Source: Xanthomonas sp. 10-10 (lineage in GTDB: Bacteria > Pseudomonadota > Gammaproteobacteria > Xanthomonadales > Xanthomonadaceae). Taken from it: 64,000 nt of DNA. A program made the position numbers and the translations under genes. Below, in pieces: positions 1-64,000 of the stretch. Where the stretch lies: positions 620,001 through 684,000 of the forward strand of contig NZ_CP144460.1 in assembly GCF_040182365.1 (NCBI RefSeq), written 5' to 3'. The notes under the pieces are model-generated. The model saw only the letters and a program-made list of their open reading frames with translations, searched no databases and was not told where the DNA came from. The stretch's first letter is position 1. Each line of letters starts with the position of its first letter.

Positions 1-1
1 A

Positions 2-3000
2 ATGTTGCGTTTTCTCCTTATCGTATGCGGCTGGATGCTGCTGTCCTCGGCCGTGTATGCGCAAAAAGCAAATCCCTACGTCTGGGTGCAACTGAATGCT
101 CCGGCATCAGGCATGACGCTGACGGCGCCAGCAAATATTGTGGTCAGTGCCTCTGGCGGTACCATCGACGACGGCGTCAGCGTCTCCAGCATCACGCTGT
201 ACCAGAACGGCGCCGTCATTGCGCGCGTCAACAACCAGGAGAGTATTTCCTTTGCCGTCAATGGAGTGCAGGCGGGTACGCATCAGTTCTCCGCACGCGC
301 CACCAGCAATCTTGGGGGAACCGCAACAACGTCAACGACTACAGTCACGGTCGTGGCTGCGGGAGAGAAACCACCGAGCATCGCCTTGAATGCCGCGACC
401 GGCGCACCGTTTTTCGCCCCGGCCACAGTCGGTCTTTCCGCCAACGCCTCCGATAGCGATGGCAACGTCACCCAGGTCGACTACTTCGCCAATGGCGCTG
501 CGATCGGAAGCAGTGGTGCTGCGCCTTATGCGATTGCATGGACAGGGGCGCCGGCGGGAAACCACAGCATCACCGCGCGTGCGACCGACAACAACGGCAA
601 GCAGACCACCTCCGCGCCATTGACGGTCAACGTCGAGCAATCTGTCGTCACCGGCAATATCGATGGGGTGGGGGCAGGTCAAGGCAATACCTACACCATC
701 ATGGGCTGGGCGTGCTCGACCGGACGCAACGCCTCGATCGATGTGCATGCCTACCTCGGCGGTCCGGCGGGCAGCGGTACTTTCTTTGCAGCTGTGTCTG
801 CTAACCAAGCGAGTGAAGCCGGAGTCGCCAGCGCATGCCGCGCACAAGGTGGCGCGTACCGTTTTTCGATTCTGCTGGATGCGGCAGCACGCCAGCGCTA
901 CGCGAACCAATTGATCTACATCCACGGAATTTCGCCGGTCGGTGCGGCAAGCAATCTGGTCGCCAACTCCGGCACGTTCCGCGTTCCGCCGCCGGTGTCG
1001 ATCGCGCGTCGCTACGTGTATGACGAATACCAGCGGCTGTGCAAGACTATCGAGCCCGAGACAGGCGCCACGGTGGTCGACTACGACGCTGCCGGCAACA
1101 TCGGCTGGACTGCCAGCGGGCTGTCGCTGCCGGATACGCAGGCCTGCAACCGCGAAGAGGCCTTGGCTTCCGGGCGCGTGGTGCTGCGCACCTACGATGC
1201 GCGCAACCGCTTGTCCTGGCTGTCCTTTCCCGACAAGAACGGCGATCAGCGCTGGACCTACACGCCAGACGGCCTGCCCGCCAGGATCGAGACCACCACC
1301 ACCGACGGTGGCGGCAAGACGGTGGTCAATACTTACCAGTACAACCGTCGCAGGCTGGTGACCGGCGAAGCGACGGCGGGCTGGGCGGACTGGAGCGTGG
1401 GCTACAGCTACGACGCCAACGGGGCCTTGGCCAGCCAGGTGTACCCAAGTGGGTTATCGGTGGATTACGCCCCGAATGCACTCGGGCAGCCGACCAGAGC
1501 CGGCAGCTATGCCAGCGGAATTGGCTATCACCCCAATGGGGCGATAGCGCGGTTCACCTACGGCAACGGGGTCGTCCACAGCATGGCCATGAACGCGCGG
1601 CAGCTGCCGGCGATGGTGTCGGACTCGGGCGCGCAGCAGTATCAGTACCAGTACGATCCCAACGGCAATGTCAGCGCCATCCTGGACCAGACCCGTGGCG
1701 ATGGGTATAGCCGCACCATGGAGTACGACGCACGCGACCGTCTACGGGTGGCGGCATCGGCCAGTTTCGGCGTCACCGGCGCGCATCGCTATACCTACGA
1801 CGCGCAGGACAATCTGCGCACGCACGCCACCGGGGATACCAGCTACGAGTACTACTACGACGGCGCCAACCGCCTGACCAACCTGATGAACGTCGCCACC
1901 GGCGCCAGCGTGGTGGGGCTGAGCTACGACGTGCAGGGCAACCTGTCCAACAAGAACGGTCAGGCCTACACGTTCTCGCAGGGCAACCGGCTGCGTTCGG
2001 TGGCGAACAAGGAGTGGTACGCCTACGACGGCTACGGCAGGCGCGTGATCGCCTGCGGCAGCGCGGCCTGCAACTACCAGCTGTACAGCCAGCTGGGCCA
2101 GCTGCTCTACACGCAAGACGCCAGAAAAGGCATCAACACCGACTACATCTACCTGGCCGGCAGCGTGGTGGCCCTGCGCGCACGCCCGGCCGCAGGCGGC
2201 GCCGAGAGCGTGACCTACCAGCACACCGATGCGCTGGGCAGCCCGGTGGCAACAACCAACGCGGCAGGCCAAGTCGTCGAGCGCACCCAGTACGAACCCT
2301 ACGGTGCGGCGATCGGCAAGACGGTCGATGGTGTGGGTTACACCGGCCATGCCATGGATGGGGGGACCGGGCTGATTTATATGCAGCAGCGGTATTATGA
2401 TCCGGTGATCGGGCGGTTTCTCAGCTCTGATTCGGTCCCAGTTAACCTATCATCAGGTAAAAATTTCAATCGATATGCGTATGTAGAAAACAACCCAATA
2501 AAAAGCATCGATCCTGATGGTAGGTATCTATGCAACGCTGGGAAAGAAGCTTGTTCAGCTGTATCCAAGGCTATGGAAAAGCTCTCTAGATCTGGAAATA
2601 AGCAGATCGGATCTAATGTTAGATATGGGCGATCTGATTCTATCTCCAAGTTCTACGGGAAAGAGGGGGTCGATAACGGCGTGGTAGTGCAGAATGGAGC
2701 GCTGGGGAGTGCGGGTAATGCGTTAACTGCGAATGGAAAAACGACCATTTCGGTTAATTTTTCTGGGCTCAAGTCTGCTTCAAAGAACTTTATAGGATTT
2801 TCTTATCAAGACTTGGTTGATTCGACAATAATTCATGAGGGTTCCCATGGATATGATCAACGGATGCGAGAAAACAATGGATTTAAAGCAATGACTCGCA
2901 GTCGTCATGAATTCCTTCAGGGGGAGCGCCGTGCATACAGGGCAGAAGCTGCATTTTATAATTATTTAAGTGCTAATTCCCCTTGGGGCCTGTGGACGAT

Positions 3001-3088
3001 AAATGGCGGGACCAATAATTCTGAAATTGAAAATCAGGTATTGCAATCAGTAAATATAACCTGTGCGTCGGGGAGATGTGTGCCGTGA
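2..3088 (+). CDS. Secreted Rhs/YD-repeat protein with C-terminal HExxH toxin-like tip
   Basis: A 1028-residue polymorphic-toxin-type protein. Residues 1-20 form a signal peptide ending VYA, so the start at base 2 is probably genuine although it sits at the window edge. Two Ig-like beta domains follow (about 28-118 and 122-212), then a beta-rich segment to about 330. YD repeats and the Rhs-associated core run to about 840, with RYYDPVIGRFLS and the closing DPDGR at 837-841. The remaining 187 residues are encoded by visibly AT-richer DNA and contain HEGSH at 945-949, a zinc-peptidase signature. There is no PAAR-like N-terminus, so Sec-dependent export of a WapA-like protein is more likely than type VI loading. 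The next gene overlaps its 3' end. Toxicity is inferred from architecture; the enzymatic class rests on one motif. Confidence 0.88.
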   Translation: MLRFLLIVCGWMLLSSAVYAQKANPYVWVQLNAPASGMTLTAPANIVVSASGGTIDDGVSVSSITLYQNGAVIARVNNQESISFAVNGVQAGTHQFSARATSNLGGTATTSTTTVTVVAAGEKPPSIALNAATGAPFFAPATVGLSANASDSDGNVTQVDYFANGAAIGSSGAAPYAIAWTGAPAGNHSITARATDNNGKQTTSAPLTVNVEQSVVTGNIDGVGAGQGNTYTIMGWACSTGRNASIDVHAYLGGPAGSGTFFAAVSANQASEAGVASACRAQGGAYRFSILLDAAARQRYANQLIYIHGISPVGAASNLVANSGTFRVPPPVSIARRYVYDEYQRLCKTIEPETGATVVDYDAAGNIGWTASGLSLPDTQACNREEALASGRVVLRTYDARNRLSWLSFPDKNGDQRWTYTPDGLPARIETTTTDGGGKTVVNTYQYNRRRLVTGEATAGWADWSVGYSYDANGALASQVYPSGLSVDYAPNALGQPTRAGSYASGIGYHPNGAIARFTYGNGVVHSMAMNARQLPAMVSDSGAQQYQYQYDPNGNVSAILDQTRGDGYSRTMEYDARDRLRVAASASFGVTGAHRYTYDAQDNLRTHATGDTSYEYYYDGANRLTNLMNVATGASVVGLSYDVQGNLSNKNGQAYTFSQGNRLRSVANKEWYAYDGYGRRVIACGSAACNYQLYSQLGQLLYTQDARKGINTDYIYLAGSVVALRARPAAGGAESVTYQHTDALGSPVATTNAAGQVVERTQYEPYGAAIGKTVDGVGYTGHAMDGGTGLIYMQQRYYDPVIGRFLSSDSVPVNLSSGKNFNRYAYVENNPIKSIDPDGRYLCNAGKEACSAVSKAMEKLSRSGNKQIGSNVRYGRSDSISKFYGKEGVDNGVVVQNGALGSAGNALTANGKTTISVNFSGLKSASKNFIGFSYQDLVDSTIIHEGSHGYDQRMRENNGFKAMTRSRHEFLQGERRAYRAEAAFYNYLSANSPWGLWTINGGTNNSEIENQVLQSVNITCASGRCVP

Positions 3089-3501
3089 ATTTTAATAATA
3101 TCAAAGTAAATTTTATTGTAGCCATCATTCTGATTTCTGGCTGCGATAATCTAGGGCGAAGTAGTAAGGTGGCCGATGTGAAAAAAAATCAAGATCGCAG
3201 TATGGGAAGGCAGATTTTTTTTGATTCTTGTATTAAAAATGATAGGCATGGTACTTCACTCTATGATTGTGCTGATCCGGCAGAGTTGCTTTCCGTCGAA
3301 ATTTCAGAAAAAGTCCAAAAATCAAAAAAAGGAAAAGCTTTGATCGAGTCAGGATACAGGCAGTGGACTCCGGAAAACAATGTCGAGATAAGGGTTAAGG
3401 TTTCCGGGGGGGTGGTTGATCGTCGAAGCCAAGGTGGAGGTATTGTTTTTATAATAAATAATATCGAAAGTTTTGATGTGGCAAGAGGAAGTGGTATTTG
3501 A
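3085..3501 (+). CDS. Small lipoprotein, candidate immunity protein for the Rhs tip
   Basis: About 138 residues, not recognised as a known family. The N-terminus is a short hydrophobic helix ending in the lipobox LISGC, so the product should be an envelope lipoprotein. I prefer the GTG start at 3085, which overlaps the Rhs stop codon and lies 9 bases after a GGGGAG ribosome-binding site. The ATG at 3076 would sit directly against that site. The DNA is AT-rich like the Rhs tip before it, so both probably arrived together. Position and overlap are those expected of an immunity gene, and a lipoprotein would place protection in the periplasm or outer membrane. The immunity role is inference. Confidence 0.65.
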   Translation: MNFNNIKVNFIVAIILISGCDNLGRSSKVADVKKNQDRSMGRQIFFDSCIKNDRHGTSLYDCADPAELLSVEISEKVQKSKKGKALIESGYRQWTPENNVEIRVKVSGGVVDRRSQGGGIVFIINNIESFDVARGSGI

Positions 3502-3554
3502 GTAATAGGGCGGCCTTCGCAAACTTGTGAGGAATGGCAAGTCTGGACGACTCT

Positions 3555-4362
3555 GCATTGCCAGCGGCCCGTCGCTACCGGACGCGCACAGTTGCAACCG
3601 GGAAGACGCATTGGCCCCCGGGCGCGTGGTGCTACGCAACTACGATGTGCGAAATCGATTGTCCTGACTGTCCTTCCCCGACAAGAACGGCGATCAGCGC
3701 TGGACCTACACGCCCGACGGCCTGCCTGCCAGGATCGAGACCACCACTCCTTTGGCGTCACCGGCGCGCATCGCTATACCTACGACGCGCAGGACAATCT
3801 GCGCACGCACGTCACCGGGGATACCAGCTACGAGTACTACTACGACGGCGCCAACCGCCTGACCAACCTGATGAACGTCGCCACCGGCGCCAGCGTGGTG
3901 GGGCTGAGCTACGACGTGCAGGGCAACCTGTCCAACAAGAACGGCCAGGCCTACACCTTCTCGCAGGGCAACCGGCTGCGTTCGGTGGCGAACAAGGAGT
4001 GGTACGCCTACGACGGCTACGGCAGGCGCGTGATCGCCTGCGGCAGCGCGGCCTGCAACTACCAGCTGTACAGCCAGCTGGGCCAGCTGCTCTACACGCA
4101 AGACGCCAGAAAAGGCATCAACACCGACTACATCTACCTGGCCGGCAGCGTGGTGGCCCTGCGCGCACGCCCGGCCGCAGGCGGCGCCGAGAGCGTGACC
4201 TACCAGCACACCGATGCGCTGGGTAGCCCGGTGGCCACGACCAACGCCGCGGGCCAAGTCGTCGAACGCACCCAGTACGAGCCCTACGGCGCGGCGATCG
4301 GCAAGACGGTCGATGGTGTGGGTTACACCGGCCATGCCATGGATGGGGGACCGGGCTGATTT
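3555..4362 (+). pseudogene. Displaced Rhs core module, rearranged and frameshifted
   Basis: Bases 3555-3758 are a diverged copy of about 1108-1298 of the first Rhs gene and carry an in-frame stop where TGG became TGA (around 3665). At about 3758 the copy jumps to sequence matching base 1764 onward, so about 465 bases are missing. From there to about 4390 it is nearly identical to 1764-2400. An open frame (3592-4359) reads HRYTYDAQD through to HAMDGG, then stops because the G run after CATGGAT has five G instead of the six in the intact gene. It therefore cannot produce a full Rhs protein. It looks like an orphan cassette left behind by, or kept for, recombination with the main gene. Confidence 0.8.
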
Positions 4363-4364
4363 AT

Positions 4365-5066
4365 ATGCAGCAGCGGTATTATGATCCGGTGGTCGGGCGG
4401 TTCTTGAGCGTGGACCCGGTGACAGCGAACAACGGCACCGGAGCGAATTTCAATCGATATTGGTACGCAAACACGAACCCGTACCGTTTCAAAGACCCCG
4501 ATGGTCGGAAGTGCGCAACAGCGGACGGGAAGGACAGTTGTACGTTTGATGAATTTAGAGGCAGGAAGGGGAAAGAGGTCACCAGAGAAGCGGCATTGGG
4601 GGGGAAGGTATCCCAAGTCTTTGGCCGGGGAGGTCGAATCCTCCGTGCCGAAGCTGCTATGACGACGAAGTATTCCGCTGCGAAAGCGATAGCTGCCAAG
4701 GGTGGCGACGTCACGATCAAAGGAAACGAAGGGCTTGGCATACCTGATCAGAAAGTAGGTGGCGCGGCTCTCGTTGGTCGTATGCAATCGATCAAGGTGA
4801 TCGCTTCCGAAAGTGCGTCCCCTGATTCCAAGCCAGGCTATACGGTGGTTGGCGGAGTGCCTGCGACCGCTGATGGTTCCCCTTCTAATGGTCCGATGAG
4901 ATTCTGGAGCGACGGTAGTGGGACCGATGTAGGCCAGACGTTCGGGCATGAAATCCTTCATACGATCTACTCGGGCGCTTCTTTACCAAATCGCGGATGG
5001 GCTAATCCAAATTTCCAACTACAGCACCAAGCACCTTTTGACCAGGCATCCAATGACATCAAATAG
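4365..5066 (+). CDS. Orphan Rhs C-terminal tip with HExxH motif
   Basis: This 233-codon frame starts with MQQRYYDPVVGRFLSVDP, the end of the Rhs core, passes DPDGR at about 44-48, and continues into a tip unrelated to that of the first Rhs gene. The tip contains GHEILHT (HExxH), again a zinc-peptidase signature. Upstream core sequence lies in another frame owing to a one-base deletion at the G run, so the tip lacks its delivery part. The internal ATG at 4365 has no convincing ribosome-binding site; expression is doubtful without repair. The downstream lipoprotein gene overlaps its last 14 bases. Best read as a silent toxin cassette; the function is inferred. Confidence 0.6.
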   Translation: MQQRYYDPVVGRFLSVDPVTANNGTGANFNRYWYANTNPYRFKDPDGRKCATADGKDSCTFDEFRGRKGKEVTREAALGGKVSQVFGRGGRILRAEAAMTTKYSAAKAIAAKGGDVTIKGNEGLGIPDQKVGGAALVGRMQSIKVIASESASPDSKPGYTVVGGVPATADGSPSNGPMRFWSDGSGTDVGQTFGHEILHTIYSGASLPNRGWANPNFQLQHQAPFDQASNDIK

Positions 5067-5442
5067 TGATCAGCGCCGGGGCTCACAGGCATTCCGAGGG
5101 ACTTCCTTCGCCGCGCTCTGTTTTGCGGTGGTTAGCTGCGCGTCTGCTCCCGCCGGATTGAAGTCTGAGCCCGGAGGAGTTGCTGCTCGCCTAGGGTTCG
5201 CAGGCTGTACCATCTCGGTACCTCTAAGCCGGGCTGAAGTGGTTGAAAACTCGAAGCTGAGTGGCAATCCCAATCCCGAAGAAAACAATGAATGGATGGC
5301 AATGGCCGTCGCAATCCGGCCTGGCGATCAAATTCGCTTGGTCAATTGCCTGGGATCAAACAAGGTGGGCGATCAATACTATTACGGCTTATTCCGCGGC
5401 GGCACCGTCATTGCTAGATTTCATCCCATGATTTTCGACTAA
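5053..5442 (+). CDS. Small lipoprotein after the orphan Rhs tip, candidate immunity protein
   Basis: About 129 residues, starting with an ATG that overlaps the end of the orphan tip by 14 bases. A longer frame begins at 4948 but would run across the tip gene. The N-terminus has a basic stretch, a hydrophobic helix and FAVVSC, which resembles a lipobox, so an envelope lipoprotein is likely. The mature part has no recognised domain; it contains the segment AIRPGDQIRLVNC and ends HPMIFD. It has no visible resemblance to the lipoprotein after the first Rhs gene, as expected if each immunity protein is specific to its own toxin. It stays open although the neighbouring Rhs core is broken, which would fit selection to keep protection. 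The immunity role is inference. Confidence 0.55.
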   Translation: MTSNSDQRRGSQAFRGTSFAALCFAVVSCASAPAGLKSEPGGVAARLGFAGCTISVPLSRAEVVENSKLSGNPNPEENNEWMAMAVAIRPGDQIRLVNCLGSNKVGDQYYYGLFRGGTVIARFHPMIFD

Positions 5443-5474
5443 ACAAACCCGGCTAACTGATGTCCGGTCATTAC

Positions 5475-5635
5475 CTAGTCGAGCACTTGGGTGATGGCGC
5501 GTTGTCTGCCGAGCGGTAGCGCTTCGATTCGTTCAAGCTGCTTGCGCAGCTTCTTCTGTGGGCCGCGCTTCTTCGGTGCGGCCGCTATCGGCAGCACCGA
5601 GACCGGGAGACGCCGCCGGCCCTTTCGAACGAGTC
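5475..5635 (-). pseudogene. Remnant of a minus-strand gene (C-terminus only)
   Basis: Reading the minus strand toward a TAG at 5475 gives a basic, helical C-terminal peptide (PKKRGPQKKLRKQLERIEAL, then PLGRQRAITQVLD). It resembles the tails of small XRE-type regulators. No start or upstream domain remains, because the reading meets Rhs-derived sequence at about 5640. It is probably debris from earlier insertions. The family suggestion is weak. Confidence 0.3.
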
Positions 5636-5642
5636 ATCGCTG

Positions 5643-5888
5643 ATCTACACGCAAGACGCTAGGAAAGGCATTAACACCGACTACATCTACATAGCCGGCA
5701 ACGTGGTGGCCCTGCGCACCCGCCCGGCCGCGGGCGGCGCCGAGACCGTGACCTACCAGCACACCGATGCGCTGGGCAGCCCGGTGGCAACGACCAACGC
5801 TGCAGGCCAGGTCGTCGAGCGCACCCAGTACGAGCACTACGGCGCGGCGATCGCCAAGACGGTCGATGGCGTGGGCTATACCGGCCAT
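5643..5888 (+). pseudogene. Third Rhs core fragment, truncated by the IS element
   Basis: This is a partial copy of the Rhs core matching about 2108-2350 of the first gene, in frame from YTQDARKGINTDYIYIAGN to TVDGVGYTGH. Both ends are cut: the left joins unrelated sequence and the right ends exactly at the terminal repeat of the insertion sequence at 5889. No tip or immunity gene follows on the other side of the IS. Substitutions relative to the first two copies show it is an older or separately evolved module. Confidence 0.8.
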
Positions 5889-5962
5889 TGTCGACTCCCC
5901 GTAAAATTGATCCATCCATAGTTGGAGGTCTCCGGGCACACTAACCACCAAGGAGACCAACG

Positions 5963-6229
5963 ATGCGCAAGAGCAAGTTCACCGAGAGCCAGATTGTCGC
6001 CACGCTGAAGCAGGTGGAGGGCGGCCGCCAGGTCAAGGATGTGTGCCGTGAGCTGGGTATTTCCGACGCGACGTACTACCTCTGGAAGTCCAAGTACGGT
6101 GGGATGGAGGCAGCTGATGTGCAGCGCCTTCGCGACCTGGAGAGCGAGCACAGCAAGCTCAAACGCATGTACGCCGAGCTCGCGATGGAAAACCATGCAT
6201 TGAAGGATGTCATCGCAAAAAAGCTGTAG
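5963..6229 (+). CDS. IS3-family transposase OrfA
   Basis: An 88-residue DNA-binding subunit of the transposase. The N-terminal helix-turn-helix (about residues 5-45, with [18 protein letters not shown]) binds the element ends. It is followed by a leucine-zipper-like helix ([18 protein letters not shown]). The frame ends KKL-stop at 6229. The sequence A AAA AAG at 6217-6223, in register with the frame, is a classic -1 slippage heptamer, so a fraction of ribosomes should continue into OrfB and make the active OrfAB fusion. Length and sequence are typical of the IS407 group. Confidence 0.92.
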
Positions 6230-7071
6230 ACCCGGCGCACAAACGCCCGCTTCTTGCCTGGCTCGTTGAGCAGCATGGCTGGAGCGAGCGCCGGGCCTGT
6301 GCGGTCGTTGGCGTGGCTCGCTCCACAGCGCGCTATCGGCGCCGTCCCGATCGCGACGAGGAGGTCATTGCGCTGCTGTCCGAATTGGCCGAGCGCTTTC
6401 CCGAGCGTGGTTTTGGAAAGCTCTTTCAGATCATCCGCCGTCGCGGACATGTGTGGAATCATAAAAGGGTCTGGCGCGTGTATTGCCTGGTGAAGCTCAA
6501 TCAGCGTCGTCGCAGCAGGCGCCGGGTCCCCACGCGCCATCTACAACCATTGGCATGTGGAGCACGCCCCAATGCCGGATGGTCGATCGACTTCATGTCC
6601 GATGCGCTGTGGGATGGTCGACGCTTCCGCACGTTCAATGTCATCGACGATTTCAGTCGGGAAGCCTTGGCAATCGAAGTGGACTTGAATCTTCCGGCCG
6701 CCTGCGTCATCCGCACGTTGGAACGCATCGCAACCTGGCGCGGCTATCTCGCTAAGCTTTGCCTGGACAACGGACCGGAATTTGTCGCGTTGGCCTTGGC
6801 CGAGTGGGCCGAGCGCAAAGGCATCGCATTGGATTTCATCGAGCCGGGGCGGCCGATGCAAAACGGTTTCATCGAACGCTTCAACGGCAGCTACCGGCGC
6901 GGCGTGCTGGACATGCACATCTTCCGCACGCTGAGCGAGGTCCGCGAACAGACCGAACACTGGCTGGCCGACTACAACCAACAGATCCCGCACGACAGCC
7001 TGGGCGGGCTAACGCCCGCCGAGTTCAGTGATCAACATCAACCGCAGACCTCTAGTTTTGGCTGGCATTGA
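6226..7071 (+). CDS. IS3-family transposase OrfB (catalytic, DDE)
   Basis: This open frame is the -1 continuation of OrfA and encodes about 280 residues of the rve integrase-type catalytic domain. The N-terminal part (about 30 residues before the GTG at 6313) is a helical HTH_21-like region. The catalytic triad is visible as D in WSIDFMSD, D in LCLDNGPEF and E in [12 protein letters not shown]. It ends with the family-typical [13 protein letters not shown]. An independent start at the GTG at 6313 would lose little of the catalytic core, but synthesis as an OrfAB fusion through the slippery site at 6217 is the known mode for this family. No internal stop is seen, so the element may be active. 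Confidence 0.9.
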
Positions 7072-7128
7072 ATTACGGGGAGTCGACAAGTCGTCCAAGA
7101 GGATTTTTCGCGGAACTCATCGCTACCG

Positions 7129-8757
7129 CTACTCGGCGCTGATCACCCGATTCTTCCCCGCGGCCTTGGCGTCGTACATGGCGCGATCGGCGCGGCGGAC
7201 CAGCTCGTCCTGGGTTTCGTCGGGGCGTCGCAGCGCGACGCCGGCACTGAAACTGATGAAGATCCGCACGTCCTCGTGCAGCAGGGAGCGCTGCGCCAGG
7301 GCGCGCTGCAGGCGGATGACCGCCGCGCTGGCCTCGAAAATGGTCGAGTCCGGCAGCAGCAGCACGAACTCTTCGCCGCCGAAGCGGGCGATGGCATCGG
7401 TCGTGCGCAACACCGCCTTGGCCACATCGACGGTGTGGCGCAGCGCGGCGTCGCCGCCGGCGTGGCCGTGCGCTTCGTTGAGGCGGCGGAAATCGTCCAG
7501 GTCCAGCATCGCCACGCAGAGCGGCTGGCCGCTGCGTTGGGTGCGGACCGCTTCGCGCTGGAACAGTTCTTCGAAGCCGCGCCGGTTGAGCGCGCCGGTC
7601 AGCTGGTCTTCGCGCACCAGTCCGGCCACTGCGTTAAGTTCCTGTTCGAGCGAGGCGATGCGTTGTTCGGCATCTTCGACCTGACGGCGTGCAGCCAGCA
7701 ACTCGTCGCGCGCGGCCAGCGCCTGCGCCTGCACACCGGCGGTGTCCTGCAGCACGTCCTGCAGCAGGCGATTCAGATCGGGAATGCTGCGAGCGTCGCC
7801 GATCGCCTGCGAATAGCCGGCAACGCGGTCGTGGTACTCGCCCGTGCTGGTGGCCATGCCGTCGAGCCGGTCGACGAAGGACACCATCATCTCGCGCATG
7901 GCGGTCTTGGAATCGGCGATGCCCTGCTTGAGCAGGCCCTGCTTGTAGATCACCTCGCGCAAGGTGCCGCGTGCCTGCTCGATCGATTCCACATCCAGCG
8001 GGCCGGCCAAAAGCTGCCGGACGACCGAGATCTGGCCCTGCAGCCAGCTGCGATCGTCGAGGAGTTCGCCGACGTTCTCCAGTAATAGGTCGAACAAGCC
8101 GAGCAACAGGTTCTGTTGTTCGCTGGCATCGTCGGCACGCAGGCCGATCTGATGGCTCAGCTCGCGCAGTCGCTGCTCCAGCGTGATCAGCTCATGGCCG
8201 GGGCGCCAATGGCGCAGGGCCGAGGCCAGGGTCTGGGCTTCTTCGGCCAGCTCGGGACTGCGTTGCAACAGGGTGGCCAGGGCATTGCCCAGCGCATGCC
8301 GCAGCAGGTCGCGCAGCTGTTCGGCTTCGGTGCGGCCTTCGGCCAGCGAGTCGCCGATATCGATGGTGCGGATGTACTTGTCGATCAACTGGCGCAGCGT
8401 ACGGCCGTAGCCGTGCCAGTCGCCGGCCGCATAGGCCGCGCCCAGGCGCACGCCCATATCGCCGAGCTCGCCGTGCAGGCTGGCGATGCCCTCGGCGAAC
8501 GCCAGCAGCAGCGCTTCTGGGTGCGCAGCATGCGAAAACAGGCGGATGAGCAGCGCGGTGGCGGCCGCCGGGTCGTGCGCGCCCGATTTGGTCTTGGCGG
8601 GAACCAACTGATGTGCCGCCAGCCCCGGCGCGGCCTGGGCGCTGCCGCGCACGCTGGGCAGCGCAGCGACCGGGCGCGCGGTGTCCGTGCCGCCCCAGGG
8701 CAACAGACGGCGCAGCCCGCCACGCGGGCGGCTTGGAAGTTCAGGCTGGTCAGCCAT
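7129..8757 (-). CDS. Diguanylate cyclase (GGDEF domain protein)
   Basis: A cytoplasmic protein of about 542 residues that should make cyclic di-GMP. The start is set at MADQPELPSRP (8757); the longer frame to 8853 adds a Cys-rich leader that does not look like protein. The first 340 residues are helical without a recognised sensor domain. A coiled coil follows (about 345-375), then the GGDEF domain. The active loop reads GGEEF at about 460-464, compatible with catalysis. RTTD lies five residues before it and matches the product-binding inhibitory site, so feedback control is likely. There are no membrane segments and no EAL domain. Its left neighbour is the IS; on its right it is divergent from the glucan operon. 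Confidence 0.88.
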   Translation of the reverse strand: MADQPELPSRPRGGLRRLLPWGGTDTARPVAALPSVRGSAQAAPGLAAHQLVPAKTKSGAHDPAAATALLIRLFSHAAHPEALLLAFAEGIASLHGELGDMGVRLGAAYAAGDWHGYGRTLRQLIDKYIRTIDIGDSLAEGRTEAEQLRDLLRHALGNALATLLQRSPELAEEAQTLASALRHWRPGHELITLEQRLRELSHQIGLRADDASEQQNLLLGLFDLLLENVGELLDDRSWLQGQISVVRQLLAGPLDVESIEQARGTLREVIYKQGLLKQGIADSKTAMREMMVSFVDRLDGMATSTGEYHDRVAGYSQAIGDARSIPDLNRLLQDVLQDTAGVQAQALAARDELLAARRQVEDAEQRIASLEQELNAVAGLVREDQLTGALNRRGFEELFQREAVRTQRSGQPLCVAMLDLDDFRRLNEAHGHAGGDAALRHTVDVAKAVLRTTDAIARFGGEEFVLLLPDSTIFEASAAVIRLQRALAQRSLLHEDVRIFISFSAGVALRRPDETQDELVRRADRAMYDAKAAGKNRVISAE

Positions 8758-9239
8758 GCCAGGTCTCGAAAGGTCGACGCTATCGCTGGTTATCGGCGCG
8801 CATGCGGGTCGCTTGAGCGTGCCGCACCGTATGGCGCAACGCATAGCATGCATCCGTTGGCGCCGTCACGCTGCGTGGCATCCACCGAACGCTCGGATGA
8901 ACAAGTTACGCAGATGACGACGAACGCTGCCGCGCTCTCCCGCATTCGGTGCATCAAGGCATCCATGCACCGATGCGGGGATGTCATCGCACTGCAATGC
9001 ATCGCTTATGCCGGCAGACTTGCGCAACCGTGCGTAAAGGAATGTGGCTGTCGCAGAAAAGTCAGGACATGTTCACGCATATTTTATTTGTACGGGGTGT
9101 AGATTCATCTCCAAGGACGACGTGGAGTACGCGCGTCGCCCCCGCTCCTCATTCGTAGCAGGTCGTCTGGCCACATCGGCAGACGATGGTTTTCGCTTCG
9201 CCGTTTTCCGTCTCCACCCACTTTACGACGGACGTTTAG
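8758..9239. other. Intergenic region between the divergent cyclase and glgA
   Basis: About 480 bases with no convincing gene. It must hold promoters for both directions. An AT-rich stretch around 9077-9100 is the most promoter-like part and would serve the glgA operon. The stretch 8840-9000 has loosely repeated ATGCATC-type words without a clear structure. No terminator is seen. Confidence 0.5.
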
Positions 9240-10823
9240 ATGGTTGCCACGATGCCGCTTCACGCCAGTACTGCACGCCTAGATCGCAGCGCATTGATCC
9301 CCACGCTGAAGAAGAGCGGGCGGCCGCGCGACGCGCGCGGGCGGTTCATTCCCCATCACGAGCGTCTGCCCGTATCGCTGGCCGATACGCGTGGCGCCTT
9401 GTTCGTGGTCTCGGAGATGGCCGACTTCATCAAGGCGGGCGGTCTGGGCGATGTCGCGGCAGCCCTGCCGCGCGCGCTGCGCCATCGCTACGACGTGCGT
9501 GTATTGATCCCCGGCTATCGTGCCGTGCTCGAGCGCGCCGGCAAGGTGGAGATCGTGGGCCGTGTGCTGGCGCATGCCGCGCTGCCGGCCTGCGACATCG
9601 GCCGCATCGTGCAGTCGGATGGGCTGCCGATCTACATCCTGCTGTCCAAAGAACTGTTCGAACGCGATGGCTCGCCGTATGTGAGCACCAGCGGTTCGGA
9701 GTTCGAAGACAATGCGATCCGCTTCGCCACCCTGTCGCATGCCGCCGCGCAGATCGCCGCCGGCCATGCTGGCCTGGGCTGGAAGCCGCGCCTGCTGCAT
9801 CTCAACGACTGGCCGTGCGCGCTGGCGGCGGCGTATGTGCGCTGGTCCGGCGGCACCACGCCATGCCTGCTCACCATCCATAACCTGGCCTACCAGGGCC
9901 TGGTGCCGTATTCGATGGCGTCCGCGCTGGGCATCCCGGCCGAGCGTGTGGCCGAACTGGAGTTCTACGGGCAGATGTCGTTCCTGCGCGGTGGCATCGT
10001 CAATGCCGACCACGTCAACACGGTCAGCGTCAGCTATGCCAAGCAGATCACCGGCCCGGCGCAGGGCTGCGGGCTGGACCGGCTGCTGGCCGGCCGCGCT
10101 GCCAAGGGCGCGCTGACCGGCATCGTCAACGGCATCGACGCCAGCTGGGACCCACGTACCGACGAATATCTTGATACGCACTTCAGCGTGAATCAGTGGC
10201 AGGGCCGTCAGGCCAACGCCGCGCAGGTGCGCAAGGCCTTCGGGCTGCGCGAGAGCACCGGTCCGCTGTTTGCGGTGGTATCGCGGCTGGTGCATCAGAA
10301 GGGCCTGGACCTGATCTGCGAGGTTGCCCCGCAGATCGTGGCGGCCGGTGGCCAGATCGCGGTGATCGGCGGCGGCGAGCCGGAGATCGAACAACAGGTG
10401 GCCGAGCTGACCCGTCGGTACCCCGGCCAGGTCGGTGCCTTCATCGGTTTTGAGGAAGGCCTGGCGCGGCGCATGTTCGCCGGTGCCGACTTCCTGCTGA
10501 TGCCGTCGCGCTTCGAGCCATGCGGCCTGAGCCAGATGTATGCACAGCGCTTTGGCTGCCTGCCGATCGCGCATGCCACCGGCGGGCTGATCGACACCGT
10601 GGACGACGGCGTCACCGGCTTCCTGTTCCAGCATGCCAGTGTGGAGGCCTTGCGCCGCTGCCTGGAACGCGCGTTCCGTACCTTCCGCCTGCCCAGCCTG
10701 CTGTCTGCCATGCGCCGCGCGGCCATGCTGCGCCCCAGCGGCTGGGATGTGGCCGGCAAGAAATATCTGTCCCTTTATGAGCACACCGCCGCAACCGCAC
10801 CTGCGCTTGCGGCGGTGTCATGA
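9240..10823 (+). CDS. glgA: Glycogen synthase (ADP-glucose type)
   Basis: Transfers glucose from ADP-glucose to the growing alpha-1,4-glucan chain in the cytoplasm. The protein has 527 residues. A 50-residue basic leader precedes the GT5 N-terminal domain, whose nucleotide-sugar loop KAGGLGDV is at 65-72. The C-terminal GT-B half contains [10 protein letters not shown], with the catalytic-site Glu near 426, and a glycine-rich TGGLIDTV. Usual length is about 480, so the leader is an extension; a start at the ATG of MPLHAS four codons later is also possible. It is the first gene of the operon, and its stop codon overlaps the glgB start (ATGA), implying translational coupling. No glgC lies nearby in the window. 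Confidence 0.93.
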
Positions 10824-13051
10824 GCGAACGGTTGGGCGTGCAAGGGCAGGGAACGGAAGGCGAAGGTGTGATCACGGAAGAAGTCTCTGACAGCGCGCCT
10901 GCCTTGCAGGCGCTGGCCGATGCAGCGCCTACCGACGCATTCGCGGTGCTGGGCCCGCACCTGCAGGCCGATGGCCGCCGCCGCGTTCGGGTCCTGGCGC
11001 CCGGTGCCGAGGCGATGGGCCTGATCGATCCACGCGGCAAGTTGCTGGCGCGCATGCAGGTCGGCGCGGTCGGTGGCGTGTTCGAAGGCGAGCTGGCAGT
11101 CGATGGGCCATACCGGCTGCGCATCGTCTGGCCGGATCTGGTGCAGGAGATCGAAGACCCGTACGCGTTTGCCCCGACGCTGGACGAATCGTTGCTGCTG
11201 CAGATCGCCGCTGGCGACGGGCAGGCATTGCGCAACGCATTGGGCGCGCAGCATCTGCGCTGCGCCGATGTGCCGGGTGTGCGCTTTGCGGTCTGGGCGC
11301 CGCATGCGCAGCGGGTTGCAGTGGTCGGTGATTTCAATGGCTGGGACGTGCGGCGGCATCCGATGCGGCAACGCATCGGCGGCATCTGGGAATTGTTCCT
11401 GCCGCGTGTGGAAGCCGGCGCCCGCTACAAGTACGCCATCACTGCCGCCGACGGCCGTGTGCTGCTCAAGGCCGACCCGGTTGCGCGGCAGAGCGAGCTG
11501 CCGCCGGCCACCGCCTCGGTGGTGCCCGGTGGCGCCGCGTTTGCGTGGACCGATGCCGAATGGATGGCCAGGCGTTCGGTGCAGGCGCCGTCGGCGCCGC
11601 TGTCCATCTACGAAGTGCATGCCGCCTCGTGGCGTCGCGACGGGAACGACCAGCCGCTGGACTGGGCCGGCCTGGCCCGTGAGCTGATCCCGTACGTCCA
11701 GCGGCTGGGCTTCACCCATATCGAGTTGCTGCCGATCACCGAACATCCGTTCGGCGGGTCGTGGGGCTACCAGCCGCTGGGCCTGTACGCGCCCACCGCG
11801 CGCCATGGCAGCCCGGATGGCTTTGCGCAATTCGTCGATGCCTGCCATCGCGCCGGCATCGGCGTGATCCTGGACTGGGTCAGCGCGCACTTCCCGAGCG
11901 ACGCACATGGCCTGGCGCAGTTCGACGGTGCCGCGCTGTACGAGCATGCCGACCCCCGCGAAGGCATGCACCGCGACTGGAATACGCTGATCTACAACTA
12001 CGGCCGGCCCGAAGTGACGGCGTTCCTGCAGGGCAGCGCGCTGGAGTGGATCGACCATTACCACCTCGACGGCCTGCGCGTGGATGCGGTGGCCTCGATG
12101 CTGTATCGCGACTACGGCCGCGCCGAAGGCGAGTGGGTCCCCAACGCGCACGGCGGCCGCGAGAACCTGGAGGCCGTCGCCTTCCTGCGCCAGCTCAACA
12201 GCGAGATCGCCACGCGCTTTCCCGGTGTGCTGACCATCGCCGAAGAGTCCACCGCCTGGCCGGGCGTGACCGCGCCGATCAGCGAGGGCGGCCTGGGCTT
12301 CACCCACAAATGGAACATGGGCTGGATGCACGACACGCTGAGCTACATGCAGCGCGATCCGGCCGAGCGTGCGCAGCACCACAGCCAGCTCACCTTCGGC
12401 CTGGTGTATGCGTTCTCCGAGCGTTTTGTGTTGCCGCTCTCGCACGACGAGGTGGTGCATGGCACCGGCGGCCTGCTGGGGCAGATGCCCGGCGACGACT
12501 GGCGGCGCTTTGCCAACCTGCGCGCGTACCTGGCGCTGATGTGGGCGCATCCGGGAGACAAGCTGGTGTTCATGGGGGCCGAGTTCGGCCAGTGGGCCGA
12601 CTGGAATCACGATCAGTCGCTGGACTGGCATCTGCTCGACGGCGCACCCCATCGCGGCGTGCAGCAATTGGTTGGCGATCTCAATGCCACCTTGCGCCGC
12701 GTGCCGGCGCTCTACCGAGGCACGCATCGTGCCGAGGGCTTCGACTGGAGCGTGGCTGACGACGCGCGCAACAGCGTACTGGCGTTCATCCGCCACGACC
12801 CCGAGGGCGGCGCACCCCTGCTGGCGGTGAGCAACCTCACCCCGCAACCGCACCACGACTACCGCGTTGGCGTGCCGCGTGCCGGCAGCTGGCGCGAAAT
12901 CCTCAACACCGACAGTGCCCACTACGGCGGCAGCAACCTCGGCAACAGCGGTCGCCTTGCGACCGAGCCGACGGGCATGCATGGGCATGCGCAGCGTCTG
13001 CGCCTGACCCTGCCGCCGCTGGCCACGATCTACCTGCAAGCGGAGAAATAA
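10820..13051 (+). CDS. glgB: 1,4-alpha-glucan branching enzyme (GH13)
   Basis: Introduces alpha-1,6 branches into glycogen. The 743-residue protein has the full bacterial layout: an extra N-terminal module, a carbohydrate-binding CBM48 module (about 140-230, with [20 protein letters not shown]), the catalytic barrel and a C-terminal beta domain. Catalytic signatures are the nucleophile in [10 protein letters not shown] (D422), the acid/base region AEES (474-477) and SHDEVVHG (D543). The start overlaps the glgA stop. treZ follows after two bases, so the genes are clearly co-transcribed. Confidence 0.95.
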
Positions 13052-13053
13052 CA

Positions 13054-14811
13054 ATGAAGCAGCGCAACGACATCATCCCGGCCTGGGGCGCCTGGCCAGC
13101 GGGTGAGGGACAGGTGCGCTTCGCGCTCTGGGCACCGGACGCAACGCGCGTGGAGGTGGTCTTCGACGACGGCACGCGCAGCGCGTTGCAGGCCGGGCAG
13201 GACGGGTTCTTCGCCGCCACCCTGGCCTGCGCGGCCACCGCGCGTTATCGCTACAGCGTGGATGGCGGCGAGCCGGTACCCGACCCGGCCTCGCGCTGGC
13301 AGCCCGATGGCGTGCACGGCCCCAGCGCGGTGCAGCCCACCGACAGCTATCGTTGGAGCAACACGCAGTGGCAGGGCCGTCCATGGGACGAGGCGGTGAT
13401 CTACGAACTGCACGTGGGCACCTGCGGCGGCTATGCCGGCGTGCAGGCGCAATTGCCGCAGCTGGCGGCAATGGGCATCACCGCGATCGAACTGATGCCG
13501 TTGAGCGCGTTCCCGGGCGCGCATAACTGGGGCTACGACGGCGTGCTGCCGTATGCGCCGGCCGACGCCTATGGCACCCCGGACGAACTGAAGGCATTGA
13601 TCGACGCCGCGCACGGCTACGGCCTGATGGTGTTGCTGGATGTGGTCTACAACCACTTCGGCCCGGACGGCAATTACCTGCACAGCTATGCGGCCCCGTT
13701 CTTCAACGAGGACAAGCCCACGCCCTGGGGCGCGGCGATCGATTTCCGCAAGCCGCAGGTGCAGCGTTACTTTCTCGACAATGCGCTGATGTGGCTGCAC
13801 GAATACGGCTTCGACGGCCTGCGCCTGGATGCGGTGCACGCGATCACCCCGAATGCTTTCCTGGATACCCTGCGGCAGACCGTGCAGGCCAGCCTGCCGG
13901 CCGGCCGCCATGTGCATCTGGTGCTGGAAAACGAGGCCAACCAGGCCTCGCAGCTGCAGCGCGGCTACACCGCGCAGTGGGACGACGATTTCCACAACGC
14001 CCTGCATGTGCTGTTGACCGGCGAAGCCGAAGGCTATTACGCCGCCTTCGCCGACAAGCCCACCGAGCACCTGGCGCGCGTGCTCGGCGAAGGCTTCGCC
14101 TACCAGGGCGAGCCTGACCCGCGCGGGCATGTGCGTGGCGAGCCGAGCGGGGCGCTGCCGCCGCACAAGTTCGTGGTGTTTGCGCAGAACCACGACCAGA
14201 TCGGCAACCGCGCGCGTGGCGAGCGGCTGACCGTGCTGGTCTCGCCGCAACGCCTGCGCGCAGCGCTGGCGTTGACCGCGTTGACGCCGATGATCCCGCT
14301 GTTCTTCATGGGCGAGCCATGGGGCGCGAAGCAGCCGTTCCTGTTCTTCACCGACTTCGGCCCGCCGCTGGACGATGCGGTGCGCGAAGGGCGCCGTCGC
14401 GAGTTTGCGCACTTCGCCGCATTCGCCGACGAAGCGCAGCGCGCCACCATTCCCGACCCCAACAGCCACGCCACCTTCGCCGCTTCGCGCTCGCCGATCG
14501 ACGATGCCGCGCACGGCGACGGCGCGCAGTGGGCAGCGTGGTTCACCGCGCTGCTGGGCGTGCGTCGGCAGTGGCTGGTGCCCGGCCTTGCCGAGGCGCG
14601 CGCGATACGCGCCAGCGTGCTGGCCGAGGGCGCACTCACCGCCACCTGGGAACTGCCGGATGGCCTGTGGCATATCGCCTTCAACGTCGGCAGCGCGGCC
14701 GTTCCGCTGCCGCCACTGCGCGGGCGTGTGGCATTTGCCGAAAACCTCGATGCCTCCGCGCAGCAGTTGCCGGTCGACGGTTTCATCGCCTGGCACGAGG
14801 ACCGCACATGA
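13054..14811 (+). CDS. treZ: Malto-oligosyltrehalose trehalohydrolase
   Basis: Releases trehalose from the maltooligosyl-trehalose made by TreY, the second step of the TreY/TreZ route from glycogen. The 585 residues start with a CBM48-like module (RFALWAPDATRVEVVF), followed by a GH13 barrel. Key residues are in GLRLDAVHAI (D259), LVLENEAN (E292) and QNHDQIGN (D381). The last motif, NHDQIGNRARGERL, is characteristic of this subfamily. The start lies two bases after the glgB stop and the end overlaps malQ by four bases. Length is normal for the family. Confidence 0.94.
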   Translation: MKQRNDIIPAWGAWPAGEGQVRFALWAPDATRVEVVFDDGTRSALQAGQDGFFAATLACAATARYRYSVDGGEPVPDPASRWQPDGVHGPSAVQPTDSYRWSNTQWQGRPWDEAVIYELHVGTCGGYAGVQAQLPQLAAMGITAIELMPLSAFPGAHNWGYDGVLPYAPADAYGTPDELKALIDAAHGYGLMVLLDVVYNHFGPDGNYLHSYAAPFFNEDKPTPWGAAIDFRKPQVQRYFLDNALMWLHEYGFDGLRLDAVHAITPNAFLDTLRQTVQASLPAGRHVHLVLENEANQASQLQRGYTAQWDDDFHNALHVLLTGEAEGYYAAFADKPTEHLARVLGEGFAYQGEPDPRGHVRGEPSGALPPHKFVVFAQNHDQIGNRARGERLTVLVSPQRLRAALALTALTPMIPLFFMGEPWGAKQPFLFFTDFGPPLDDAVREGRRREFAHFAAFADEAQRATIPDPNSHATFAASRSPIDDAAHGDGAQWAAWFTALLGVRRQWLVPGLAEARAIRASVLAEGALTATWELPDGLWHIAFNVGSAAVPLPPLRGRVAFAENLDASAQQLPVDGFIAWHEDRT

Positions 14812-16742
14812 GCACCAACACCCTGCACACCCTGGCCGCGGCAGCCGGGGTGATGGTGGATTGGGTGGATGCCAGCGACCAGCCACGGCAGGTGTCCGAG
14901 CAGTCGGTGCAGGCAGTGCTGACCGCCCTGCAATTCCCGTCGGCCACTGCCGCACAACGCGAAGACAGCCTGCGGCGCTGCCAGGCGCAGGCAGCCGAAC
15001 CGGCAGCGCTGCTCACCGTGCAGGTGGGCGAGCCGCTGCCGTTGCGCGTTGCCGCCAATGCCAGTGGCCGCTGGACCGATGACAGCGGCGCCAGCGAACC
15101 GGCGCGTGCGGATGCGCAGGGGCAGTTGCTCGCACCACAGCGCTATGGCTACTGGACGCTGCAGATCGGTGCGCTGACCCAGCAGGTAGCGGTTGCGCCG
15201 CAACGCTGCTTCAGCGTGGCCGACGCCTGCGCGCAGCCGTCGCCGCGTGCCTGGGGCATGGCGTTGCAGGTGTATTCGGCCTGCAGCCTCGATGACGGCG
15301 GTATCGGCGATGCTGCCGGCGCTGTGGAATGGCTGCGGCACGCAGCGCTGGCCGGCGCCGATGCGCTGGCGTTGAGCCCGGTGCACGCCTCGCGACCGGT
15401 CACCGGCGGTTACAGCCCGTATTCGCCCAGCGACCGACGCTTTTTCGATCCCCTGCATGCCGCCCCGGTCCGCGTGCTGGGCGAGCTGGCACTGGAGGCC
15501 ATCGACGACGTGGCAGGCCTGCGCCAGCGGTTCGATACGCTGCACACCAACGCATTGATCGATTGGCCAGCCTCGGCGCAGGCCAAGTGGGAACTGTTGC
15601 GCCATCTGCATACGCGCGTGGCGCCGGACCATGCCGACCTGCTCGCCTTCCGCACGGAAGGCGGGGCGGCGCTGGACGGGTTCGCACGGTTCGCCGCCAA
15701 GGATTTCGGCGACAACGATCCGCAGCTGCATGTATTCACCCAATGGCTGGCGGCGCGCAGCTGGTCCGATGCGCAGCGCGAAGCGCACGAGCGCGGCATG
15801 AAGATCGGGTTGATCGCCGATCTGGCGGTCGGCTTCGATCCCAATGGCGCCGAAGCCGCAGCGGCTGCAGACACCGTGCTGCGTGGCCTGGTGCTGGGCG
15901 CGCCACCGGATGCCTTCAATGCCGACGGTCAGCATTGGGGCATCGGTGCGTATTCGCCCACCGCATTGCGGCGTAGCGGGTTTGCGCCGTACATCGCACT
16001 GCTGCGCGCGGTGCTGCGCGATCGCGGCGGGATCCGCATCGATCACATTCTTGGCCTGCTACGGCTTTGGGTGGTGCCCAACGGCGCCAGCTCCAACGAA
16101 GGCGCCTATCTGGCGTATCCGTTGCACGACCTGCTCAATCTGCTGGCGCTGGAATCGTGGCGTCACCGCGCCATTGTCATTGGCGAGGATCTGGGCGTGG
16201 TGCCGCCGGGCATCCGCGAAGAACTCTCGCGGCGCGGGGTGATGGGCATCGATGTGCTGATGTTCACCCGCGACGACGACGGCGCCTTCGTGTCGCCGGC
16301 GCTATGGCGGCCGGATGCGGTGGCCACCACCACAACGCACGACCTGCCCACACTGACCGGCTGGCGCGAAGGCCGCGATATCGATTGGCGACGCAGGCTG
16401 GAGCTGATCCAGCCCGCGCAGGCCAAGGACGATGCCACGGCCCGCACCCAGGACGTCGCGCGGCTGGACGCAGCGGTCGAACACACCGGACTCAGCGCGG
16501 CGGACGACCCGCTGCTGGGTGCGCTGCGCTTCACTGCCGGCAGCGTCTCGCCGCTGGCCCTGCTGCCGGTGGAAGACGCACTGGCGCTGGACGAACAACC
16601 CAATCTGCCGGGCACCGTCGAAGTCCATCCCAACTGGCGTCGACGCCTGCCCGATCCCTTGCCGCATGCGCGCCTGACTACGGCGCTGCAGGGCTTTGCC
16701 GAGGCGCGTCGCGTCGCGGCCGTTTCGGAACCACAGCCATGA
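14808..16742 (+). CDS. malQ: 4-alpha-glucanotransferase (amylomaltase, GH77)
   Basis: Disproportionates maltodextrins, moving glucan chains and releasing glucose. About 644 residues from the ATG that overlaps the treZ stop; the same frame is open further upstream but only as a shadow of treZ. The N-terminal 130 residues form the beta-rich extension found in proteobacterial MalQ. The GH77 barrel follows with the nucleophile in RIDHILGL (D412), acid/base in GEDLGVVPP (E460) and the third acid in THDLPTLTGW (D512). Placed between treZ and treY, it probably remodels the short glucans that TreY cannot use. Four-base overlap with treY. Confidence 0.93.
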   Translation: MSTNTLHTLAAAAGVMVDWVDASDQPRQVSEQSVQAVLTALQFPSATAAQREDSLRRCQAQAAEPAALLTVQVGEPLPLRVAANASGRWTDDSGASEPARADAQGQLLAPQRYGYWTLQIGALTQQVAVAPQRCFSVADACAQPSPRAWGMALQVYSACSLDDGGIGDAAGAVEWLRHAALAGADALALSPVHASRPVTGGYSPYSPSDRRFFDPLHAAPVRVLGELALEAIDDVAGLRQRFDTLHTNALIDWPASAQAKWELLRHLHTRVAPDHADLLAFRTEGGAALDGFARFAAKDFGDNDPQLHVFTQWLAARSWSDAQREAHERGMKIGLIADLAVGFDPNGAEAAAAADTVLRGLVLGAPPDAFNADGQHWGIGAYSPTALRRSGFAPYIALLRAVLRDRGGIRIDHILGLLRLWVVPNGASSNEGAYLAYPLHDLLNLLALESWRHRAIVIGEDLGVVPPGIREELSRRGVMGIDVLMFTRDDDGAFVSPALWRPDAVATTTTHDLPTLTGWREGRDIDWRRRLELIQPAQAKDDATARTQDVARLDAAVEHTGLSAADDPLLGALRFTAGSVSPLALLPVEDALALDEQPNLPGTVEVHPNWRRRLPDPLPHARLTTALQGFAEARRVAAVSEPQP

Positions 16743-19342
16743 TCGAGCTTCGCGCCACCGCCCGCCTGCAGCTGCATGCCGGCTTCACCCTGCACGATGC
16801 GCTCGCGCAGGTGCCGTACTACGCCGGCCTTGGCATCAGCCATCTCTACCTGTCGCCGATCGGCACCGCGGTGCCGGGCTCCACGCACGGCTACGACAAT
16901 ATCGACCCGACCGTGGTCAATCCCGAGCTCGGCGGCGAAGACGCGCTCGTCGCCCTGTCGCAGGCCGCGCGCGAACACGGCATGGGCCTGATCGCCGACA
17001 TCGTGCCCAATCACATGGCCACCCACGCGCAAAACGCCTGGTGGTGGGACGTGTTGCGCCACGGCCGCAGTGCCAGGCATGCCGACTGGTTCGACATCGA
17101 TTGGCGCGCGCCTGGCCGCGATGGAAAGTTGTGGCTGGCCGTGCTGGACCGCCCGTACGCCACCGCGCTGGCCGAAGGCCTGATCACCCTGGTGATCGAA
17201 GACGACGGCAGCGCGGCACTGGCACATTACGACCAACGCTATCCGATCCGCCCGCAGACGCTGGAGATCCCGGAAGCATCTGCACGGGCGCAATGGCTGC
17301 GCGACTACAACGACGGCGCCAAGCGCGGCGATGGCCGCCTGCACAAGTTGATCGAACGCCAACCGTATCGGTTGAACTGGTGGCGCGTGGGCAACGACAT
17401 GCTCAATTACCGCCGCTTCTTCGACATCACCTCGCTGGTGGCGTTGCGGGTGGAGCTGCCGGCGGTGTTCGACGCCGTGCATGCGCTGCCGCTGCGGTTG
17501 GTGGCCGAAGGGCATCTGGACGGCCTGCGCATCGATCATGTGGACGGGCTTACCGACCCCACCGGCTATGTGCGCAAGCTGCGCAGCCGGCTGGATGCGG
17601 CCGGGCGCACGCGTGGGCTCAAGCCCGGCACGCTGGGCCTGTATCTGGAAAAGATCCTGGCCCCCGGCGAGCACCTGCCGGCGGACTGGCCCTGCGATGG
17701 CACCACCGGTTACGACTTCATGGACCAGGTCGGTGGCGTGCTGCATGACGCGGCCGGTTTCAAGCCGCTGGCGCGTGCCTGGCAACGCGTGAGCGGACGT
17801 AGCGGCGACTTTGCGCAGGAAGAACGCGTGGCCCGCGACGAAATCCTGCGCGGCCCGCTGCAGACCGAATTCAATCGCGCGGTGGGCGCGTTGTCGGCAT
17901 TGGCGCACCTGGACCCGCCCACGCGCGAGTTCAGCCCGCAGATGCTGGCACGCGGCCTGTGTGTGCTGCTGCGCTGGTTTCCGGTGTATCGCACCTATGC
18001 CGGCACCCAGGGCATCACCGGCAGCGAGGCGGAGCGCCTGCGCGCCACTGCCGCGCGTGCCCGCGAAGGCATGCCCGAGGCAATCGTAGCGGCTGTGGAC
18101 GCCATCGAGCGCTGGTTGCTGGACGATGCCGGCGCCGACCGCGCGCAGATCGCCTTGCGCCGCATCCTGCGTCGTCGGGTGGAGCAGCTGTCCGCACCGC
18201 TCAACGCCAAGGCCGTGGAAGACACCGCGTTCTACCGGCATGGCGTGCTGTTGTCGCGCAACGAGGTCGGCAGCCACCCGACCCATTTCGCCAACGAGGC
18301 CGCCGAATTCCACGCGCAGAATCAAGAACGCGCCAGGCACTACCCGCGCGCGCTGCTGGCCACTGCCACCCACGATCACAAGCGTGGCGAGGACCTGCGC
18401 ATGCGGCTGGCGGTGCTGTCCGAGCAGCCGAAGTGGTGGGCCGAGCAGAGCACCCAGTTCGACGCCCTGGCCGAGACGCTGGAGTCGCCGGCGCTGGCCG
18501 GTGGCGACCAGCAGATGCTGTGGCAGACGCTGGTAGCGGCCTGGCCCATCGGGTTGGGCGCCGACCAGGCGGAGCCGCTTGCTGTCTATGCCGAGCGCGT
18601 GGCGCAGTGGCTGCTCAAGGCGGTGCGCGAAGCCAAGTTGCATACCAGCTGGACCGACGGCTCTGCCGAGTACGAACAGGCCGTGCAGGCTACCGTGGAG
18701 CAGGTGCTGACCAGCCGCGCCGGGTTGCCGCTGCGCCGCGCGCTGCTACGTGCCAGCAACCATATCGCGGCGGCCGGTGCGCGCAATTCGCTGGTGCAGA
18801 CCACCTTGCGCCTGACCGTGCCCGGCGTGCCCGACCTGTATCAGGGCACCGAGGGCTGGGACCTGTCGCTGGTGGACCCGGACAACCGCCGCCCGGTCGA
18901 TTATGCGCAGCGTCAGCGCTGGCTGGAGCAGACACGCGACTTCACTACCTTGCTGCGCAGCTGGCGCGATGGCGCAGTCAAGGCGCGTCTGACCGCCGTG
19001 CTGCTGCAGCTGCGCGGCGAACATCCGGCGCTGTTTGCGAAGGGCGATTACCAACCCTTGAGCGTTGCGGCCGGCGGAGATGCGCAGGTGCTGGCATTCC
19101 GTCGTCAGTACCGCAGCCAGTCGTTGGTGGTGGCCGTCACCCGGCTGGGCGCAGGCATCCACAGCGACGGCGATCTGCCGTTGCTGGTGCCGCCGGCCAG
19201 CTGGGGTCAGGCGTCGTTGGCATTGCCGGAAGCCACATACCGTAATGTGCTCGACGGCAGCACGCTGCAGCCGCAGCGCGGCCGCGTGGCGATGTCCACG
19301 GTCTTTGCACGTGCGCCGGTGGCAGTGTTGTTGACCCCATAA
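16739..19342 (+). CDS. treY: Malto-oligosyltrehalose synthase
   Basis: Rearranges the reducing-end alpha-1,4 bond of maltodextrins to the alpha,alpha-1,1 bond of trehalose (GH13 subfamily 26). About 867 residues starting at the ATGA overlap with malQ; a longer upstream frame is only a shadow. N-terminal signatures are TYRLQ-like ATARLQLHAGFT, HLYLSPIGTAVPGSTHGYD and DIVPNHMA. The nucleophile lies in LRIDHVDGL (D266). The C-terminal half holds the family-specific VEDTAFYR and VPGVPDLYQGTE. Length is normal. The product passes to TreZ, encoded two genes upstream. Confidence 0.94.
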   Translation: MIELRATARLQLHAGFTLHDALAQVPYYAGLGISHLYLSPIGTAVPGSTHGYDNIDPTVVNPELGGEDALVALSQAAREHGMGLIADIVPNHMATHAQNAWWWDVLRHGRSARHADWFDIDWRAPGRDGKLWLAVLDRPYATALAEGLITLVIEDDGSAALAHYDQRYPIRPQTLEIPEASARAQWLRDYNDGAKRGDGRLHKLIERQPYRLNWWRVGNDMLNYRRFFDITSLVALRVELPAVFDAVHALPLRLVAEGHLDGLRIDHVDGLTDPTGYVRKLRSRLDAAGRTRGLKPGTLGLYLEKILAPGEHLPADWPCDGTTGYDFMDQVGGVLHDAAGFKPLARAWQRVSGRSGDFAQEERVARDEILRGPLQTEFNRAVGALSALAHLDPPTREFSPQMLARGLCVLLRWFPVYRTYAGTQGITGSEAERLRATAARAREGMPEAIVAAVDAIERWLLDDAGADRAQIALRRILRRRVEQLSAPLNAKAVEDTAFYRHGVLLSRNEVGSHPTHFANEAAEFHAQNQERARHYPRALLATATHDHKRGEDLRMRLAVLSEQPKWWAEQSTQFDALAETLESPALAGGDQQMLWQTLVAAWPIGLGADQAEPLAVYAERVAQWLLKAVREAKLHTSWTDGSAEYEQAVQATVEQVLTSRAGLPLRRALLRASNHIAAAGARNSLVQTTLRLTVPGVPDLYQGTEGWDLSLVDPDNRRPVDYAQRQRWLEQTRDFTTLLRSWRDGAVKARLTAVLLQLRGEHPALFAKGDYQPLSVAAGGDAQVLAFRRQYRSQSLVVAVTRLGAGIHSDGDLPLLVPPASWGQASLALPEATYRNVLDGSTLQPQRGRVAMSTVFARAPVAVLLTP

Positions 19343-19357
19343 ACGACCCCGAGGCAA

Positions 19358-19552
19358 ATGTACGCAATGAATGACACGGAACGGCAAGCGCGGCTTCGCC
19401 AGTTGGCACAGGAGATCTGGGAGGCCGAAGGCCGCCCGGACGGGCATGCGGACCGCCACTGGGCCATGGCCGAGCGGCTGGTGGATGCCGAAGAACGCGC
19501 GGCCGAGCAGGCCGCCGAGCACGCGGCCACGCCGATCACTGCGCGCCAGTAA
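19358..19552 (+). CDS. Small DUF2934 protein
   Basis: A 64-residue acidic helical protein. The core RLRQLAQEIWEAEGRPDGHA, followed by DRHWAMAERL, matches the DUF2934 pattern, whose function is unknown. The ATG at 19358 has GAGG very close upstream; the second ATG at 19367 gives 61 residues and sits at slightly long spacing, so either may be used. It begins 15 bases after treY and lies before glgX, so it is probably part of the same transcript. Proteins of this type often accompany glucan and stress genes, but no role can be deduced. Confidence 0.75.
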   Translation: MYAMNDTERQARLRQLAQEIWEAEGRPDGHADRHWAMAERLVDAEERAAEQAAEHAATPITARQ

Positions 19553-19665
19553 CACCGTCTCTGCCACCTTGCATGGGCCGTGCCGTGCGCCCATGCAGGC
19601 GTGCACAGCCCGGCGCAGCCGCACACCGCGCACTGTCTTGAGTTCACCGTTCTAAGGAGTCACCG

Positions 19666-21828
<2,163 letters not shown>

Positions 21829-21844
21829 TGGCAGGGGCGCACTG

Positions 21845-22477
21845 ATGGATGTGTTGTTGGCAGGGGCGACCGGTCTGGTCGGTAAACAGGTCTTGCAGCT
21901 GCTGCTCGCCGATGCGCGCTGCACGGGCGTGGTGGCGTTGACGCGTCGGCCACTGACGCAGATCCACCCCAAGTTGCGTAACCAGGTGATCGACTTCGAG
22001 CGCCTGGAGCACTGGACCGCACCGCGCATGGAGGCGGCCATCTGCGCGCTGGGCAGCACCATGAAGCAGGCCGGCTCGCGCGAGGCGTTTTACCGCGTCG
22101 ACCACGATTACCCCCTGGCGCTGGCGCGTGCTGCCTGCGCGCAAGGTACCTCGGTATTCGTGTTGAATTCGGCGGCCGGCGCCGATGCGCACTCGCGGAT
22201 TTTCTACAACCGCGTCAAGGGCGAACTGGAGCGCGATCTGCGTACCATCGGCTTTCCCTCGCTGACCTTCGTGCGGCCCGGGCTGATCGGCGGCGAGCGC
22301 GAAGAACGCCGCACCGGCGAGCATATCGGCAGCCTGGTGCTGGGCGCGCTTGGCCCGCTGCTGCCACGCCGCTATCGCATCAACCCGGCCGAATGCATCG
22401 CCGCGGCGATGGTGGGCGCCGCGCTGGCGCCGGCGCGTGGGGAGCATAGCGTCGAGGCGGCGGAGTTGGTGGGCTGA
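21845..22477 (+). CDS. NAD(P)-binding oxidoreductase, atypical SDR
   Basis: About 210 residues with an N-terminal Rossmann fold (VLLAGATGLVGKQVLQLLL, GxxGxxG pattern). The middle has SAAGADAHSRIFYNRVKGELE, whose Y-x-x-x-K resembles the SDR catalytic pair, then FVRPGLIGGEREERR. This is the HTATIP2/YbjT-like atypical SDR type, whose substrates are mostly unknown. The start at 21845 is 16 bases after the glgX stop; an upstream in-frame ATG would overlap glgX. Likely the last gene of the glucan transcript, but nothing ties it to sugar metabolism. The palindromic repeat after it may stop transcription. Confidence 0.8.
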   Translation: MDVLLAGATGLVGKQVLQLLLADARCTGVVALTRRPLTQIHPKLRNQVIDFERLEHWTAPRMEAAICALGSTMKQAGSREAFYRVDHDYPLALARAACAQGTSVFVLNSAAGADAHSRIFYNRVKGELERDLRTIGFPSLTFVRPGLIGGEREERRTGEHIGSLVLGALGPLLPRRYRINPAECIAAAMVGAALAPARGEHSVEAAELVG

Positions 22478-22528
22478 CGCGGCGTCGTTGCGAGGCAGTC
22501 GGATAGAGAGTTGGTTGTCCGCCGTTTG

Positions 22529-22596
22529 GTAGGAGCGCGCTGGCGCGCGATGAGGCGTTACCGATACAGCCTCATCGCGCGCCAGCGCGCTCCTAC
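22529..22596. repeat. Perfect 28-bp palindromic hairpin (REP-like)
   Basis: Bases 22529-22556 are the exact reverse complement of 22569-22596, around a 12-base loop. The arm begins GTAGGAGCGCGCTGG. It lies 52 bases after the stop of the upstream oxidoreductase gene. The same GTAGGAGCGC...CTCCTAC outline recurs in the array to the right. It could act as a transcript-end or mRNA-stabilising hairpin, but there is no U-tract. Confidence 0.85.
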
Positions 22597-22666
22597 AGAT
22601 TCAAGTGCGGCAGATGGGCATGCTCTGCCAGCGTATGCAATACGCTTCCCTCGGCGACTGCTCACC

Positions 22667-23440
22667 ATCACAGCCAGCACTTGCGTGTCGTCGCGAGGGC
22701 GTCGGATAGAGGGCCGTGCCCGTTGTATCGTAGGAGCGCGCCCGAGCGCGACGAGGCGTTACCGGTAGAGCCTCGTCGCGCGCAGGCACGCTCCTACAGG
22801 TGTACGGGCAGCGGCATCTTCGCCGGCGCAGCCCGGCCTACACGCCCAACGCCTGCCCTCGATCCACCGTCCGTAGCTGCAGGTTGTCACTGTGCGTCGC
22901 ATGGAGCGCAGGCGCCTGCTGTTCGTAGGAGCGCGCCCGAGCGCGACGAGGCGTTACCGGTAGAGCCTCGTCGCGCGCAGGCACGCTCCTACAGGTGTAC
23001 GGGCAGCGGCATCTTTGCCGTCGCAGCCCGGCCTACACGCCCAACGGTTGCCCGCGATCCACCGTTCGTAGCTGCAGGTTGTCACTGTGCGTCGCATGGA
23101 GCGCAGGCGCCTGCCGTTCGTAGGAGCGCGCCCGAGCGCGACGAGGCGTTACCGGTAGAGCCTCGTCGCGCGCAGGCACGCTCCTACAGGTGTACGGGCA
23201 GCGGCATCTTCGCCGGCGCAGCCGGGCCTACACGCCCAACGATTGCCAGCGATCCACCGTCCGTAGCTGCAGGTTGTCACTGCGCGTCGCATGGAGCGCA
23301 GGTGCCTGCCGTTCGTAGGAGCACGCCCGAGCGCGACGAGGCGTTACCGGTAGAGCCTCGTCGCGCGCAGGCACGCTCCTACAGGTGTACGGGCAGCGGC
23401 ATCTTTGCCGGCGCAGCCCGGCCTACACGCCCAACGCCTG
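22667..23440. repeat. 195-bp tandem array of palindrome plus copies of the SDR gene end
   Basis: Four hairpins with GTAGGAGC...GCTCCTAC arms start at 22730, 22925, 23120 and 23315, exactly 195 bases apart. Between hairpins each unit carries TACACGCCCAAC followed by about 60 bases resembling the last codons of the minus-strand SDR gene (true copy at about 23420-23480). An older partial copy is visible near 22665-22685. The array therefore seems to have grown by tandem duplication of the 3' end of that gene with its downstream hairpin. Identity between units is high, with scattered substitutions. Frames that stay open across the array are a by-product of the 195-base (65-codon) period. Confidence 0.85.
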
Positions 23441-24181
23441 GCCGCCATCAACCGCCAGCACCTGCCCGGTGATCCAGCACGCTTGTGGCGATGCCAGAAA
23501 CAACGCGGCATCGGCAATGTGCTGCACCTGCCCGAATCCGCCGAATGGGATGCTGTCGCGAATGCGTGCATACAGTTCCGGCTCTTCATCGCGGCGGCGT
23601 GCCCATAAGCCTTCGGGGAATTCGATGGAACCCGGTGCGATTGCATTGACGCGGATGCGTTCGCGCGCAAGTTCGGCGGCGAGCGTGGTGGTGTAGTAAT
23701 TGAGCGCCGCCTTTGCGGTGGAATAGGCGATGGCCCGCGGTGTCGGGCGCTGGGCGTTGATCGAGCTGATGTTGAGGATCACCGCTGCATCGCTGCTGCG
23801 CAGATACGGCAGTGCGGCGCGATTGCAGCGCACTGCCGCCATCAGGTCGACCTCCAGCCCCGCCTGCCAGCTGGCGTCGTCGTTGCCGTGCCCGTAGCCG
23901 GATGCGTTGTTGATCACCACGTCCAGGCCACCCAGCGCCTGCGCCGCTGTCTGCACGTACGTCTGGATCTGTGCAGCGTCGGCGAGATCGCAGGGCAGGG
24001 TATGCACCGGCGCGCCGTGGGCTGCCAAGGTCTTAGCCGCCTGCGCCAAGCCATCTGCGTTGCGCGCGCAGATCGACACCCGGGCGCCGCTGTGCACGAA
24101 CGCCTCGGCGATCGCCAGGCCGATGCCGCGGCTACCACCGGCGATCAACACGCGTTGCGCACGGTGTGCAGAAAGAGACAT
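23423..24181 (-). CDS. Short-chain dehydrogenase/reductase
   Basis: About 252 residues of a classical SDR, an NAD(P)H-dependent oxidoreductase of unknown substrate. Cofactor loop IAGGSRGIG near the N-terminus, NNASGYG in the middle, the catalytic Ser in ILNISSINAQRP, Y-x-x-x-K as YSTAKAA, and the C-terminal WITGQVLAVDGG that marks the FabG-like group. The start at 24181 has GAGGAA seven bases upstream; the ATG nine codons earlier has none. The last codons lie inside the tandem repeat array. Transcribed away from the FAD-protein gene. Confidence 0.87.
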   Translation of the reverse strand: MSLSAHRAQRVLIAGGSRGIGLAIAEAFVHSGARVSICARNADGLAQAAKTLAAHGAPVHTLPCDLADAAQIQTYVQTAAQALGGLDVVINNASGYGHGNDDASWQAGLEVDLMAAVRCNRAALPYLRSSDAAVILNISSINAQRPTPRAIAYSTAKAALNYYTTTLAAELARERIRVNAIAPGSIEFPEGLWARRRDEEPELYARIRDSIPFGGFGQVQHIADAALFLASPQACWITGQVLAVDGGQALGV

Positions 24182-24791
<610 letters not shown>

Positions 24792-26201
24792 ATGGAAACC
24801 CATATCACCGTCATCGGCGCCGGCTTCTGCGGCACCGCGCTGGTCCGTGCACTGGCGCAGACGGCCGACGCGCAGGTGCGCATCACCCTGGTCGGCGTCA
24901 CCGAGACCTTCGGCAGCGGCATCGCCTATGGCGCTGCGCGGCCGGAACATCTGCTCAACGTGCGTGCCAAGGATCTGGGCATCGACGCGCAGGCACCCGG
25001 GGCCTTCGCCGATACCCTGCATCTGGGCGAGAGCGGGCGGCTGGAATTCCTGCCGCGCCTTGCCTACGGCGACTATCTCCGCAGCGAGCTGGACGCGGCC
25101 GTCAGCGGTGCGCAGGCATCGGTGATGCGGCTGTCGCAGGAAGCGGTGGCGGTGGAGCGCGCGCGTCGCGGTTTTCGTGTGTTTCTTGCAAACGGCGACG
25201 CCTTCCATAGCGACCGCGTGGTGCTGGCGGTCGGTGCGCTGCAGCCGCAGGCGCTGGCCGGTATCGGCCCGCGTCTGAGCGTGCATGCGCGGTACATCGG
25301 CTGGCCATGGCAGGGCGATGCATTGTCGCGGCTGGGGCCGGACGATGACGTGCTGATCGTGGGCACCGGGTTGACCATGGTGGATGTGGCGTTGACCCTG
25401 CACGCACGCGGGCACCGCGGCCGCATGCTGGCGATTTCGCGCCGTGGATTGGCCCCGCAGGCGCATCTGCGTCAGCCCGGCGCGCCGCTGGAATTGCCGC
25501 CGCATCTGCAGCGCGCGCTCAAGGATGCGGATCTGCGCGGGCTGCTGCGCGGTGTACGACAGCTCAGCGCGGTGGTGGACGATTGGCGTCGCGTGGTGGA
25601 TGCGCTGCGCCCGCATCTGCAGCCGCTGTGGCAGCGGCTGGCGCTGGCGCAGCGTGCACGCTTCCTGCGGCATCTGCGCCCCTATTGGGAAGTGGCGCGG
25701 CATCGGGTCGCGCCGGGTGCGGCCGAGCACTTGCAGCAGTTGCAGGCTTCCGGCCAATTGCAGATCGTCGCGGCGCGGCTGCTGCGTGCGCGCTGGGTAC
25801 CCGATGGCGTGGAGGCGGTGATCCGTCCGCGTGCGGCTGCCGATGCGCAGACGCAACGCTTCGATGCGGTGATCCGCGCTACCGGTCTGGACACCGATAT
25901 CGACCGTACCAGCGATCCACTGATTGCCGGTATGCGCGAAGCCGGCCTGTTGCGCGCCGATCCGCTGGGCCTGGGGGTGGACACCGATGCGCAACTGCGC
26001 GTGCGCGATGGCGCGGGGCAGGTCGTGCAGGGGCTGTATTGCGTGGGTCCGTTATTGCGTGGGCGCTATTGGGAAATCACCGCGGTGCCGGAGTTGCGCG
26101 TGGCCACGCGTGCATTGGCCGAGCGCTTGTTGTTGGGCGCGATGCCGGCGTTACAGCCAGAGCCGGAGCCACTGCCGAGGGAGGTAAATGCGCGCTTGTA
26201 G
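24792..26201 (+). CDS. FAD/NAD(P)-binding protein
   Basis: About 469 residues with an N-terminal dinucleotide-binding fold (ITVIGAGFCGTALV, G-x-G-x-x-G) and the family segment FGSGIAYGAARPEHLLNV that marks the FAD-NAD(P)-binding group related to HI0933/lysine-hydroxylase-like proteins. A second nucleotide site follows (DDVLIVGTGLTMVDVAL, around 200). The C-terminus closes the fold with VIRATGLDTDID and GLYCVGPLLRGRYWEITA. The substrate is unknown. The ATG at 24792 follows GGGGAG with seven-base spacing. No partner gene is adjacent, so a monocistronic unit is likely. Confidence 0.8.
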   Translation: METHITVIGAGFCGTALVRALAQTADAQVRITLVGVTETFGSGIAYGAARPEHLLNVRAKDLGIDAQAPGAFADTLHLGESGRLEFLPRLAYGDYLRSELDAAVSGAQASVMRLSQEAVAVERARRGFRVFLANGDAFHSDRVVLAVGALQPQALAGIGPRLSVHARYIGWPWQGDALSRLGPDDDVLIVGTGLTMVDVALTLHARGHRGRMLAISRRGLAPQAHLRQPGAPLELPPHLQRALKDADLRGLLRGVRQLSAVVDDWRRVVDALRPHLQPLWQRLALAQRARFLRHLRPYWEVARHRVAPGAAEHLQQLQASGQLQIVAARLLRARWVPDGVEAVIRPRAAADAQTQRFDAVIRATGLDTDIDRTSDPLIAGMREAGLLRADPLGLGVDTDAQLRVRDGAGQVVQGLYCVGPLLRGRYWEITAVPELRVATRALAERLLLGAMPALQPEPEPLPREVNARL

Positions 26202-26695
26202 GTGGCCTTACCCTCACCCTGATTCCTCTCCCGACGGCAGAGCGGCTCTGCATCCTTCTCCCATCGGGACAAGGTGGCGCGTCAGCGCCGGATGAGGGGA
26301 CGCGCGCAGCCTCGTGCAGCTGGACGAGGCGAACAGCTGCGCTTCTTGCCGTCATCCCAATTCCTCTGCCGACGGGAGAGGGGCCTTGTCGCGCCTTCCA
26401 TCGGGAACCCGAGTTTGGTTGGTGCGAGCTCCTCACTGCGCAGGAGTAAGCTCCTTGCGTGATGCTCCCAACGTCTGCCGTTAGCAACAAGCACGTTCGA
26501 TCGCCCATCAGCAGCCTCTGCGCGCGCAGGCATAGCCCGCATCCCGCAATCTCGCCTCGACTTCGCCAAGCAGCGCAATCATGCAGCGTGATGCGTAGCG
26601 CATTGCACCGGTGCAGACAGGACTAGGTCATGTTGATCGGACTGGGCTGATTACAGTCCAGACCGCTTCATTCCCTCGTCTGCCTGGAGTCTGCC
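26202..26695. repeat. Degenerate palindromic intergenic repeats
   Basis: About 490 bases before the first VirK-like gene. Bases 26208-26460 consist of decayed copies of the CCTCTCCCGACGG / GGGAGAGG type repeat seen elsewhere in this window (for example 40954 and 49926). No gene is convincing. The promoter for the VirK-like genes should lie in 26560-26690. Confidence 0.6.
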
Positions 26696-27127
26696 ATGCC
26701 CCGTCTTGCTCCCGCTGCCTTGCTCGCCACGCTGTGCGCCTGCACGCTGCCCGCCTGGGCCAGCGAATCGCTCAATACCCGCGCCGAAGTGCTTGCAGCC
26801 CTGGAATCCGGTTACGACGTCAGCCTGACCACCGACCTTGGCCGCTGCACACCCGAACAAGGCACGCCGGTCACGCAGACCCGTGGCGGCCGCCATATCG
26901 ATGCCTATCGCATCACCGAGGACGGCACCGCCGCGTTCTCCGGCTCGCATTTCACCGTGGCCAACGATGGCAAGCCGATCCAGCAGTTCATGCGTTATCA
27001 GCTGCGCCCGGATGGCAGCGTGCGTTTCACCACCTACATGTACGACCTGCCGGGACTGCAGCAACGCGGGCCGGTGCTGGCGTATCAATGCACGATCAAT
27101 CAAGGCATCCGCTTCCACGCCGATTGA
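26696..27127 (+). CDS. VirK family periplasmic/secreted protein, copy 1
   Basis: A 143-residue protein with a cleavable signal peptide (ends LPAWA, before SESLNTRAEV). The mature domain resembles the VirK family, first named from Agrobacterium; its molecular role is unknown. Two cysteines (DLGRCTPE and LAYQCTIN) probably form a disulfide. Closely similar to the next gene, with the same TTYMYDLP, QQRGP, LAYQC and GIRFHA blocks. Size is normal for the family. No operon partners apart from its paralogue. Confidence 0.8.
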   Translation: MPRLAPAALLATLCACTLPAWASESLNTRAEVLAALESGYDVSLTTDLGRCTPEQGTPVTQTRGGRHIDAYRITEDGTAAFSGSHFTVANDGKPIQQFMRYQLRPDGSVRFTTYMYDLPGLQQRGPVLAYQCTINQGIRFHAD

Positions 27128-27261
27128 GTGCATTGCACCGTGACGACTGCGGACTGCAGCAGCGCCATCGCGTGCACTGCAGCCTGCAGTGGTTGCAACT
27201 GTTTCAACTCGCGAATGCTGCAATTCACATATCCCGCCACTGACTTGTCGAGGAAACCCGC

Positions 27262-27699
27262 ATGCCGTCACATCCAGGCTTTTCACTCGTTGTCGCCGCG
27301 CTATGCAGCGCGGCGCTGCCTGCGTTCGCCACCGAATCGTTGAGCAGCCAGGCCAGCTTGATCGATGCGCTGGAAGCGGGGCGCGCGGTTGCGGTGTCGG
27401 TGGATCTGTCGCGCTGCACGGCCGAGGCGGGGACCGCATCCAGCCAGAGCCGCGGCGGCGTGCGCATCGGTGCGTACCGGTTGACCGCCGATGGAACGCT
27501 GGCGTTTTCCGATACGCAGTTCATTGCCGCCAGCAGCGATGGCCGGCCTTTCCAGCAGTTCCAGCGCTATCAGGTTGGCGCGGACAACCGGGTGCGGTTG
27601 ACCACCTACATGTACGACCTGCCGAGCCTGCAGCAACGCGGGCCATTGCTGGCGTATCAATGCGCGATCGATCGAGGCATTCGATTCCACGCGCACTAG
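27262..27699 (+). CDS. VirK family periplasmic/secreted protein, copy 2
   Basis: A 145-residue paralogue of the preceding gene, separated from it by 134 bases. A signal peptide ends near LPAFA. The mature part keeps both cysteines (DLSRCTAE, LAYQCAID) and the conserved end GIRFHAH, while the N-terminal third has diverged. A small palindrome (CACTGCAG-C-CTGCAGTG) lies in the gap between the copies, and the second gene has its own upstream region, so separate expression is possible. Function unknown. Confidence 0.8.
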   Translation: MPSHPGFSLVVAALCSAALPAFATESLSSQASLIDALEAGRAVAVSVDLSRCTAEAGTASSQSRGGVRIGAYRLTADGTLAFSDTQFIAASSDGRPFQQFQRYQVGADNRVRLTTYMYDLPSLQQRGPLLAYQCAIDRGIRFHAH

Positions 27700-27967
27700 A
27701 GCGCCGATACGGTGCGCGATGCCACGCTAGCGGTGGCATCGCATCGCTCACGCGACAGCATCAACACCGATGCGGCCTGGCCAGGGGCGCACATTCGCAG
27801 AATGCAGGCAATGCATAGCCACCATCAGCACCAATGCTGCGCCGAGCACACGGAGTTCTCACCGGGGAAGCGCATGGGGTGCGTCTAACGCGAGCGAACC
27901 GCGCGTGCCGATGTCATGCAATGGCCGCGGTCGGCGATTGCATGGCCGCATCTTGTCTGTGTCGACG

Positions 27968-29440
27968 TTACCGCGGTGACGACTGTTGCACCGCAACCGC
28001 GGCGGCATTGGAGTGCCAGCCACCGCCCAGCGCCTTGAAGGCGGCCACCGCACTGCGCGCCGCGTCCGTGCGCGCCTGCACCTGTGCATCGGACGCGCGC
28101 AGCAGCGTGTCGTCGGCATTCAACACTTCGATCAGGCTCACCGTGCCTTTCTCATAGGCCAGGGCCGATGCGCCACGCGCCTTGCCGAGTGCATCCACTC
28201 CCTGTGACAGCACCGCTGCCTGCTGCTCGCGCTTGACCAGCGCGGTGAACGCATTTTCGACATCCTCGGTGGCGCGCAACACGGCCAGGCGATACGCCGC
28301 CAGTTGTTCGGCCTCCTGACCCTTGGCCTGGGCGATCTGCGCATTGATGCGGCCGAAGTCGAACAGCCGCCAGCGCAGCCCCAGCACACCGGACGACTGC
28401 GCGGCATTGCCGGTGAACAGGTTGCCGCCGGAGATGGCCGTGGCGCTGCCGAGCAGGCCGCTGAGCGAGAACTTGGGGTAGTACTCGGACATCGCCACGC
28501 CGATGCGCGCATTGGACGCAGCCAGGCGGCGCTCGGCCACGATCAGGTCGGGACGTCGGCGCAGCAGGTCGGCCGGCGAGCCGCTGTCGGCGATCTGCGG
28601 TGCAAGCGGAATCGGCTTGCTGGCGGCCAGTTCCGCTCGGTGCGTGCCGGGCGGCATACCCAACATCACGTCCAGGGCGTTCATCGCCGCGACTAGGCCA
28701 CTTTCGATGCCGGGCACCGACGCCTGCGCCTGCGCAAGCGCGCCTTGCGCCTGGTGGAGTTGCAGCTCGGGCGCCAGTCCCTTGCCATGCAGCAGCGTCA
28801 CCATCGACACCAGCCCCTGCTGGGTGGCGACCTGGCGCTGCGCCACCTCCAGCCGCCCCTGCAGGCCGCGGATGCTGATGTAGATATCGGCGGTCTGCGC
28901 CGCCACCGCCAGGCGGGTGGCGGCGGCACCGGCTTCGCTGGCCTGGTAATCGGCCAGCGCGGCCTGGCGCCCGCGACGCAGGCCGCCGAACAGGTCAAGT
29001 TCCCAGCTCGCGCCCAGGTTGGCCTCGTAGAGCGTCGCGTAGCGGTCGAAGTTGGGCGTGCTGCTGATCACCTGGCCGAGCGGCGTTTCCAGCGACTGGT
29101 AGGCGCGGGTCGCGTTGCCGCTGATGTTGCCCGAAGGCAGCAGCGCGGCGGTGGCGGCGGTCAGCCCGGCGCGGGCCTGGGTGACGCGTGCGGTGGCCTG
29201 GGCCAGGTCGAGATTCTGCGCCAGTGCGGCGGTGACATAGCGGCTCAGGTCCGGGTCGTTGAAGCCGTTCCACCAGGTGGCCAGATCCGCCCGCGCGGTT
29301 GCCTGCCGTTCAGCGACTTCCGCCTGGCCGATGTAGTGGTCCGGCAACGGCGCGTCCGGGCGGGCGTAGTTGGGGCCGACCGCGCAGCCTGCGGCCAGGC
29401 TGGAGGCAATGAGCGCTGCAAGGGTGCGGAGTGACGGCAT
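27968..29440 (-). CDS. RND efflux outer-membrane factor (OprM/NodT-type lipoprotein)
   Basis: Outer-membrane exit channel of a tripartite drug/metabolite pump. The 490 residues begin with a lipoprotein signal ending LAAGC (Cys19) and CAVGPNYARPDAPLP, the standard start of the family. Two repeated outer-membrane-efflux domains follow, with alanine/glutamine-rich helices (ALAQAQASVP, AQGALAQ). It ends VAAFKALGGGW, also typical. It is divergent from the TetR gene, and the matching adaptor and pump genes lie beyond that regulator. The split arrangement with the same repeat in both gaps suggests joint control. Confidence 0.9.
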   Translation of the reverse strand: MPSLRTLAALIASSLAAGCAVGPNYARPDAPLPDHYIGQAEVAERQATARADLATWWNGFNDPDLSRYVTAALAQNLDLAQATARVTQARAGLTAATAALLPSGNISGNATRAYQSLETPLGQVISSTPNFDRYATLYEANLGASWELDLFGGLRRGRQAALADYQASEAGAAATRLAVAAQTADIYISIRGLQGRLEVAQRQVATQQGLVSMVTLLHGKGLAPELQLHQAQGALAQAQASVPGIESGLVAAMNALDVMLGMPPGTHRAELAASKPIPLAPQIADSGSPADLLRRRPDLIVAERRLAASNARIGVAMSEYYPKFSLSGLLGSATAISGGNLFTGNAAQSSGVLGLRWRLFDFGRINAQIAQAKGQEAEQLAAYRLAVLRATEDVENAFTALVKREQQAAVLSQGVDALGKARGASALAYEKGTVSLIEVLNADDTLLRASDAQVQARTDAARSAVAAFKALGGGWHSNAAAVAVQQSSPR

Positions 29441-29468
29441 GACGAAACCAGAGTGGCGGAGATGTTGA

Positions 29469-29492
29469 GTGACTTTAATACGAAATGGTCAC
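29469..29492. promoter_or_regulatory. Inverted repeat GTGAC-N14-GTCAC, candidate TetR operator 1
   Basis: Located between the outer-membrane-factor gene and the TetR gene. The arms GTGAC and GTCAC are separated by 14 bases. The same arms and spacing recur at 30157-30180 on the other side of the regulator. A dimeric TetR protein would fit such a site, which is placed to control both divergent promoters. Confidence 0.55.
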
Positions 29493-29529
29493 TTTTGTAA
29501 GTCGGGGGCGACGGCGCTAAGCTGTCGAA

Positions 29530-30147
29530 ATGAATAACGCATCCAGCTACCCCGTTTCAGGCCGAGGTCCGGTCGATCATGACGTGCGCGACCAGATCGT
29601 CGTTGCCGCCACCGACCACTTCAGCCGCTATGGCTATGAGAAGACATCCGTTTCGGACCTGGCCAAGGCGATCGGGTTCTCCAAGGCCTACATCTACAAG
29701 TTCTTCGAGTCCAAGCAGGCCATCGGCGAGTCGATCTGTACCAACTGCATGCGCCAGATCGAGACCGAGGTCTGCGCCGCGATGGACGAAACCGACCAGG
29801 CGCCTGAGAAAATCCGTAGACTTTTCAAGGTGATGACCGAAGCCAGCCTGCGCTTGTGCTTCCAGGATCGCAAGCTCTACGAAATTGCCGCATCGGCAGC
29901 AAGCGAGCGCTGGCAATCGGTCATCGCCTACGAGGTCCGCATGCAGAAACTGGTGCACGATGTGCTGCAGCAGGGCCGCCTCAATGGCGATTTCGAGCGC
30001 AAGACGCCGCTGGACGAGGCCGCCCAGGCCGTCTACGCGGTACTGCGCCCGTACATGAATCCGGCAATGCTGCAATACAGCCTGGAGCACATCGAAGAGA
30101 TGCCTGCGCTGTTGTCGGGCTTGGTCCTGCGCAGCCTGTCACCCTAA
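29530..30147 (+). CDS. TetR-family transcriptional regulator
   Basis: A 205-residue regulator, probably a repressor of the surrounding RND system. The N-terminal TetR helix-turn-helix is clear (FSRYGYEKTSVSDLAKAIGF followed by SKAYIYKFFESKQAIGESI, about 30-75). The C-terminal ligand-binding part is helical and includes ALRPYMNPAML. It lies between the outer-membrane factor (divergent) and the adaptor/pump genes (same direction, 77 bases on). The twin inverted repeats in its two flanking gaps are natural operator candidates. The inducer cannot be read from the sequence. Confidence 0.88.
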   Translation: MNNASSYPVSGRGPVDHDVRDQIVVAATDHFSRYGYEKTSVSDLAKAIGFSKAYIYKFFESKQAIGESICTNCMRQIETEVCAAMDETDQAPEKIRRLFKVMTEASLRLCFQDRKLYEIAASAASERWQSVIAYEVRMQKLVHDVLQQGRLNGDFERKTPLDEAAQAVYAVLRPYMNPAMLQYSLEHIEEMPALLSGLVLRSLSP

Positions 30148-30156
30148 AAGTTGTTT

Positions 30157-30180
30157 GTGACTATTGACTGATTTGGTCAC
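30157..30180. promoter_or_regulatory. Inverted repeat GTGAC-N14-GTCAC, candidate TetR operator 2
   Basis: Lies in the short gap between the TetR gene and the RND adaptor gene, 45 bases before the adaptor start. The arms and 14-base spacer are the same as in the site at 29469-29492; the symmetry extends one or two bases further here (TTGTGAC / GTCACAA). Confidence 0.55.
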
Positions 30181-30224
30181 AAGTCCCAGGATGCGAGCCT
30201 TCATCAGATCGCTTCGGGATTCCC

Positions 30225-31369
30225 ATGCTTCGGCGCCGCGTCGTTACCCCCCTCGTCCTGTCTGTCCTGCCGCTGGCACTGGTTGCCTGCGGCGGAAAGG
30301 CGCAGCCTGATCCACGCACCGCCACCCCGCTGGTCCGGGTGGCCACGGTGGGCGATGCCAGCTCGGCGGCGCGCAGTTTCTCCGGCACCGTCGCGGCGCG
30401 GGTGCAGAGCGACCTGGGCTTCCGCGTCGCCGGCAAGGTGTCCGAGCGGCTGGTCGACGCCGGCCAGCGCGTCAAACGTGGCCAGCCGTTGCTGCGCATC
30501 GACCCGGTGGATCTGCAACTGGCCGCGCGTGCGCAGCAGGACGCGGTGGCCGCTGCCCGCGCCCGTGCCCTGCAGACCACCGAAGATGAAGCCCGTTATC
30601 GCGACCTGCGCGGCACCGGCGCCATTTCCGCCTCGGCCTACGACCAGATCAAGGCGGCGGCCGATGCGGCCAAGGCGCAGCTGAGCGCCGCCCAGGCGCA
30701 GGCCGATGTCGCGCGCAATGCCAATCGCTATACCGACCTGCTGGCCGATGCCGACGGCGTGGTGATGGAAACTCTGGTCGAGCCGGGCCAGGTCGTCGCA
30801 GCTGGCCAGCCGGTGGTACGCCTGGCGCATGCCGGGCCGCGCGAGGCGGTGATCCAGTTGCCGGAAACCCTGCGCCCGCAGGTCGGCTCGGTGGCCCAGG
30901 CCATCTTGTTCGGCAACGCCGCGGTCAGCGTGCCGGCCACCTTGCGCCAGCTGTCCGAAAGCGCCGACCGGCTGACCCGCACCTTCGAGGCGCGCTACGT
31001 GCTCGACGGTGCGCTCGCGCAGGCGCCGTTGGGAACGACGGTGAGCATCCGCATTCCCGATGGCACCGCTGCCGGCACGCAGGCCGGGCTGCAGGTGCCG
31101 CTGGCCGCGCTGTTCGACGCCGGCAAGGGGCCGGGCGTGTGGGTGATTGCCGGCAATCCGGCCAAGGTGCGTTGGTGGCCGGTGACGGTGCTGGGCCTGG
31201 ATGACGACCACGCCAATGTCGCCGGCAAGCTGGCGCGGGGCGAGCGCATCGTGGCGCTGGGGGCGCACCTGTTGCGCGACGGCGAGCAGGTGCGCGTCGC
31301 CACCACGATCGCGCCCGCCAATGGCAGCGCGACCGGCGCCAGGACCGCGACCGCGGCAGGAGCGCAGCC

Positions 31370-31373
<4 letters not shown>
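30225..31373 (+). CDS. RND efflux periplasmic adaptor (membrane fusion protein)
   Basis: A 382-residue inner-membrane-anchored lipoprotein (lipobox LVAC, Cys22) linking pump to outer-membrane channel. The HlyD/AcrA-type layout is visible: a lipoyl-like half (RVQSDLGFRVAGKVSERLVD, then AGQRVKRGQPLLRID), an alanine-rich hairpin (AAAKAQLSAAQAQADVARN region), the second lipoyl half (DADGVVMETLVEPGQVVAAG) and a beta-barrel. The stop overlaps the pump start by four bases. Probably controlled by the TetR gene upstream. Confidence 0.91.
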
Positions 31374-34486
<3,113 letters not shown>

Positions 34487-34613
34487 GTGCCAACGGCGAC
34501 GGCGGCCATGCTGCCGTCGCCGGGCGGTGTCGCGCACCCGGCGTCTTCGCGTTCGATCCACGCGCAGCCACATCGGCTGCGGCCGCTCTCCTCTCACAGA
34601 TAAGGGAACCACC

Positions 34614-35420
34614 ATGCAACAGCAACCTGTCGTGCTGATCACCGGCGTGTCCTCCGGCATCGGCCGCGTTGCCGCAGAGCGCTTCGCCCAACGCGGCTGC
34701 ACCGTCTACGGCAGCGTACGTGCGCTTTCCACTGCCGCGCCGCTGGCCAATGTGGAATTGGTCGAAATGGACATCCGTGACGCTGCCTCGGTGCGGCAGG
34801 CCGTCGACGGCATCGTCGGCCGCAGCGGCCGCATCGATGTGCTGGTCAACAACGCAGGCCGCAATCTTGTCGGCGCAGTGGAGGAAACCAGCCCCGACGA
34901 AGCTGCCGTGCTATTCGATACCAACGTGCTGGGCATCCTGCGTACGGTCCGGGCGGTGGCGCCGCACATGCGGGAAAAACGCCAGGGACGTATCGTCAAT
35001 GTCAGCTCGGTGCTGGGCTTCCTGCCGGCGCCGTACATGGGCGTGTATACCGCCTCCAAGCATGCGGTGGAAGGGCTGTCGGAAACGCTGGACCACGAGC
35101 TGCGCCAGTTCGGCATCCGGGTGACGCTGGTGGAACCGGCGTACACCAAGACCAGCCTGGGCAGCAATTCGCCAGTGGTGCAGACCACCATCGCCGAGTA
35201 CGACCGCGAACGTGACATGGTCGGCCGTGCGTTCACCGGCTACATCGACAATGCGCCGGGACCGCAGGACGTGGCCACCACCGTGGTGGAGGCCGCACTG
35301 GGCAAGTGGCGCATGCGTCGCACGCCGCCCGGCCAGGCATCGCTGCTGAGTAAACTGCGCCGGTTCATGCCGGCAGGCGCGGTGGATGACAGTTTGCGCA
35401 AGCGGCTTGGATTGACCTGA
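34614..35420 (+). CDS. Short-chain dehydrogenase/reductase
   Basis: About 268 residues of a classical SDR with unknown substrate. Cofactor loop VLITGVSSGIGRVAAERFA, VNNAGRNLVGAVEE, catalytic Ser in IVNVSSVLGFLPAP, and YTASKHA as Y-x-x-x-K. The sequence resembles the oxidoreductases that act on retinol- or steroid-like alcohols, but that is family guesswork. The ATG at 34614 has AAGGGA upstream, while the open frame continues to 34470 without one. It follows the RND pump gene by 127 bases and could be read through from it. Confidence 0.86.
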   Translation: MQQQPVVLITGVSSGIGRVAAERFAQRGCTVYGSVRALSTAAPLANVELVEMDIRDAASVRQAVDGIVGRSGRIDVLVNNAGRNLVGAVEETSPDEAAVLFDTNVLGILRTVRAVAPHMREKRQGRIVNVSSVLGFLPAPYMGVYTASKHAVEGLSETLDHELRQFGIRVTLVEPAYTKTSLGSNSPVVQTTIAEYDRERDMVGRAFTGYIDNAPGPQDVATTVVEAALGKWRMRRTPPGQASLLSKLRRFMPAGAVDDSLRKRLGLT

Positions 35421-35749
35421 CACAGGCAGCGCGCCTGCGGGTGGATGCGTGACACCTTGCGCATCGATAAACACTGCGCGCCTTCAGTCCGATGCGGGTG
35501 GTGTATGCAATCGCCATGCACCGCCTGTCCATGGCCAGCCTTGCGTGTGTCGCCCCATCCATGTGCGGCGACCCGTCAACGCTTGGCAGCAGCGCCAGGT
35601 CAATCGCGTGCCGAGCGATGACCAACGCACCGATTTCGAGCACCGACCACTCCTGGGTGGCAGCGCGCACGGTGGTTTTGCCAGCTGCTCCAAAGCGTCG
35701 CGTGCCCCATGCAGCCTGTGGCCGGCTGCATGGAGTGGTCGGGTACCCG
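35421..35749. other. Intergenic region between convergent SDR genes
   Basis: About 330 bases between the ends of two convergent SDR genes. No open frame with codon use like its neighbours, no repeat and no clear terminator is seen. Confidence 0.5.
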
Positions 35750-36505
35750 TTACACCTGGTCGGTGGGCACCACATACACTTCGGCAATGTTGACGTTCGC
35801 CGGTGCCTGCGCTGCGAACAGGATGGTGTCGGCAATATCCATCGGATCCAGCATCCGCACCGTGCCGGCATAACCGGCCATCATTGCCTGATATTCCGCG
35901 CTGGTGGTCTGTGCCGGAAGTTCGGTTGCGACGATGCCGGGTTGAATGCTGGTGACGCGGATGTTGTGCTTCTTGCCGACTTCCATCCGCAGGCCTTCGG
36001 TGAACGCGGTCACGGCGAACTTGCTTGCCGAGTACACCACAAATCCCTGGCCGAAGACCTTGCGCCCGGCGATCGAGGAGGTATTGAAGACATGGCCGGA
36101 ATGCTGCTTGATCATCTGCGGCAGCACCGCTGCGGCCACGTTGAGCACGCCTTTCACATTGACATCGATCATCTGGTCCCATTCGTCGGTATGGAAGTCA
36201 TCGATGCTGGACAGCGGCATGATGCCGGCGTTGTTGACCAGCACATCGATGGCGCCATAAGCGGCGATCAGGGCTGCGACGCCGGCAGCGACCGAGTCCT
36301 TGCTGGCGACATCCATTTCCAGCACCACGGCCTGGCCGCCCGCCTGCTCGATGTCTGACTTCAATGCCTGCAGCCGGTCGATGCGGCGTGCGGCAAGGCC
36401 CACCTTCATTCCTGCCGCTGCGAGTTTCTTGGCCGTTGCGTTACCGATGCCGCTGGAGGCGCCGGTAATCAGGGCCACTTTGCCGTGGAGCTCATTCGTT
36501 GACAT
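35750..36505 (-). CDS. Short-chain dehydrogenase/reductase under HxlR neighbour
   Basis: About 251 residues of a classical SDR: VALITGASSGIGNATAKKLA, DVLVNNAGIMPLSSI, HVFNTSSIAGRKV, YSASKFAV and IRVTSIQPGIVATELP. This resembles the YdfG/serine-dehydrogenase-like set often paired with HxlR regulators and induced by reactive aldehydes. The start at 36505 (MSTNELHGK) is preferred; the frame extends 19 codons further without family resemblance. Divergent from the HxlR gene across 130 bases, so regulation by that protein is likely. Confidence 0.87.
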   Translation of the reverse strand: MSTNELHGKVALITGASSGIGNATAKKLAAAGMKVGLAARRIDRLQALKSDIEQAGGQAVVLEMDVASKDSVAAGVAALIAAYGAIDVLVNNAGIMPLSSIDDFHTDEWDQMIDVNVKGVLNVAAAVLPQMIKQHSGHVFNTSSIAGRKVFGQGFVVYSASKFAVTAFTEGLRMEVGKKHNIRVTSIQPGIVATELPAQTTSAEYQAMMAGYAGTVRMLDPMDIADTILFAAQAPANVNIAEVYVVPTDQV

Positions 36506-36617
36506 GGACAGTCTCTTCGCTGGTTGTCGATACGGGACTGGACGCGGCGATACCGCGTCCAATCGGTTTTCAGTACCGGCGAGATGATATCCATCCTATA
36601 CTTAGTTTCAATTACGC

Positions 36618-36627
36618 ACCTATAGGT
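36618..36627. promoter_or_regulatory. Palindrome ACCTATAGGT, candidate HxlR operator
   Basis: A perfect 10-base palindrome nine bases before the HxlR start codon, within an AT-rich divergent promoter region (TATCCTATACTTAG precedes it). Binding here would block the regulator's own promoter and possibly that of the divergent SDR gene. The assignment is positional. Confidence 0.4.
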
Positions 36628-36635
36628 AACTAGAT

Positions 36636-37040
36636 ATGGCCGAGGAAACCACTGCGCCCTGCGACCTCTATCGCATCTCGGATATCCGCACCGTGCTGGA
36701 ACCGATCGCCAACAAGTGGTCGGTCATGATCATGACGGTGCTGTGCAACGGGCCGACGCGCTTCAATCAGATCAAGCGGCAACTGGACGGGGTGACGCAC
36801 AAGTCGTTGACCGAAGCGCTGCGGCGGCTGGAGCGGATCGGCTTGATCAGCAGGGAAGTGATTTCCTCGTCCCCGGTGGCCGTGCAATACCGGCGCACGC
36901 CGTTGGGCGACACCCTTGAAGCGCCGCTGATGGCGCTGCTGCACTGGTGCCAGGATCACGCCGATGAAGTGATTGCCGCCGAGCAGGCGTTCGTCGCGGG
37001 CACGCAAGCGGTGGTGCCGGAAACGGCAACGGTAGGGTGA
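36636..37040 (+). CDS. HxlR-family transcriptional regulator
   Basis: A 134-residue winged-helix regulator. The HxlR core is evident: a Cys near the N-terminus (APCDLYRI, position 9), NKWSVMIMTVLCNGPTRFNQ, then DGVTHKSLTEALRRLERIGL and the wing YRRTPLGDTL. Many HxlR proteins use the N-terminal Cys to sense aldehydes or oxidants, so electrophile sensing with induction of the divergent SDR is plausible but unproven. The DNA site could be the palindrome just upstream. Confidence 0.88.
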   Translation: MAEETTAPCDLYRISDIRTVLEPIANKWSVMIMTVLCNGPTRFNQIKRQLDGVTHKSLTEALRRLERIGLISREVISSSPVAVQYRRTPLGDTLEAPLMALLHWCQDHADEVIAAEQAFVAGTQAVVPETATVG

Positions 37041-37434
37041 GGGACTGCGGTTGATGCACACGTGCGCCATGCCGAGATGACGTGGCAGAGGCTTGCATGT
37101 GGCGTTGCCTGGCATCGGCCGGGAGCGAATCGGGTCGGCGCGTCGAAGGAGACGGCGGATCGCTCAAGGACAGGCGCCTCGGCGGCCAAGGCGGCGCCAA
37201 GGGCAAGCGCGCGCGATGCACCACGCCGGCGCTGCGTTGCGCTGATCGCAGCGAGCTCGAAGCGATGCGCGATCGGCGTGCCGGCACCGGTGCGCTCCCC
37301 CGGCACGAAGGCGACCACGCCATCGAGCGCATGCACCCGCCGGCGCCTGCTCGGTCCGTGCCAACGGCCGATGATTCACCCAGATTGGCCGCATGGCCCC
37401 ACAATAGGCGGCCAGTTCCCCAACCGATGTCCCC
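37041..37434. other. Intergenic region
   Basis: About 390 bases between the HxlR gene and the DUF6172 gene. Several frames are open because of high GC, but none has a ribosome-binding site or a recognisable product. The promoter for the following gene should be in its last 100 bases. Confidence 0.45.
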
Positions 37435-37767
37435 ATGCGCAAGACCTACCAGCTCAACCTCGAAGGCAAGAACCGCGACCGTCTGCTGGAAGCCAGCAAG
37501 AACGATATCCGCAAGTACATCCGTCGCGAGCGCCGCAAGGACCTGCCCGAGGGCGCGGACTACTGGGACTTCGACATGCGCTTCGGGGTGGACGAGGCCA
37601 GTGCCGCGCCGCTGCCGCCGGCCGAGCTGATCCGGGCGATCAATGCGCTGACCGGCGAAGGCGGCGAGCAGTTCTTCGTGGAAATCCTGCGCAAGCCCGG
37701 CAAGCGTACCCCGCGTGCCGATGGCGACAGCGCCCCGGGCGGCGAGCTGGATTTCGAGCAGGACTGA
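37435..37767 (+). CDS. DUF6172 family protein
   Basis: A 110-residue basic-then-acidic cytoplasmic protein. The start MRKTYQLNLEGKNRDRLLEA, then KYIRRERRKDLPEGADYWDF, fits the DUF6172 family, which has no known function. The Lys/Arg-rich helix at about 24-40 could bind nucleic acid; the tail (GGELDFEQD) is acidic. It stands alone between non-coding stretches. A few bases downstream there is no clear terminator. Confidence 0.78.
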   Translation: MRKTYQLNLEGKNRDRLLEASKNDIRKYIRRERRKDLPEGADYWDFDMRFGVDEASAAPLPPAELIRAINALTGEGGEQFFVEILRKPGKRTPRADGDSAPGGELDFEQD

Positions 37768-38075
37768 GGCGCTGCACCGGCGTGGCAGTGGATTGCCGCT
37801 ACGTTGGCACCCTTGCATGGCCGTCTTCGGCAATGCGCCTTGCCGTCACCGCGGGTGGCCTAAGCGGCTCTAAATCAGATCGCATGGTGTGCACGCGGTA
37901 GGCATCGGCAGTCGATGTCCGTCATCTGCGCAGCCGCAACGTGCCAAGAGTGCGCAAGACCGGCATCGACGCATGCTGACACTGTCCGGCCTGCGCATGT
38001 GCCGCATGTTCAAGCGTGGCTCCTGCTCCTTCCAGATCCGCGCGACGACAGCGCGTTACGCGTGATGGACCACGC
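37768..38075. other. Intergenic region between convergent genes
   Basis: About 310 bases between the convergent DUF6172 and helicase genes. I see no gene, repeat family or strong hairpin with a T-tract. Confidence 0.45.
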
Positions 38076-39365
38076 TCAGTCCCGCTCGCCTGCCTGTGAC
38101 GCCGCCGCACGCAATTTGTCCTTCTTGCTCGGCCGCCTGCCCTTGATGCCGCCGTTGTCGTCCGGAACGCGCGTGCCGTTGTTCTGCGCTTGCGGCGCAG
38201 GCGTCACTGCCGCCGGGGTCGGCTCGAAACCGGCGACCACGCTGATCGGCACGCGCAGGCCCTGGCGTTTTTCGATCAAACGCCATTGCGGCTGGCTCTC
38301 TGCGGTGATGAAGCTGATCGCAAGGCCGCTGGCACCTGCGCGTGCGGTGCGGCCGATGCGGTGGGTGTAGTCCACCGTCGAGCGCGGCAGGTCGTAATTG
38401 ACCACCGCCGGCAGCGCGTCGATATCGATGCCGCGCCCGGCCAGATCGGTGGCCACCAGTACCTGCAGCTCGCGCTGCTTGAAGGCGTACAACGTACGCT
38501 CGCGGCGGCCCTGGCTCAGCTCGCCATGCAGCGGTTGCGCGTTGATGCCGGTCTTGGTGAGTTTTTCGGCGACCTTGTCGGCGGTGTGCCGGCTGGCGAC
38601 GAACACCAGCACATGCGACCAGCCGTGTTCCTGCAGCAGGTGGCGCAACAGCTGCGTGCGCTGGCCGGCATCGACGGCGATCGCGCGTTGCTCGATCGCT
38701 GGCGCAGCCTCTGGCGTGGCGGCAACAGTGATGCGTAGAGGGTCGCGCAGGCGACGCTTGGCCAGCGAGGCGATGGCGGGCGGAAACGTGGCCGAGAACA
38801 GCACGCTCTGCCGTTGCGCCGGCAGCAGGGCGAGGATGCGATCGAGCTCGGCGCCGAAGCCCAGTTCGAGCAGGCGGTCGGCCTCGTCCAGCACCAGCGT
38901 GGCGACTTCGCCCAGGCGCAGCGCATTGTGATCCACCAGATCCAGCAAGCGGCCGGGCGTGGCGACCACGATATCCGCACCACCGCGCAGGGCAAGCAAC
39001 TGCGGATTGATCGAACTGCCGCCGGTGGCCGCAACGATCTTGAGCCGCCGCGGCAGATGTGCGGCCAGCTGATGCAGGGTGTCTTCGACCTGCGCGGCGA
39101 GTTCGCGCGTGGGCACCAACACCAGCGCACCGAGCACACGCGGGGCAGCATCCGGCGCCAGGCAGCGTTGCTGCAGCAACGGCAGCGCATAGGCCAGCGT
39201 CTTGCCCGAGCCGGTCTGCGCCATCGCCATCAGATCGCGCCCCTGCAGCATGGGCGGAATTGCCTGCTGCTGGATCGGTGTGGGCGTGCGGTGACCGGCG
39301 CGTGCCAGCGCCGTGTCGAAAAATGGCTGCAGCTGTGGCGACAGCGAGAGATGGGCAAATGACAT
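38076..39365 (-). CDS. DEAD-box RNA helicase (RhlE-like)
   Basis: An ATP-dependent RNA helicase of about 429 residues. Motifs in order: Q motif region (FFDTALARAGHRTPTPIQQQAI), AQTGSGKT, PTRELAAQ, TPGRLLD, DEAD, SAT, then in the second half DLAGRGIDI and HRIGRTARAG. The start at MSFAHLSLSPQLQP is set by family resemblance; the frame continues to 39584 but without similarity. The C-terminal tail is short and basic (RRPSKKDKLRAAASQAG), as in RhlE proteins that act in ribosome assembly or mRNA turnover. Stands alone. Confidence 0.9.
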   Translation of the reverse strand: MSFAHLSLSPQLQPFFDTALARAGHRTPTPIQQQAIPPMLQGRDLMAMAQTGSGKTLAYALPLLQQRCLAPDAAPRVLGALVLVPTRELAAQVEDTLHQLAAHLPRRLKIVAATGGSSINPQLLALRGGADIVVATPGRLLDLVDHNALRLGEVATLVLDEADRLLELGFGAELDRILALLPAQRQSVLFSATFPPAIASLAKRRLRDPLRITVAATPEAAPAIEQRAIAVDAGQRTQLLRHLLQEHGWSHVLVFVASRHTADKVAEKLTKTGINAQPLHGELSQGRRERTLYAFKQRELQVLVATDLAGRGIDIDALPAVVNYDLPRSTVDYTHRIGRTARAGASGLAISFITAESQPQWRLIEKRQGLRVPISVVAGFEPTPAAVTPAPQAQNNGTRVPDDNGGIKGRRPSKKDKLRAAASQAGERD

Positions 39366-39502
39366 GGACCGATTATCCAGGCATTTGCACTGCAATGGTC
39401 GGTGGGACGTCATGCTGGGTTGCCGCTGGGTACTGCGTCGGTGGGCGGGCAAGGGCCCTGCAGCAAACTCGCAGCGTCGAGTGCGCGGTGTCCTCACCGC
39501 TT

Positions 39503-39569
39503 GCGGGACACGCCGTGAACCCATCCCTGGGGGCTCGGTGGCGGCATCCATGCCGCCACACGGTCCCGC
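39503..39569 (+). repeat. Palindromic intergenic repeat, copy A
   Basis: Bounded by GCGGGAC and GTCCCGC and containing GGCGGCATCCATGCCGCC, so it can fold as a branched hairpin. A related copy lies in opposite orientation at 39805-39870. The same central GGCATCCATGCC word is shared by both. Confidence 0.75.
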
Positions 39570-39804
39570 AAGCGGCGAGGCCACCGCACCAGACAGTTGG
39601 TCGGCTGCTTTCCTGAAAGCGTGCTCGGCTTGCGTGGCAGACGAGACGTTTGCAGGTTACGTGTTGGAGGTCGGTCTGTCGCCTGGCTTGCAATGGAAAA
39701 TGGTGGAAGGTCGAGCGAACGCCCCGTGATCCAAACAGTGCACGTCATGCATTGCTTGCACCCGTACACCGACCATCTCGACAGGTCCTTGCCCGCTCAC
39801 CGTC

Positions 39805-39870
39805 GCGGGACCTTACGCGGCATGGATGCCGCGTAAGAGCTTACAAGGACGTACTTGCAGCGTGTCCCGC
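39805..39870 (-). repeat. Palindromic intergenic repeat, copy B (inverted)
   Basis: Reverse-oriented relative of the copy at 39503-39569, again bounded by GCGGGAC and GTCCCGC. Its central stem is 12 bases each side of two unpaired bases (CTTACGCGGCAT / ATGCCGCGTAAG). The stem sequence differs from copy A while the ends and centre are kept, as expected when structure is conserved. Confidence 0.75.
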
Positions 39871-40246
39871 GATGGTGGGCGGGCAGGGGGCCTACAGAAA
39901 ACCCGCAGATCGGCTGCTCTGCAACTGATCCACCCGCAGTGTTCAAGCCTCATCGGGGCACAACGCAAAGCGACCAATACTTAAACCAAGGCGTTATTCC
40001 GCCGCGGTCAGATGCTTGAAACAAAAAAACGGTGGGTCGACTGCGCGGTGCCCTTACCGAGCGGCGCACTTACCGATCGTGTCACACGTCGCAACTTTAT
40101 CCATGGAGGGCGACATGGTGGCCTGCCGCCAACGGTTCCCAAGCAGCGCGTGCACTGCAAGCGCCGACCCGGTCGCGTGCGGATGAGATCCTCAAGACCG
40201 GCCGGGCCCACCTGGCGGTGGGCGCGATGGTCCTGCTGTCCGCGCG

Positions 40247-41842
40247 TTAGTTGGCCAGCGCCAGATCGTCCAGCAGTGCGCGCAGGAAGCGTGCGGCTTC
40301 GCCGCCGGTGGCGGCGCGGTGATCGAACGTCAGCGACAGCGGCATCACCTTGTGGGTTTCCACCCCGCCCATCACCGGAGTGAGCTGGTAACGCGCGCGG
40401 CCGGCGGCGACGATGGCCACGCACGGCGGCACCACCACCGGAGTGGCGTAGCGGCCGGCAAACATGCCGAAGTTGGACAGCGAGATGGTGTAGCCGCTGA
40501 GTTCCGAGGCGGCGATGCTGCGGTTTTCCACCTGCTGACGCAGCCGGTTGACGCTCTCGCGGATGCCGTGCGCGTCCAGCATGTCGGCATTCCGCAGTGC
40601 GGGCACGAACAGGCCTTCTTCGGTATCCACCGCAATGCCGATATCGACCTGGTTGTGCAGGGTGCGGCTGAGCGCATCGCCGTCGAACCAGGCGTTGAGC
40701 GCGGGCACGGCCTGGCACGCACGCACAATGGCGCGCACCAGACGCACGGTGACATCGTTGCCGGGTTGCCAGGCGTGCAGGTCGGCATCGTCGTTGAGTG
40801 TGGTCGGCACCACCTTGCTGTGCGCATCGGCCATGACGCGCGCCATGTTGCGACGCACGCCCTTGAGCTGTTCGGGCTGGCCCTTGACGTTGGTGCCGGG
40901 CGATTGGGTGCGCATCGGCTTGCCGCTGGCCGACAGCGGCGAGCGGGCAGTGGTGCCCTCATCCGCCCTGCGGGCACCTTCTCCCGCAGGCGGGAGAAGG
41001 GTCGCCGTTCCCGCTCGATCCCTGCCGTGGTCAGCGATCCCGTTGGCTCTGTCACCTTCAGCGAACGGACCACCTCTCCCGCTTGCCGGATCGGCGAACG
41101 GACCACCTCTCCCGCTTGCGGGATCATTGAACGGACCACCTCTCCCGCTTGCGGGAGAGGTCGGTGCGCCACGCGCGCCGGGTGAGGGCTGCGCGGTGCC
41201 CGCAGCTGCGGCCTGCTTTACATCGGCCAGCGTCACCGTGCCGTCCGCGCCGGTGGCGCGTACCTGGGTCAGGTCCACGCGTAACTTGCGTGCGAGCGCG
41301 CGCACGACCGGCATGGCGCGGACACCGCCGACCGCAATGGCCTGTTCGCTCTGCACGGTGTTGGAGCTCTGCATCGCACCCACCACGGTGCCGGCGTCAT
41401 CGCGCTCGCCTGCGGCGTCGGACGCTGCATTTGCGTCTGTGTCGGCATCGGCGATTTCGCCACCGTTGTCGGAGGCAACCACGCGTTCGGTGGGGCCAGC
41501 CGCGCTCTGTCCGGTACTCGGGGTTGCGGCCTGCGCGTTGCCGCCGTGCCCATGCCCATGCCCGGTGTCCTGGCCATCGGCGCGCTGCGGCTGCGAGGCG
41601 TCCAGCGCGAACTGCGCCAGCATGGAGCCGGTCACGATCACATCGCCGGCTGCACCGGCCAGCTTGACCACGGTGCCTGAGAACGGCGACGGCACCTCGA
41701 CCACCGCCTTGGCGGTCTCCATGGAGACCAGCGGGTCGTCCAGGCGCACGCTGTCGCCTTCCTTGACGAACCACTCGACGATGGTGGCATCGGGCAGGCC
41801 TTCGCCCAGGTCGGGCAAATGAAAATTCTTGGCTTCGCTCAT
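40247..41842 (-). CDS. Dihydrolipoamide acyltransferase, E2 of a branched-chain 2-oxoacid dehydrogenase
   Basis: Core of the complex that converts branched-chain 2-oxoacids to acyl-CoA, here about 531 residues. Lipoyl domain 5-77 with the lipoylated Lys in SMETAKAVVE (K45); a long Asp/Gly/His-rich linker; E1/E3-binding domain 174-209 (VRAMPVVRALARKLRVDL); catalytic domain from about 325. Residues 218-303 are a low-complexity insertion made of translated intergenic repeats, including three 11-residue DPASGRGGPFA-like units. The usual HxxxDG of the active site reads HRAATGG, so the expected Asp is Thr. The start overlaps the SH3-like gene stop. Confidence 0.9.
   Translation of the reverse strand: MSEAKNFHLPDLGEGLPDATIVEWFVKEGDSVRLDDPLVSMETAKAVVEVPSPFSGTVVKLAGAAGDVIVTGSMLAQFALDASQPQRADGQDTGHGHGHGGNAQAATPSTGQSAAGPTERVVASDNGGEIADADTDANAASDAAGERDDAGTVVGAMQSSNTVQSEQAIAVGGVRAMPVVRALARKLRVDLTQVRATGADGTVTLADVKQAAAAGTAQPSPGARGAPTSPASGRGGPFNDPASGRGGPFADPASGRGGPFAEGDRANGIADHGRDRAGTATLLPPAGEGARRADEGTTARSPLSASGKPMRTQSPGTNVKGQPEQLKGVRRNMARVMADAHSKVVPTTLNDDADLHAWQPGNDVTVRLVRAIVRACQAVPALNAWFDGDALSRTLHNQVDIGIAVDTEEGLFVPALRNADMLDAHGIRESVNRLRQQVENRSIAASELSGYTISLSNFGMFAGRYATPVVVPPCVAIVAAGRARYQLTPVMGGVETHKVMPLSLTFDHRAATGGEAARFLRALLDDLALAN
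40934..41191. repeat. Intragenic repeat insertion within the E2 linker
   Basis: About 258 bases that match the repeat classes otherwise found between genes. The CCCTCATCCGCCC...CTTCTCCCGC hairpin type is at 40954-41000. Three 33-base units with GAACGGACCACCTCTCCCGC start at 41063, 41096 and 41129. The whole stretch keeps the E2 frame open. Confidence 0.8.
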
Positions 41843-42222
41843 GGCAGATTCTCTTGCACCGCAGGCAACTGCGGCGTGGTGTCGTCGAGGAGTTCCAGGT
41901 CGGCTGCCGGCAGCCAGCCCTGCGCGCCATCGGCACGCTCGGACCACCACCAACCGCCATGTTCGTGATGCAGCAACACGTCCTCGCCCTGGCGGGCATC
42001 GAGTTCGCGTGCGTCGTAGTCGCGCAGCGCTTCGGCCATGCCGTCGCCGAGCGGGCGCAGCCAGGCCAGCGGCGCCCAGCCGGCACGGCCGTCGTCGGTA
42101 GTGACCCAGGCAAACGCGGGCCATTCTTCATCGCGTACGCCCACGCTCACCTGCCGGCCCGCCTGAAAGCGGACCGGGTTGGCGTAGGCGGCGCGATGTT
42201 CGCAAAGCAGACGGGCGCGCAT
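41839..42222 (-). CDS. SH3-like domain protein inside the dehydrogenase operon
   Basis: About 127 residues, cytoplasmic (no signal peptide). Two SH3-like beta folds appear: one around YANPVRFQAGRQVSV...GWAPLAWL and another with the ALRDYDARELDARQGEDVLL pattern, then GGWWWSERADGAQGWLPAADL, typical of SH3 folds. The start at 42222 (MRARLLCEH) is one base after the E1beta stop; its own stop overlaps the E2 start. This position argues for a role connected to the complex, such as assembly or substrate-type recognition, but no function is known for it here. Confidence 0.75.
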   Translation of the reverse strand: MRARLLCEHRAAYANPVRFQAGRQVSVGVRDEEWPAFAWVTTDDGRAGWAPLAWLRPLGDGMAEALRDYDARELDARQGEDVLLHHEHGGWWWSERADGAQGWLPAADLELLDDTTPQLPAVQENLP

Positions 42223-42223
42223 G

Positions 42224-43294
42224 TCAGCCCGCAGCCACCGCGCGGCGCGCTGCGGTGACAATGCGCTCCACGCTCGGCAGATATTTCATCTCCAGCCGGA
42301 ACAGCGGGATATGCGTGTCGTAACCGGTGACGCGTTCGACCGGTGCGAGCAGGTCGTACATCGATTTTTCCGCCAGCTGCGCGGCGATCTCGGCACCGAA
42401 GCCAGCAGTGCGCGGGGCTTCCTGCACGATCACGCAGCGGCCGGTCTTGGCCACCGACTCGGCGATGGTGTCGAAGTCCAGCGGGCGCAGCGTAGCCACG
42501 TCGATGACTTCGGCGCTGATGCCCTCGCCGGCGAGTTTGTCGGCCGCTTCCAGCGCTTCCTTGACCTGCGCGCCCCAGGTGACCAGGGTGACGTCGGTGC
42601 CGTCGCGCAGCACGAAGCACACGTCCAGCGGCAGCGCTTCGCCATCGTTGGCGACCACTTCCTTGTACTGGCGATAGATGCGCTTGGGCTCCATGTAGAT
42701 CACCGGGTCCGGGTCGCGGATCGCGGCCAGCAACAGGCCATACGCGCGCTGCGGCGAGGACGGCAACACCACACGCAGGCCGGGCACGTTGGTGAAGATG
42801 GCCTCATTGGCTTCGCTGTGGTGTTCCGGTGCGCGGATACCGCCGCCCCACGGCACGCGCAGCACCATCGGGCAATGCAGGCGCCCGCGGGTGCGGTTGC
42901 GCAGGCGTGCGGCGTGGCAGATCAGGTGATCGACCATGGGGTACACGAAGCCGTCGAACTGCGCTTCGGCCACCGGCTTCATGCCCTGCGCAGCCAGGCC
43001 GACGCTCAGGCCGGCGATGGTGGTTTCATCCAGCGGCGTGTCCAGCACGCGCTCGCTGCCGAAGCGCTGCTGCAGGCCGGCGGTGGCGCGGAACACGCCG
43101 CCGTTGACACCGACATCCTCGCCCAGCACCAGCACCGCGGGGTCGTGTTCCAGCTCCCAGGCCAGTGCCTGGGTGATGGCTTCGATCAAGGTGATGGGCG
43201 AGCTCATGGCACTGTCTCCGCGCGCGGCAGCGGCGTTGTAGGGGGCACTGGCGTGGTGCGAGGTTTCCGCGTGCACATGCTTGAGCTCATCCAT
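42224..43294 (-). CDS. 2-oxoacid dehydrogenase E1 component, beta subunit
   Basis: Beta half of the thiamine-diphosphate-dependent E1 of the branched-chain type. 356 residues; the conserved domain begins at ITLIEAITQALAWEL, so a start at MSSPITLIE (43207) is also possible. Family marks: VLVLGEDVGVNGGVFRAT, DTPLDETTIAGLSVG, GGGIRAPEHHSEANEAIF, VIYMEPKRIYR, and the transketolase C-terminal domain (AEVIDVATLRPLDFDTI). The start overlaps the end of the alpha-subunit gene by eight bases, and the SH3-like gene follows immediately. Confidence 0.92.
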   Translation of the reverse strand: MDELKHVHAETSHHASAPYNAAAARGDSAMSSPITLIEAITQALAWELEHDPAVLVLGEDVGVNGGVFRATAGLQQRFGSERVLDTPLDETTIAGLSVGLAAQGMKPVAEAQFDGFVYPMVDHLICHAARLRNRTRGRLHCPMVLRVPWGGGIRAPEHHSEANEAIFTNVPGLRVVLPSSPQRAYGLLLAAIRDPDPVIYMEPKRIYRQYKEVVANDGEALPLDVCFVLRDGTDVTLVTWGAQVKEALEAADKLAGEGISAEVIDVATLRPLDFDTIAESVAKTGRCVIVQEAPRTAGFGAEIAAQLAEKSMYDLLAPVERVTGYDTHIPLFRLEMKYLPSVERIVTAARRAVAAG

Positions 43295-44375
43295 GACGCG
43301 CCTCCAGGGCCATCACTTCGGCGCGCTGGGCCAGCAACTGGGCCGGCGGGTCGCCGTAGAGGTAATCAAACATGGCTTCCACCGGCTGCACCGGGGTATT
43401 GAGATAGGCGTTGACCTCTTCGTCGATACGCGCGCCGCATTCGGCCTTCCACGCGTCTTCCTGCTCCTGGTCCCACAGACCTTGCGCGGTGAGATAAGTC
43501 CTCAGACGCAGCAGCGGTTCGCGCGTCCACGCCTGCTTGACCTCGTCTTCGCCGCGATAGCGGCGCGCATCGTCGGCGGTGGTGTGGTCGGTGAGGCGAT
43601 AGGTCATGAACTCGATCACCGTGCCGCCGTCGCCAGCCAGCGCACGCTCGCGCGCCTGACGCATCGCTTCGAGCACCGCGATCAGGTCGTTGCCGTCCAC
43701 CTGCAGGCAATGCAGGCCGCCGGCCAAACCCTTCTGCGCCAGCGTCTGCGCACCGGTCTGCGCCGAGCGCGGCACCGAAATCGCCCAGCCGTTGTTGATC
43801 ACGCACAGGATCAGCGGCAGCTTGTAGGCGCCGGCCGAATTGAGCGCGGCATAGAAGTCGGTCTTGGAACTGCCGCCATCGCCGCAGCAGGCCACCGCCA
43901 CCTGCGGCTTGTTCTGCAGCTTGAACGACAGCGCCGAGCCGGCCGCATGCAGGCACTGGGTGGAGATCGGCACGCAGATCGGGAAGTCGATGGCCGCATC
44001 GGCATCGCGCGGATAATCGCTGCCGCGCTCGTCGCCGCCCCAATACAGCAGCACGTCGCGCGGACGCACGCCGCGTTCGAACATGGTGCCGTACTCGCGA
44101 TAGCTGGGCGCGAACACATCGCCGCTGCGCATCGACGCACCGATGCCCACATGCGTGGCCTCATGGCCCAGGCAGGCGGCGTAGGTGCCCAGCTTGCCGG
44201 TGCGCTGCAGGGCCACCGACTTGCTGTCGAAGGTGCGCACGAACAGCATGCGCTTGAACAGGGCAAGCAGGGTTTGCGGGTTGGCGGCGTCGGCCGGCAG
44301 GTCGTCGCGGACGAAGTTGCCGTCCGCGTCCATGTACTGCAGATAGTCGATCTGGAACTGCGCGGCTACGCTCAT
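43287..44375 (-). CDS. 2-oxoacid dehydrogenase E1 component, alpha subunit
   Basis: Alpha half of E1, about 362 residues, carrying the thiamine-diphosphate site GDGGSSKTDFYAALNSAGAY then VINNGWAIS (GDG-x-NN motif). The N-terminus FQIDYLQYMDADG and the phosphorylation-loop-like THVGIGASMRSGDVFAPSYR mark the branched-chain type. The start is taken at MSVAAQFQIDY (44375); the longer reading uses a TTG at 44405. First gene of a four-gene operon (E1alpha, E1beta, SH3-like, E2). No E3 gene is in the window. Confidence 0.92.
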   Translation of the reverse strand: MSVAAQFQIDYLQYMDADGNFVRDDLPADAANPQTLLALFKRMLFVRTFDSKSVALQRTGKLGTYAACLGHEATHVGIGASMRSGDVFAPSYREYGTMFERGVRPRDVLLYWGGDERGSDYPRDADAAIDFPICVPISTQCLHAAGSALSFKLQNKPQVAVACCGDGGSSKTDFYAALNSAGAYKLPLILCVINNGWAISVPRSAQTGAQTLAQKGLAGGLHCLQVDGNDLIAVLEAMRQARERALAGDGGTVIEFMTYRLTDHTTADDARRYRGEDEVKQAWTREPLLRLRTYLTAQGLWDQEQEDAWKAECGARIDEEVNAYLNTPVQPVEAMFDYLYGDPPAQLLAQRAEVMALEARHG

Positions 44376-44484
44376 TGCGGCGACACCTTCATCAAGAAGT
44401 TTCAAATGATATGAGTTGCCATGTTAAGGACGGCGAAGCAAAACGCTGTCCTGCACCGCAGCACACAATGATGCTGGGTTGCAC

Positions 44485-44517
44485 AAAAAAAAGGGCGCGG
44501 ACCAGGCCGCGCCCTTT
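44485..44517 (-). terminator. Rho-independent terminator after the secreted nuclease gene
   Basis: A hairpin with stem AAGGGCGCGG / CCGCGCCCTT and a six-base loop, followed on the minus strand by a run of T (A8 on the plus strand at 44485-44492). It lies about 35 bases after the stop of the minus-strand nuclease gene and separates it from the dehydrogenase operon. Confidence 0.85.
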
Positions 44518-44552
44518 GTCGCAGTAAGAAACTGCGACGTGGTGCACTGCGA

Positions 44553-47500
44553 TCAGCGGCGCCCGGCACCGCCTCCGATCGGGGTGACGATCAGCGCCGA
44601 ATCGTTGGCTGGGTTCGCATCCGGTGAGGCCGATGTGGCCCTGGCCTGCACGCGGATCGCACCGTCGGACGGGGTTGGCTTGGCTGCCACGGTCAGCTGG
44701 AACGCCAGCTGCGCGCCCGGCAGCACGACGGCCGCACTGCTGCACAAGAAGCGGGCATTACGCAGCGATTGCACCTGCTTGTCGCAGCGCCAGCCCTGCG
44801 GCGGCACCAACTGCGACAACGCAGACACTGTATTGCCTTCGATCACCAGGCCGGGACGCTGTGCCGGCGCGGCCCCGACGTTGTCCAGCAGCACGCGGTA
44901 GCTGGCGTTGAACGCGGTGGTCGGCAGGCTGGCGGGGCCTTCGAACCGCACCGCCAGGTCGCTGCGCGGCTGCGGCCGTGCCTGCACCACGACGGCCGCG
45001 GTGTCGGTGTTGTTGTCCGGCTGCGGGTCGGGCGACTGAGAGGCCACCGAAGCGGCCAGGGTCAGGGTGCGTCCGGCCAGGTCCGGGCCGGCATCCAGTT
45101 GCACTGCAAAACTCTGCGCAGATCCTGCCGCAAGCACCGGGATATTGCAGGTAAACGTGGTCTGCGTGGCATTGGTCTGGTTCTGGCAGATCCAGCCCGT
45201 CGGGGCAGTCAGGCGCGCCCGTGCCGGCAGGTCGAACACCAACGCCAGCGCAGTGAACGGCGCGCGGTCCGGCCCTCGGTTCTCTACATCCACGGTGTAG
45301 TCGATGCGTTCGCCTTCGACCACCTGGTCGCGCGCGGCGGTGACAGCCACCTGCAAGTCCGCGTTCACCTGCTTGGTCATGCGCAACAGCACCACGGTGG
45401 GATCGTGATCGGACAAGCGCGTGGGCGTGTTGGCATCGTTGCGCGCGGTGCCGGGGAAGTCGGCATTGATGCGCGCATGGCCCACCGACAGCGAGGCGAT
45501 GTTGGGCGCGCGCATCAGCGCAGCGTTGGCCAGGATGTGATCCAGCGACTGCACGTTGCCGTCGAAGGCGTACGAGTAGCTCTGATCGGGCGTGTTGAAC
45601 CAGGTCAGATCGGTGTAGTCCGGCTCGACCAGATCCACGCCGTCGCCGCCCACCACGGTCTGCGCATCCGGCGCCGGTTTGCCGGTGACGGTGCCCATCG
45701 CATCCACGTAGCCGTCGTTGAACTCGAAGGCGTTGAAGTCGCCCATCACCAGCACGTTTTCGTCAGGGTTCAATTGCTGACGCGTCTGCAGCAGGCGCGC
45801 CAGATACTCGGCCTGGGCCTGGCGCTTGGCGCGGATGCGGGTGCCGGCCGCGTCGTCGGTCTCGGCGCCGTTGAGCGAGCGCTGATGCACCACGATGGCG
45901 GTCAGCGGCAGCACGCGGCCATCGGCCTGATGCACGTTGGCAGTGAGCACCAGTGGCGGGCGATCGTTGAGCAGGCTTACGCCACCGCTGGGCTCGGTCC
46001 AGGTGGTGGTCTTGCCTTCCTGGGCGATGGACACCACTTCCACGCGCGGCACACGGCTGGCCACCTCGGCGGTCTTGACCAGGAAGCCGACGTCGATGCC
46101 GCCGACGTCGTTGCCTTCCTGCAGATAGGCCACGTACTGCGGATTGGGCTGCCCGCCGGCCACTGCATCGGCATTGATGCGCGCGGCCAGGGTCTGCAGC
46201 ACGCTGAGGTTTTCCACTTCCACCGTGCCCAGGATGTCGGGTAGATGCAGGTAGCCGCGGATCGCCTGCGAGGCCTTGTTGAGGCGGGCCTGGAACGCGG
46301 CCGGCGTAAGTACCGGTTCGCCGATCGCCGGGTCGTTCTGGTCGTCGAAGAAGCGCTCCATGTTGTAGGTGGCCACGGCCACATCGTCGGCCTGCGGCCG
46401 CGGCGCCGGGCGCGGCAGGTCGGCACCGTTGCAGTAGACCTGCGGGGTGCGTTCCGGGTACAGCGTGTAACGGCGGAAGCTGTAATCCAACGGGCCGGTG
46501 GCACCGATCACCACACAACCCGATGCCAGATCCAGCCGCTCGGCACCCACGCCGGCACTGCCGACGGCGATCACTTCCGGGTTGGTATTCCAGCGCGGCA
46601 CACCGGCAGGGGAGCCGGCCGGCAGCGGGTCGGGCAACTGCACGCCGGGCTCGCGAAAGGCACGCGGTACCCCGGTGACCACGGCATGGAACACGCCATT
46701 GCTGGTTGCCGTGGCGTTGACCTCGTTGACGTTGCCACCGGTGGGCGCATTGACGGTGAGGCTCGGAGCGGTGACGCGCATGCCTTCCAGCGCTTCGAGC
46801 TGGTCGTAGGCACCGTTCGGGTTGGGGAAAAACGGACTCAGCAGCATCGGATCGGGCAACGGGTTGCCGGTCGAATCCAGCAGCACGGTCAACGTGCCGC
46901 CGATCTCGGTCAGCGGCGGCTGGGTCGGGTCGGCGGTGGGCACGTATTCGATCACCGTGCCCTGCACGCGCACCCGGTTGCCGATGGCGGCGGCGTCCGG
47001 CGGTGCGCTGCCGGTGTAGACGTAGACGCCTTCGGAGGTGGCAGGGTCCGCATCGGTTTCGGCAGTGGGTGCCTGCAGGAAGAAGCCGGCGCTGCGGCGT
47101 GCGGTCACGATGCCCGAGGTGGCGACCACCTGGCCTTCCAGCGGCGAGCGTGCGCCCTTGCCCTGGATGGCGTGGATCGGCAGCAGGCTGAAGTCGTCGT
47201 TGAGGAGGGTGCCGGTGGCGCTCAGCGTGGCCGGCAACGCGCCGGTGAGGCCGCTGATCTGCAGCGCGAAGGTCTCGTCGGGCTCGGGCGTGGTATCGCC
47301 CAGCACCTCCACCGCGATGGTGGCACTGCGCTCGCCAGCGGCAATCTGCAGGCTGGTTGCCGGCAAGGCCACGTAGTCGCTGCCCGCCACCGCGGTGCCA
47401 TTGACGGTGGCAGCGGTGAAGCGCACCCCACCCGCACCGGCCGGCTGGCTCAGGCTCAGCGTGAACACGAAGCTGCGGCTGCCGCTGTTGCCTTCGGCCT

Positions 47501-48140
47501 GGCTGACATCGGCCAGCGTGGCGATCGGCTGTCCGCCGCCGCTGCACAGGCGTGCGGTGCTGGCGCTGTTGCGCGGGGCCGGCGTGCCGGTGGCGAAATC
47601 GGCTGCGTTGTTGTCGGTATCGGTGCAACCATCGCCTGCGCGCAGCACCGCCAGCGTGTTGCTGGGGGCCGGCGTGGGCGCGTTGCCCTCGGCACAGCTG
47701 GCATTGCTGCCGTAGCCGACCAGGTCGGCGTTGCCGGTGGGGCAGGCGCCGCTCAGTGCGGCCGCAGTGGTGCTCAGTGCCACCTTGCCGGCCGTGCCGC
47801 TCATGGCCAGGGTTCCGGTGGCATCGGGGGTGGGCAGCGCAATGCTGCCGCCGCTGCCATCGGCCTGCTTGACCAGGTAATACCCGCCGGCCGGCACGCT
47901 GCCTGCTAGCGGGGTGACCTGCCAGCTGCTGCCGGCAGCCGAGGCGTACTGCACCGACCAGCCGTCCAGGCTGACCGTGGTGCTGCTGATGTTGTGCAGC
48001 TCGATGAAATCGCTGCGGAGGGTGGCGCCGCTATTGCCGCCACCGCCGTAGACCTGGCTGATGACGACCTGGGCATTGGCGTGGCCGGCAACTGCCAGCG
48101 CACAGAGAAATACGGCTGCACGACGCTGCAACACATGCAT
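44553..48140 (-). CDS. Secreted ExeM/NucH-type endonuclease with LTD and Calx-beta domains
   Basis: An extracellular nuclease of about 1195 residues. The signal peptide ([20 protein letters not shown], cut after ANA) is followed by a lamin-tail domain ([20 protein letters not shown]). A Calx-beta domain is at about 205-310, then an OB-fold region. The exonuclease/endonuclease/phosphatase domain starts at [14 protein letters not shown] and includes [13 protein letters not shown] and LSDHDPTVV. The last 300 residues are two DUF11-like beta repeats. ExeM-type proteins degrade extracellular DNA, for instance in biofilm. The frame continues to 48833 through simple repeats, but the start is at the signal peptide. 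A clear terminator follows the gene. Confidence 0.88.
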
Positions 48141-48724
48141 GAGATGAGAGTCCCCTGATCCTTGAGACGTGAAACGCTCCCCTGGTCCGGCCACGTCCCT
48201 GGCCGGCAGCGCCGTTCGATTCTGCATGAATTTGCAGACCTTGGTTGACGATACGGTGACACCGGCGCAGCGGCTGCGACCGCGCGGTCGAAAGCGGTTG
48301 GCTTTTTCAGGAGTGAAGCACCGGTCGGGTACGCCACGGCCTTGCGAGGTCATCCGAGCAAACAGGCCACCGAGCCAACCGGGCGCTGCGGCAATGGCGC
48401 GATGCAGCGGCATACCCGGGTGACCGCGCTGCAGCCACCAGGCAAGTCCCGAACTGCGCCAGTCAGCCGACATGTCTGCACGGCAGGACGCTACGGCAAA
48501 CACTGGAGATGGCGTTGCGGAGACCCAGCTCCAGCGCCGCTCTCGGCAGCCAGACATTCGATCTCCGCCTCCGCCTCCCGCCTCCCGCCTCCGCCTCCCA
48601 TTCCCAATTCCCAATTCCCAATTCCCAATTCCCAATCCCCAATCCCCAATCCCCAATCCCCAATCCCCAATCCCCAATCCCCGCCACTGAGCTACCCTGA
48701 CCGGCCCGATCCACCTGCACTGCC
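48141..48724. other. Divergent intergenic region, nuclease to kynA
   Basis: About 580 bases. The nuclease promoter should be just right of 48140. The stretch 48566-48692 is C-rich simple repeat described separately. The remaining sequence has no convincing gene; an open frame here on the minus strand is only the extension of the nuclease frame. Confidence 0.55.
48598..48692. repeat. Heptanucleotide tandem repeat (CCCAATT / CCCAATC) upstream of kynA
   Basis: About five CCCAATT units run directly into about seven CCCAATC units, preceded by a C-rich tract of GCCTCC words (48566-48600). On the minus strand the second half is GGGGATT repeated, which could form a G-quadruplex. The array ends about 30 bases before the kynA start, inside its likely promoter or leader. 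Confidence 0.88.
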
Positions 48725-49621
48725 ATGCCCGTCGACAAGAACCTGCGTGACCTGGAACCCGGCATCCACACCGACCTGGAGGGGCGGCTGACCTACGGCG
48801 GCTATCTGCGGCTGGACCAGTTGTTGTCCGCACAGCAGCCGCTGTCCGAGCCGGCGCACCACGACGAGATGCTGTTCATCATCCAGCACCAGACCTCCGA
48901 GCTATGGCTCAAGCTGCTGGCGCACGAGCTGCGCGCGGCCATCGTGCATCTGCAGCGCGACGAGGTCTGGCAGTGCCGCAAGGTGCTGGCGCGCAGCAAG
49001 CAGGTGCTGCGCCAGCTCACCGAGCAATGGTCGGTGCTGGAGACGCTGACGCCCAGCGAGTACATGGGCTTTCGCGATGTGCTCGGCCCCTCGTCGGGGT
49101 TCCAGTCGCTGCAATACCGCTACATCGAGTTCCTGCTCGGCAACAAGAATCCGCAGATGCTGCAGGTGTTCGCCTACGACCGGCAGGGCCAGGAGCGCCT
49201 GCGCGAAGTGCTCGAAGCGCCGAGCCTGTACGAAGAATTCCTGCGCTACCTGGCGCGCTTCGGCCACGCGATTCCGCAGCAGTATCAAACCCGCGACTGG
49301 ACCGCCGCGCATGTCGCCGACGACGCCTTGCGCCCGGTGTTCGAGCGCATCTACGAAAACACCGACCGCTACTGGCGCGAATATGCGCTGTGCGAGGACC
49401 TGGTGGATGTGGAAACCCAGTTCCAGCTCTGGCGCTTCCGCCACATGCGCACGGTGATGCGGGTGATCGGCTTCAAGCGCGGCACCGGCGGCTCCAGCGG
49501 CGTGGGATTTTTGCAGCAGGCGCTGGCGCTGACGTTCTTCCCGGAACTGTTCGATGTGCGCACGTCGGTGGGTGTGGAAAGCCGGACGCCGCAAGGCAAT
49601 GCGGACGCTGCCAAGGACTGA
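48725..49621 (+). CDS. kynA: Tryptophan 2,3-dioxygenase
   Basis: Heme enzyme that opens the indole ring of L-tryptophan to N-formylkynurenine, the first step of the kynurenine pathway. 298 residues. The sequence fits the structurally studied X. campestris enzyme closely as I recall it: active-site H55 in [11 protein letters not shown] and proximal heme ligand H240 in RFRHMRTV both fall at the known numbers. The substrate loop [11 protein letters not shown] is present. No kynB or kynU lies beside it. The start has no strong Shine-Dalgarno; a heptad repeat array lies immediately upstream and might influence expression. Confidence 0.95.
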
Positions 49622-49745
49622 TTCAGGGCGACACGCCGAGCAGCGCGCCAAGCTGAGCAAGGGACATGCTAGGGAGGGGGCAAGCCGGGCAGGGCAACGC
49701 TGAGCGCGGCGAAAGCCAGGCAATGCAGTGAGTCGTAGCGCGCTC

Positions 49746-49850
49746 AAGCCCCGCTCCCCTGGGACGAAAGGCACGGCTTGCGCGCTAATGGCGCGCGCGG
49801 CGTGGAGCGAGTGCGGGTCGGGGCGCGCAGCTTGGGGGTGAGGTTACGGG
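49746..49850 (+). repeat. Solo copy of the DUF559-unit arm
   Basis: Begins AAGCCCCGCTCCCC, continues through CTTGCGCGC, GGCGCG, CGTGGAGCG and CGGGGCGCG, and ends GGGGTGAGGTTACGG. The same words occur in the same order in the left arm of the nuclease unit at 54436-54555. No nuclease gene follows here. Confidence 0.7.
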
Positions 49851-49925
49851 TAAGGGCGTTATTCCCAGGGACCAGCCACCGTGCCAATGCTGGGATATCG
49901 GCAACCGGCACCGCCCGGCGACTTC

Positions 49926-49970
49926 GCACCCTCATCCGCCCTTCGGGCATCTTCTCCCGACGGGAGAAGG
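49926..49970. repeat. Palindromic repeat of the CTTCTCCCG class
   Basis: Reads ACCCTCATCCGCCCTTCGGG and then CTTCTCCC-GAC-GGGAGAAG, two small hairpins in tandem. A close relative lies inside the E2 gene at 40954-41000, and decayed relatives lie around 26208-26460. Confidence 0.75.
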
Positions 49971-50217
49971 GAGAAGGTACAGACGTTCGATCGTGTGCGG
50001 CAGCTTCATCCTTGGTCTGCCGTTAACACAGCCAAGACTCAACCAATCCCAATCCCGAATCCCGAATCCCGACAAAATCGTCACTTCCCGCCCACCGCCA
50101 TCAGGTCGTCGACTCCGGCGAATTTGACGCGTACATGACGTCTAAGTGATCCTCGCGCGTCGCCCAGGGTTCCGCCCTGGGGCACCCAGCCATTACTGAA
50201 TACGCAAGGGACACCAC

Positions 50218-51738
50218 ATGAGCGTTGACGCAACTGCGCCGACATCCGCTTCCACTCCGCCGCAGCCGCCTGCGCCTCCCGAGTTCCCCACGCTGCTTGG
50301 CCACCCCCGGCCGCTGTGGATGCTGTTCATGACCGAGTTCTGGGAACGCTTTGCGTTCTACGGCATTCGCTGGGCGCTGGTGCTGTACATCGTGGCGCAG
50401 TTCTTTGGCGGCGACGCCACCGGCCAGGCACCGGCCGGACGTACCTACGGCGCATATCTGGCGCTGGTGTATGCGGCGGCGATCTTCGGCGGTTATGTGG
50501 CCGACCGCGTGCTCGGTTACCAGCGCTCGATCCTGGTGGGCGCAGCAGTGATGGCGACCGGCCTGTTCCTGATCGCCATCCCAGACCACACCATGTTCGA
50601 GATCGGTCTGGCGACCGTGGTGGTGGGCAACGGCTTGTTCAAGCCAAACATCTCCACCATGGTCGGCAAGCTGTATTCGGTGGCCGATCCGCGCCGCGAC
50701 AGCGGCTTCACCATCTTCTACATGGGCATCAACCTGGGCGCGATGATTTCGCCGGTGTTGACCCAGCTGCTGGCCGAGAAGGTGTTCGGCACCCAGGCCA
50801 TGCCGTCGTACAAGATGGTGTTCATGGCCTCCGGCGCGGGCATGCTGATCAGCCTGGTGTGGTTCTGGATCGGCCGTGCCCAGCTCAAGGGCATTGGCGC
50901 GCCGGCACCGAACGCGCAGGGCATCGGCCGCGTGCTGATGGTGCTGGCCGGCTGCGTACTGGCGATTCCGGTGGTGTATTTCCTGCTGGCCGTCGGTGCC
51001 GATGTGCTGCAGATCGTGCTGACGGTGCTGTTCATCGGCCTGTCGGTGATGCTGCTGGTCGAAGGCATCCGCGAGGGCAAGGTGCAGCGCGACAAGGTGA
51101 TCGCGATGCTGATCATCTTCGCCTTCAACGTGTTGTTCTGGATGTTCTTCGAACAGGCCGGCAGCTCGTTCACCTTCCTGGCCGACAACATCGTCAACCG
51201 CAATTTCGGCGAGTGGACCTTCCCGACCGCGTGGTTCCAGTCGGTCAACTCGATCGCCATCATTGCGCTGGCGCCGGTCATCGCCTGGATCTGGGTCAAG
51301 TCCGGCCGCTTCAATCCGTCGATTCCGCGCAAGTTCGGCCTGGGCCTGCTGTTCAACGGCCTGGCCTTCCTGCTGCTGATGTTTGCCTTGTCCAGCCTGG
51401 TCAACGACGCCGGCAAGATCCCGTTCTGGACCTTGTTCATGGTCTACGTCATCCAGTCGGTGGGCGAGCTGTGCCTGTCGCCGATCGGGTTGTCGATGGT
51501 GACCAAGCTGGCACCGGTGCGCCTGGTCGGTTTCGGCATGGGTGGCTGGTTCTTGTCCACCGGCATCGGTAACAACCTGTCGGGTATCTTTGCCGGCCAT
51601 GTCAGCGGAAGCGAAGGCATGAGCGTGTCCTCGGCGCTGGGCGGGTATACCTTCGGGTTTTGGGCGCTGGTGGGCGCCGGTGCGCTGCTGTTCCTGATCG
51701 CGCCGCTGATCAACAAACTGATGCATGGTGTGAAGTGA
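50218..51738 (+). CDS. POT-family proton-dependent peptide transporter
   Basis: A 506-residue inner-membrane importer of di- and tripeptides (PTR2/DtpT type). The proton-coupling signature is EFWERFAFYGIRWALVLYI in the first helix, and GYVADRVLGYQRSIL, NIGLFKPNIS-like GNGLFKPNISTM and FTIFYMGINLGA are family marks. About 12-14 hydrophobic helices are visible, with FNVLFWMFFEQAGSS in the seventh. RBS AAGGG precedes the ATG. The next gene starts 11 bases on, so the two are co-transcribed up to the terminator at 52362. Confidence 0.92.
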   Translation: MSVDATAPTSASTPPQPPAPPEFPTLLGHPRPLWMLFMTEFWERFAFYGIRWALVLYIVAQFFGGDATGQAPAGRTYGAYLALVYAAAIFGGYVADRVLGYQRSILVGAAVMATGLFLIAIPDHTMFEIGLATVVVGNGLFKPNISTMVGKLYSVADPRRDSGFTIFYMGINLGAMISPVLTQLLAEKVFGTQAMPSYKMVFMASGAGMLISLVWFWIGRAQLKGIGAPAPNAQGIGRVLMVLAGCVLAIPVVYFLLAVGADVLQIVLTVLFIGLSVMLLVEGIREGKVQRDKVIAMLIIFAFNVLFWMFFEQAGSSFTFLADNIVNRNFGEWTFPTAWFQSVNSIAIIALAPVIAWIWVKSGRFNPSIPRKFGLGLLFNGLAFLLLMFALSSLVNDAGKIPFWTLFMVYVIQSVGELCLSPIGLSMVTKLAPVRLVGFGMGGWFLSTGIGNNLSGIFAGHVSGSEGMSVSSALGGYTFGFWALVGAGALLFLIAPLINKLMHGVK

Positions 51739-51749
51739 GGAGAAAAGCG

Positions 51750-52340
51750 ATGCCGAGCAACCCCATTGTCTGTGGCCTGCTGCTGGCCGGCCTGTTGAGC
51801 GCCTGCGGGCAACACGCCGAGCAACAGGAGGCGCCACGGCCGCTGGATACGTCGATGCAGAAGCCACCCAGTGCCGACCCCAGCCAGCCGGTGTCCTCGG
51901 GCAATACGCCGACTGCTGCCGATATCGCGGCAGCGGCCGCGCTCAATGCGCAGTACGACCCGTCGCGCGATCCGGCTGCCGATCTGGAAACGGCCAAGGT
52001 GGAGGCCAAGCGCGGTGGCAAGCGCATCGTGCTCAATGTTGGCAATGCCGCCTGCGAGCCGTGCAAGGCGCTGGACGAGCTGATGGGCGGCGACGCCGAG
52101 CTGCGCAGCTTCCGCGATGCGCACTTTGTGGTGGTCAAGGTCAATCGCGATGCGGCCAACGAAAACGCCACGTTCCTGTCGCAGTTCGCCCAGCTCAACG
52201 ACTACCCGTCGCTGCTGGTGCTGGACAACGACGGCAAGCTGCTGACCACCCAGACCAGCCCGGAGCTGCGCAAGGGCGAAGGCTTCGATCGCAAGAAGCT
52301 GTTCGATTTCCTCAAGCAATGGGCGCCGCCGGAAGCCTGA
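51750..52340 (+). CDS. Thioredoxin-like lipoprotein
   Basis: About 196 residues. A lipoprotein signal ends LLSAC, so the protein should be membrane-anchored and face the periplasm. A Pro/Ser-rich linker precedes a thioredoxin fold with the redox pair in NAACEPCKALDEL, and the cis-proline loop is NDYPSLLVLDNDG. This could reduce or oxidise cysteines of periplasmic proteins; the partner is unknown. The start (ATG at 51750) follows GAGGAGAAAAGCG. It forms a two-gene unit with the peptide transporter and is followed by a strong terminator. Confidence 0.85.
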   Translation: MPSNPIVCGLLLAGLLSACGQHAEQQEAPRPLDTSMQKPPSADPSQPVSSGNTPTAADIAAAAALNAQYDPSRDPAADLETAKVEAKRGGKRIVLNVGNAACEPCKALDELMGGDAELRSFRDAHFVVVKVNRDAANENATFLSQFAQLNDYPSLLVLDNDGKLLTTQTSPELRKGEGFDRKKLFDFLKQWAPPEA

Positions 52341-52361
52341 TGCGCTGCGAGCGCGTTGTAC

Positions 52362-52391
52362 AAAAAACCCCGCATTGCTGCGGGGTTTTTT
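52362..52391 (+). terminator. Rho-independent terminator after the transporter/thioredoxin unit
   Basis: A perfect 13-base stem (AAAAAACCCCGCA / TGCGGGGTTTTTT) around TTGC, ending in a T-run. The flanking A and T runs make it usable in both directions, so it may also limit transcripts coming from the convergent MarR gene. Confidence 0.93.
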
Positions 52392-52594
52392 GTATGCGTC
52401 AGTCCAGGTGCGGTGTCTGACGGGCACGCAGACGCACATGGGCACTGCATGCGATGCCGGGCGATGTGAGCGGCTTTGGCAGTGCTGCCTGCAACAACAC
52501 AGTGCCCGCAGCGATTGCATAACCCCCCAGCGGGGTCGACATCAGCCAGCGCAGTGCCGCACGAACGCCATCGGATCGCACTGCAGAGCCAAGC

Positions 52595-53083
52595 TCAGTC
52601 CTTGCCCGCCATGCGCGGTAGCCCATCCTTGGCCAGCCGGTCGATCAACCGTTCCAGCAATTGCTGTTCCTCGTCACTGAACACCGACATCAGCCGTTGT
52701 TCCATTTCGTTGACCAGCGGTGCGACGGTTTCGTACACCTGGCGTCCGGCCGGCGACAGCGCCAGCATCGAGCGGCGGCGGTCGTCGCCGTGGGTCTCGC
52801 GGCGGATGAAGCCACGTTCCAGCAGGCGCGCCACCGCGCGACTCACTGCAACTTTGTCCATCGCGGTGCGGTCGGAGACCTCACTGGCCGAAGAACCCGG
52901 ATACAGCGCCAGGATGGTGATCACCCGCCACTCGGGAATGGCCATGCCGTAGCGGTCGCCGTAGACCTTGGCGATGTTGGCACTGATGCGGTTGGACAGC
53001 ACGCTGAGGCGATACGGCAGGAACTGCTCGAGGTTGAGCAGCACGGGGTGTTGCGGCGCATTGGAGGTGTCGTGATCGCTCAT
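52595..53083 (-). CDS. MarR-family transcriptional regulator, probably of tyrosine catabolism
   Basis: About 162 residues with the MarR winged helix-turn-helix: YGMAIPEWRVITILALYPGS, then SDRTAMDKVAVSRAVARLLERGF and the wing HGDDRRRSMLALS. The start is placed at MSDHDTSN (53083); the frame continues upstream into the hppD promoter region without family resemblance. It is divergent from hppD with 122 bases between, a common arrangement for a regulator of that gene. MarR proteins answering to aromatic acids such as homogentisate are known in other bacteria; the ligand here is inferred. Confidence 0.86.
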   Translation of the reverse strand: MSDHDTSNAPQHPVLLNLEQFLPYRLSVLSNRISANIAKVYGDRYGMAIPEWRVITILALYPGSSASEVSDRTAMDKVAVSRAVARLLERGFIRRETHGDDRRRSMLALSPAGRQVYETVAPLVNEMEQRLMSVFSDEEQQLLERLIDRLAKDGLPRMAGKD

Positions 53084-53105
53084 GTTGCACTGTGTCTTGA
53101 TTTTG

Positions 53106-53119
53106 GTTTCATTTGCAAC
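53106..53119. promoter_or_regulatory. Imperfect palindrome GTTTCATTTGCAAC, candidate MarR operator
   Basis: Half-sites GTTTCA and TGCAAC, pairing with one mismatch, lie midway between the divergent MarR and hppD genes. Another GTTGCA half-site occurs at 53084-53089 beside the MarR start codon. Placement suits repression of both genes. Confidence 0.45.
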
Positions 53120-53205
53120 TACAAACGAGGGGTGGCCTGCGCATTCTCGCGGGTCTTCTGCCACCCCGCATAGCCCTGCGGGCCGCCTAGCGTGGAGAAA
53201 CGACG

Positions 53206-54321
53206 ATGAGCGCACAAACGAACAGCACTGTAGCCCGCCCCGACCCGGGGATGCAGGTCACCACCTTCGACAATCCGATGGGCATCGACGGCTTCGAGTT
53301 CGTCGAATTCGCCGCGCCCGCCGGCCAGGCCGCACAACTGCACGACTATTTCCGCAAGATGGGCTTCAGCGCGGTGCTGCGCCACCGTAGCCGCGCCATT
53401 ACCGTCTATCGCCAGGGTGGGGTCAATTTCCTGCTCAACGAAGAGCCCGATTCGTTCGCCGCCGACTTTGCCGCCGCGCACGGCCCCTGCGCCTGCGGGT
53501 TTGCGATCCGCTTCCGTACCCCGGCCGACACCGTGCTGCAGACGGTGCTGGGCAATGGCGGCGAAGCGGTGCAGAACAAGCCCCAGACGCGCGCGGTGCC
53601 CGCACCGGTGGTCAAGGGCATCGGCGATTGCATGCTGTATCTGGTGGACCGCTACGGCGATGCCGGCAGCATCTACGACGCCGACTTCGAACCGATCGAA
53701 GGCGCCGACCAACAGCCGAGCGGCTTCGGCCTGACCTTCATCGACCACCTCACGCACAACCTGTATTTCGGCAACATGCAGCGCTGGTCGGACTACTACG
53801 AACGCCTGTTCAACTTCCGCGAGATCCGCTACTTCGACATCAAGGGCGCCAAGACCGGCCTGGTGTCCAAGGCGATGACCGCGCCGGACGGCATCGTGCG
53901 CATTCCGCTCAACGAGTCCTCCGACCCCAAGAGCCAGATCAACGAGTATCTGGACGCCTACCAGGGCGAAGGCATCCAGCACATCGCCTGCTTCACCGAC
54001 GACATCTACGCCAGCGTGGAAAAGATGCGCGAGGCCGGGGTGACGTTCCTGGATACGCCGGACACCTACTTCGATGTGGTGGATCTGCGCATTCCCGACC
54101 ACGGCGAAGATGTCGAGCGCCTGCGCCGCAACAAGATCCTGATCGATGCGGATGTGGACACCAAGCAACGCAAGCTGCTGCAGATCTTCACCACCAACTG
54201 CATCGGCCCGATCTTCTTCGAGATCATTCAGCGCAAGGGCAACGAAGGCTTCGGCGAGGGCAATTTCCAGGCATTGTTCGAAAGCATCGAACGCGATCAG
54301 ATCAAGCGTGGGGTGCTTTGA
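53206..54321 (+). CDS. hppD: 4-hydroxyphenylpyruvate dioxygenase
   Basis: Non-heme iron enzyme that converts 4-hydroxyphenylpyruvate to homogentisate in tyrosine and phenylalanine breakdown. 371 residues, two vicinal-oxygen-chelate halves. The iron ligands are H181 (FIDHLTHN), H259 (GIQHIACFTDDI) and E339 (IFFEIIQRKG). The product is the substrate of HmgA, whose gene lies 740 bases downstream; the gap is largely filled by the DUF559 unit. In some bacteria build-up of its product gives brown pyomelanin. Probably controlled by the divergent MarR gene. Confidence 0.95.
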   Translation: MSAQTNSTVARPDPGMQVTTFDNPMGIDGFEFVEFAAPAGQAAQLHDYFRKMGFSAVLRHRSRAITVYRQGGVNFLLNEEPDSFAADFAAAHGPCACGFAIRFRTPADTVLQTVLGNGGEAVQNKPQTRAVPAPVVKGIGDCMLYLVDRYGDAGSIYDADFEPIEGADQQPSGFGLTFIDHLTHNLYFGNMQRWSDYYERLFNFREIRYFDIKGAKTGLVSKAMTAPDGIVRIPLNESSDPKSQINEYLDAYQGEGIQHIACFTDDIYASVEKMREAGVTFLDTPDTYFDVVDLRIPDHGEDVERLRRNKILIDADVDTKQRKLLQIFTTNCIGPIFFEIIQRKGNEGFGEGNFQALFESIERDQIKRGVL

Positions 54322-54435
54322 GGGCGGGCATTGGGAATTCGCTGTTCGGGATTTGCCGAAGGCAATACGTTCAAGCGCCACATCATCAGGACACGGTTGT
54401 CTGACAAGACAAACCAGTAAGAGCTCACGCAGTTA

Positions 54436-54953
54436 AAGCCCCTCTCTCCACGGGGCGAGAAGTCAACCTTGCGCGCCCCTGGGGCGCGTGCCTTGGAGCG
54501 CCCGCGCCGCAAGCGCGGGCCGGGGCGCGGAGCGGGGGTTGGGGTGAGGGTACGGTGGAGCGATGAAAATCAGACCGCCATTACCCACGGTTGCGCTCAC
54601 CAACGCGCGTGCGTCACGGACAGGGATGACAGAAGCAGAGCGCGCACTTTGGCGCTGTCTCCGCAGCAATCAGCTACAAGGTTTCAAGTTCAGGCGTCAG
54701 CATCCGATTCCGCCTTACATCGCAGATTTTTGTTGTATTGATGCGGCGTTGATTGTTGAACTGGATGGCTCGCAGCATCAGACATCCAGCGATCAGGCAA
54801 GAACGCGGTGGCTGCAATCGAAGGGTTGGAGAGTGCTGCGGTTCTGGAACAACGATGTGTTGCTTTCGCTGGATGCGGTGGTCGAGATGATCTTCAAGGT
54901 GGTCGCTACGCCGTACCCTCACCCCAACCCCTCTCCCGCGGGGAGAGGGGCTT
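54436..54953 (+). mobile_element. Inverted-repeat-bounded unit carrying a DUF559 nuclease gene
   Basis: A 518-base unit with AAGCCCCTCTC at 54436-54446 and its reverse complement at 54943-54953. A second, inner inverted repeat of 21 bases is exact (54535-54555 against 54911-54931), beginning GGGGTTGGGGTGAGG. The left arm is 120 bases and contains GC-rich hairpins; the right arm is short. Between them is one gene, the DUF559 nuclease, whose last codons (PHPNPSPAGRG) are made from the right arm. It separates hppD from hmgA. A nuclease-less relative of the left arm lies at 49746. Mobility is a hypothesis. Confidence 0.5.
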
Positions 54954-54955
54954 AA
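54563..54955 (+). CDS. DUF559 (Vsr-like) endonuclease-fold protein
   Basis: A 130-residue protein with the DUF559 domain of the PD-(D/E)xK nuclease superfamily. Recognisable segments are MTEAERALWRCLRSNQLQGF, KFRRQHPIPPYIADFCC and LIVELDGSQHQ, then GWRVLRFWNNDVL. The Asp of IADF and the Glu/Asp of VELDGSQH would be metal ligands. The DNA target is unknown. The ATG follows GGTGGAG with short spacing. The last 15 residues are a translation of the flanking repeat, so the original end may have been lost or captured. It lies wholly within the inverted repeats at 54436-54953. Confidence 0.82.
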   Translation: MKIRPPLPTVALTNARASRTGMTEAERALWRCLRSNQLQGFKFRRQHPIPPYIADFCCIDAALIVELDGSQHQTSSDQARTRWLQSKGWRVLRFWNNDVLLSLDAVVEMIFKVVATPYPHPNPSPAGRGA

Positions 54956-55057
54956 TCCGCCAGGCCTCAGCTCTTCTTCGGTAGGAAAGCGGCCTGATTC
55001 AACTCAATCCCAACCTTCTGCATCCGGGGAGGGAGGGCCAAAATCCGGACGCATGCC

Positions 55058-56371
55058 ATGCATAACAACGAGCACTACATGACCGGCTTCGGCAACGCGT
55101 TCGCGACCGAGGCGGTGGCCGGCACCTTGCCGGTCGGGCAGAACTCGCCGCAGCGTGTGGCGCACGGGCTATATGCCGAGCAGCTGTCGGGCACCGCCTT
55201 CACCGCGCCACGCGGCGAGAACCGGCGCAGTTGGCTATACCGCATTCGCCCGGCCGCCGTGCATGGCAGCTTCTCCTTGATCGAGCAGTCGCAGTTCCAC
55301 AACGACTTCGGCAGCGGCCCGGTACCGCCAGACCAGATGCGCTGGAGTCCACTGCCGTTGCCGGCTAAGCCCACTGATTTCGTCGATGGTCTATACACCA
55401 TGGCCGGCAATGGCAGCCCGGAGGCGATGACCGGCGTGGCCGTGCATCTGTATGCGGCCAATGCCTCCATGCACGATCGCTTCTTCTATGACGCCGATGG
55501 CGAGTTGTTGCTGGTGCCGCAGCAGGGCCGTCTGCGGGTGCACACCGAGCTCGGCGTGCTGGAGCTGGAGCCGCAGCAGATTGGGGTGATTCCGCGCGGC
55601 GTGCGCTTGCGCGTCGAGCTGCTCGATGACACGGCCCGCGGCTATGTCTGCGAGAACTTCGGTGGCTTGTTGCGCCTGCCCGACCTGGGGCCGATCGGCT
55701 CCAACGGGCTGGCCAATGCGCGTGATTTCGAAACGCCACATGCCGCCTTCGAACAGCGCGAAGGCGCGTTCGAACTGGTGGCGAAATTCCAGGGTCATCT
55801 ATGGCGTGCGGACATCGGTCATTCGCCGCTGGATGTGGTGGCCTGGCATGGCAATTACGCGCCGTATCGCTACGATCTGCGCCGCTTCAACACCATCGGC
55901 TCGATCAGTTTCGATCATCCCGATCCGAGCATCTTCACCGTGCTGACCTCGCCCAGCGACACGCACGGCACGGCCAACATGGATTTTGCGATCTTTCCGC
56001 CACGCTGGCTGGTGGCGCAGCACACCTTTCGCCCGCCGTGGTTCCACCGCAATGTGGCCAGCGAGTTCATGGGCCTGGTGCATGGCGTCTACGACGCAAA
56101 GGCCGAAGGCTTCGCGCCGGGCGGGGCGTCGCTGCACAACTGCATGAGCGGGCACGGCCCGGATGCGGCGACCTTCGACAAGGCCTCGCAGGCGGACCTG
56201 TCGCGTCCCGACGTGATCGCCGAGACCATGGCCTTCATGTTCGAAACCCGAGCGGTATTGCGGCCCACCCAGCAGGCGCTACAGGCCAGCCACCGGCAAG
56301 GCGACTATCAGCAATGCTGGTCCGGATTGCGTGCAGGGTTCAATGCGCCGACTTCTGGCCCGGCTGACTAA
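55058..56371 (+). CDS. hmgA: Homogentisate 1,2-dioxygenase
   Basis: Opens the ring of homogentisate to maleylacetoacetate, the step after HppD. 437 residues, cupin-type non-heme iron enzyme. The iron ligands fall on H330 ([10 protein letters not shown]), E336 and H366 ([10 protein letters not shown]), with the same spacing as in the human enzyme. The N-terminal [13 protein letters not shown] and the middle [13 protein letters not shown] are family marks. A start seven codons later at MTGFGN is also possible. The genes for maleylacetoacetate isomerase and fumarylacetoacetase are not in the window. Confidence 0.95.
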
Positions 56372-56711
56372 GCGCGTGCAACACGAGGCCTGGCTGACCG
56401 TCAGGCGGACGCGCTAGGTGCGCGCTGCGACATGTCCCGCCCAGGCGATCCGGTCCCGGGTGCGCTGTCCACATGACTGCCCGCCACGTTTTCTTGGCCG
56501 CTCCAATCGAGCCGATCAAACCGGTTTGCGCTACCGGCATTGGCGCTCAATCGGCGGGCAAGCTCAGCGTTTCCCCGACAGACACGGCCGTTCCGTCGCG
56601 TTACCGGCATCGACCGTACGCACGCCCAGCGCAATCGCACAGTGGCGCGCCCCTGGCCAGCGGCTTTGCATCATCGCAGCGACGGACCTGCGACACCCTA
56701 TGCCGTCGGCA
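56372..56711. other. Intergenic region between convergent genes
   Basis: About 340 bases between hmgA and the end of the minus-strand 185-residue gene. Nothing coding or clearly repetitive is seen, and there is no hairpin with a T-tract. Confidence 0.45.
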
Positions 56712-57269
56712 TTACGCAGCCTGCTCTGCATCCGGCAGCAGCTCTTCAATCCGCGTGCGCACACGCTGTGCATACGAGGCCGAGGTGAACTGCGGTAGCT
56801 CGCGCAAGGCCGTATGGATGGCGATACCGATCGCCTCTTCCGCGCGTGCGGCCTGCAACTGCCGGTGCAGTACCACCGCAACCGGATTGCGCTGCAACTG
56901 CAGGATGTCGAGCAGGTACAGGCGCGCGTTGGTGGCAGCGCGACGGCGCTGACGTTGCAGATCCTCTTCGGTGGGCTCGGTGGCCGGCGGTGTCTGCAAG
57001 GTGGCAGGCGCCGTGGCAGTCGGCGCCATCGCGGCCATGGGCGCAGTCGAGCGCGATGCGCTGGCTTGCGCATCGTCGGTGTCGGTCAGATATCCCATCG
57101 CGCACAGCGTCTGCACCAGGGCGGCGCCGTGATCCCCCAGCAGCAGCGCCAGCGATGTCAGGTCGCGTTGACCGTCGGCCAGGATCAACGCGCGACGCTG
57201 CAATAACGTCAGCGGGCTGCGGTGCGATTGCAGCGCGGTCAGGGCGAGCTCGGTCTTGCGTGGGGTCAT
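56712..57269 (-). CDS. Uncharacterised 185-residue protein
   Basis: I do not recognise a family. It has no signal peptide or membrane helix. Residues 1-65 are helical and could be a winged-helix-like fold (KTELALTALQSHRSPLTLLQ, then ILADGQRDLTSLALLLGDHG, a pattern like those found in some bacterial response-system partner proteins). A Pro/Ala/Thr-rich linker follows (about 68-95), then a helical second domain with ARLYLLDILQLQRNPVAVVL. Divergent from a lipoprotein gene 140 bases away. The codon use matches neighbouring genes, so it is likely real. Confidence 0.65.
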   Translation of the reverse strand: MTPRKTELALTALQSHRSPLTLLQRRALILADGQRDLTSLALLLGDHGAALVQTLCAMGYLTDTDDAQASASRSTAPMAAMAPTATAPATLQTPPATEPTEEDLQRQRRRAATNARLYLLDILQLQRNPVAVVLHRQLQAARAEEAIGIAIHTALRELPQFTSASYAQRVRTRIEELLPDAEQAA

Positions 57270-57409
57270 GGCGGCAGTCCTGCGAAGCCGACAGCGTGAT
57301 CGCTGTCAATGAAGCGCCGATGACATCGCCGCGACGGGATGCGCGCGCGCCCTGCACATTGCCGCGATGCCGGTTGTGTACGCTGGCCCAGGACATAGGG
57401 AGTGCAGCA

Positions 57410-58057
57410 ATGACATGCAGACTGCTGGGTTTGATAGGGATGGTGCTGGTGATGGCCGGCTGTCATCGCGGCGACGACGCGCCGGCTGCGCAAGCGCCGG
57501 CCGAGGCCGCGCATGCGCCGGTCGCGTCTGCCAACGATCAGCCCGCAGATGCAGTGCCGCCGGCGACCGCCCCGCCTGGCACGTTTCCGCCGCATCTGCG
57601 TCAGCAGCCGACCACGCTTGCGCGGATGGACGGCTACGGCGACCTGCGGTTGGGCATGGATGCCGCACAGGCACGCAAGGCCTGGGGTGGCGAATTACGC
57701 GGCAATGCCGCCAGCGACGGCGGGTGCTACTTCCTACGCCCGCAGTGGGCCGATGATGCGCGTCGGTTCGGTTTCATGTTCGAAGGCGATCGTCTGCTGC
57801 GCTATCAGACCAACGAGGCGAAGGAAGTCGCGCCCGGTGGCGGCAGGGTCGGCATGACGCTCGCGCAGCTGCGCGCGCTGTATCCGGACGGGTTGGATGC
57901 ACAGCCACACAAGTACCTGCCCGGCGCGCAGACGCTGCGCCACGCCAACGCCGCGACGCAGTCTGCGGTGGTCTTCGAGACCGATGCCGACGGTAGGGTC
58001 AGCAGCTGGCGGGTAGGGCGGCCGCCGCAGGTGGATTATGTGGAAGGCTGCGGTTGA
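57410..58057 (+). CDS. Uncharacterised lipoprotein
   Basis: About 215 residues. A lipoprotein signal ends VMAGC (Cys18), followed by an Ala/Pro-rich linker to about residue 65. The folded part starts at DGYGDLRLGMDAAQARKAWG. It contains two related segments (LRLGMDAAQARKAWG and VGMTLAQLRALYP), a pattern seen in small SmpA/BamE-like repeats. Cysteines GGCYFL and VEGCG may form a disulfide. A cell-envelope location is likely; no function can be given. The start was chosen for the signal sequence, since the frame is open far upstream. Confidence 0.7.
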   Translation: MTCRLLGLIGMVLVMAGCHRGDDAPAAQAPAEAAHAPVASANDQPADAVPPATAPPGTFPPHLRQQPTTLARMDGYGDLRLGMDAAQARKAWGGELRGNAASDGGCYFLRPQWADDARRFGFMFEGDRLLRYQTNEAKEVAPGGGRVGMTLAQLRALYPDGLDAQPHKYLPGAQTLRHANAATQSAVVFETDADGRVSSWRVGRPPQVDYVEGCG

Positions 58058-58452
58058 GCTGAGCTGAGCTGCGCGTCGCGTGGCATGTCGGTGTCGGCCT
58101 GTCGCCGCAGGCACACACGCAGATGCTGACGCTGCAGCGCTAGGTAGATGGATGATCCACGCTCGCGTAGCGCTGCTAGCGTAGCGTCGCTGCGGCGCTG
58201 CAGCCCATGGATAGGCAGCGCGTGCTGGTTCGCCCGCCTGCGGGGCGGCGCAGATGCAAACGCAGCGGTCGAGGTCTGCTGAAGTGCTATCGATGCACGC
58301 TCGGATGCAGGGGTTTGTGCAATGCGTACAGATGCCGTATCGCACCCCTGAAGCACCGTTGCATCCATTGCGCCTGAAGCAGCATTGCCGGGGAACTGCG
58401 TTACGCCTAACAAGGCCGCGTCACGCACTCGCATCAGCGGTGCCGCGCGAGA
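58058..58452. other. Intergenic region between convergent genes
   Basis: About 395 bases between the lipoprotein gene and the end of the antiporter operon. Short GAGCT repeats lie directly after the lipoprotein stop. No gene, known repeat class or clear terminator is seen. Confidence 0.45.
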
Positions 58453-58875
58453 TCAGCGCTCCGCTGCAGGTCGCTCATGTTGCTTGGCGGTCTCTGCGTT
58501 CTCGCCGACATCGCCTTCGGCCGTCGGCGAGGGCAGGCCTTCCTTTTCCATGTCGCCGTGGTTGGGCACTTCCGGGCGGTTTTCCATCATCAGCGACAGC
58601 GCCGCCTTGGCCATCATGTGCGCGCTGATCGGCGCGGTGATGAACAGGAACACGGTGATCAGCAACTCGCGCGGCTGCGGGTCCACGCCCAGGAACAGGT
58701 GATACCCCACCGAGCCCAACAGCACGCAGCCCACGCCCAGCGTGCTCGCCTTGGTCGGCGCATGCAGGCGCTTGAAAAAGTCAGACAGCTTCACCAGCCC
58801 GAATGCGCCGATCAGGATAAAAAACGTGCCGACCAGCAACAGCGCGCTCAGCAGGTATTCGGTGAGCGCGATCAT
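58453..58875 (-). CDS. phaG: Cation antiporter subunit G (PhaG/MnhG)
   Basis: Small inner-membrane subunit of a multi-subunit monovalent cation/proton antiporter. About 140 residues: three hydrophobic helices (LLSALLLVGTFFILIGAFGL, VGCVLLGSVGYHLFLG, ELLITVFLFITAPISAHMM) with the family motif RLHAPTKASTLG between the first two. A 45-residue acidic cytoplasmic tail follows. The start overlaps the phaF stop (ATGA). Last gene of the operon. Confidence 0.9.
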   Translation of the reverse strand: MIALTEYLLSALLLVGTFFILIGAFGLVKLSDFFKRLHAPTKASTLGVGCVLLGSVGYHLFLGVDPQPRELLITVFLFITAPISAHMMAKAALSLMMENRPEVPNHGDMEKEGLPSPTAEGDVGENAETAKQHERPAAER

Positions 58876-59156
58876 TCGACGATATCCCGACGCAGCACGA
58901 ATTTGCTCAACACCACGGTGCTGCCGAAGCCCAGCATCGCAATCACCAGCGCCGCCTCGAAATAGATCGGCGAATCCAGATACATGCCCAGCAGCATCAG
59001 TTCGGCGATGGCGGTGACCGAGAGCGTATCCAGCGCCAGGATGCGGTCCGGCACCGTCGGGCCGCGCAGCAGCCGCCACAATGCCATCAGGATGGCCAGG
59101 CCCACCGCGTGCATGCAGATGACGATGGTCGATTCGATGAACATGTGACCGGTCAT
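58872..59156 (-). CDS. phaF: Cation antiporter subunit F (PhaF/MnhF)
   Basis: About 94 residues with three membrane helices. RLLRGPTVPDRILALDTLSV is the family signature. It overlaps phaE and phaG by four bases each, so the subunits are translationally coupled in fixed proportion. The subunit is needed for cation export and pH tolerance in the known systems. The start at MTGHMFIE is set by the ATGA overlap; the frame is open upstream only as a shadow of phaE. Confidence 0.9.
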   Translation of the reverse strand: MTGHMFIESTIVICMHAVGLAILMALWRLLRGPTVPDRILALDTLSVTAIAELMLLGMYLDSPIYFEAALVIAMLGFGSTVVLSKFVLRRDIVE

Positions 59157-59659
59157 GGAAAGATCTCCATCAGAGGTTTTTCGTAGCGGGTCTTGATCTC
59201 GGCGATCAACGCGTCCGGGTCGTCCAGATGCAGCACATGCACCAACAGGTATTTGCGGTCGTCCGACAACGCCGCTGACACCGTGCCAGGCGTCAGCGTG
59301 ATCATGCTCGTCAGCGCCGCAATGCCGTGGATATTGGCGATATCCAGCGGCACCCAGATAAAGCCGGGGTGGATGCGCGATTCCGGCCCGAGTACCTGGA
59401 TGGCGACCTTGATGTTGGAGCGCACGATGTCGCCGGCCGCCACCAGCAACATGCGCGGGACCGAGCGCAGCGAGCCGATGCGGGCGAATTCGCGGTCCAG
59501 CCGCGCGGCGAAGATCGGCACAACCACGCCCAGCAGTGCGCCCAGCACCCATTGCTGCGGCCCGAAGCTGTCGCTGAGCAGCAGCCAGAACACGAACACG
59601 GTGACAGTCAACGACGGCGAGGGCAGCAACCGGCGCCGCAAGGGCATGCGCGCGCTCAT
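59153..59659 (-). CDS. phaE: Cation antiporter subunit E (PhaE/MnhE)
   Basis: About 168 residues. Two or three hydrophobic helices occupy the first third (LTVTVFVFWLLLSDSF, QQWVLGALLGVVVPIF). The domain then contains SRIHPGFIWVPLDI and ITLTPGTVSAALSDDRKYLL, where the TPGT motif is conserved in the family, and a short cytoplasmic end. Four-base overlaps with phaD and phaF. The start is at MSARMPLRR. Confidence 0.9.
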   Translation of the reverse strand: MSARMPLRRRLLPSPSLTVTVFVFWLLLSDSFGPQQWVLGALLGVVVPIFAARLDREFARIGSLRSVPRMLLVAAGDIVRSNIKVAIQVLGPESRIHPGFIWVPLDIANIHGIAALTSMITLTPGTVSAALSDDRKYLLVHVLHLDDPDALIAEIKTRYEKPLMEIFP

Positions 59660-61200
59660 GGCTGCCTCCGTTGTGGCGTGGTGGCGCGCACCTGATCCAC
59701 ATATGCACCGGGGTCGCGCAACTGCGCAGCGGCGGCATCGGTGTAGCGCATCAGCGGTTCGGCACCGACCGTCATCGCCACCAGCCCGCTCAGCAGCAGA
59801 ACCGTTGCGGCGGTTTCCACCGGTCGCATGCGGCCACGGCGTTGCGGCTGGAGTTCGGGCGTGTCTTCCACTGCCTCCGGCACGCGCCAGAACAGCCGCA
59901 CGCCGGCGCGGGTCAAGCCGATCACCACCAATAGGCTGCTGCCGAGAATCGCGCCCCAGACCGGCCCGACCAGGCCGTCGGGCACATGCTGCAGCAAGGC
60001 CGCCTTGGCGAGGAATCCGGACAGCGGCGGTAGGCCGGCGACCGCGACCGCAGCGATCATGAACATTGCGCCGGGTATCCCACGCCGCGGCAGCGGTGCG
60101 ACCACTTCCTTGCGATCGCTGGCGCTGCCGCGGCGGCGCCGGATCAGGTCCGACACCATGAACAGGGCCGCGGCCACAAAGCTGCTGTGCGGCAGGTAGT
60201 ACAGGCCCGCACCCAACGCGCCGGCATCGTCGAGCGAGAAGGCGATGAACAAGGTCGCAGCCGAAAACACCACCAGATACGACACCATCACCCGCAACCG
60301 CGATGCGGCCATCACCCCGAAGGCGGCCATCAGCAGCGTCGCAATGCCCAGCCACAGCAGCGCATGCCGGCCAAACCCATGCAGCGCGCCGGCACTGGCG
60401 CCAAACCACAGCGAGGACACACGCAACGTTGCGTACAGCCCAACCTTGGTCATGATCGCGAACAATGCCGCTACCGCTGCCGGCGCGCGCGAATAAGTCT
60501 CCGGCAACCACAGGTACAGCGGCAGCAACGCAGCCTTGCTGCAGAACACCAGCAGCAACAAGCCCAACGATGCCTTGGCCAGCGGCACGTCCTGCGCCGG
60601 CAGGTCGGCAATACGTTGCGACAATTCGGCCATGTTGAGCGTGCCGAAGACGCCAAAGAGCAGGCCCAGCGCAATCAGAAACAGCGTCGACGCACACACG
60701 TTGAACACCACGTAATGCAGGCCGACGCGCATCTGCAGGCCGCGTCCGCCACTGAGCAGCAACCCGTAGGAGGCGATCAGCATCACCTCGAAGAACACGA
60801 ACAGGTTGAAGATGTCGCCGGTCAGGAATGCGCCGTTCAGGCCCATCAACTGGAACTGGAACAAGGCATGGAAGTGCGGCGCGCGCCGATCCCAGCCGGC
60901 GCAGGCATGCAGCAGGCAGGCCGAGCCCAGGACCAGGGTGGTCAACAGCATCCATGCCGACAGCCGGTCGCCCATCAGTACGATGCCCAACCGCGCCGGC
61001 CAGTCGCCGAGCAGATACACCAGCACGCCGCCCTCCGCGGCACGTGCGAACAACGCGATCACCGCGGCTGCCAGCAAGGCCATGCTCGCCCACGCCACAC
61101 TGCGCTGCACGCGCGGCCCGTAGCGGCGGTGCTCGACAAACAGCGATGCGGACGCGCCCAGCATCGGGATCAGAATCGGCAGGATCAGCAGATGATTCAT
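59656..61200 (-). CDS. phaD: Cation antiporter subunit D (PhaD/MnhD)
   Basis: A 514-residue membrane protein homologous to the NuoM/NuoN proton-pumping subunits of respiratory complex I, with about 14 helices. The family region is visible in FHALFQFQLMGLNGAFLTGD, FVFFEVMLIASYGLLL (conserved Glu in helix 5) and SKAALLPLYLWLPETYSRAP (conserved Lys). It probably forms one of the two ion channels of the complex. The start is at MNHLLILPIL; four-base overlap with phaC. Confidence 0.92.
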   Translation of the reverse strand: MNHLLILPILIPMLGASASLFVEHRRYGPRVQRSVAWASMALLAAAVIALFARAAEGGVLVYLLGDWPARLGIVLMGDRLSAWMLLTTLVLGSACLLHACAGWDRRAPHFHALFQFQLMGLNGAFLTGDIFNLFVFFEVMLIASYGLLLSGGRGLQMRVGLHYVVFNVCASTLFLIALGLLFGVFGTLNMAELSQRIADLPAQDVPLAKASLGLLLLVFCSKAALLPLYLWLPETYSRAPAAVAALFAIMTKVGLYATLRVSSLWFGASAGALHGFGRHALLWLGIATLLMAAFGVMAASRLRVMVSYLVVFSAATLFIAFSLDDAGALGAGLYYLPHSSFVAAALFMVSDLIRRRRGSASDRKEVVAPLPRRGIPGAMFMIAAVAVAGLPPLSGFLAKAALLQHVPDGLVGPVWGAILGSSLLVVIGLTRAGVRLFWRVPEAVEDTPELQPQRRGRMRPVETAATVLLLSGLVAMTVGAEPLMRYTDAAAAQLRDPGAYVDQVRATTPQRRQP

Positions 61201-61571
61201 CGCCGCGCCTGCCGCGTATCTGCGCCGGTGGCGGCATCTTCATGCGCATCCACGTGATCGCTGCCGTTGTCGCTGCGGCTGCGGATCGCCAGCACCAGGC
61301 TCACCGCCGTCATCGCAAAGGCAATCACGATCGCCGTCAGCACCAGCGCTTGCGGCAACGGGTCGGTGTAGTGCAGCAGGTCCACCGGCACGCCCTCGCG
61401 CAACACCGGCGGCTGGCCGCTGCGCAGCCGTCCGCCGGCGAAGATCAGCAGGTTGGTCGCGTACGACAGGAAGGTCATCCCCAGGATCACATCGAAGCTG
61501 CGCGCGCGCAGCAACAGATAGATCGCCAATGCGGTAAGGACGCCGATGGCGCTTGCCACTGCCAGTTCCAT
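61197..61571 (-). CDS. phaC: Cation antiporter subunit C (PhaC/MnhC)
   Basis: About 124 residues, three membrane helices, homologous to NuoK. The helix 2 segment is FDVILGMTFLSYATNLLIFA and helix 3 ALVLTAIVIAFAMTAVSLVL. A hydrophilic tail rich in Asp/His follows (SDHVDAHEDAATGADT). The stop overlaps the phaD start; the start overlaps the stop of phaAB. Confidence 0.9.
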   Translation of the reverse strand: MELAVASAIGVLTALAIYLLLRARSFDVILGMTFLSYATNLLIFAGGRLRSGQPPVLREGVPVDLLHYTDPLPQALVLTAIVIAFAMTAVSLVLAIRSRSDNGSDHVDAHEDAATGADTRQARR

Positions 61572-64000
61572 CAATGCTGCTCCGCGGTGCGTGTCGAACG
61601 TTGGGTGGGATCGATCTCGCCGCGCTGCGAACTGCGCGTACGCGAGGGCTTGATCGTGCCCATCATCGACAGCATCAACATCGCCGCACCGAACACCACC
61701 AGATACACCCCGATATCGAACCCCAATGCGCTGGCCAGTTCCAGATCGCCCAGCAGCGGCAGCGGAATCTCCACATGCCCGCTGCTCAGGAACGGCAACC
61801 CGAACAGCAGCGAGCCGGCACCGCTGAGCAGCGCGCACAACAGGCCGATGCCGATCAGCCGGATGTAGTCGAAGCCGAAGCGCGATTCCACCGACGCGGT
61901 GCCCTGGATCACGTACTGCATCAGCAACGGCACCGCCAGCACCAGCCCGGCGATGAAGCCGCCACCGGGCGCGTTGTGACCGCGCAGGAACAGGAACAGG
62001 GACACGGTCAGCGTCAGCGGGAACATGATCTGCGCCAGATCCGCCGGCACCGGCAACCGGATCGGCGGCCCGGGCATGCTGCGTTCCGGTGCCATGCGCG
62101 AGCGTCGCAACAGCGCATGCACCACCAACCCGGCAATCGCGAACACCGTGATCTCGCCAAACGTATCGAAACCGCGGAAATCCACCAGGATCACGTTGAC
62201 CACGTTGCGCCCATACGCCTCGGGCAACGCGCGCTGCAGCAGTTCGCCGGCAACGGTATGGCTGGACTGCGTCATCAAGGTGTACGACAGCGCGGCCAGT
62301 CCGGCGCCACCGGCGATCGCAAGGCAGGCGTCGCGGATCTTGCGCAGCCGCGCGCGCTCGGGCAGCGAGCGTTCGGGCAGGTAGTTCATCGCCAGCAGCA
62401 TCAGCACCAGTGTCACCATCTCCACCAGCAGCTGCGTCAGCGCCAGGTCCGGCGCCGACAGGAACACGAAGGTCAGGCTGACCGCCAGCCCGGTGCCGCC
62501 GAGCACCAGCACCGCCAGCAGGCGCTGCCTGTACAGGAACAGGCTGCCCAGCGCACAGGCGATCATCAGCAGCCAGACCGTCCAGCCCAGCAGCGGCATC
62601 GGCGTGGGTGCCGGCCAGGCCGGCAGCGCGCCGCCCTGCAGGAACGGCACCAGCGCCACCACCACCGCGCTCAGCACCAGCAACATCAGCATGCGCTGCA
62701 GATTGCCGTTGGTGATCGCGTCGGTCATGTGCGTGGTGGCGCTAAACAGCGCACGCAGGTTCCAGTGGAACATGGCCTTGCCGGGCGAGCGGTTCTGCAC
62801 CGCATACAGGTCCAGCAGGCGGCGGATCGCCATGTACAGCAGCGTGCCGCCGATCATGCCGGCCACGCTCATTGCCAACGGCCAGTTCAAGCCGTGCCAC
62901 AGCGCCAGACTGTAGTCGGGCAATCGATCGCCAAGAATCGCGCCCGCTCCGGCGCGCAGCACCGGCGCCACCGTCCATGCCGGCACGATGCCGACCGCCA
63001 GGCAGATCAGCACCAGCACTTCCACCGGGATCTTCATCCAGCGCGGCGGCTCGTGCGGTGTGGTTTCCAGATCGCGTGGGCCGTCGCCGAAGAAGGTGTC
63101 GTGTACAAACCGCAGGCTGTAAGCCACCCCGAGCAGGCCCGCCAGCAACGCGGCGATGCTCGCCAGGATGCGCATCAGTTCCGGCGCCTGGGTCTCCAGC
63201 GCCACCGCAAAGAACATTTCCTTGGACAGGAAGCCATTGAGCAGCGGAATGCCCGCCATCGCCAACGATGCGATGATCGCCAATGCACTGGTAAACGGCA
63301 TCAGCCGGCGCAGATTGCCCAGCCTGCGCATGTCGCGCGTACCGGTCTCGTGGTCGATGATGCCCGCAGCCATGAACAATGACGCCTTGAACACGGCGTG
63401 GTTGAGGATGTGGAACACGCCCGCCACCACCGCCATCGGCGTCGACAGGCCGAACAGCATCGTGATCAGGCCAAGATGCGAGATGGTGGAGTACGCCAGT
63501 ACGCCCTTGAGGTCGTGCTGGAAGATCGCATGCCACGCGCCCAGCAACAGCGTGATCGCGCCGATGCTGGTGACGGTGTAAAAAAACAGGTCGGTGCCGG
63601 CCAGTGCGGGGTGCAGGCGCGCCAGCAAAAACACCCCGGCCTTCACCATCGTGGCCGAGTGCAGGTACGCCGACACCGGCGTGGGCGCGGCCATCGCCTG
63701 CGGCAACCAGAAGTGAAACGGAAACTGCGCGCTCTTGGTAAAGATGCCCAACAGCACCAATCCCAGTGCATACGGATACAGCGGGCTGGCGCGGATCACA
63801 TCGCCGGCGGCCAGCACGGCATCCAGCTGAAAACTGCCGACGATGCGGCCGAGCATCAGCACCCCGCCCAGCAGCGCCAGACCACCGCCAGCAGTCAGCA
63901 CGAATGCCATGCGTGCGCCTTCGCGTGCATCCTTGCGGTGCGACCAGAACCCGATCAGCAGGAACGAGCTGATGCTGGTGAGCTCCCAGAACACCATCAG
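61571..64000 (-). CDS. phaAB: Cation antiporter subunit A/B fusion (PhaAB/MnhA-B), partial at the right edge
   Basis: First gene of the operon as far as visible; its 5' end lies beyond base 64000, so roughly the first 130 residues are missing. The 809 residues present include the NuoL-like part (VFWELTSISSFLLIGFW, SAQFPFHFWLPQAMAAPTPV with the conserved Lys just before, SYLHSATMVKAGVFLLARLH), a linker, and then the MnhB-like end (VNVILVDFRGFDTFGEITV, GFIAGLVLAVPLLMQYVIQG). Fusion of A and B in one chain is usual for the Pha type in Gram-negatives. The whole complex exchanges Na+ or K+ for protons. Confidence 0.93.
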   Translation of the reverse strand: MMVFWELTSISSFLLIGFWSHRKDAREGARMAFVLTAGGGLALLGGVLMLGRIVGSFQLDAVLAAGDVIRASPLYPYALGLVLLGIFTKSAQFPFHFWLPQAMAAPTPVSAYLHSATMVKAGVFLLARLHPALAGTDLFFYTVTSIGAITLLLGAWHAIFQHDLKGVLAYSTISHLGLITMLFGLSTPMAVVAGVFHILNHAVFKASLFMAAGIIDHETGTRDMRRLGNLRRLMPFTSALAIIASLAMAGIPLLNGFLSKEMFFAVALETQAPELMRILASIAALLAGLLGVAYSLRFVHDTFFGDGPRDLETTPHEPPRWMKIPVEVLVLICLAVGIVPAWTVAPVLRAGAGAILGDRLPDYSLALWHGLNWPLAMSVAGMIGGTLLYMAIRRLLDLYAVQNRSPGKAMFHWNLRALFSATTHMTDAITNGNLQRMLMLLVLSAVVVALVPFLQGGALPAWPAPTPMPLLGWTVWLLMIACALGSLFLYRQRLLAVLVLGGTGLAVSLTFVFLSAPDLALTQLLVEMVTLVLMLLAMNYLPERSLPERARLRKIRDACLAIAGGAGLAALSYTLMTQSSHTVAGELLQRALPEAYGRNVVNVILVDFRGFDTFGEITVFAIAGLVVHALLRRSRMAPERSMPGPPIRLPVPADLAQIMFPLTLTVSLFLFLRGHNAPGGGFIAGLVLAVPLLMQYVIQGTASVESRFGFDYIRLIGIGLLCALLSGAGSLLFGLPFLSSGHVEIPLPLLGDLELASALGFDIGVYLVVFGAAMLMLSMMGTIKPSRTRSSQRGEIDPTQRSTRTAEQH

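Follow-up and report, generated by a model that had tools for sequence, protein, structure and literature searches.

DUF559 genes packaged between inverted triplex-capable repeats in Xanthomonas sp. 10-10 and many other Proteobacteria

Known repeat and nuclease systems

The closest described systems are those of the REP-associated transposases (RAYT, or TnpA-REP), in which a lone small gene lies between inverted REPs, REPs are present genome-wide and form inverted doublets, and the number of repeats follows the enzyme gene. The locus described here lies in a 64,000-nucleotide stretch of the Xanthomonas sp. 10-10 genome (the window; contig NZ_CP144460.1, positions 620,001 to 684,000) and shares these traits, with repeat number tracking a DUF559 gene rather than PF01797. 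It departs from the RAYTs in its enzyme, which is of the PD-(D/E)XK type where theirs is a Y1/HUH transposase, and in that the presence of PF01797 does not predict these repeats. RAYT repeats also end in GTAG, according to the accessible part of PMC3733652, and this end is absent from the repeats reported here when their sequences are read by eye; the same part of that source leaves repeats lacking a transposase as a question for another repeat class.

The repeats have their nearest counterparts in the PIT elements, or intrastrand triplex motif (TM_ECO, BoxC), with which they share a pyrimidine arm, a purine arm, a mirror-image purine tail and an arrangement in inverted pairs. In the part of PMC4666352 available to us, this motif is reported from more than 260 genomes, with 23 copies and five inverted pairs in E. 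coli K-12, and the surroundings of the motif are described as more variable; Enterobacter sp. 638 has 100 copies of CCCTCTCCCXX(X)GGGAGAGGG (PMC2869309, likewise in part). No mobility function is placed beside the motif in that part of PMC4666352, whose main text lacks the words 'DUF' and 'endonuclease', whereas in the units described here a nuclease gene sits between the repeats.

MITEs and their autonomous parents offer a further parallel, in that gene-less doublets in one genome (G247) share their ends with gene-bearing units, but no target-site duplication is evident here and the enzyme is no known transposase. The homing endonuclease I-Bth0305I, the gene for which sits in an intron, provides the nearest solved fold outside DUF559 for our structure model; the gene here is instead intergenic and repeat-bounded, with no intron or intein setting. 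Vsr belongs to the same superfamily and gives weak profile and fold matches, but the window protein falls far under the Vsr cut-off, and it is to the DUF559/YcjD family, with the solved structure 3hrl, that it belongs by both sequence and fold. YcjD has been counted among the PD-(D/E)XK members, and its profile finds Vsr (PMC1189080, in the portion at hand); the Caulobacter protein VsrA, also a DUF559 protein, is required for the SOS response in cells without ScmA methylation (PMC12907096, in the portion at hand). A link of DUF559/YcjD to palindromic repeats was not found in the open-access literature searched, preprints excluded.

Such a link would supply a repeat class that lacks a known motor with a cause that can be tested, would give a role to a domain of unknown function, and would be a second answer, unrelated to the RAYTs, on the persistence of short palindromic repeats. 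DUF559 may be the missing enzyme for the spread or maintenance of these repeats, and because both parts, ycjD and the triplex motif, are present in E. coli K-12, the idea is testable there.

The unit between hppD and hmgA

The window genome is a single contig of 5.17 Mb, and among the named protein relatives found the nearest is from Xanthomonas sp. 3793 (99%), followed by X. arboricola (97%). The unit and its border genes, the latter named by an earlier reading made from the sequence only, are as follows.

53206..54321, forward strand: left border gene, named hppD in the sequence-only reading; served to locate unit-less sites
54436..54448: left repeat, outer (5') hairpin arm AAGCCCCTCTCTC; an arm of like kind persists in unit-less sites
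54449..54533: about 80 nt of other, structured sequence interrupting the left hairpin in the window genome
54534..54555: left repeat, end of the inner arm and inward tail GGGGTTGGGGTGAGGGTACGG
54563..54955, forward strand: DUF559 (PF04480) predicted nuclease gene, 130 aa, stop counted in (open reading frame, Pfam, PDB match, dN/dS)
54911..54953: right repeat, inverted, with tail CCGTACCCTCACCCCAA, then hairpin CCCCTCTCCC-GCG-GGGAGAGGGG, then CTT; encodes the C-terminus of the gene
54928-54937 and 54941-54950: hairpin arms of the right repeat
55058..56371, forward strand: right border gene, named hmgA in the sequence-only reading; matched in 23 of 23 genomes searched

An 11-mer inverted pair (AAGCCCCTCTC at 54436-54446 and GAGAGGGGCTT at 54943-54953) falls within a 26-nt pair that is 81% complementary (54429-54454 and 54935-54960), and a 21-mer inverted pair (GGGGTTGGGGTGAGGGTACGG at 54535-54555 and CCGTACCCTCACCCCAACCCC at 54911-54931) falls within a 38-nt pair that is 84% complementary (54526-54563 and 54903-54940). 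The sequence-only reading had described these as an 11-base outer and a 21-base exact inner inverted repeat, and the coordinates it gave are correct. It had also called them nested, and here we depart from it: the pairs are real, but each side is better described as one repeat element, which has CCCCTCTCCC-loop-GGGAGAGGGG as its outer hairpin and a G-rich inward tail TTGGGGTGAGGG. Compact left-side hairpins are present in other copies of the unit (e.g. L034, L036, L038, L040 and L047). The last codons of the gene (..PHPNPSPAGRGA, stop) are coded by the right repeat, as had been proposed. The top inverted match between the window flanks scores 24.0 and exceeds chance, since all 141 shifted controls, taken from the 49 loci of this genus, stay below 20.

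The arms vary by genome (CCCTCTCCC, CCTTCTCCC, CCTTCCCCC, CTCCCTCCC, ATCTCCCCCC and others), and in some genomes but not in others the tail is preceded by a second, small hairpin, but the left and right repeats agree within each locus despite these differences. The tail mirrors the purine arm of its own stem, with a mean of 7.72 matches of 9 and at least 8 matches in 77 of the 101 usable repeats (of 111), against 6.77 for shuffled arms, 7.10 for the arms of other repeats and 7.30 for a direct copy. Judged by sequence, the hairpin and mirror tail thus have the predicted layout of an intrastrand triplex. Protein type and repeat type go together when loci sharing a site are kept (0 of 200 shuffles reach the observed value); without the site-sharing loci the relation is not significant, 43 of 500 shuffles reaching it, and our argument does not depend on it.

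The DUF559 assignment made from the sequence holds, the window protein matching PF04480 with E 8.7e-39 and 132.2 bits (curated cut-off 20.6) and the PDB entry 3hrl with E 1e-24. Pfam finds on it DUF559 alone, plus a sub-threshold MTES_1575 match, and no Y1_Tnp (HUH) domain; PADLOC returns a weak DpdF match alone (E 0.039). A structure model (pLDDT 79.2) has its best match in 3hrl (E 4.6e-7), and beyond DUF559 the model comes closest to the catalytic domain of I-Bth0305I (3r3p, E 1.9e-4). Among 97 intact proteins nine residues are at 100% (rounded), including E26, D55, E66 and D68. With these invariant acidic residues and a mixed sheet set between helices, the window protein is of the PD-(D/E)XK type, and it is likely to cut DNA. 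The DUF559 protein is under purifying selection, with a median pairwise dN/dS of 0.167 among 20 of the 25 hppD-hmgA copies (L033, L037, L061, L076 and L077, some of them short or decayed, were left out).

These properties bear on the view that DUF559 is a Vsr-like host repair nuclease acting at repeats, for example in hairpin resolution at forks, with the flanking pair as a binding site or terminator and with repeats surviving solely where DUF559 is present. Purifying selection at a fixed site agrees with it, as do the modelled resemblance to Vsr (1vsr, rank 10, E 0.034) and the part played by Caulobacter VsrA in the SOS response without ScmA methylation (PMC12907096, as far as the portion at hand goes). 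The Vsr profile gives only 18.5 bits against a cut-off of 97.85, however, and the view leaves unexplained both the homology between units at different sites that ends near their repeats and the gene-less doublets with unit ends, described below; we regard it as unlikely.

The repeat is abundant beyond the unit. The 22-nt tail-plus-arm has 18 exact copies in the window genome; at up to 3 mismatches there are 48 copies against 33 for the reversed control, and so it is the exact count alone that is strong evidence. The hairpin TCTCCC-N2-12-GGGAGA occurs 133 times and its reversed pattern 0 times, in a genome with 2 DUF559 genes. Elsewhere in the window there are repeat clusters at 26211-26379, 40956-41187 and 49929-49976, with similar ACCTCTCCCGCTTGC units in succession near 41074-41157. 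The second DUF559 gene of the genome (L001:1501-1960) has a single repeat nearby. Long repeats of a TGTTGC type are located near two DUF559 genes, at L001:2088-2430 and at the end of the L084 gene, and in L084 they lengthen the protein as an Asn-Ser run.

DUF559 genes and repeats across genomes

Flanking repeats were scored as the top inverted match between the two flanks of each DUF559 gene, upstream and downstream, taken at about 250 nt each, a score of at least 16 being positive, with intervals shifted along the same loci as controls. The DUF559 loci are best-scoring matches and a non-random draw; the 60 phylum and 40 family loci added to the set are full-length or near-full-length matches in listed order, with the window's genus excluded. 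In the family a pair is present at 27 of 29 loci and at 33 of the 40 added; in the phylum, at 16 of 28 and at 45 of the 60 added. Altogether 121 of the 157 DUF559 loci from outside the genus are paired (no pair was detected at the other 36), compared with 5 of 457 shifted intervals, or 7 of 598 with the genus included. Named genomes behave similarly, with 66 of 78 scorable loci paired (80 matches listed) and 0 of 296 shifted intervals; 45 of 57 are paired after removal of 21 loci (20 from Xanthomonas or Pseudoxanthomonas and one from Luteimonas; one Pseudoxanthomonas locus is retained). Among 30 ParE genes drawn from the same genome family, which serve as a gene-matched control, no locus is paired. 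Co-occurrence above background had been proposed as a check on the sequence-only reading, and it is borne out by both sets. The association of DUF559 with the repeats is near certain, and in many Proteobacteria DUF559 is packaged between two inverted triplex-capable repeats.

Within the window's genus the 49 DUF559 loci are confined to two sites, and 25 of them are paired: all 25 of the hppD-hmgA copies and none of the 24 at the other site, which we take to adjoin nadE. The unit looks old and inherited in this genus.

The number of repeats follows the same gene. Among 198 genomes of the family, the median number of hairpins is 52 (quartiles 16-110) in the 106 with DUF559 and 1 (0-5) in the 92 without it. 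When labels are permuted within genera, the relation of DUF559 to hairpin number has z 6.2 and p 5e-5, and of the 21 genera in which both states occur, 18 agree, one (g38) disagrees and two tie. There are exceptions in both directions: 18 of the 106 genomes with DUF559 have fewer than 12 hairpins, and 11 of the 92 without it have at least 12, led by G071 (90), G201 (74), G106 (65), G029 (49) and G078 (37). Recent loss of the gene, or another driver, could account for the richness in hairpins of G071, G106 and G201, which have no DUF559 match.

A phylum sample of 200 genomes gives a similar picture, with 'stand-alone' DUF559 set by hand and 21 genomes with weak matches alone, most inside very large open frames, excluded from that class. 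The log2 excess of the looser hairpin pattern over its reversal is 1.51 in the 47 genomes with stand-alone DUF559 and 0.0 in the 153 without; median counts of the loose pattern and its reversal are 108 and 35 in the former, and 17 and 18 in the latter. A twofold excess is present in 31 of the 47 (the other 16 fall short of it) and in 24 of the 153, and within families the relation has z 5.1 and p 2e-4; genome sampling is clustered by kinship, an effect that the within-genus and within-family tests reduce and do not remove. Genomes with DUF559 are usually rich in hairpins, and genomes without it usually poor. As a separate observation, many of the weak phylum matches to DUF559 lie inside open frames of about 1,400-2,200 aa.

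It might be argued that DUF559 is a passenger, the repeats being spread by a RAYT, another transposase or replication slippage and settling near small dispensable genes. The window genome, with its 18 exact copies and 133 hairpins for 2 DUF559 genes, fits such a view, and so do the 11 of 92 hairpin-rich genomes that lack the gene. Against it, none of the 30 ParE genes, likewise small and accessory, is paired, the shifted intervals beside DUF559 yield 5 of 457, and repeat number follows DUF559 within genera. Hairpin number is moreover unaffected by the presence of PF01797, the profile of RAYTs and other Y1 transposases (z 0.97, p 0.17; z 0.31 given DUF559), a result on which we reject RAYT as the cause, and the DUF559 effect persists when genus and PF01797 state are both kept constant (z 5.1, p 2e-4). 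We find a passenger role quite improbable.

The preferred reading is that the DUF559 nuclease spreads or keeps the repeats, through predicted cutting and apparent movement, and we hold this to be probable. With similar probability, the unit would then be the version that carries the gene in a REP-associated nuclease system, a counterpart of RAYT/REPIN with an unrelated enzyme. The sequence-only reading had drawn the same parallel, with a nuclease replacing the transposase, and both the flanking pairs and the repeat number agree with it.

Unit boundaries, unit-less sites and gene-less doublets

Fourteen pairs of units were aligned, four of which share a site and ten of which are at different sites. 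In seven of the ten different-site pairs, homology starts and stops within about 20 nt of the outer ends of the repeats (L114/L137, L141/L143, L183/L187, L185/L187, L147/L162, L087/L218 and L106/L218, representing five site pairs); L114 and L137 are in one genome, 5.7 kb apart, and are 86% identical over 589 nt. The other three (L142/L143, L156/L174 and L150/L159) align in pieces or in the gene only. The flanks of L137 offer no usable empty site in related genomes, where the order of neighbours is broken.

The gap between hppD and hmgA was inspected in 23 genomes, eight from the window's genus and 15 others. Five of the eight (L237, L239, L240, L242 and L243) have a lone hairpin composed of the outer left and outer right arms; the remainder are a filled gap (L244), one with a broken gene (L241) and one with a DUF559 scrap alone and hppD out of reach (L238). 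Among the 15 non-genus gaps four are filled (L245, L246, L249 and L251), L254 has a decayed gene with one repeat, L253 and L259 have a single hairpin, and eight (L247, L248, L250, L252 and L255-L258) are without such a repeat. The unit is present at this same gap in genera g1, g7 and g19 (L085, L100, L245, L246, L249 and L251). A site in g117 shows a similar series, with two genomes filled (560 nt between flanks), three with one repeat (103-128 nt) and two with none (61-62 nt), G265 being left out of the count. Unit-less sites, looked for to follow up the earlier proposal, thus exist both at hppD-hmgA and in g117, and no target-site duplication is evident by eye in the junctions compared between unit-bearing and unit-less sites. 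Slippage between two palindromes that resemble each other could account for the one-hairpin sites.

The proposal that the system mobilises or copies repeats is therefore upheld as regards the association and the unit-less sites, and mobility itself is what the comparison of units and sites suggests. We envisage that a DUF559 gene between two inverted triplex-capable repeats, with hairpins outward and tails inward, would be the gene-bearing form, and that scattered repeats, alone or in close pairs, would be the form without the gene. The nuclease would recognise the repeat in its folded form, a hairpin or a triplex that replication may extrude, and cut there, after which the break would be repaired from another site, or the released unit joined at another site. 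Either event would spread the repeats, together with any gene inside a repeat pair, and cutting and repair would also permit precise loss down to one hairpin. Since the nearest fold outside DUF559 is I-Bth0305I, a cut-and-copy, homing-like route is favoured over classical transposition, and this homing-like step is the least certain part of the mechanism.

In a strict homing form, a special case of this reading, a bare palindrome would be cut and the whole unit copied in, with the hairpin arms as homology. The five unit-less sites with one hairpin of outer left and outer right arms speak for it, as does the modelled I-Bth0305I match (E 1.9e-4), but two g117 genomes have no repeat of this type where their relatives have the unit, and the homology arms would be only about 12 nt. 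As the unit occupies the same gap in g1, g7 and g19, loss that leaves a scar is simpler than homing, and we treat the homing form as a tentative, rather doubtful option.

E. coli K-12 has a DUF559 gene, ycjD, with a seemingly decayed repeat at its 3' end and an intact triplex motif about 165 nt downstream. ycjD matches are present in 3,365 of 5,426 E. coli genomes. In four ycjD-lacking regions inspected, efflux genes occupy the sapF-fabI interval (L411-L416), so that there is no simple empty site there; replacement of the ycjD interval by efflux genes is described in PMC12817139, in the part available. A broader form of the preferred reading is that DUF559 drives pan-proteobacterial minimal mobile elements without a transposase, in which a lone Vsr/homing-like nuclease would cut triplex palindromes that repair then copies with or without the gene; DUF559 would then be what mobilises the PIT/intrastrand-triplex repeats, and YcjD its example in E. 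coli K-12. We incline slightly towards this broader form.

Gene-less doublets with the orientation of the unit are clearest in G247, a genome with 10 DUF559 matches and 545 loose hairpins. In 280 kb of it there are 12 tails-in doublets, two tails-out and one of undecided order, and both tails-out doublets sit in one tandem array that also yields two tails-in. The doublet ends match DUF559 units of the same genome, L147/L162 and L179, and L173 less closely. In 120 kb of G231 both doublets are tails-out (L297:9019-9102 and L299:18574-18663), though the G231 unit L138 is tails-in, and in the window genome 17 tails-in and 17 tails-out were counted in partly overlapping loci, with no tails-in pair within 464 kb. 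Because of the tails-out arrangement in G231 and the lack of a clear preference in the window genome, gene-less copies with the ends of units are shown in one genome alone. Several of the G247 gene-less pairs (e.g. L289:4569-4690) have in their spacer a semi-conserved motif, CGCGATACGG, together with its complement, which may serve as a binding site.
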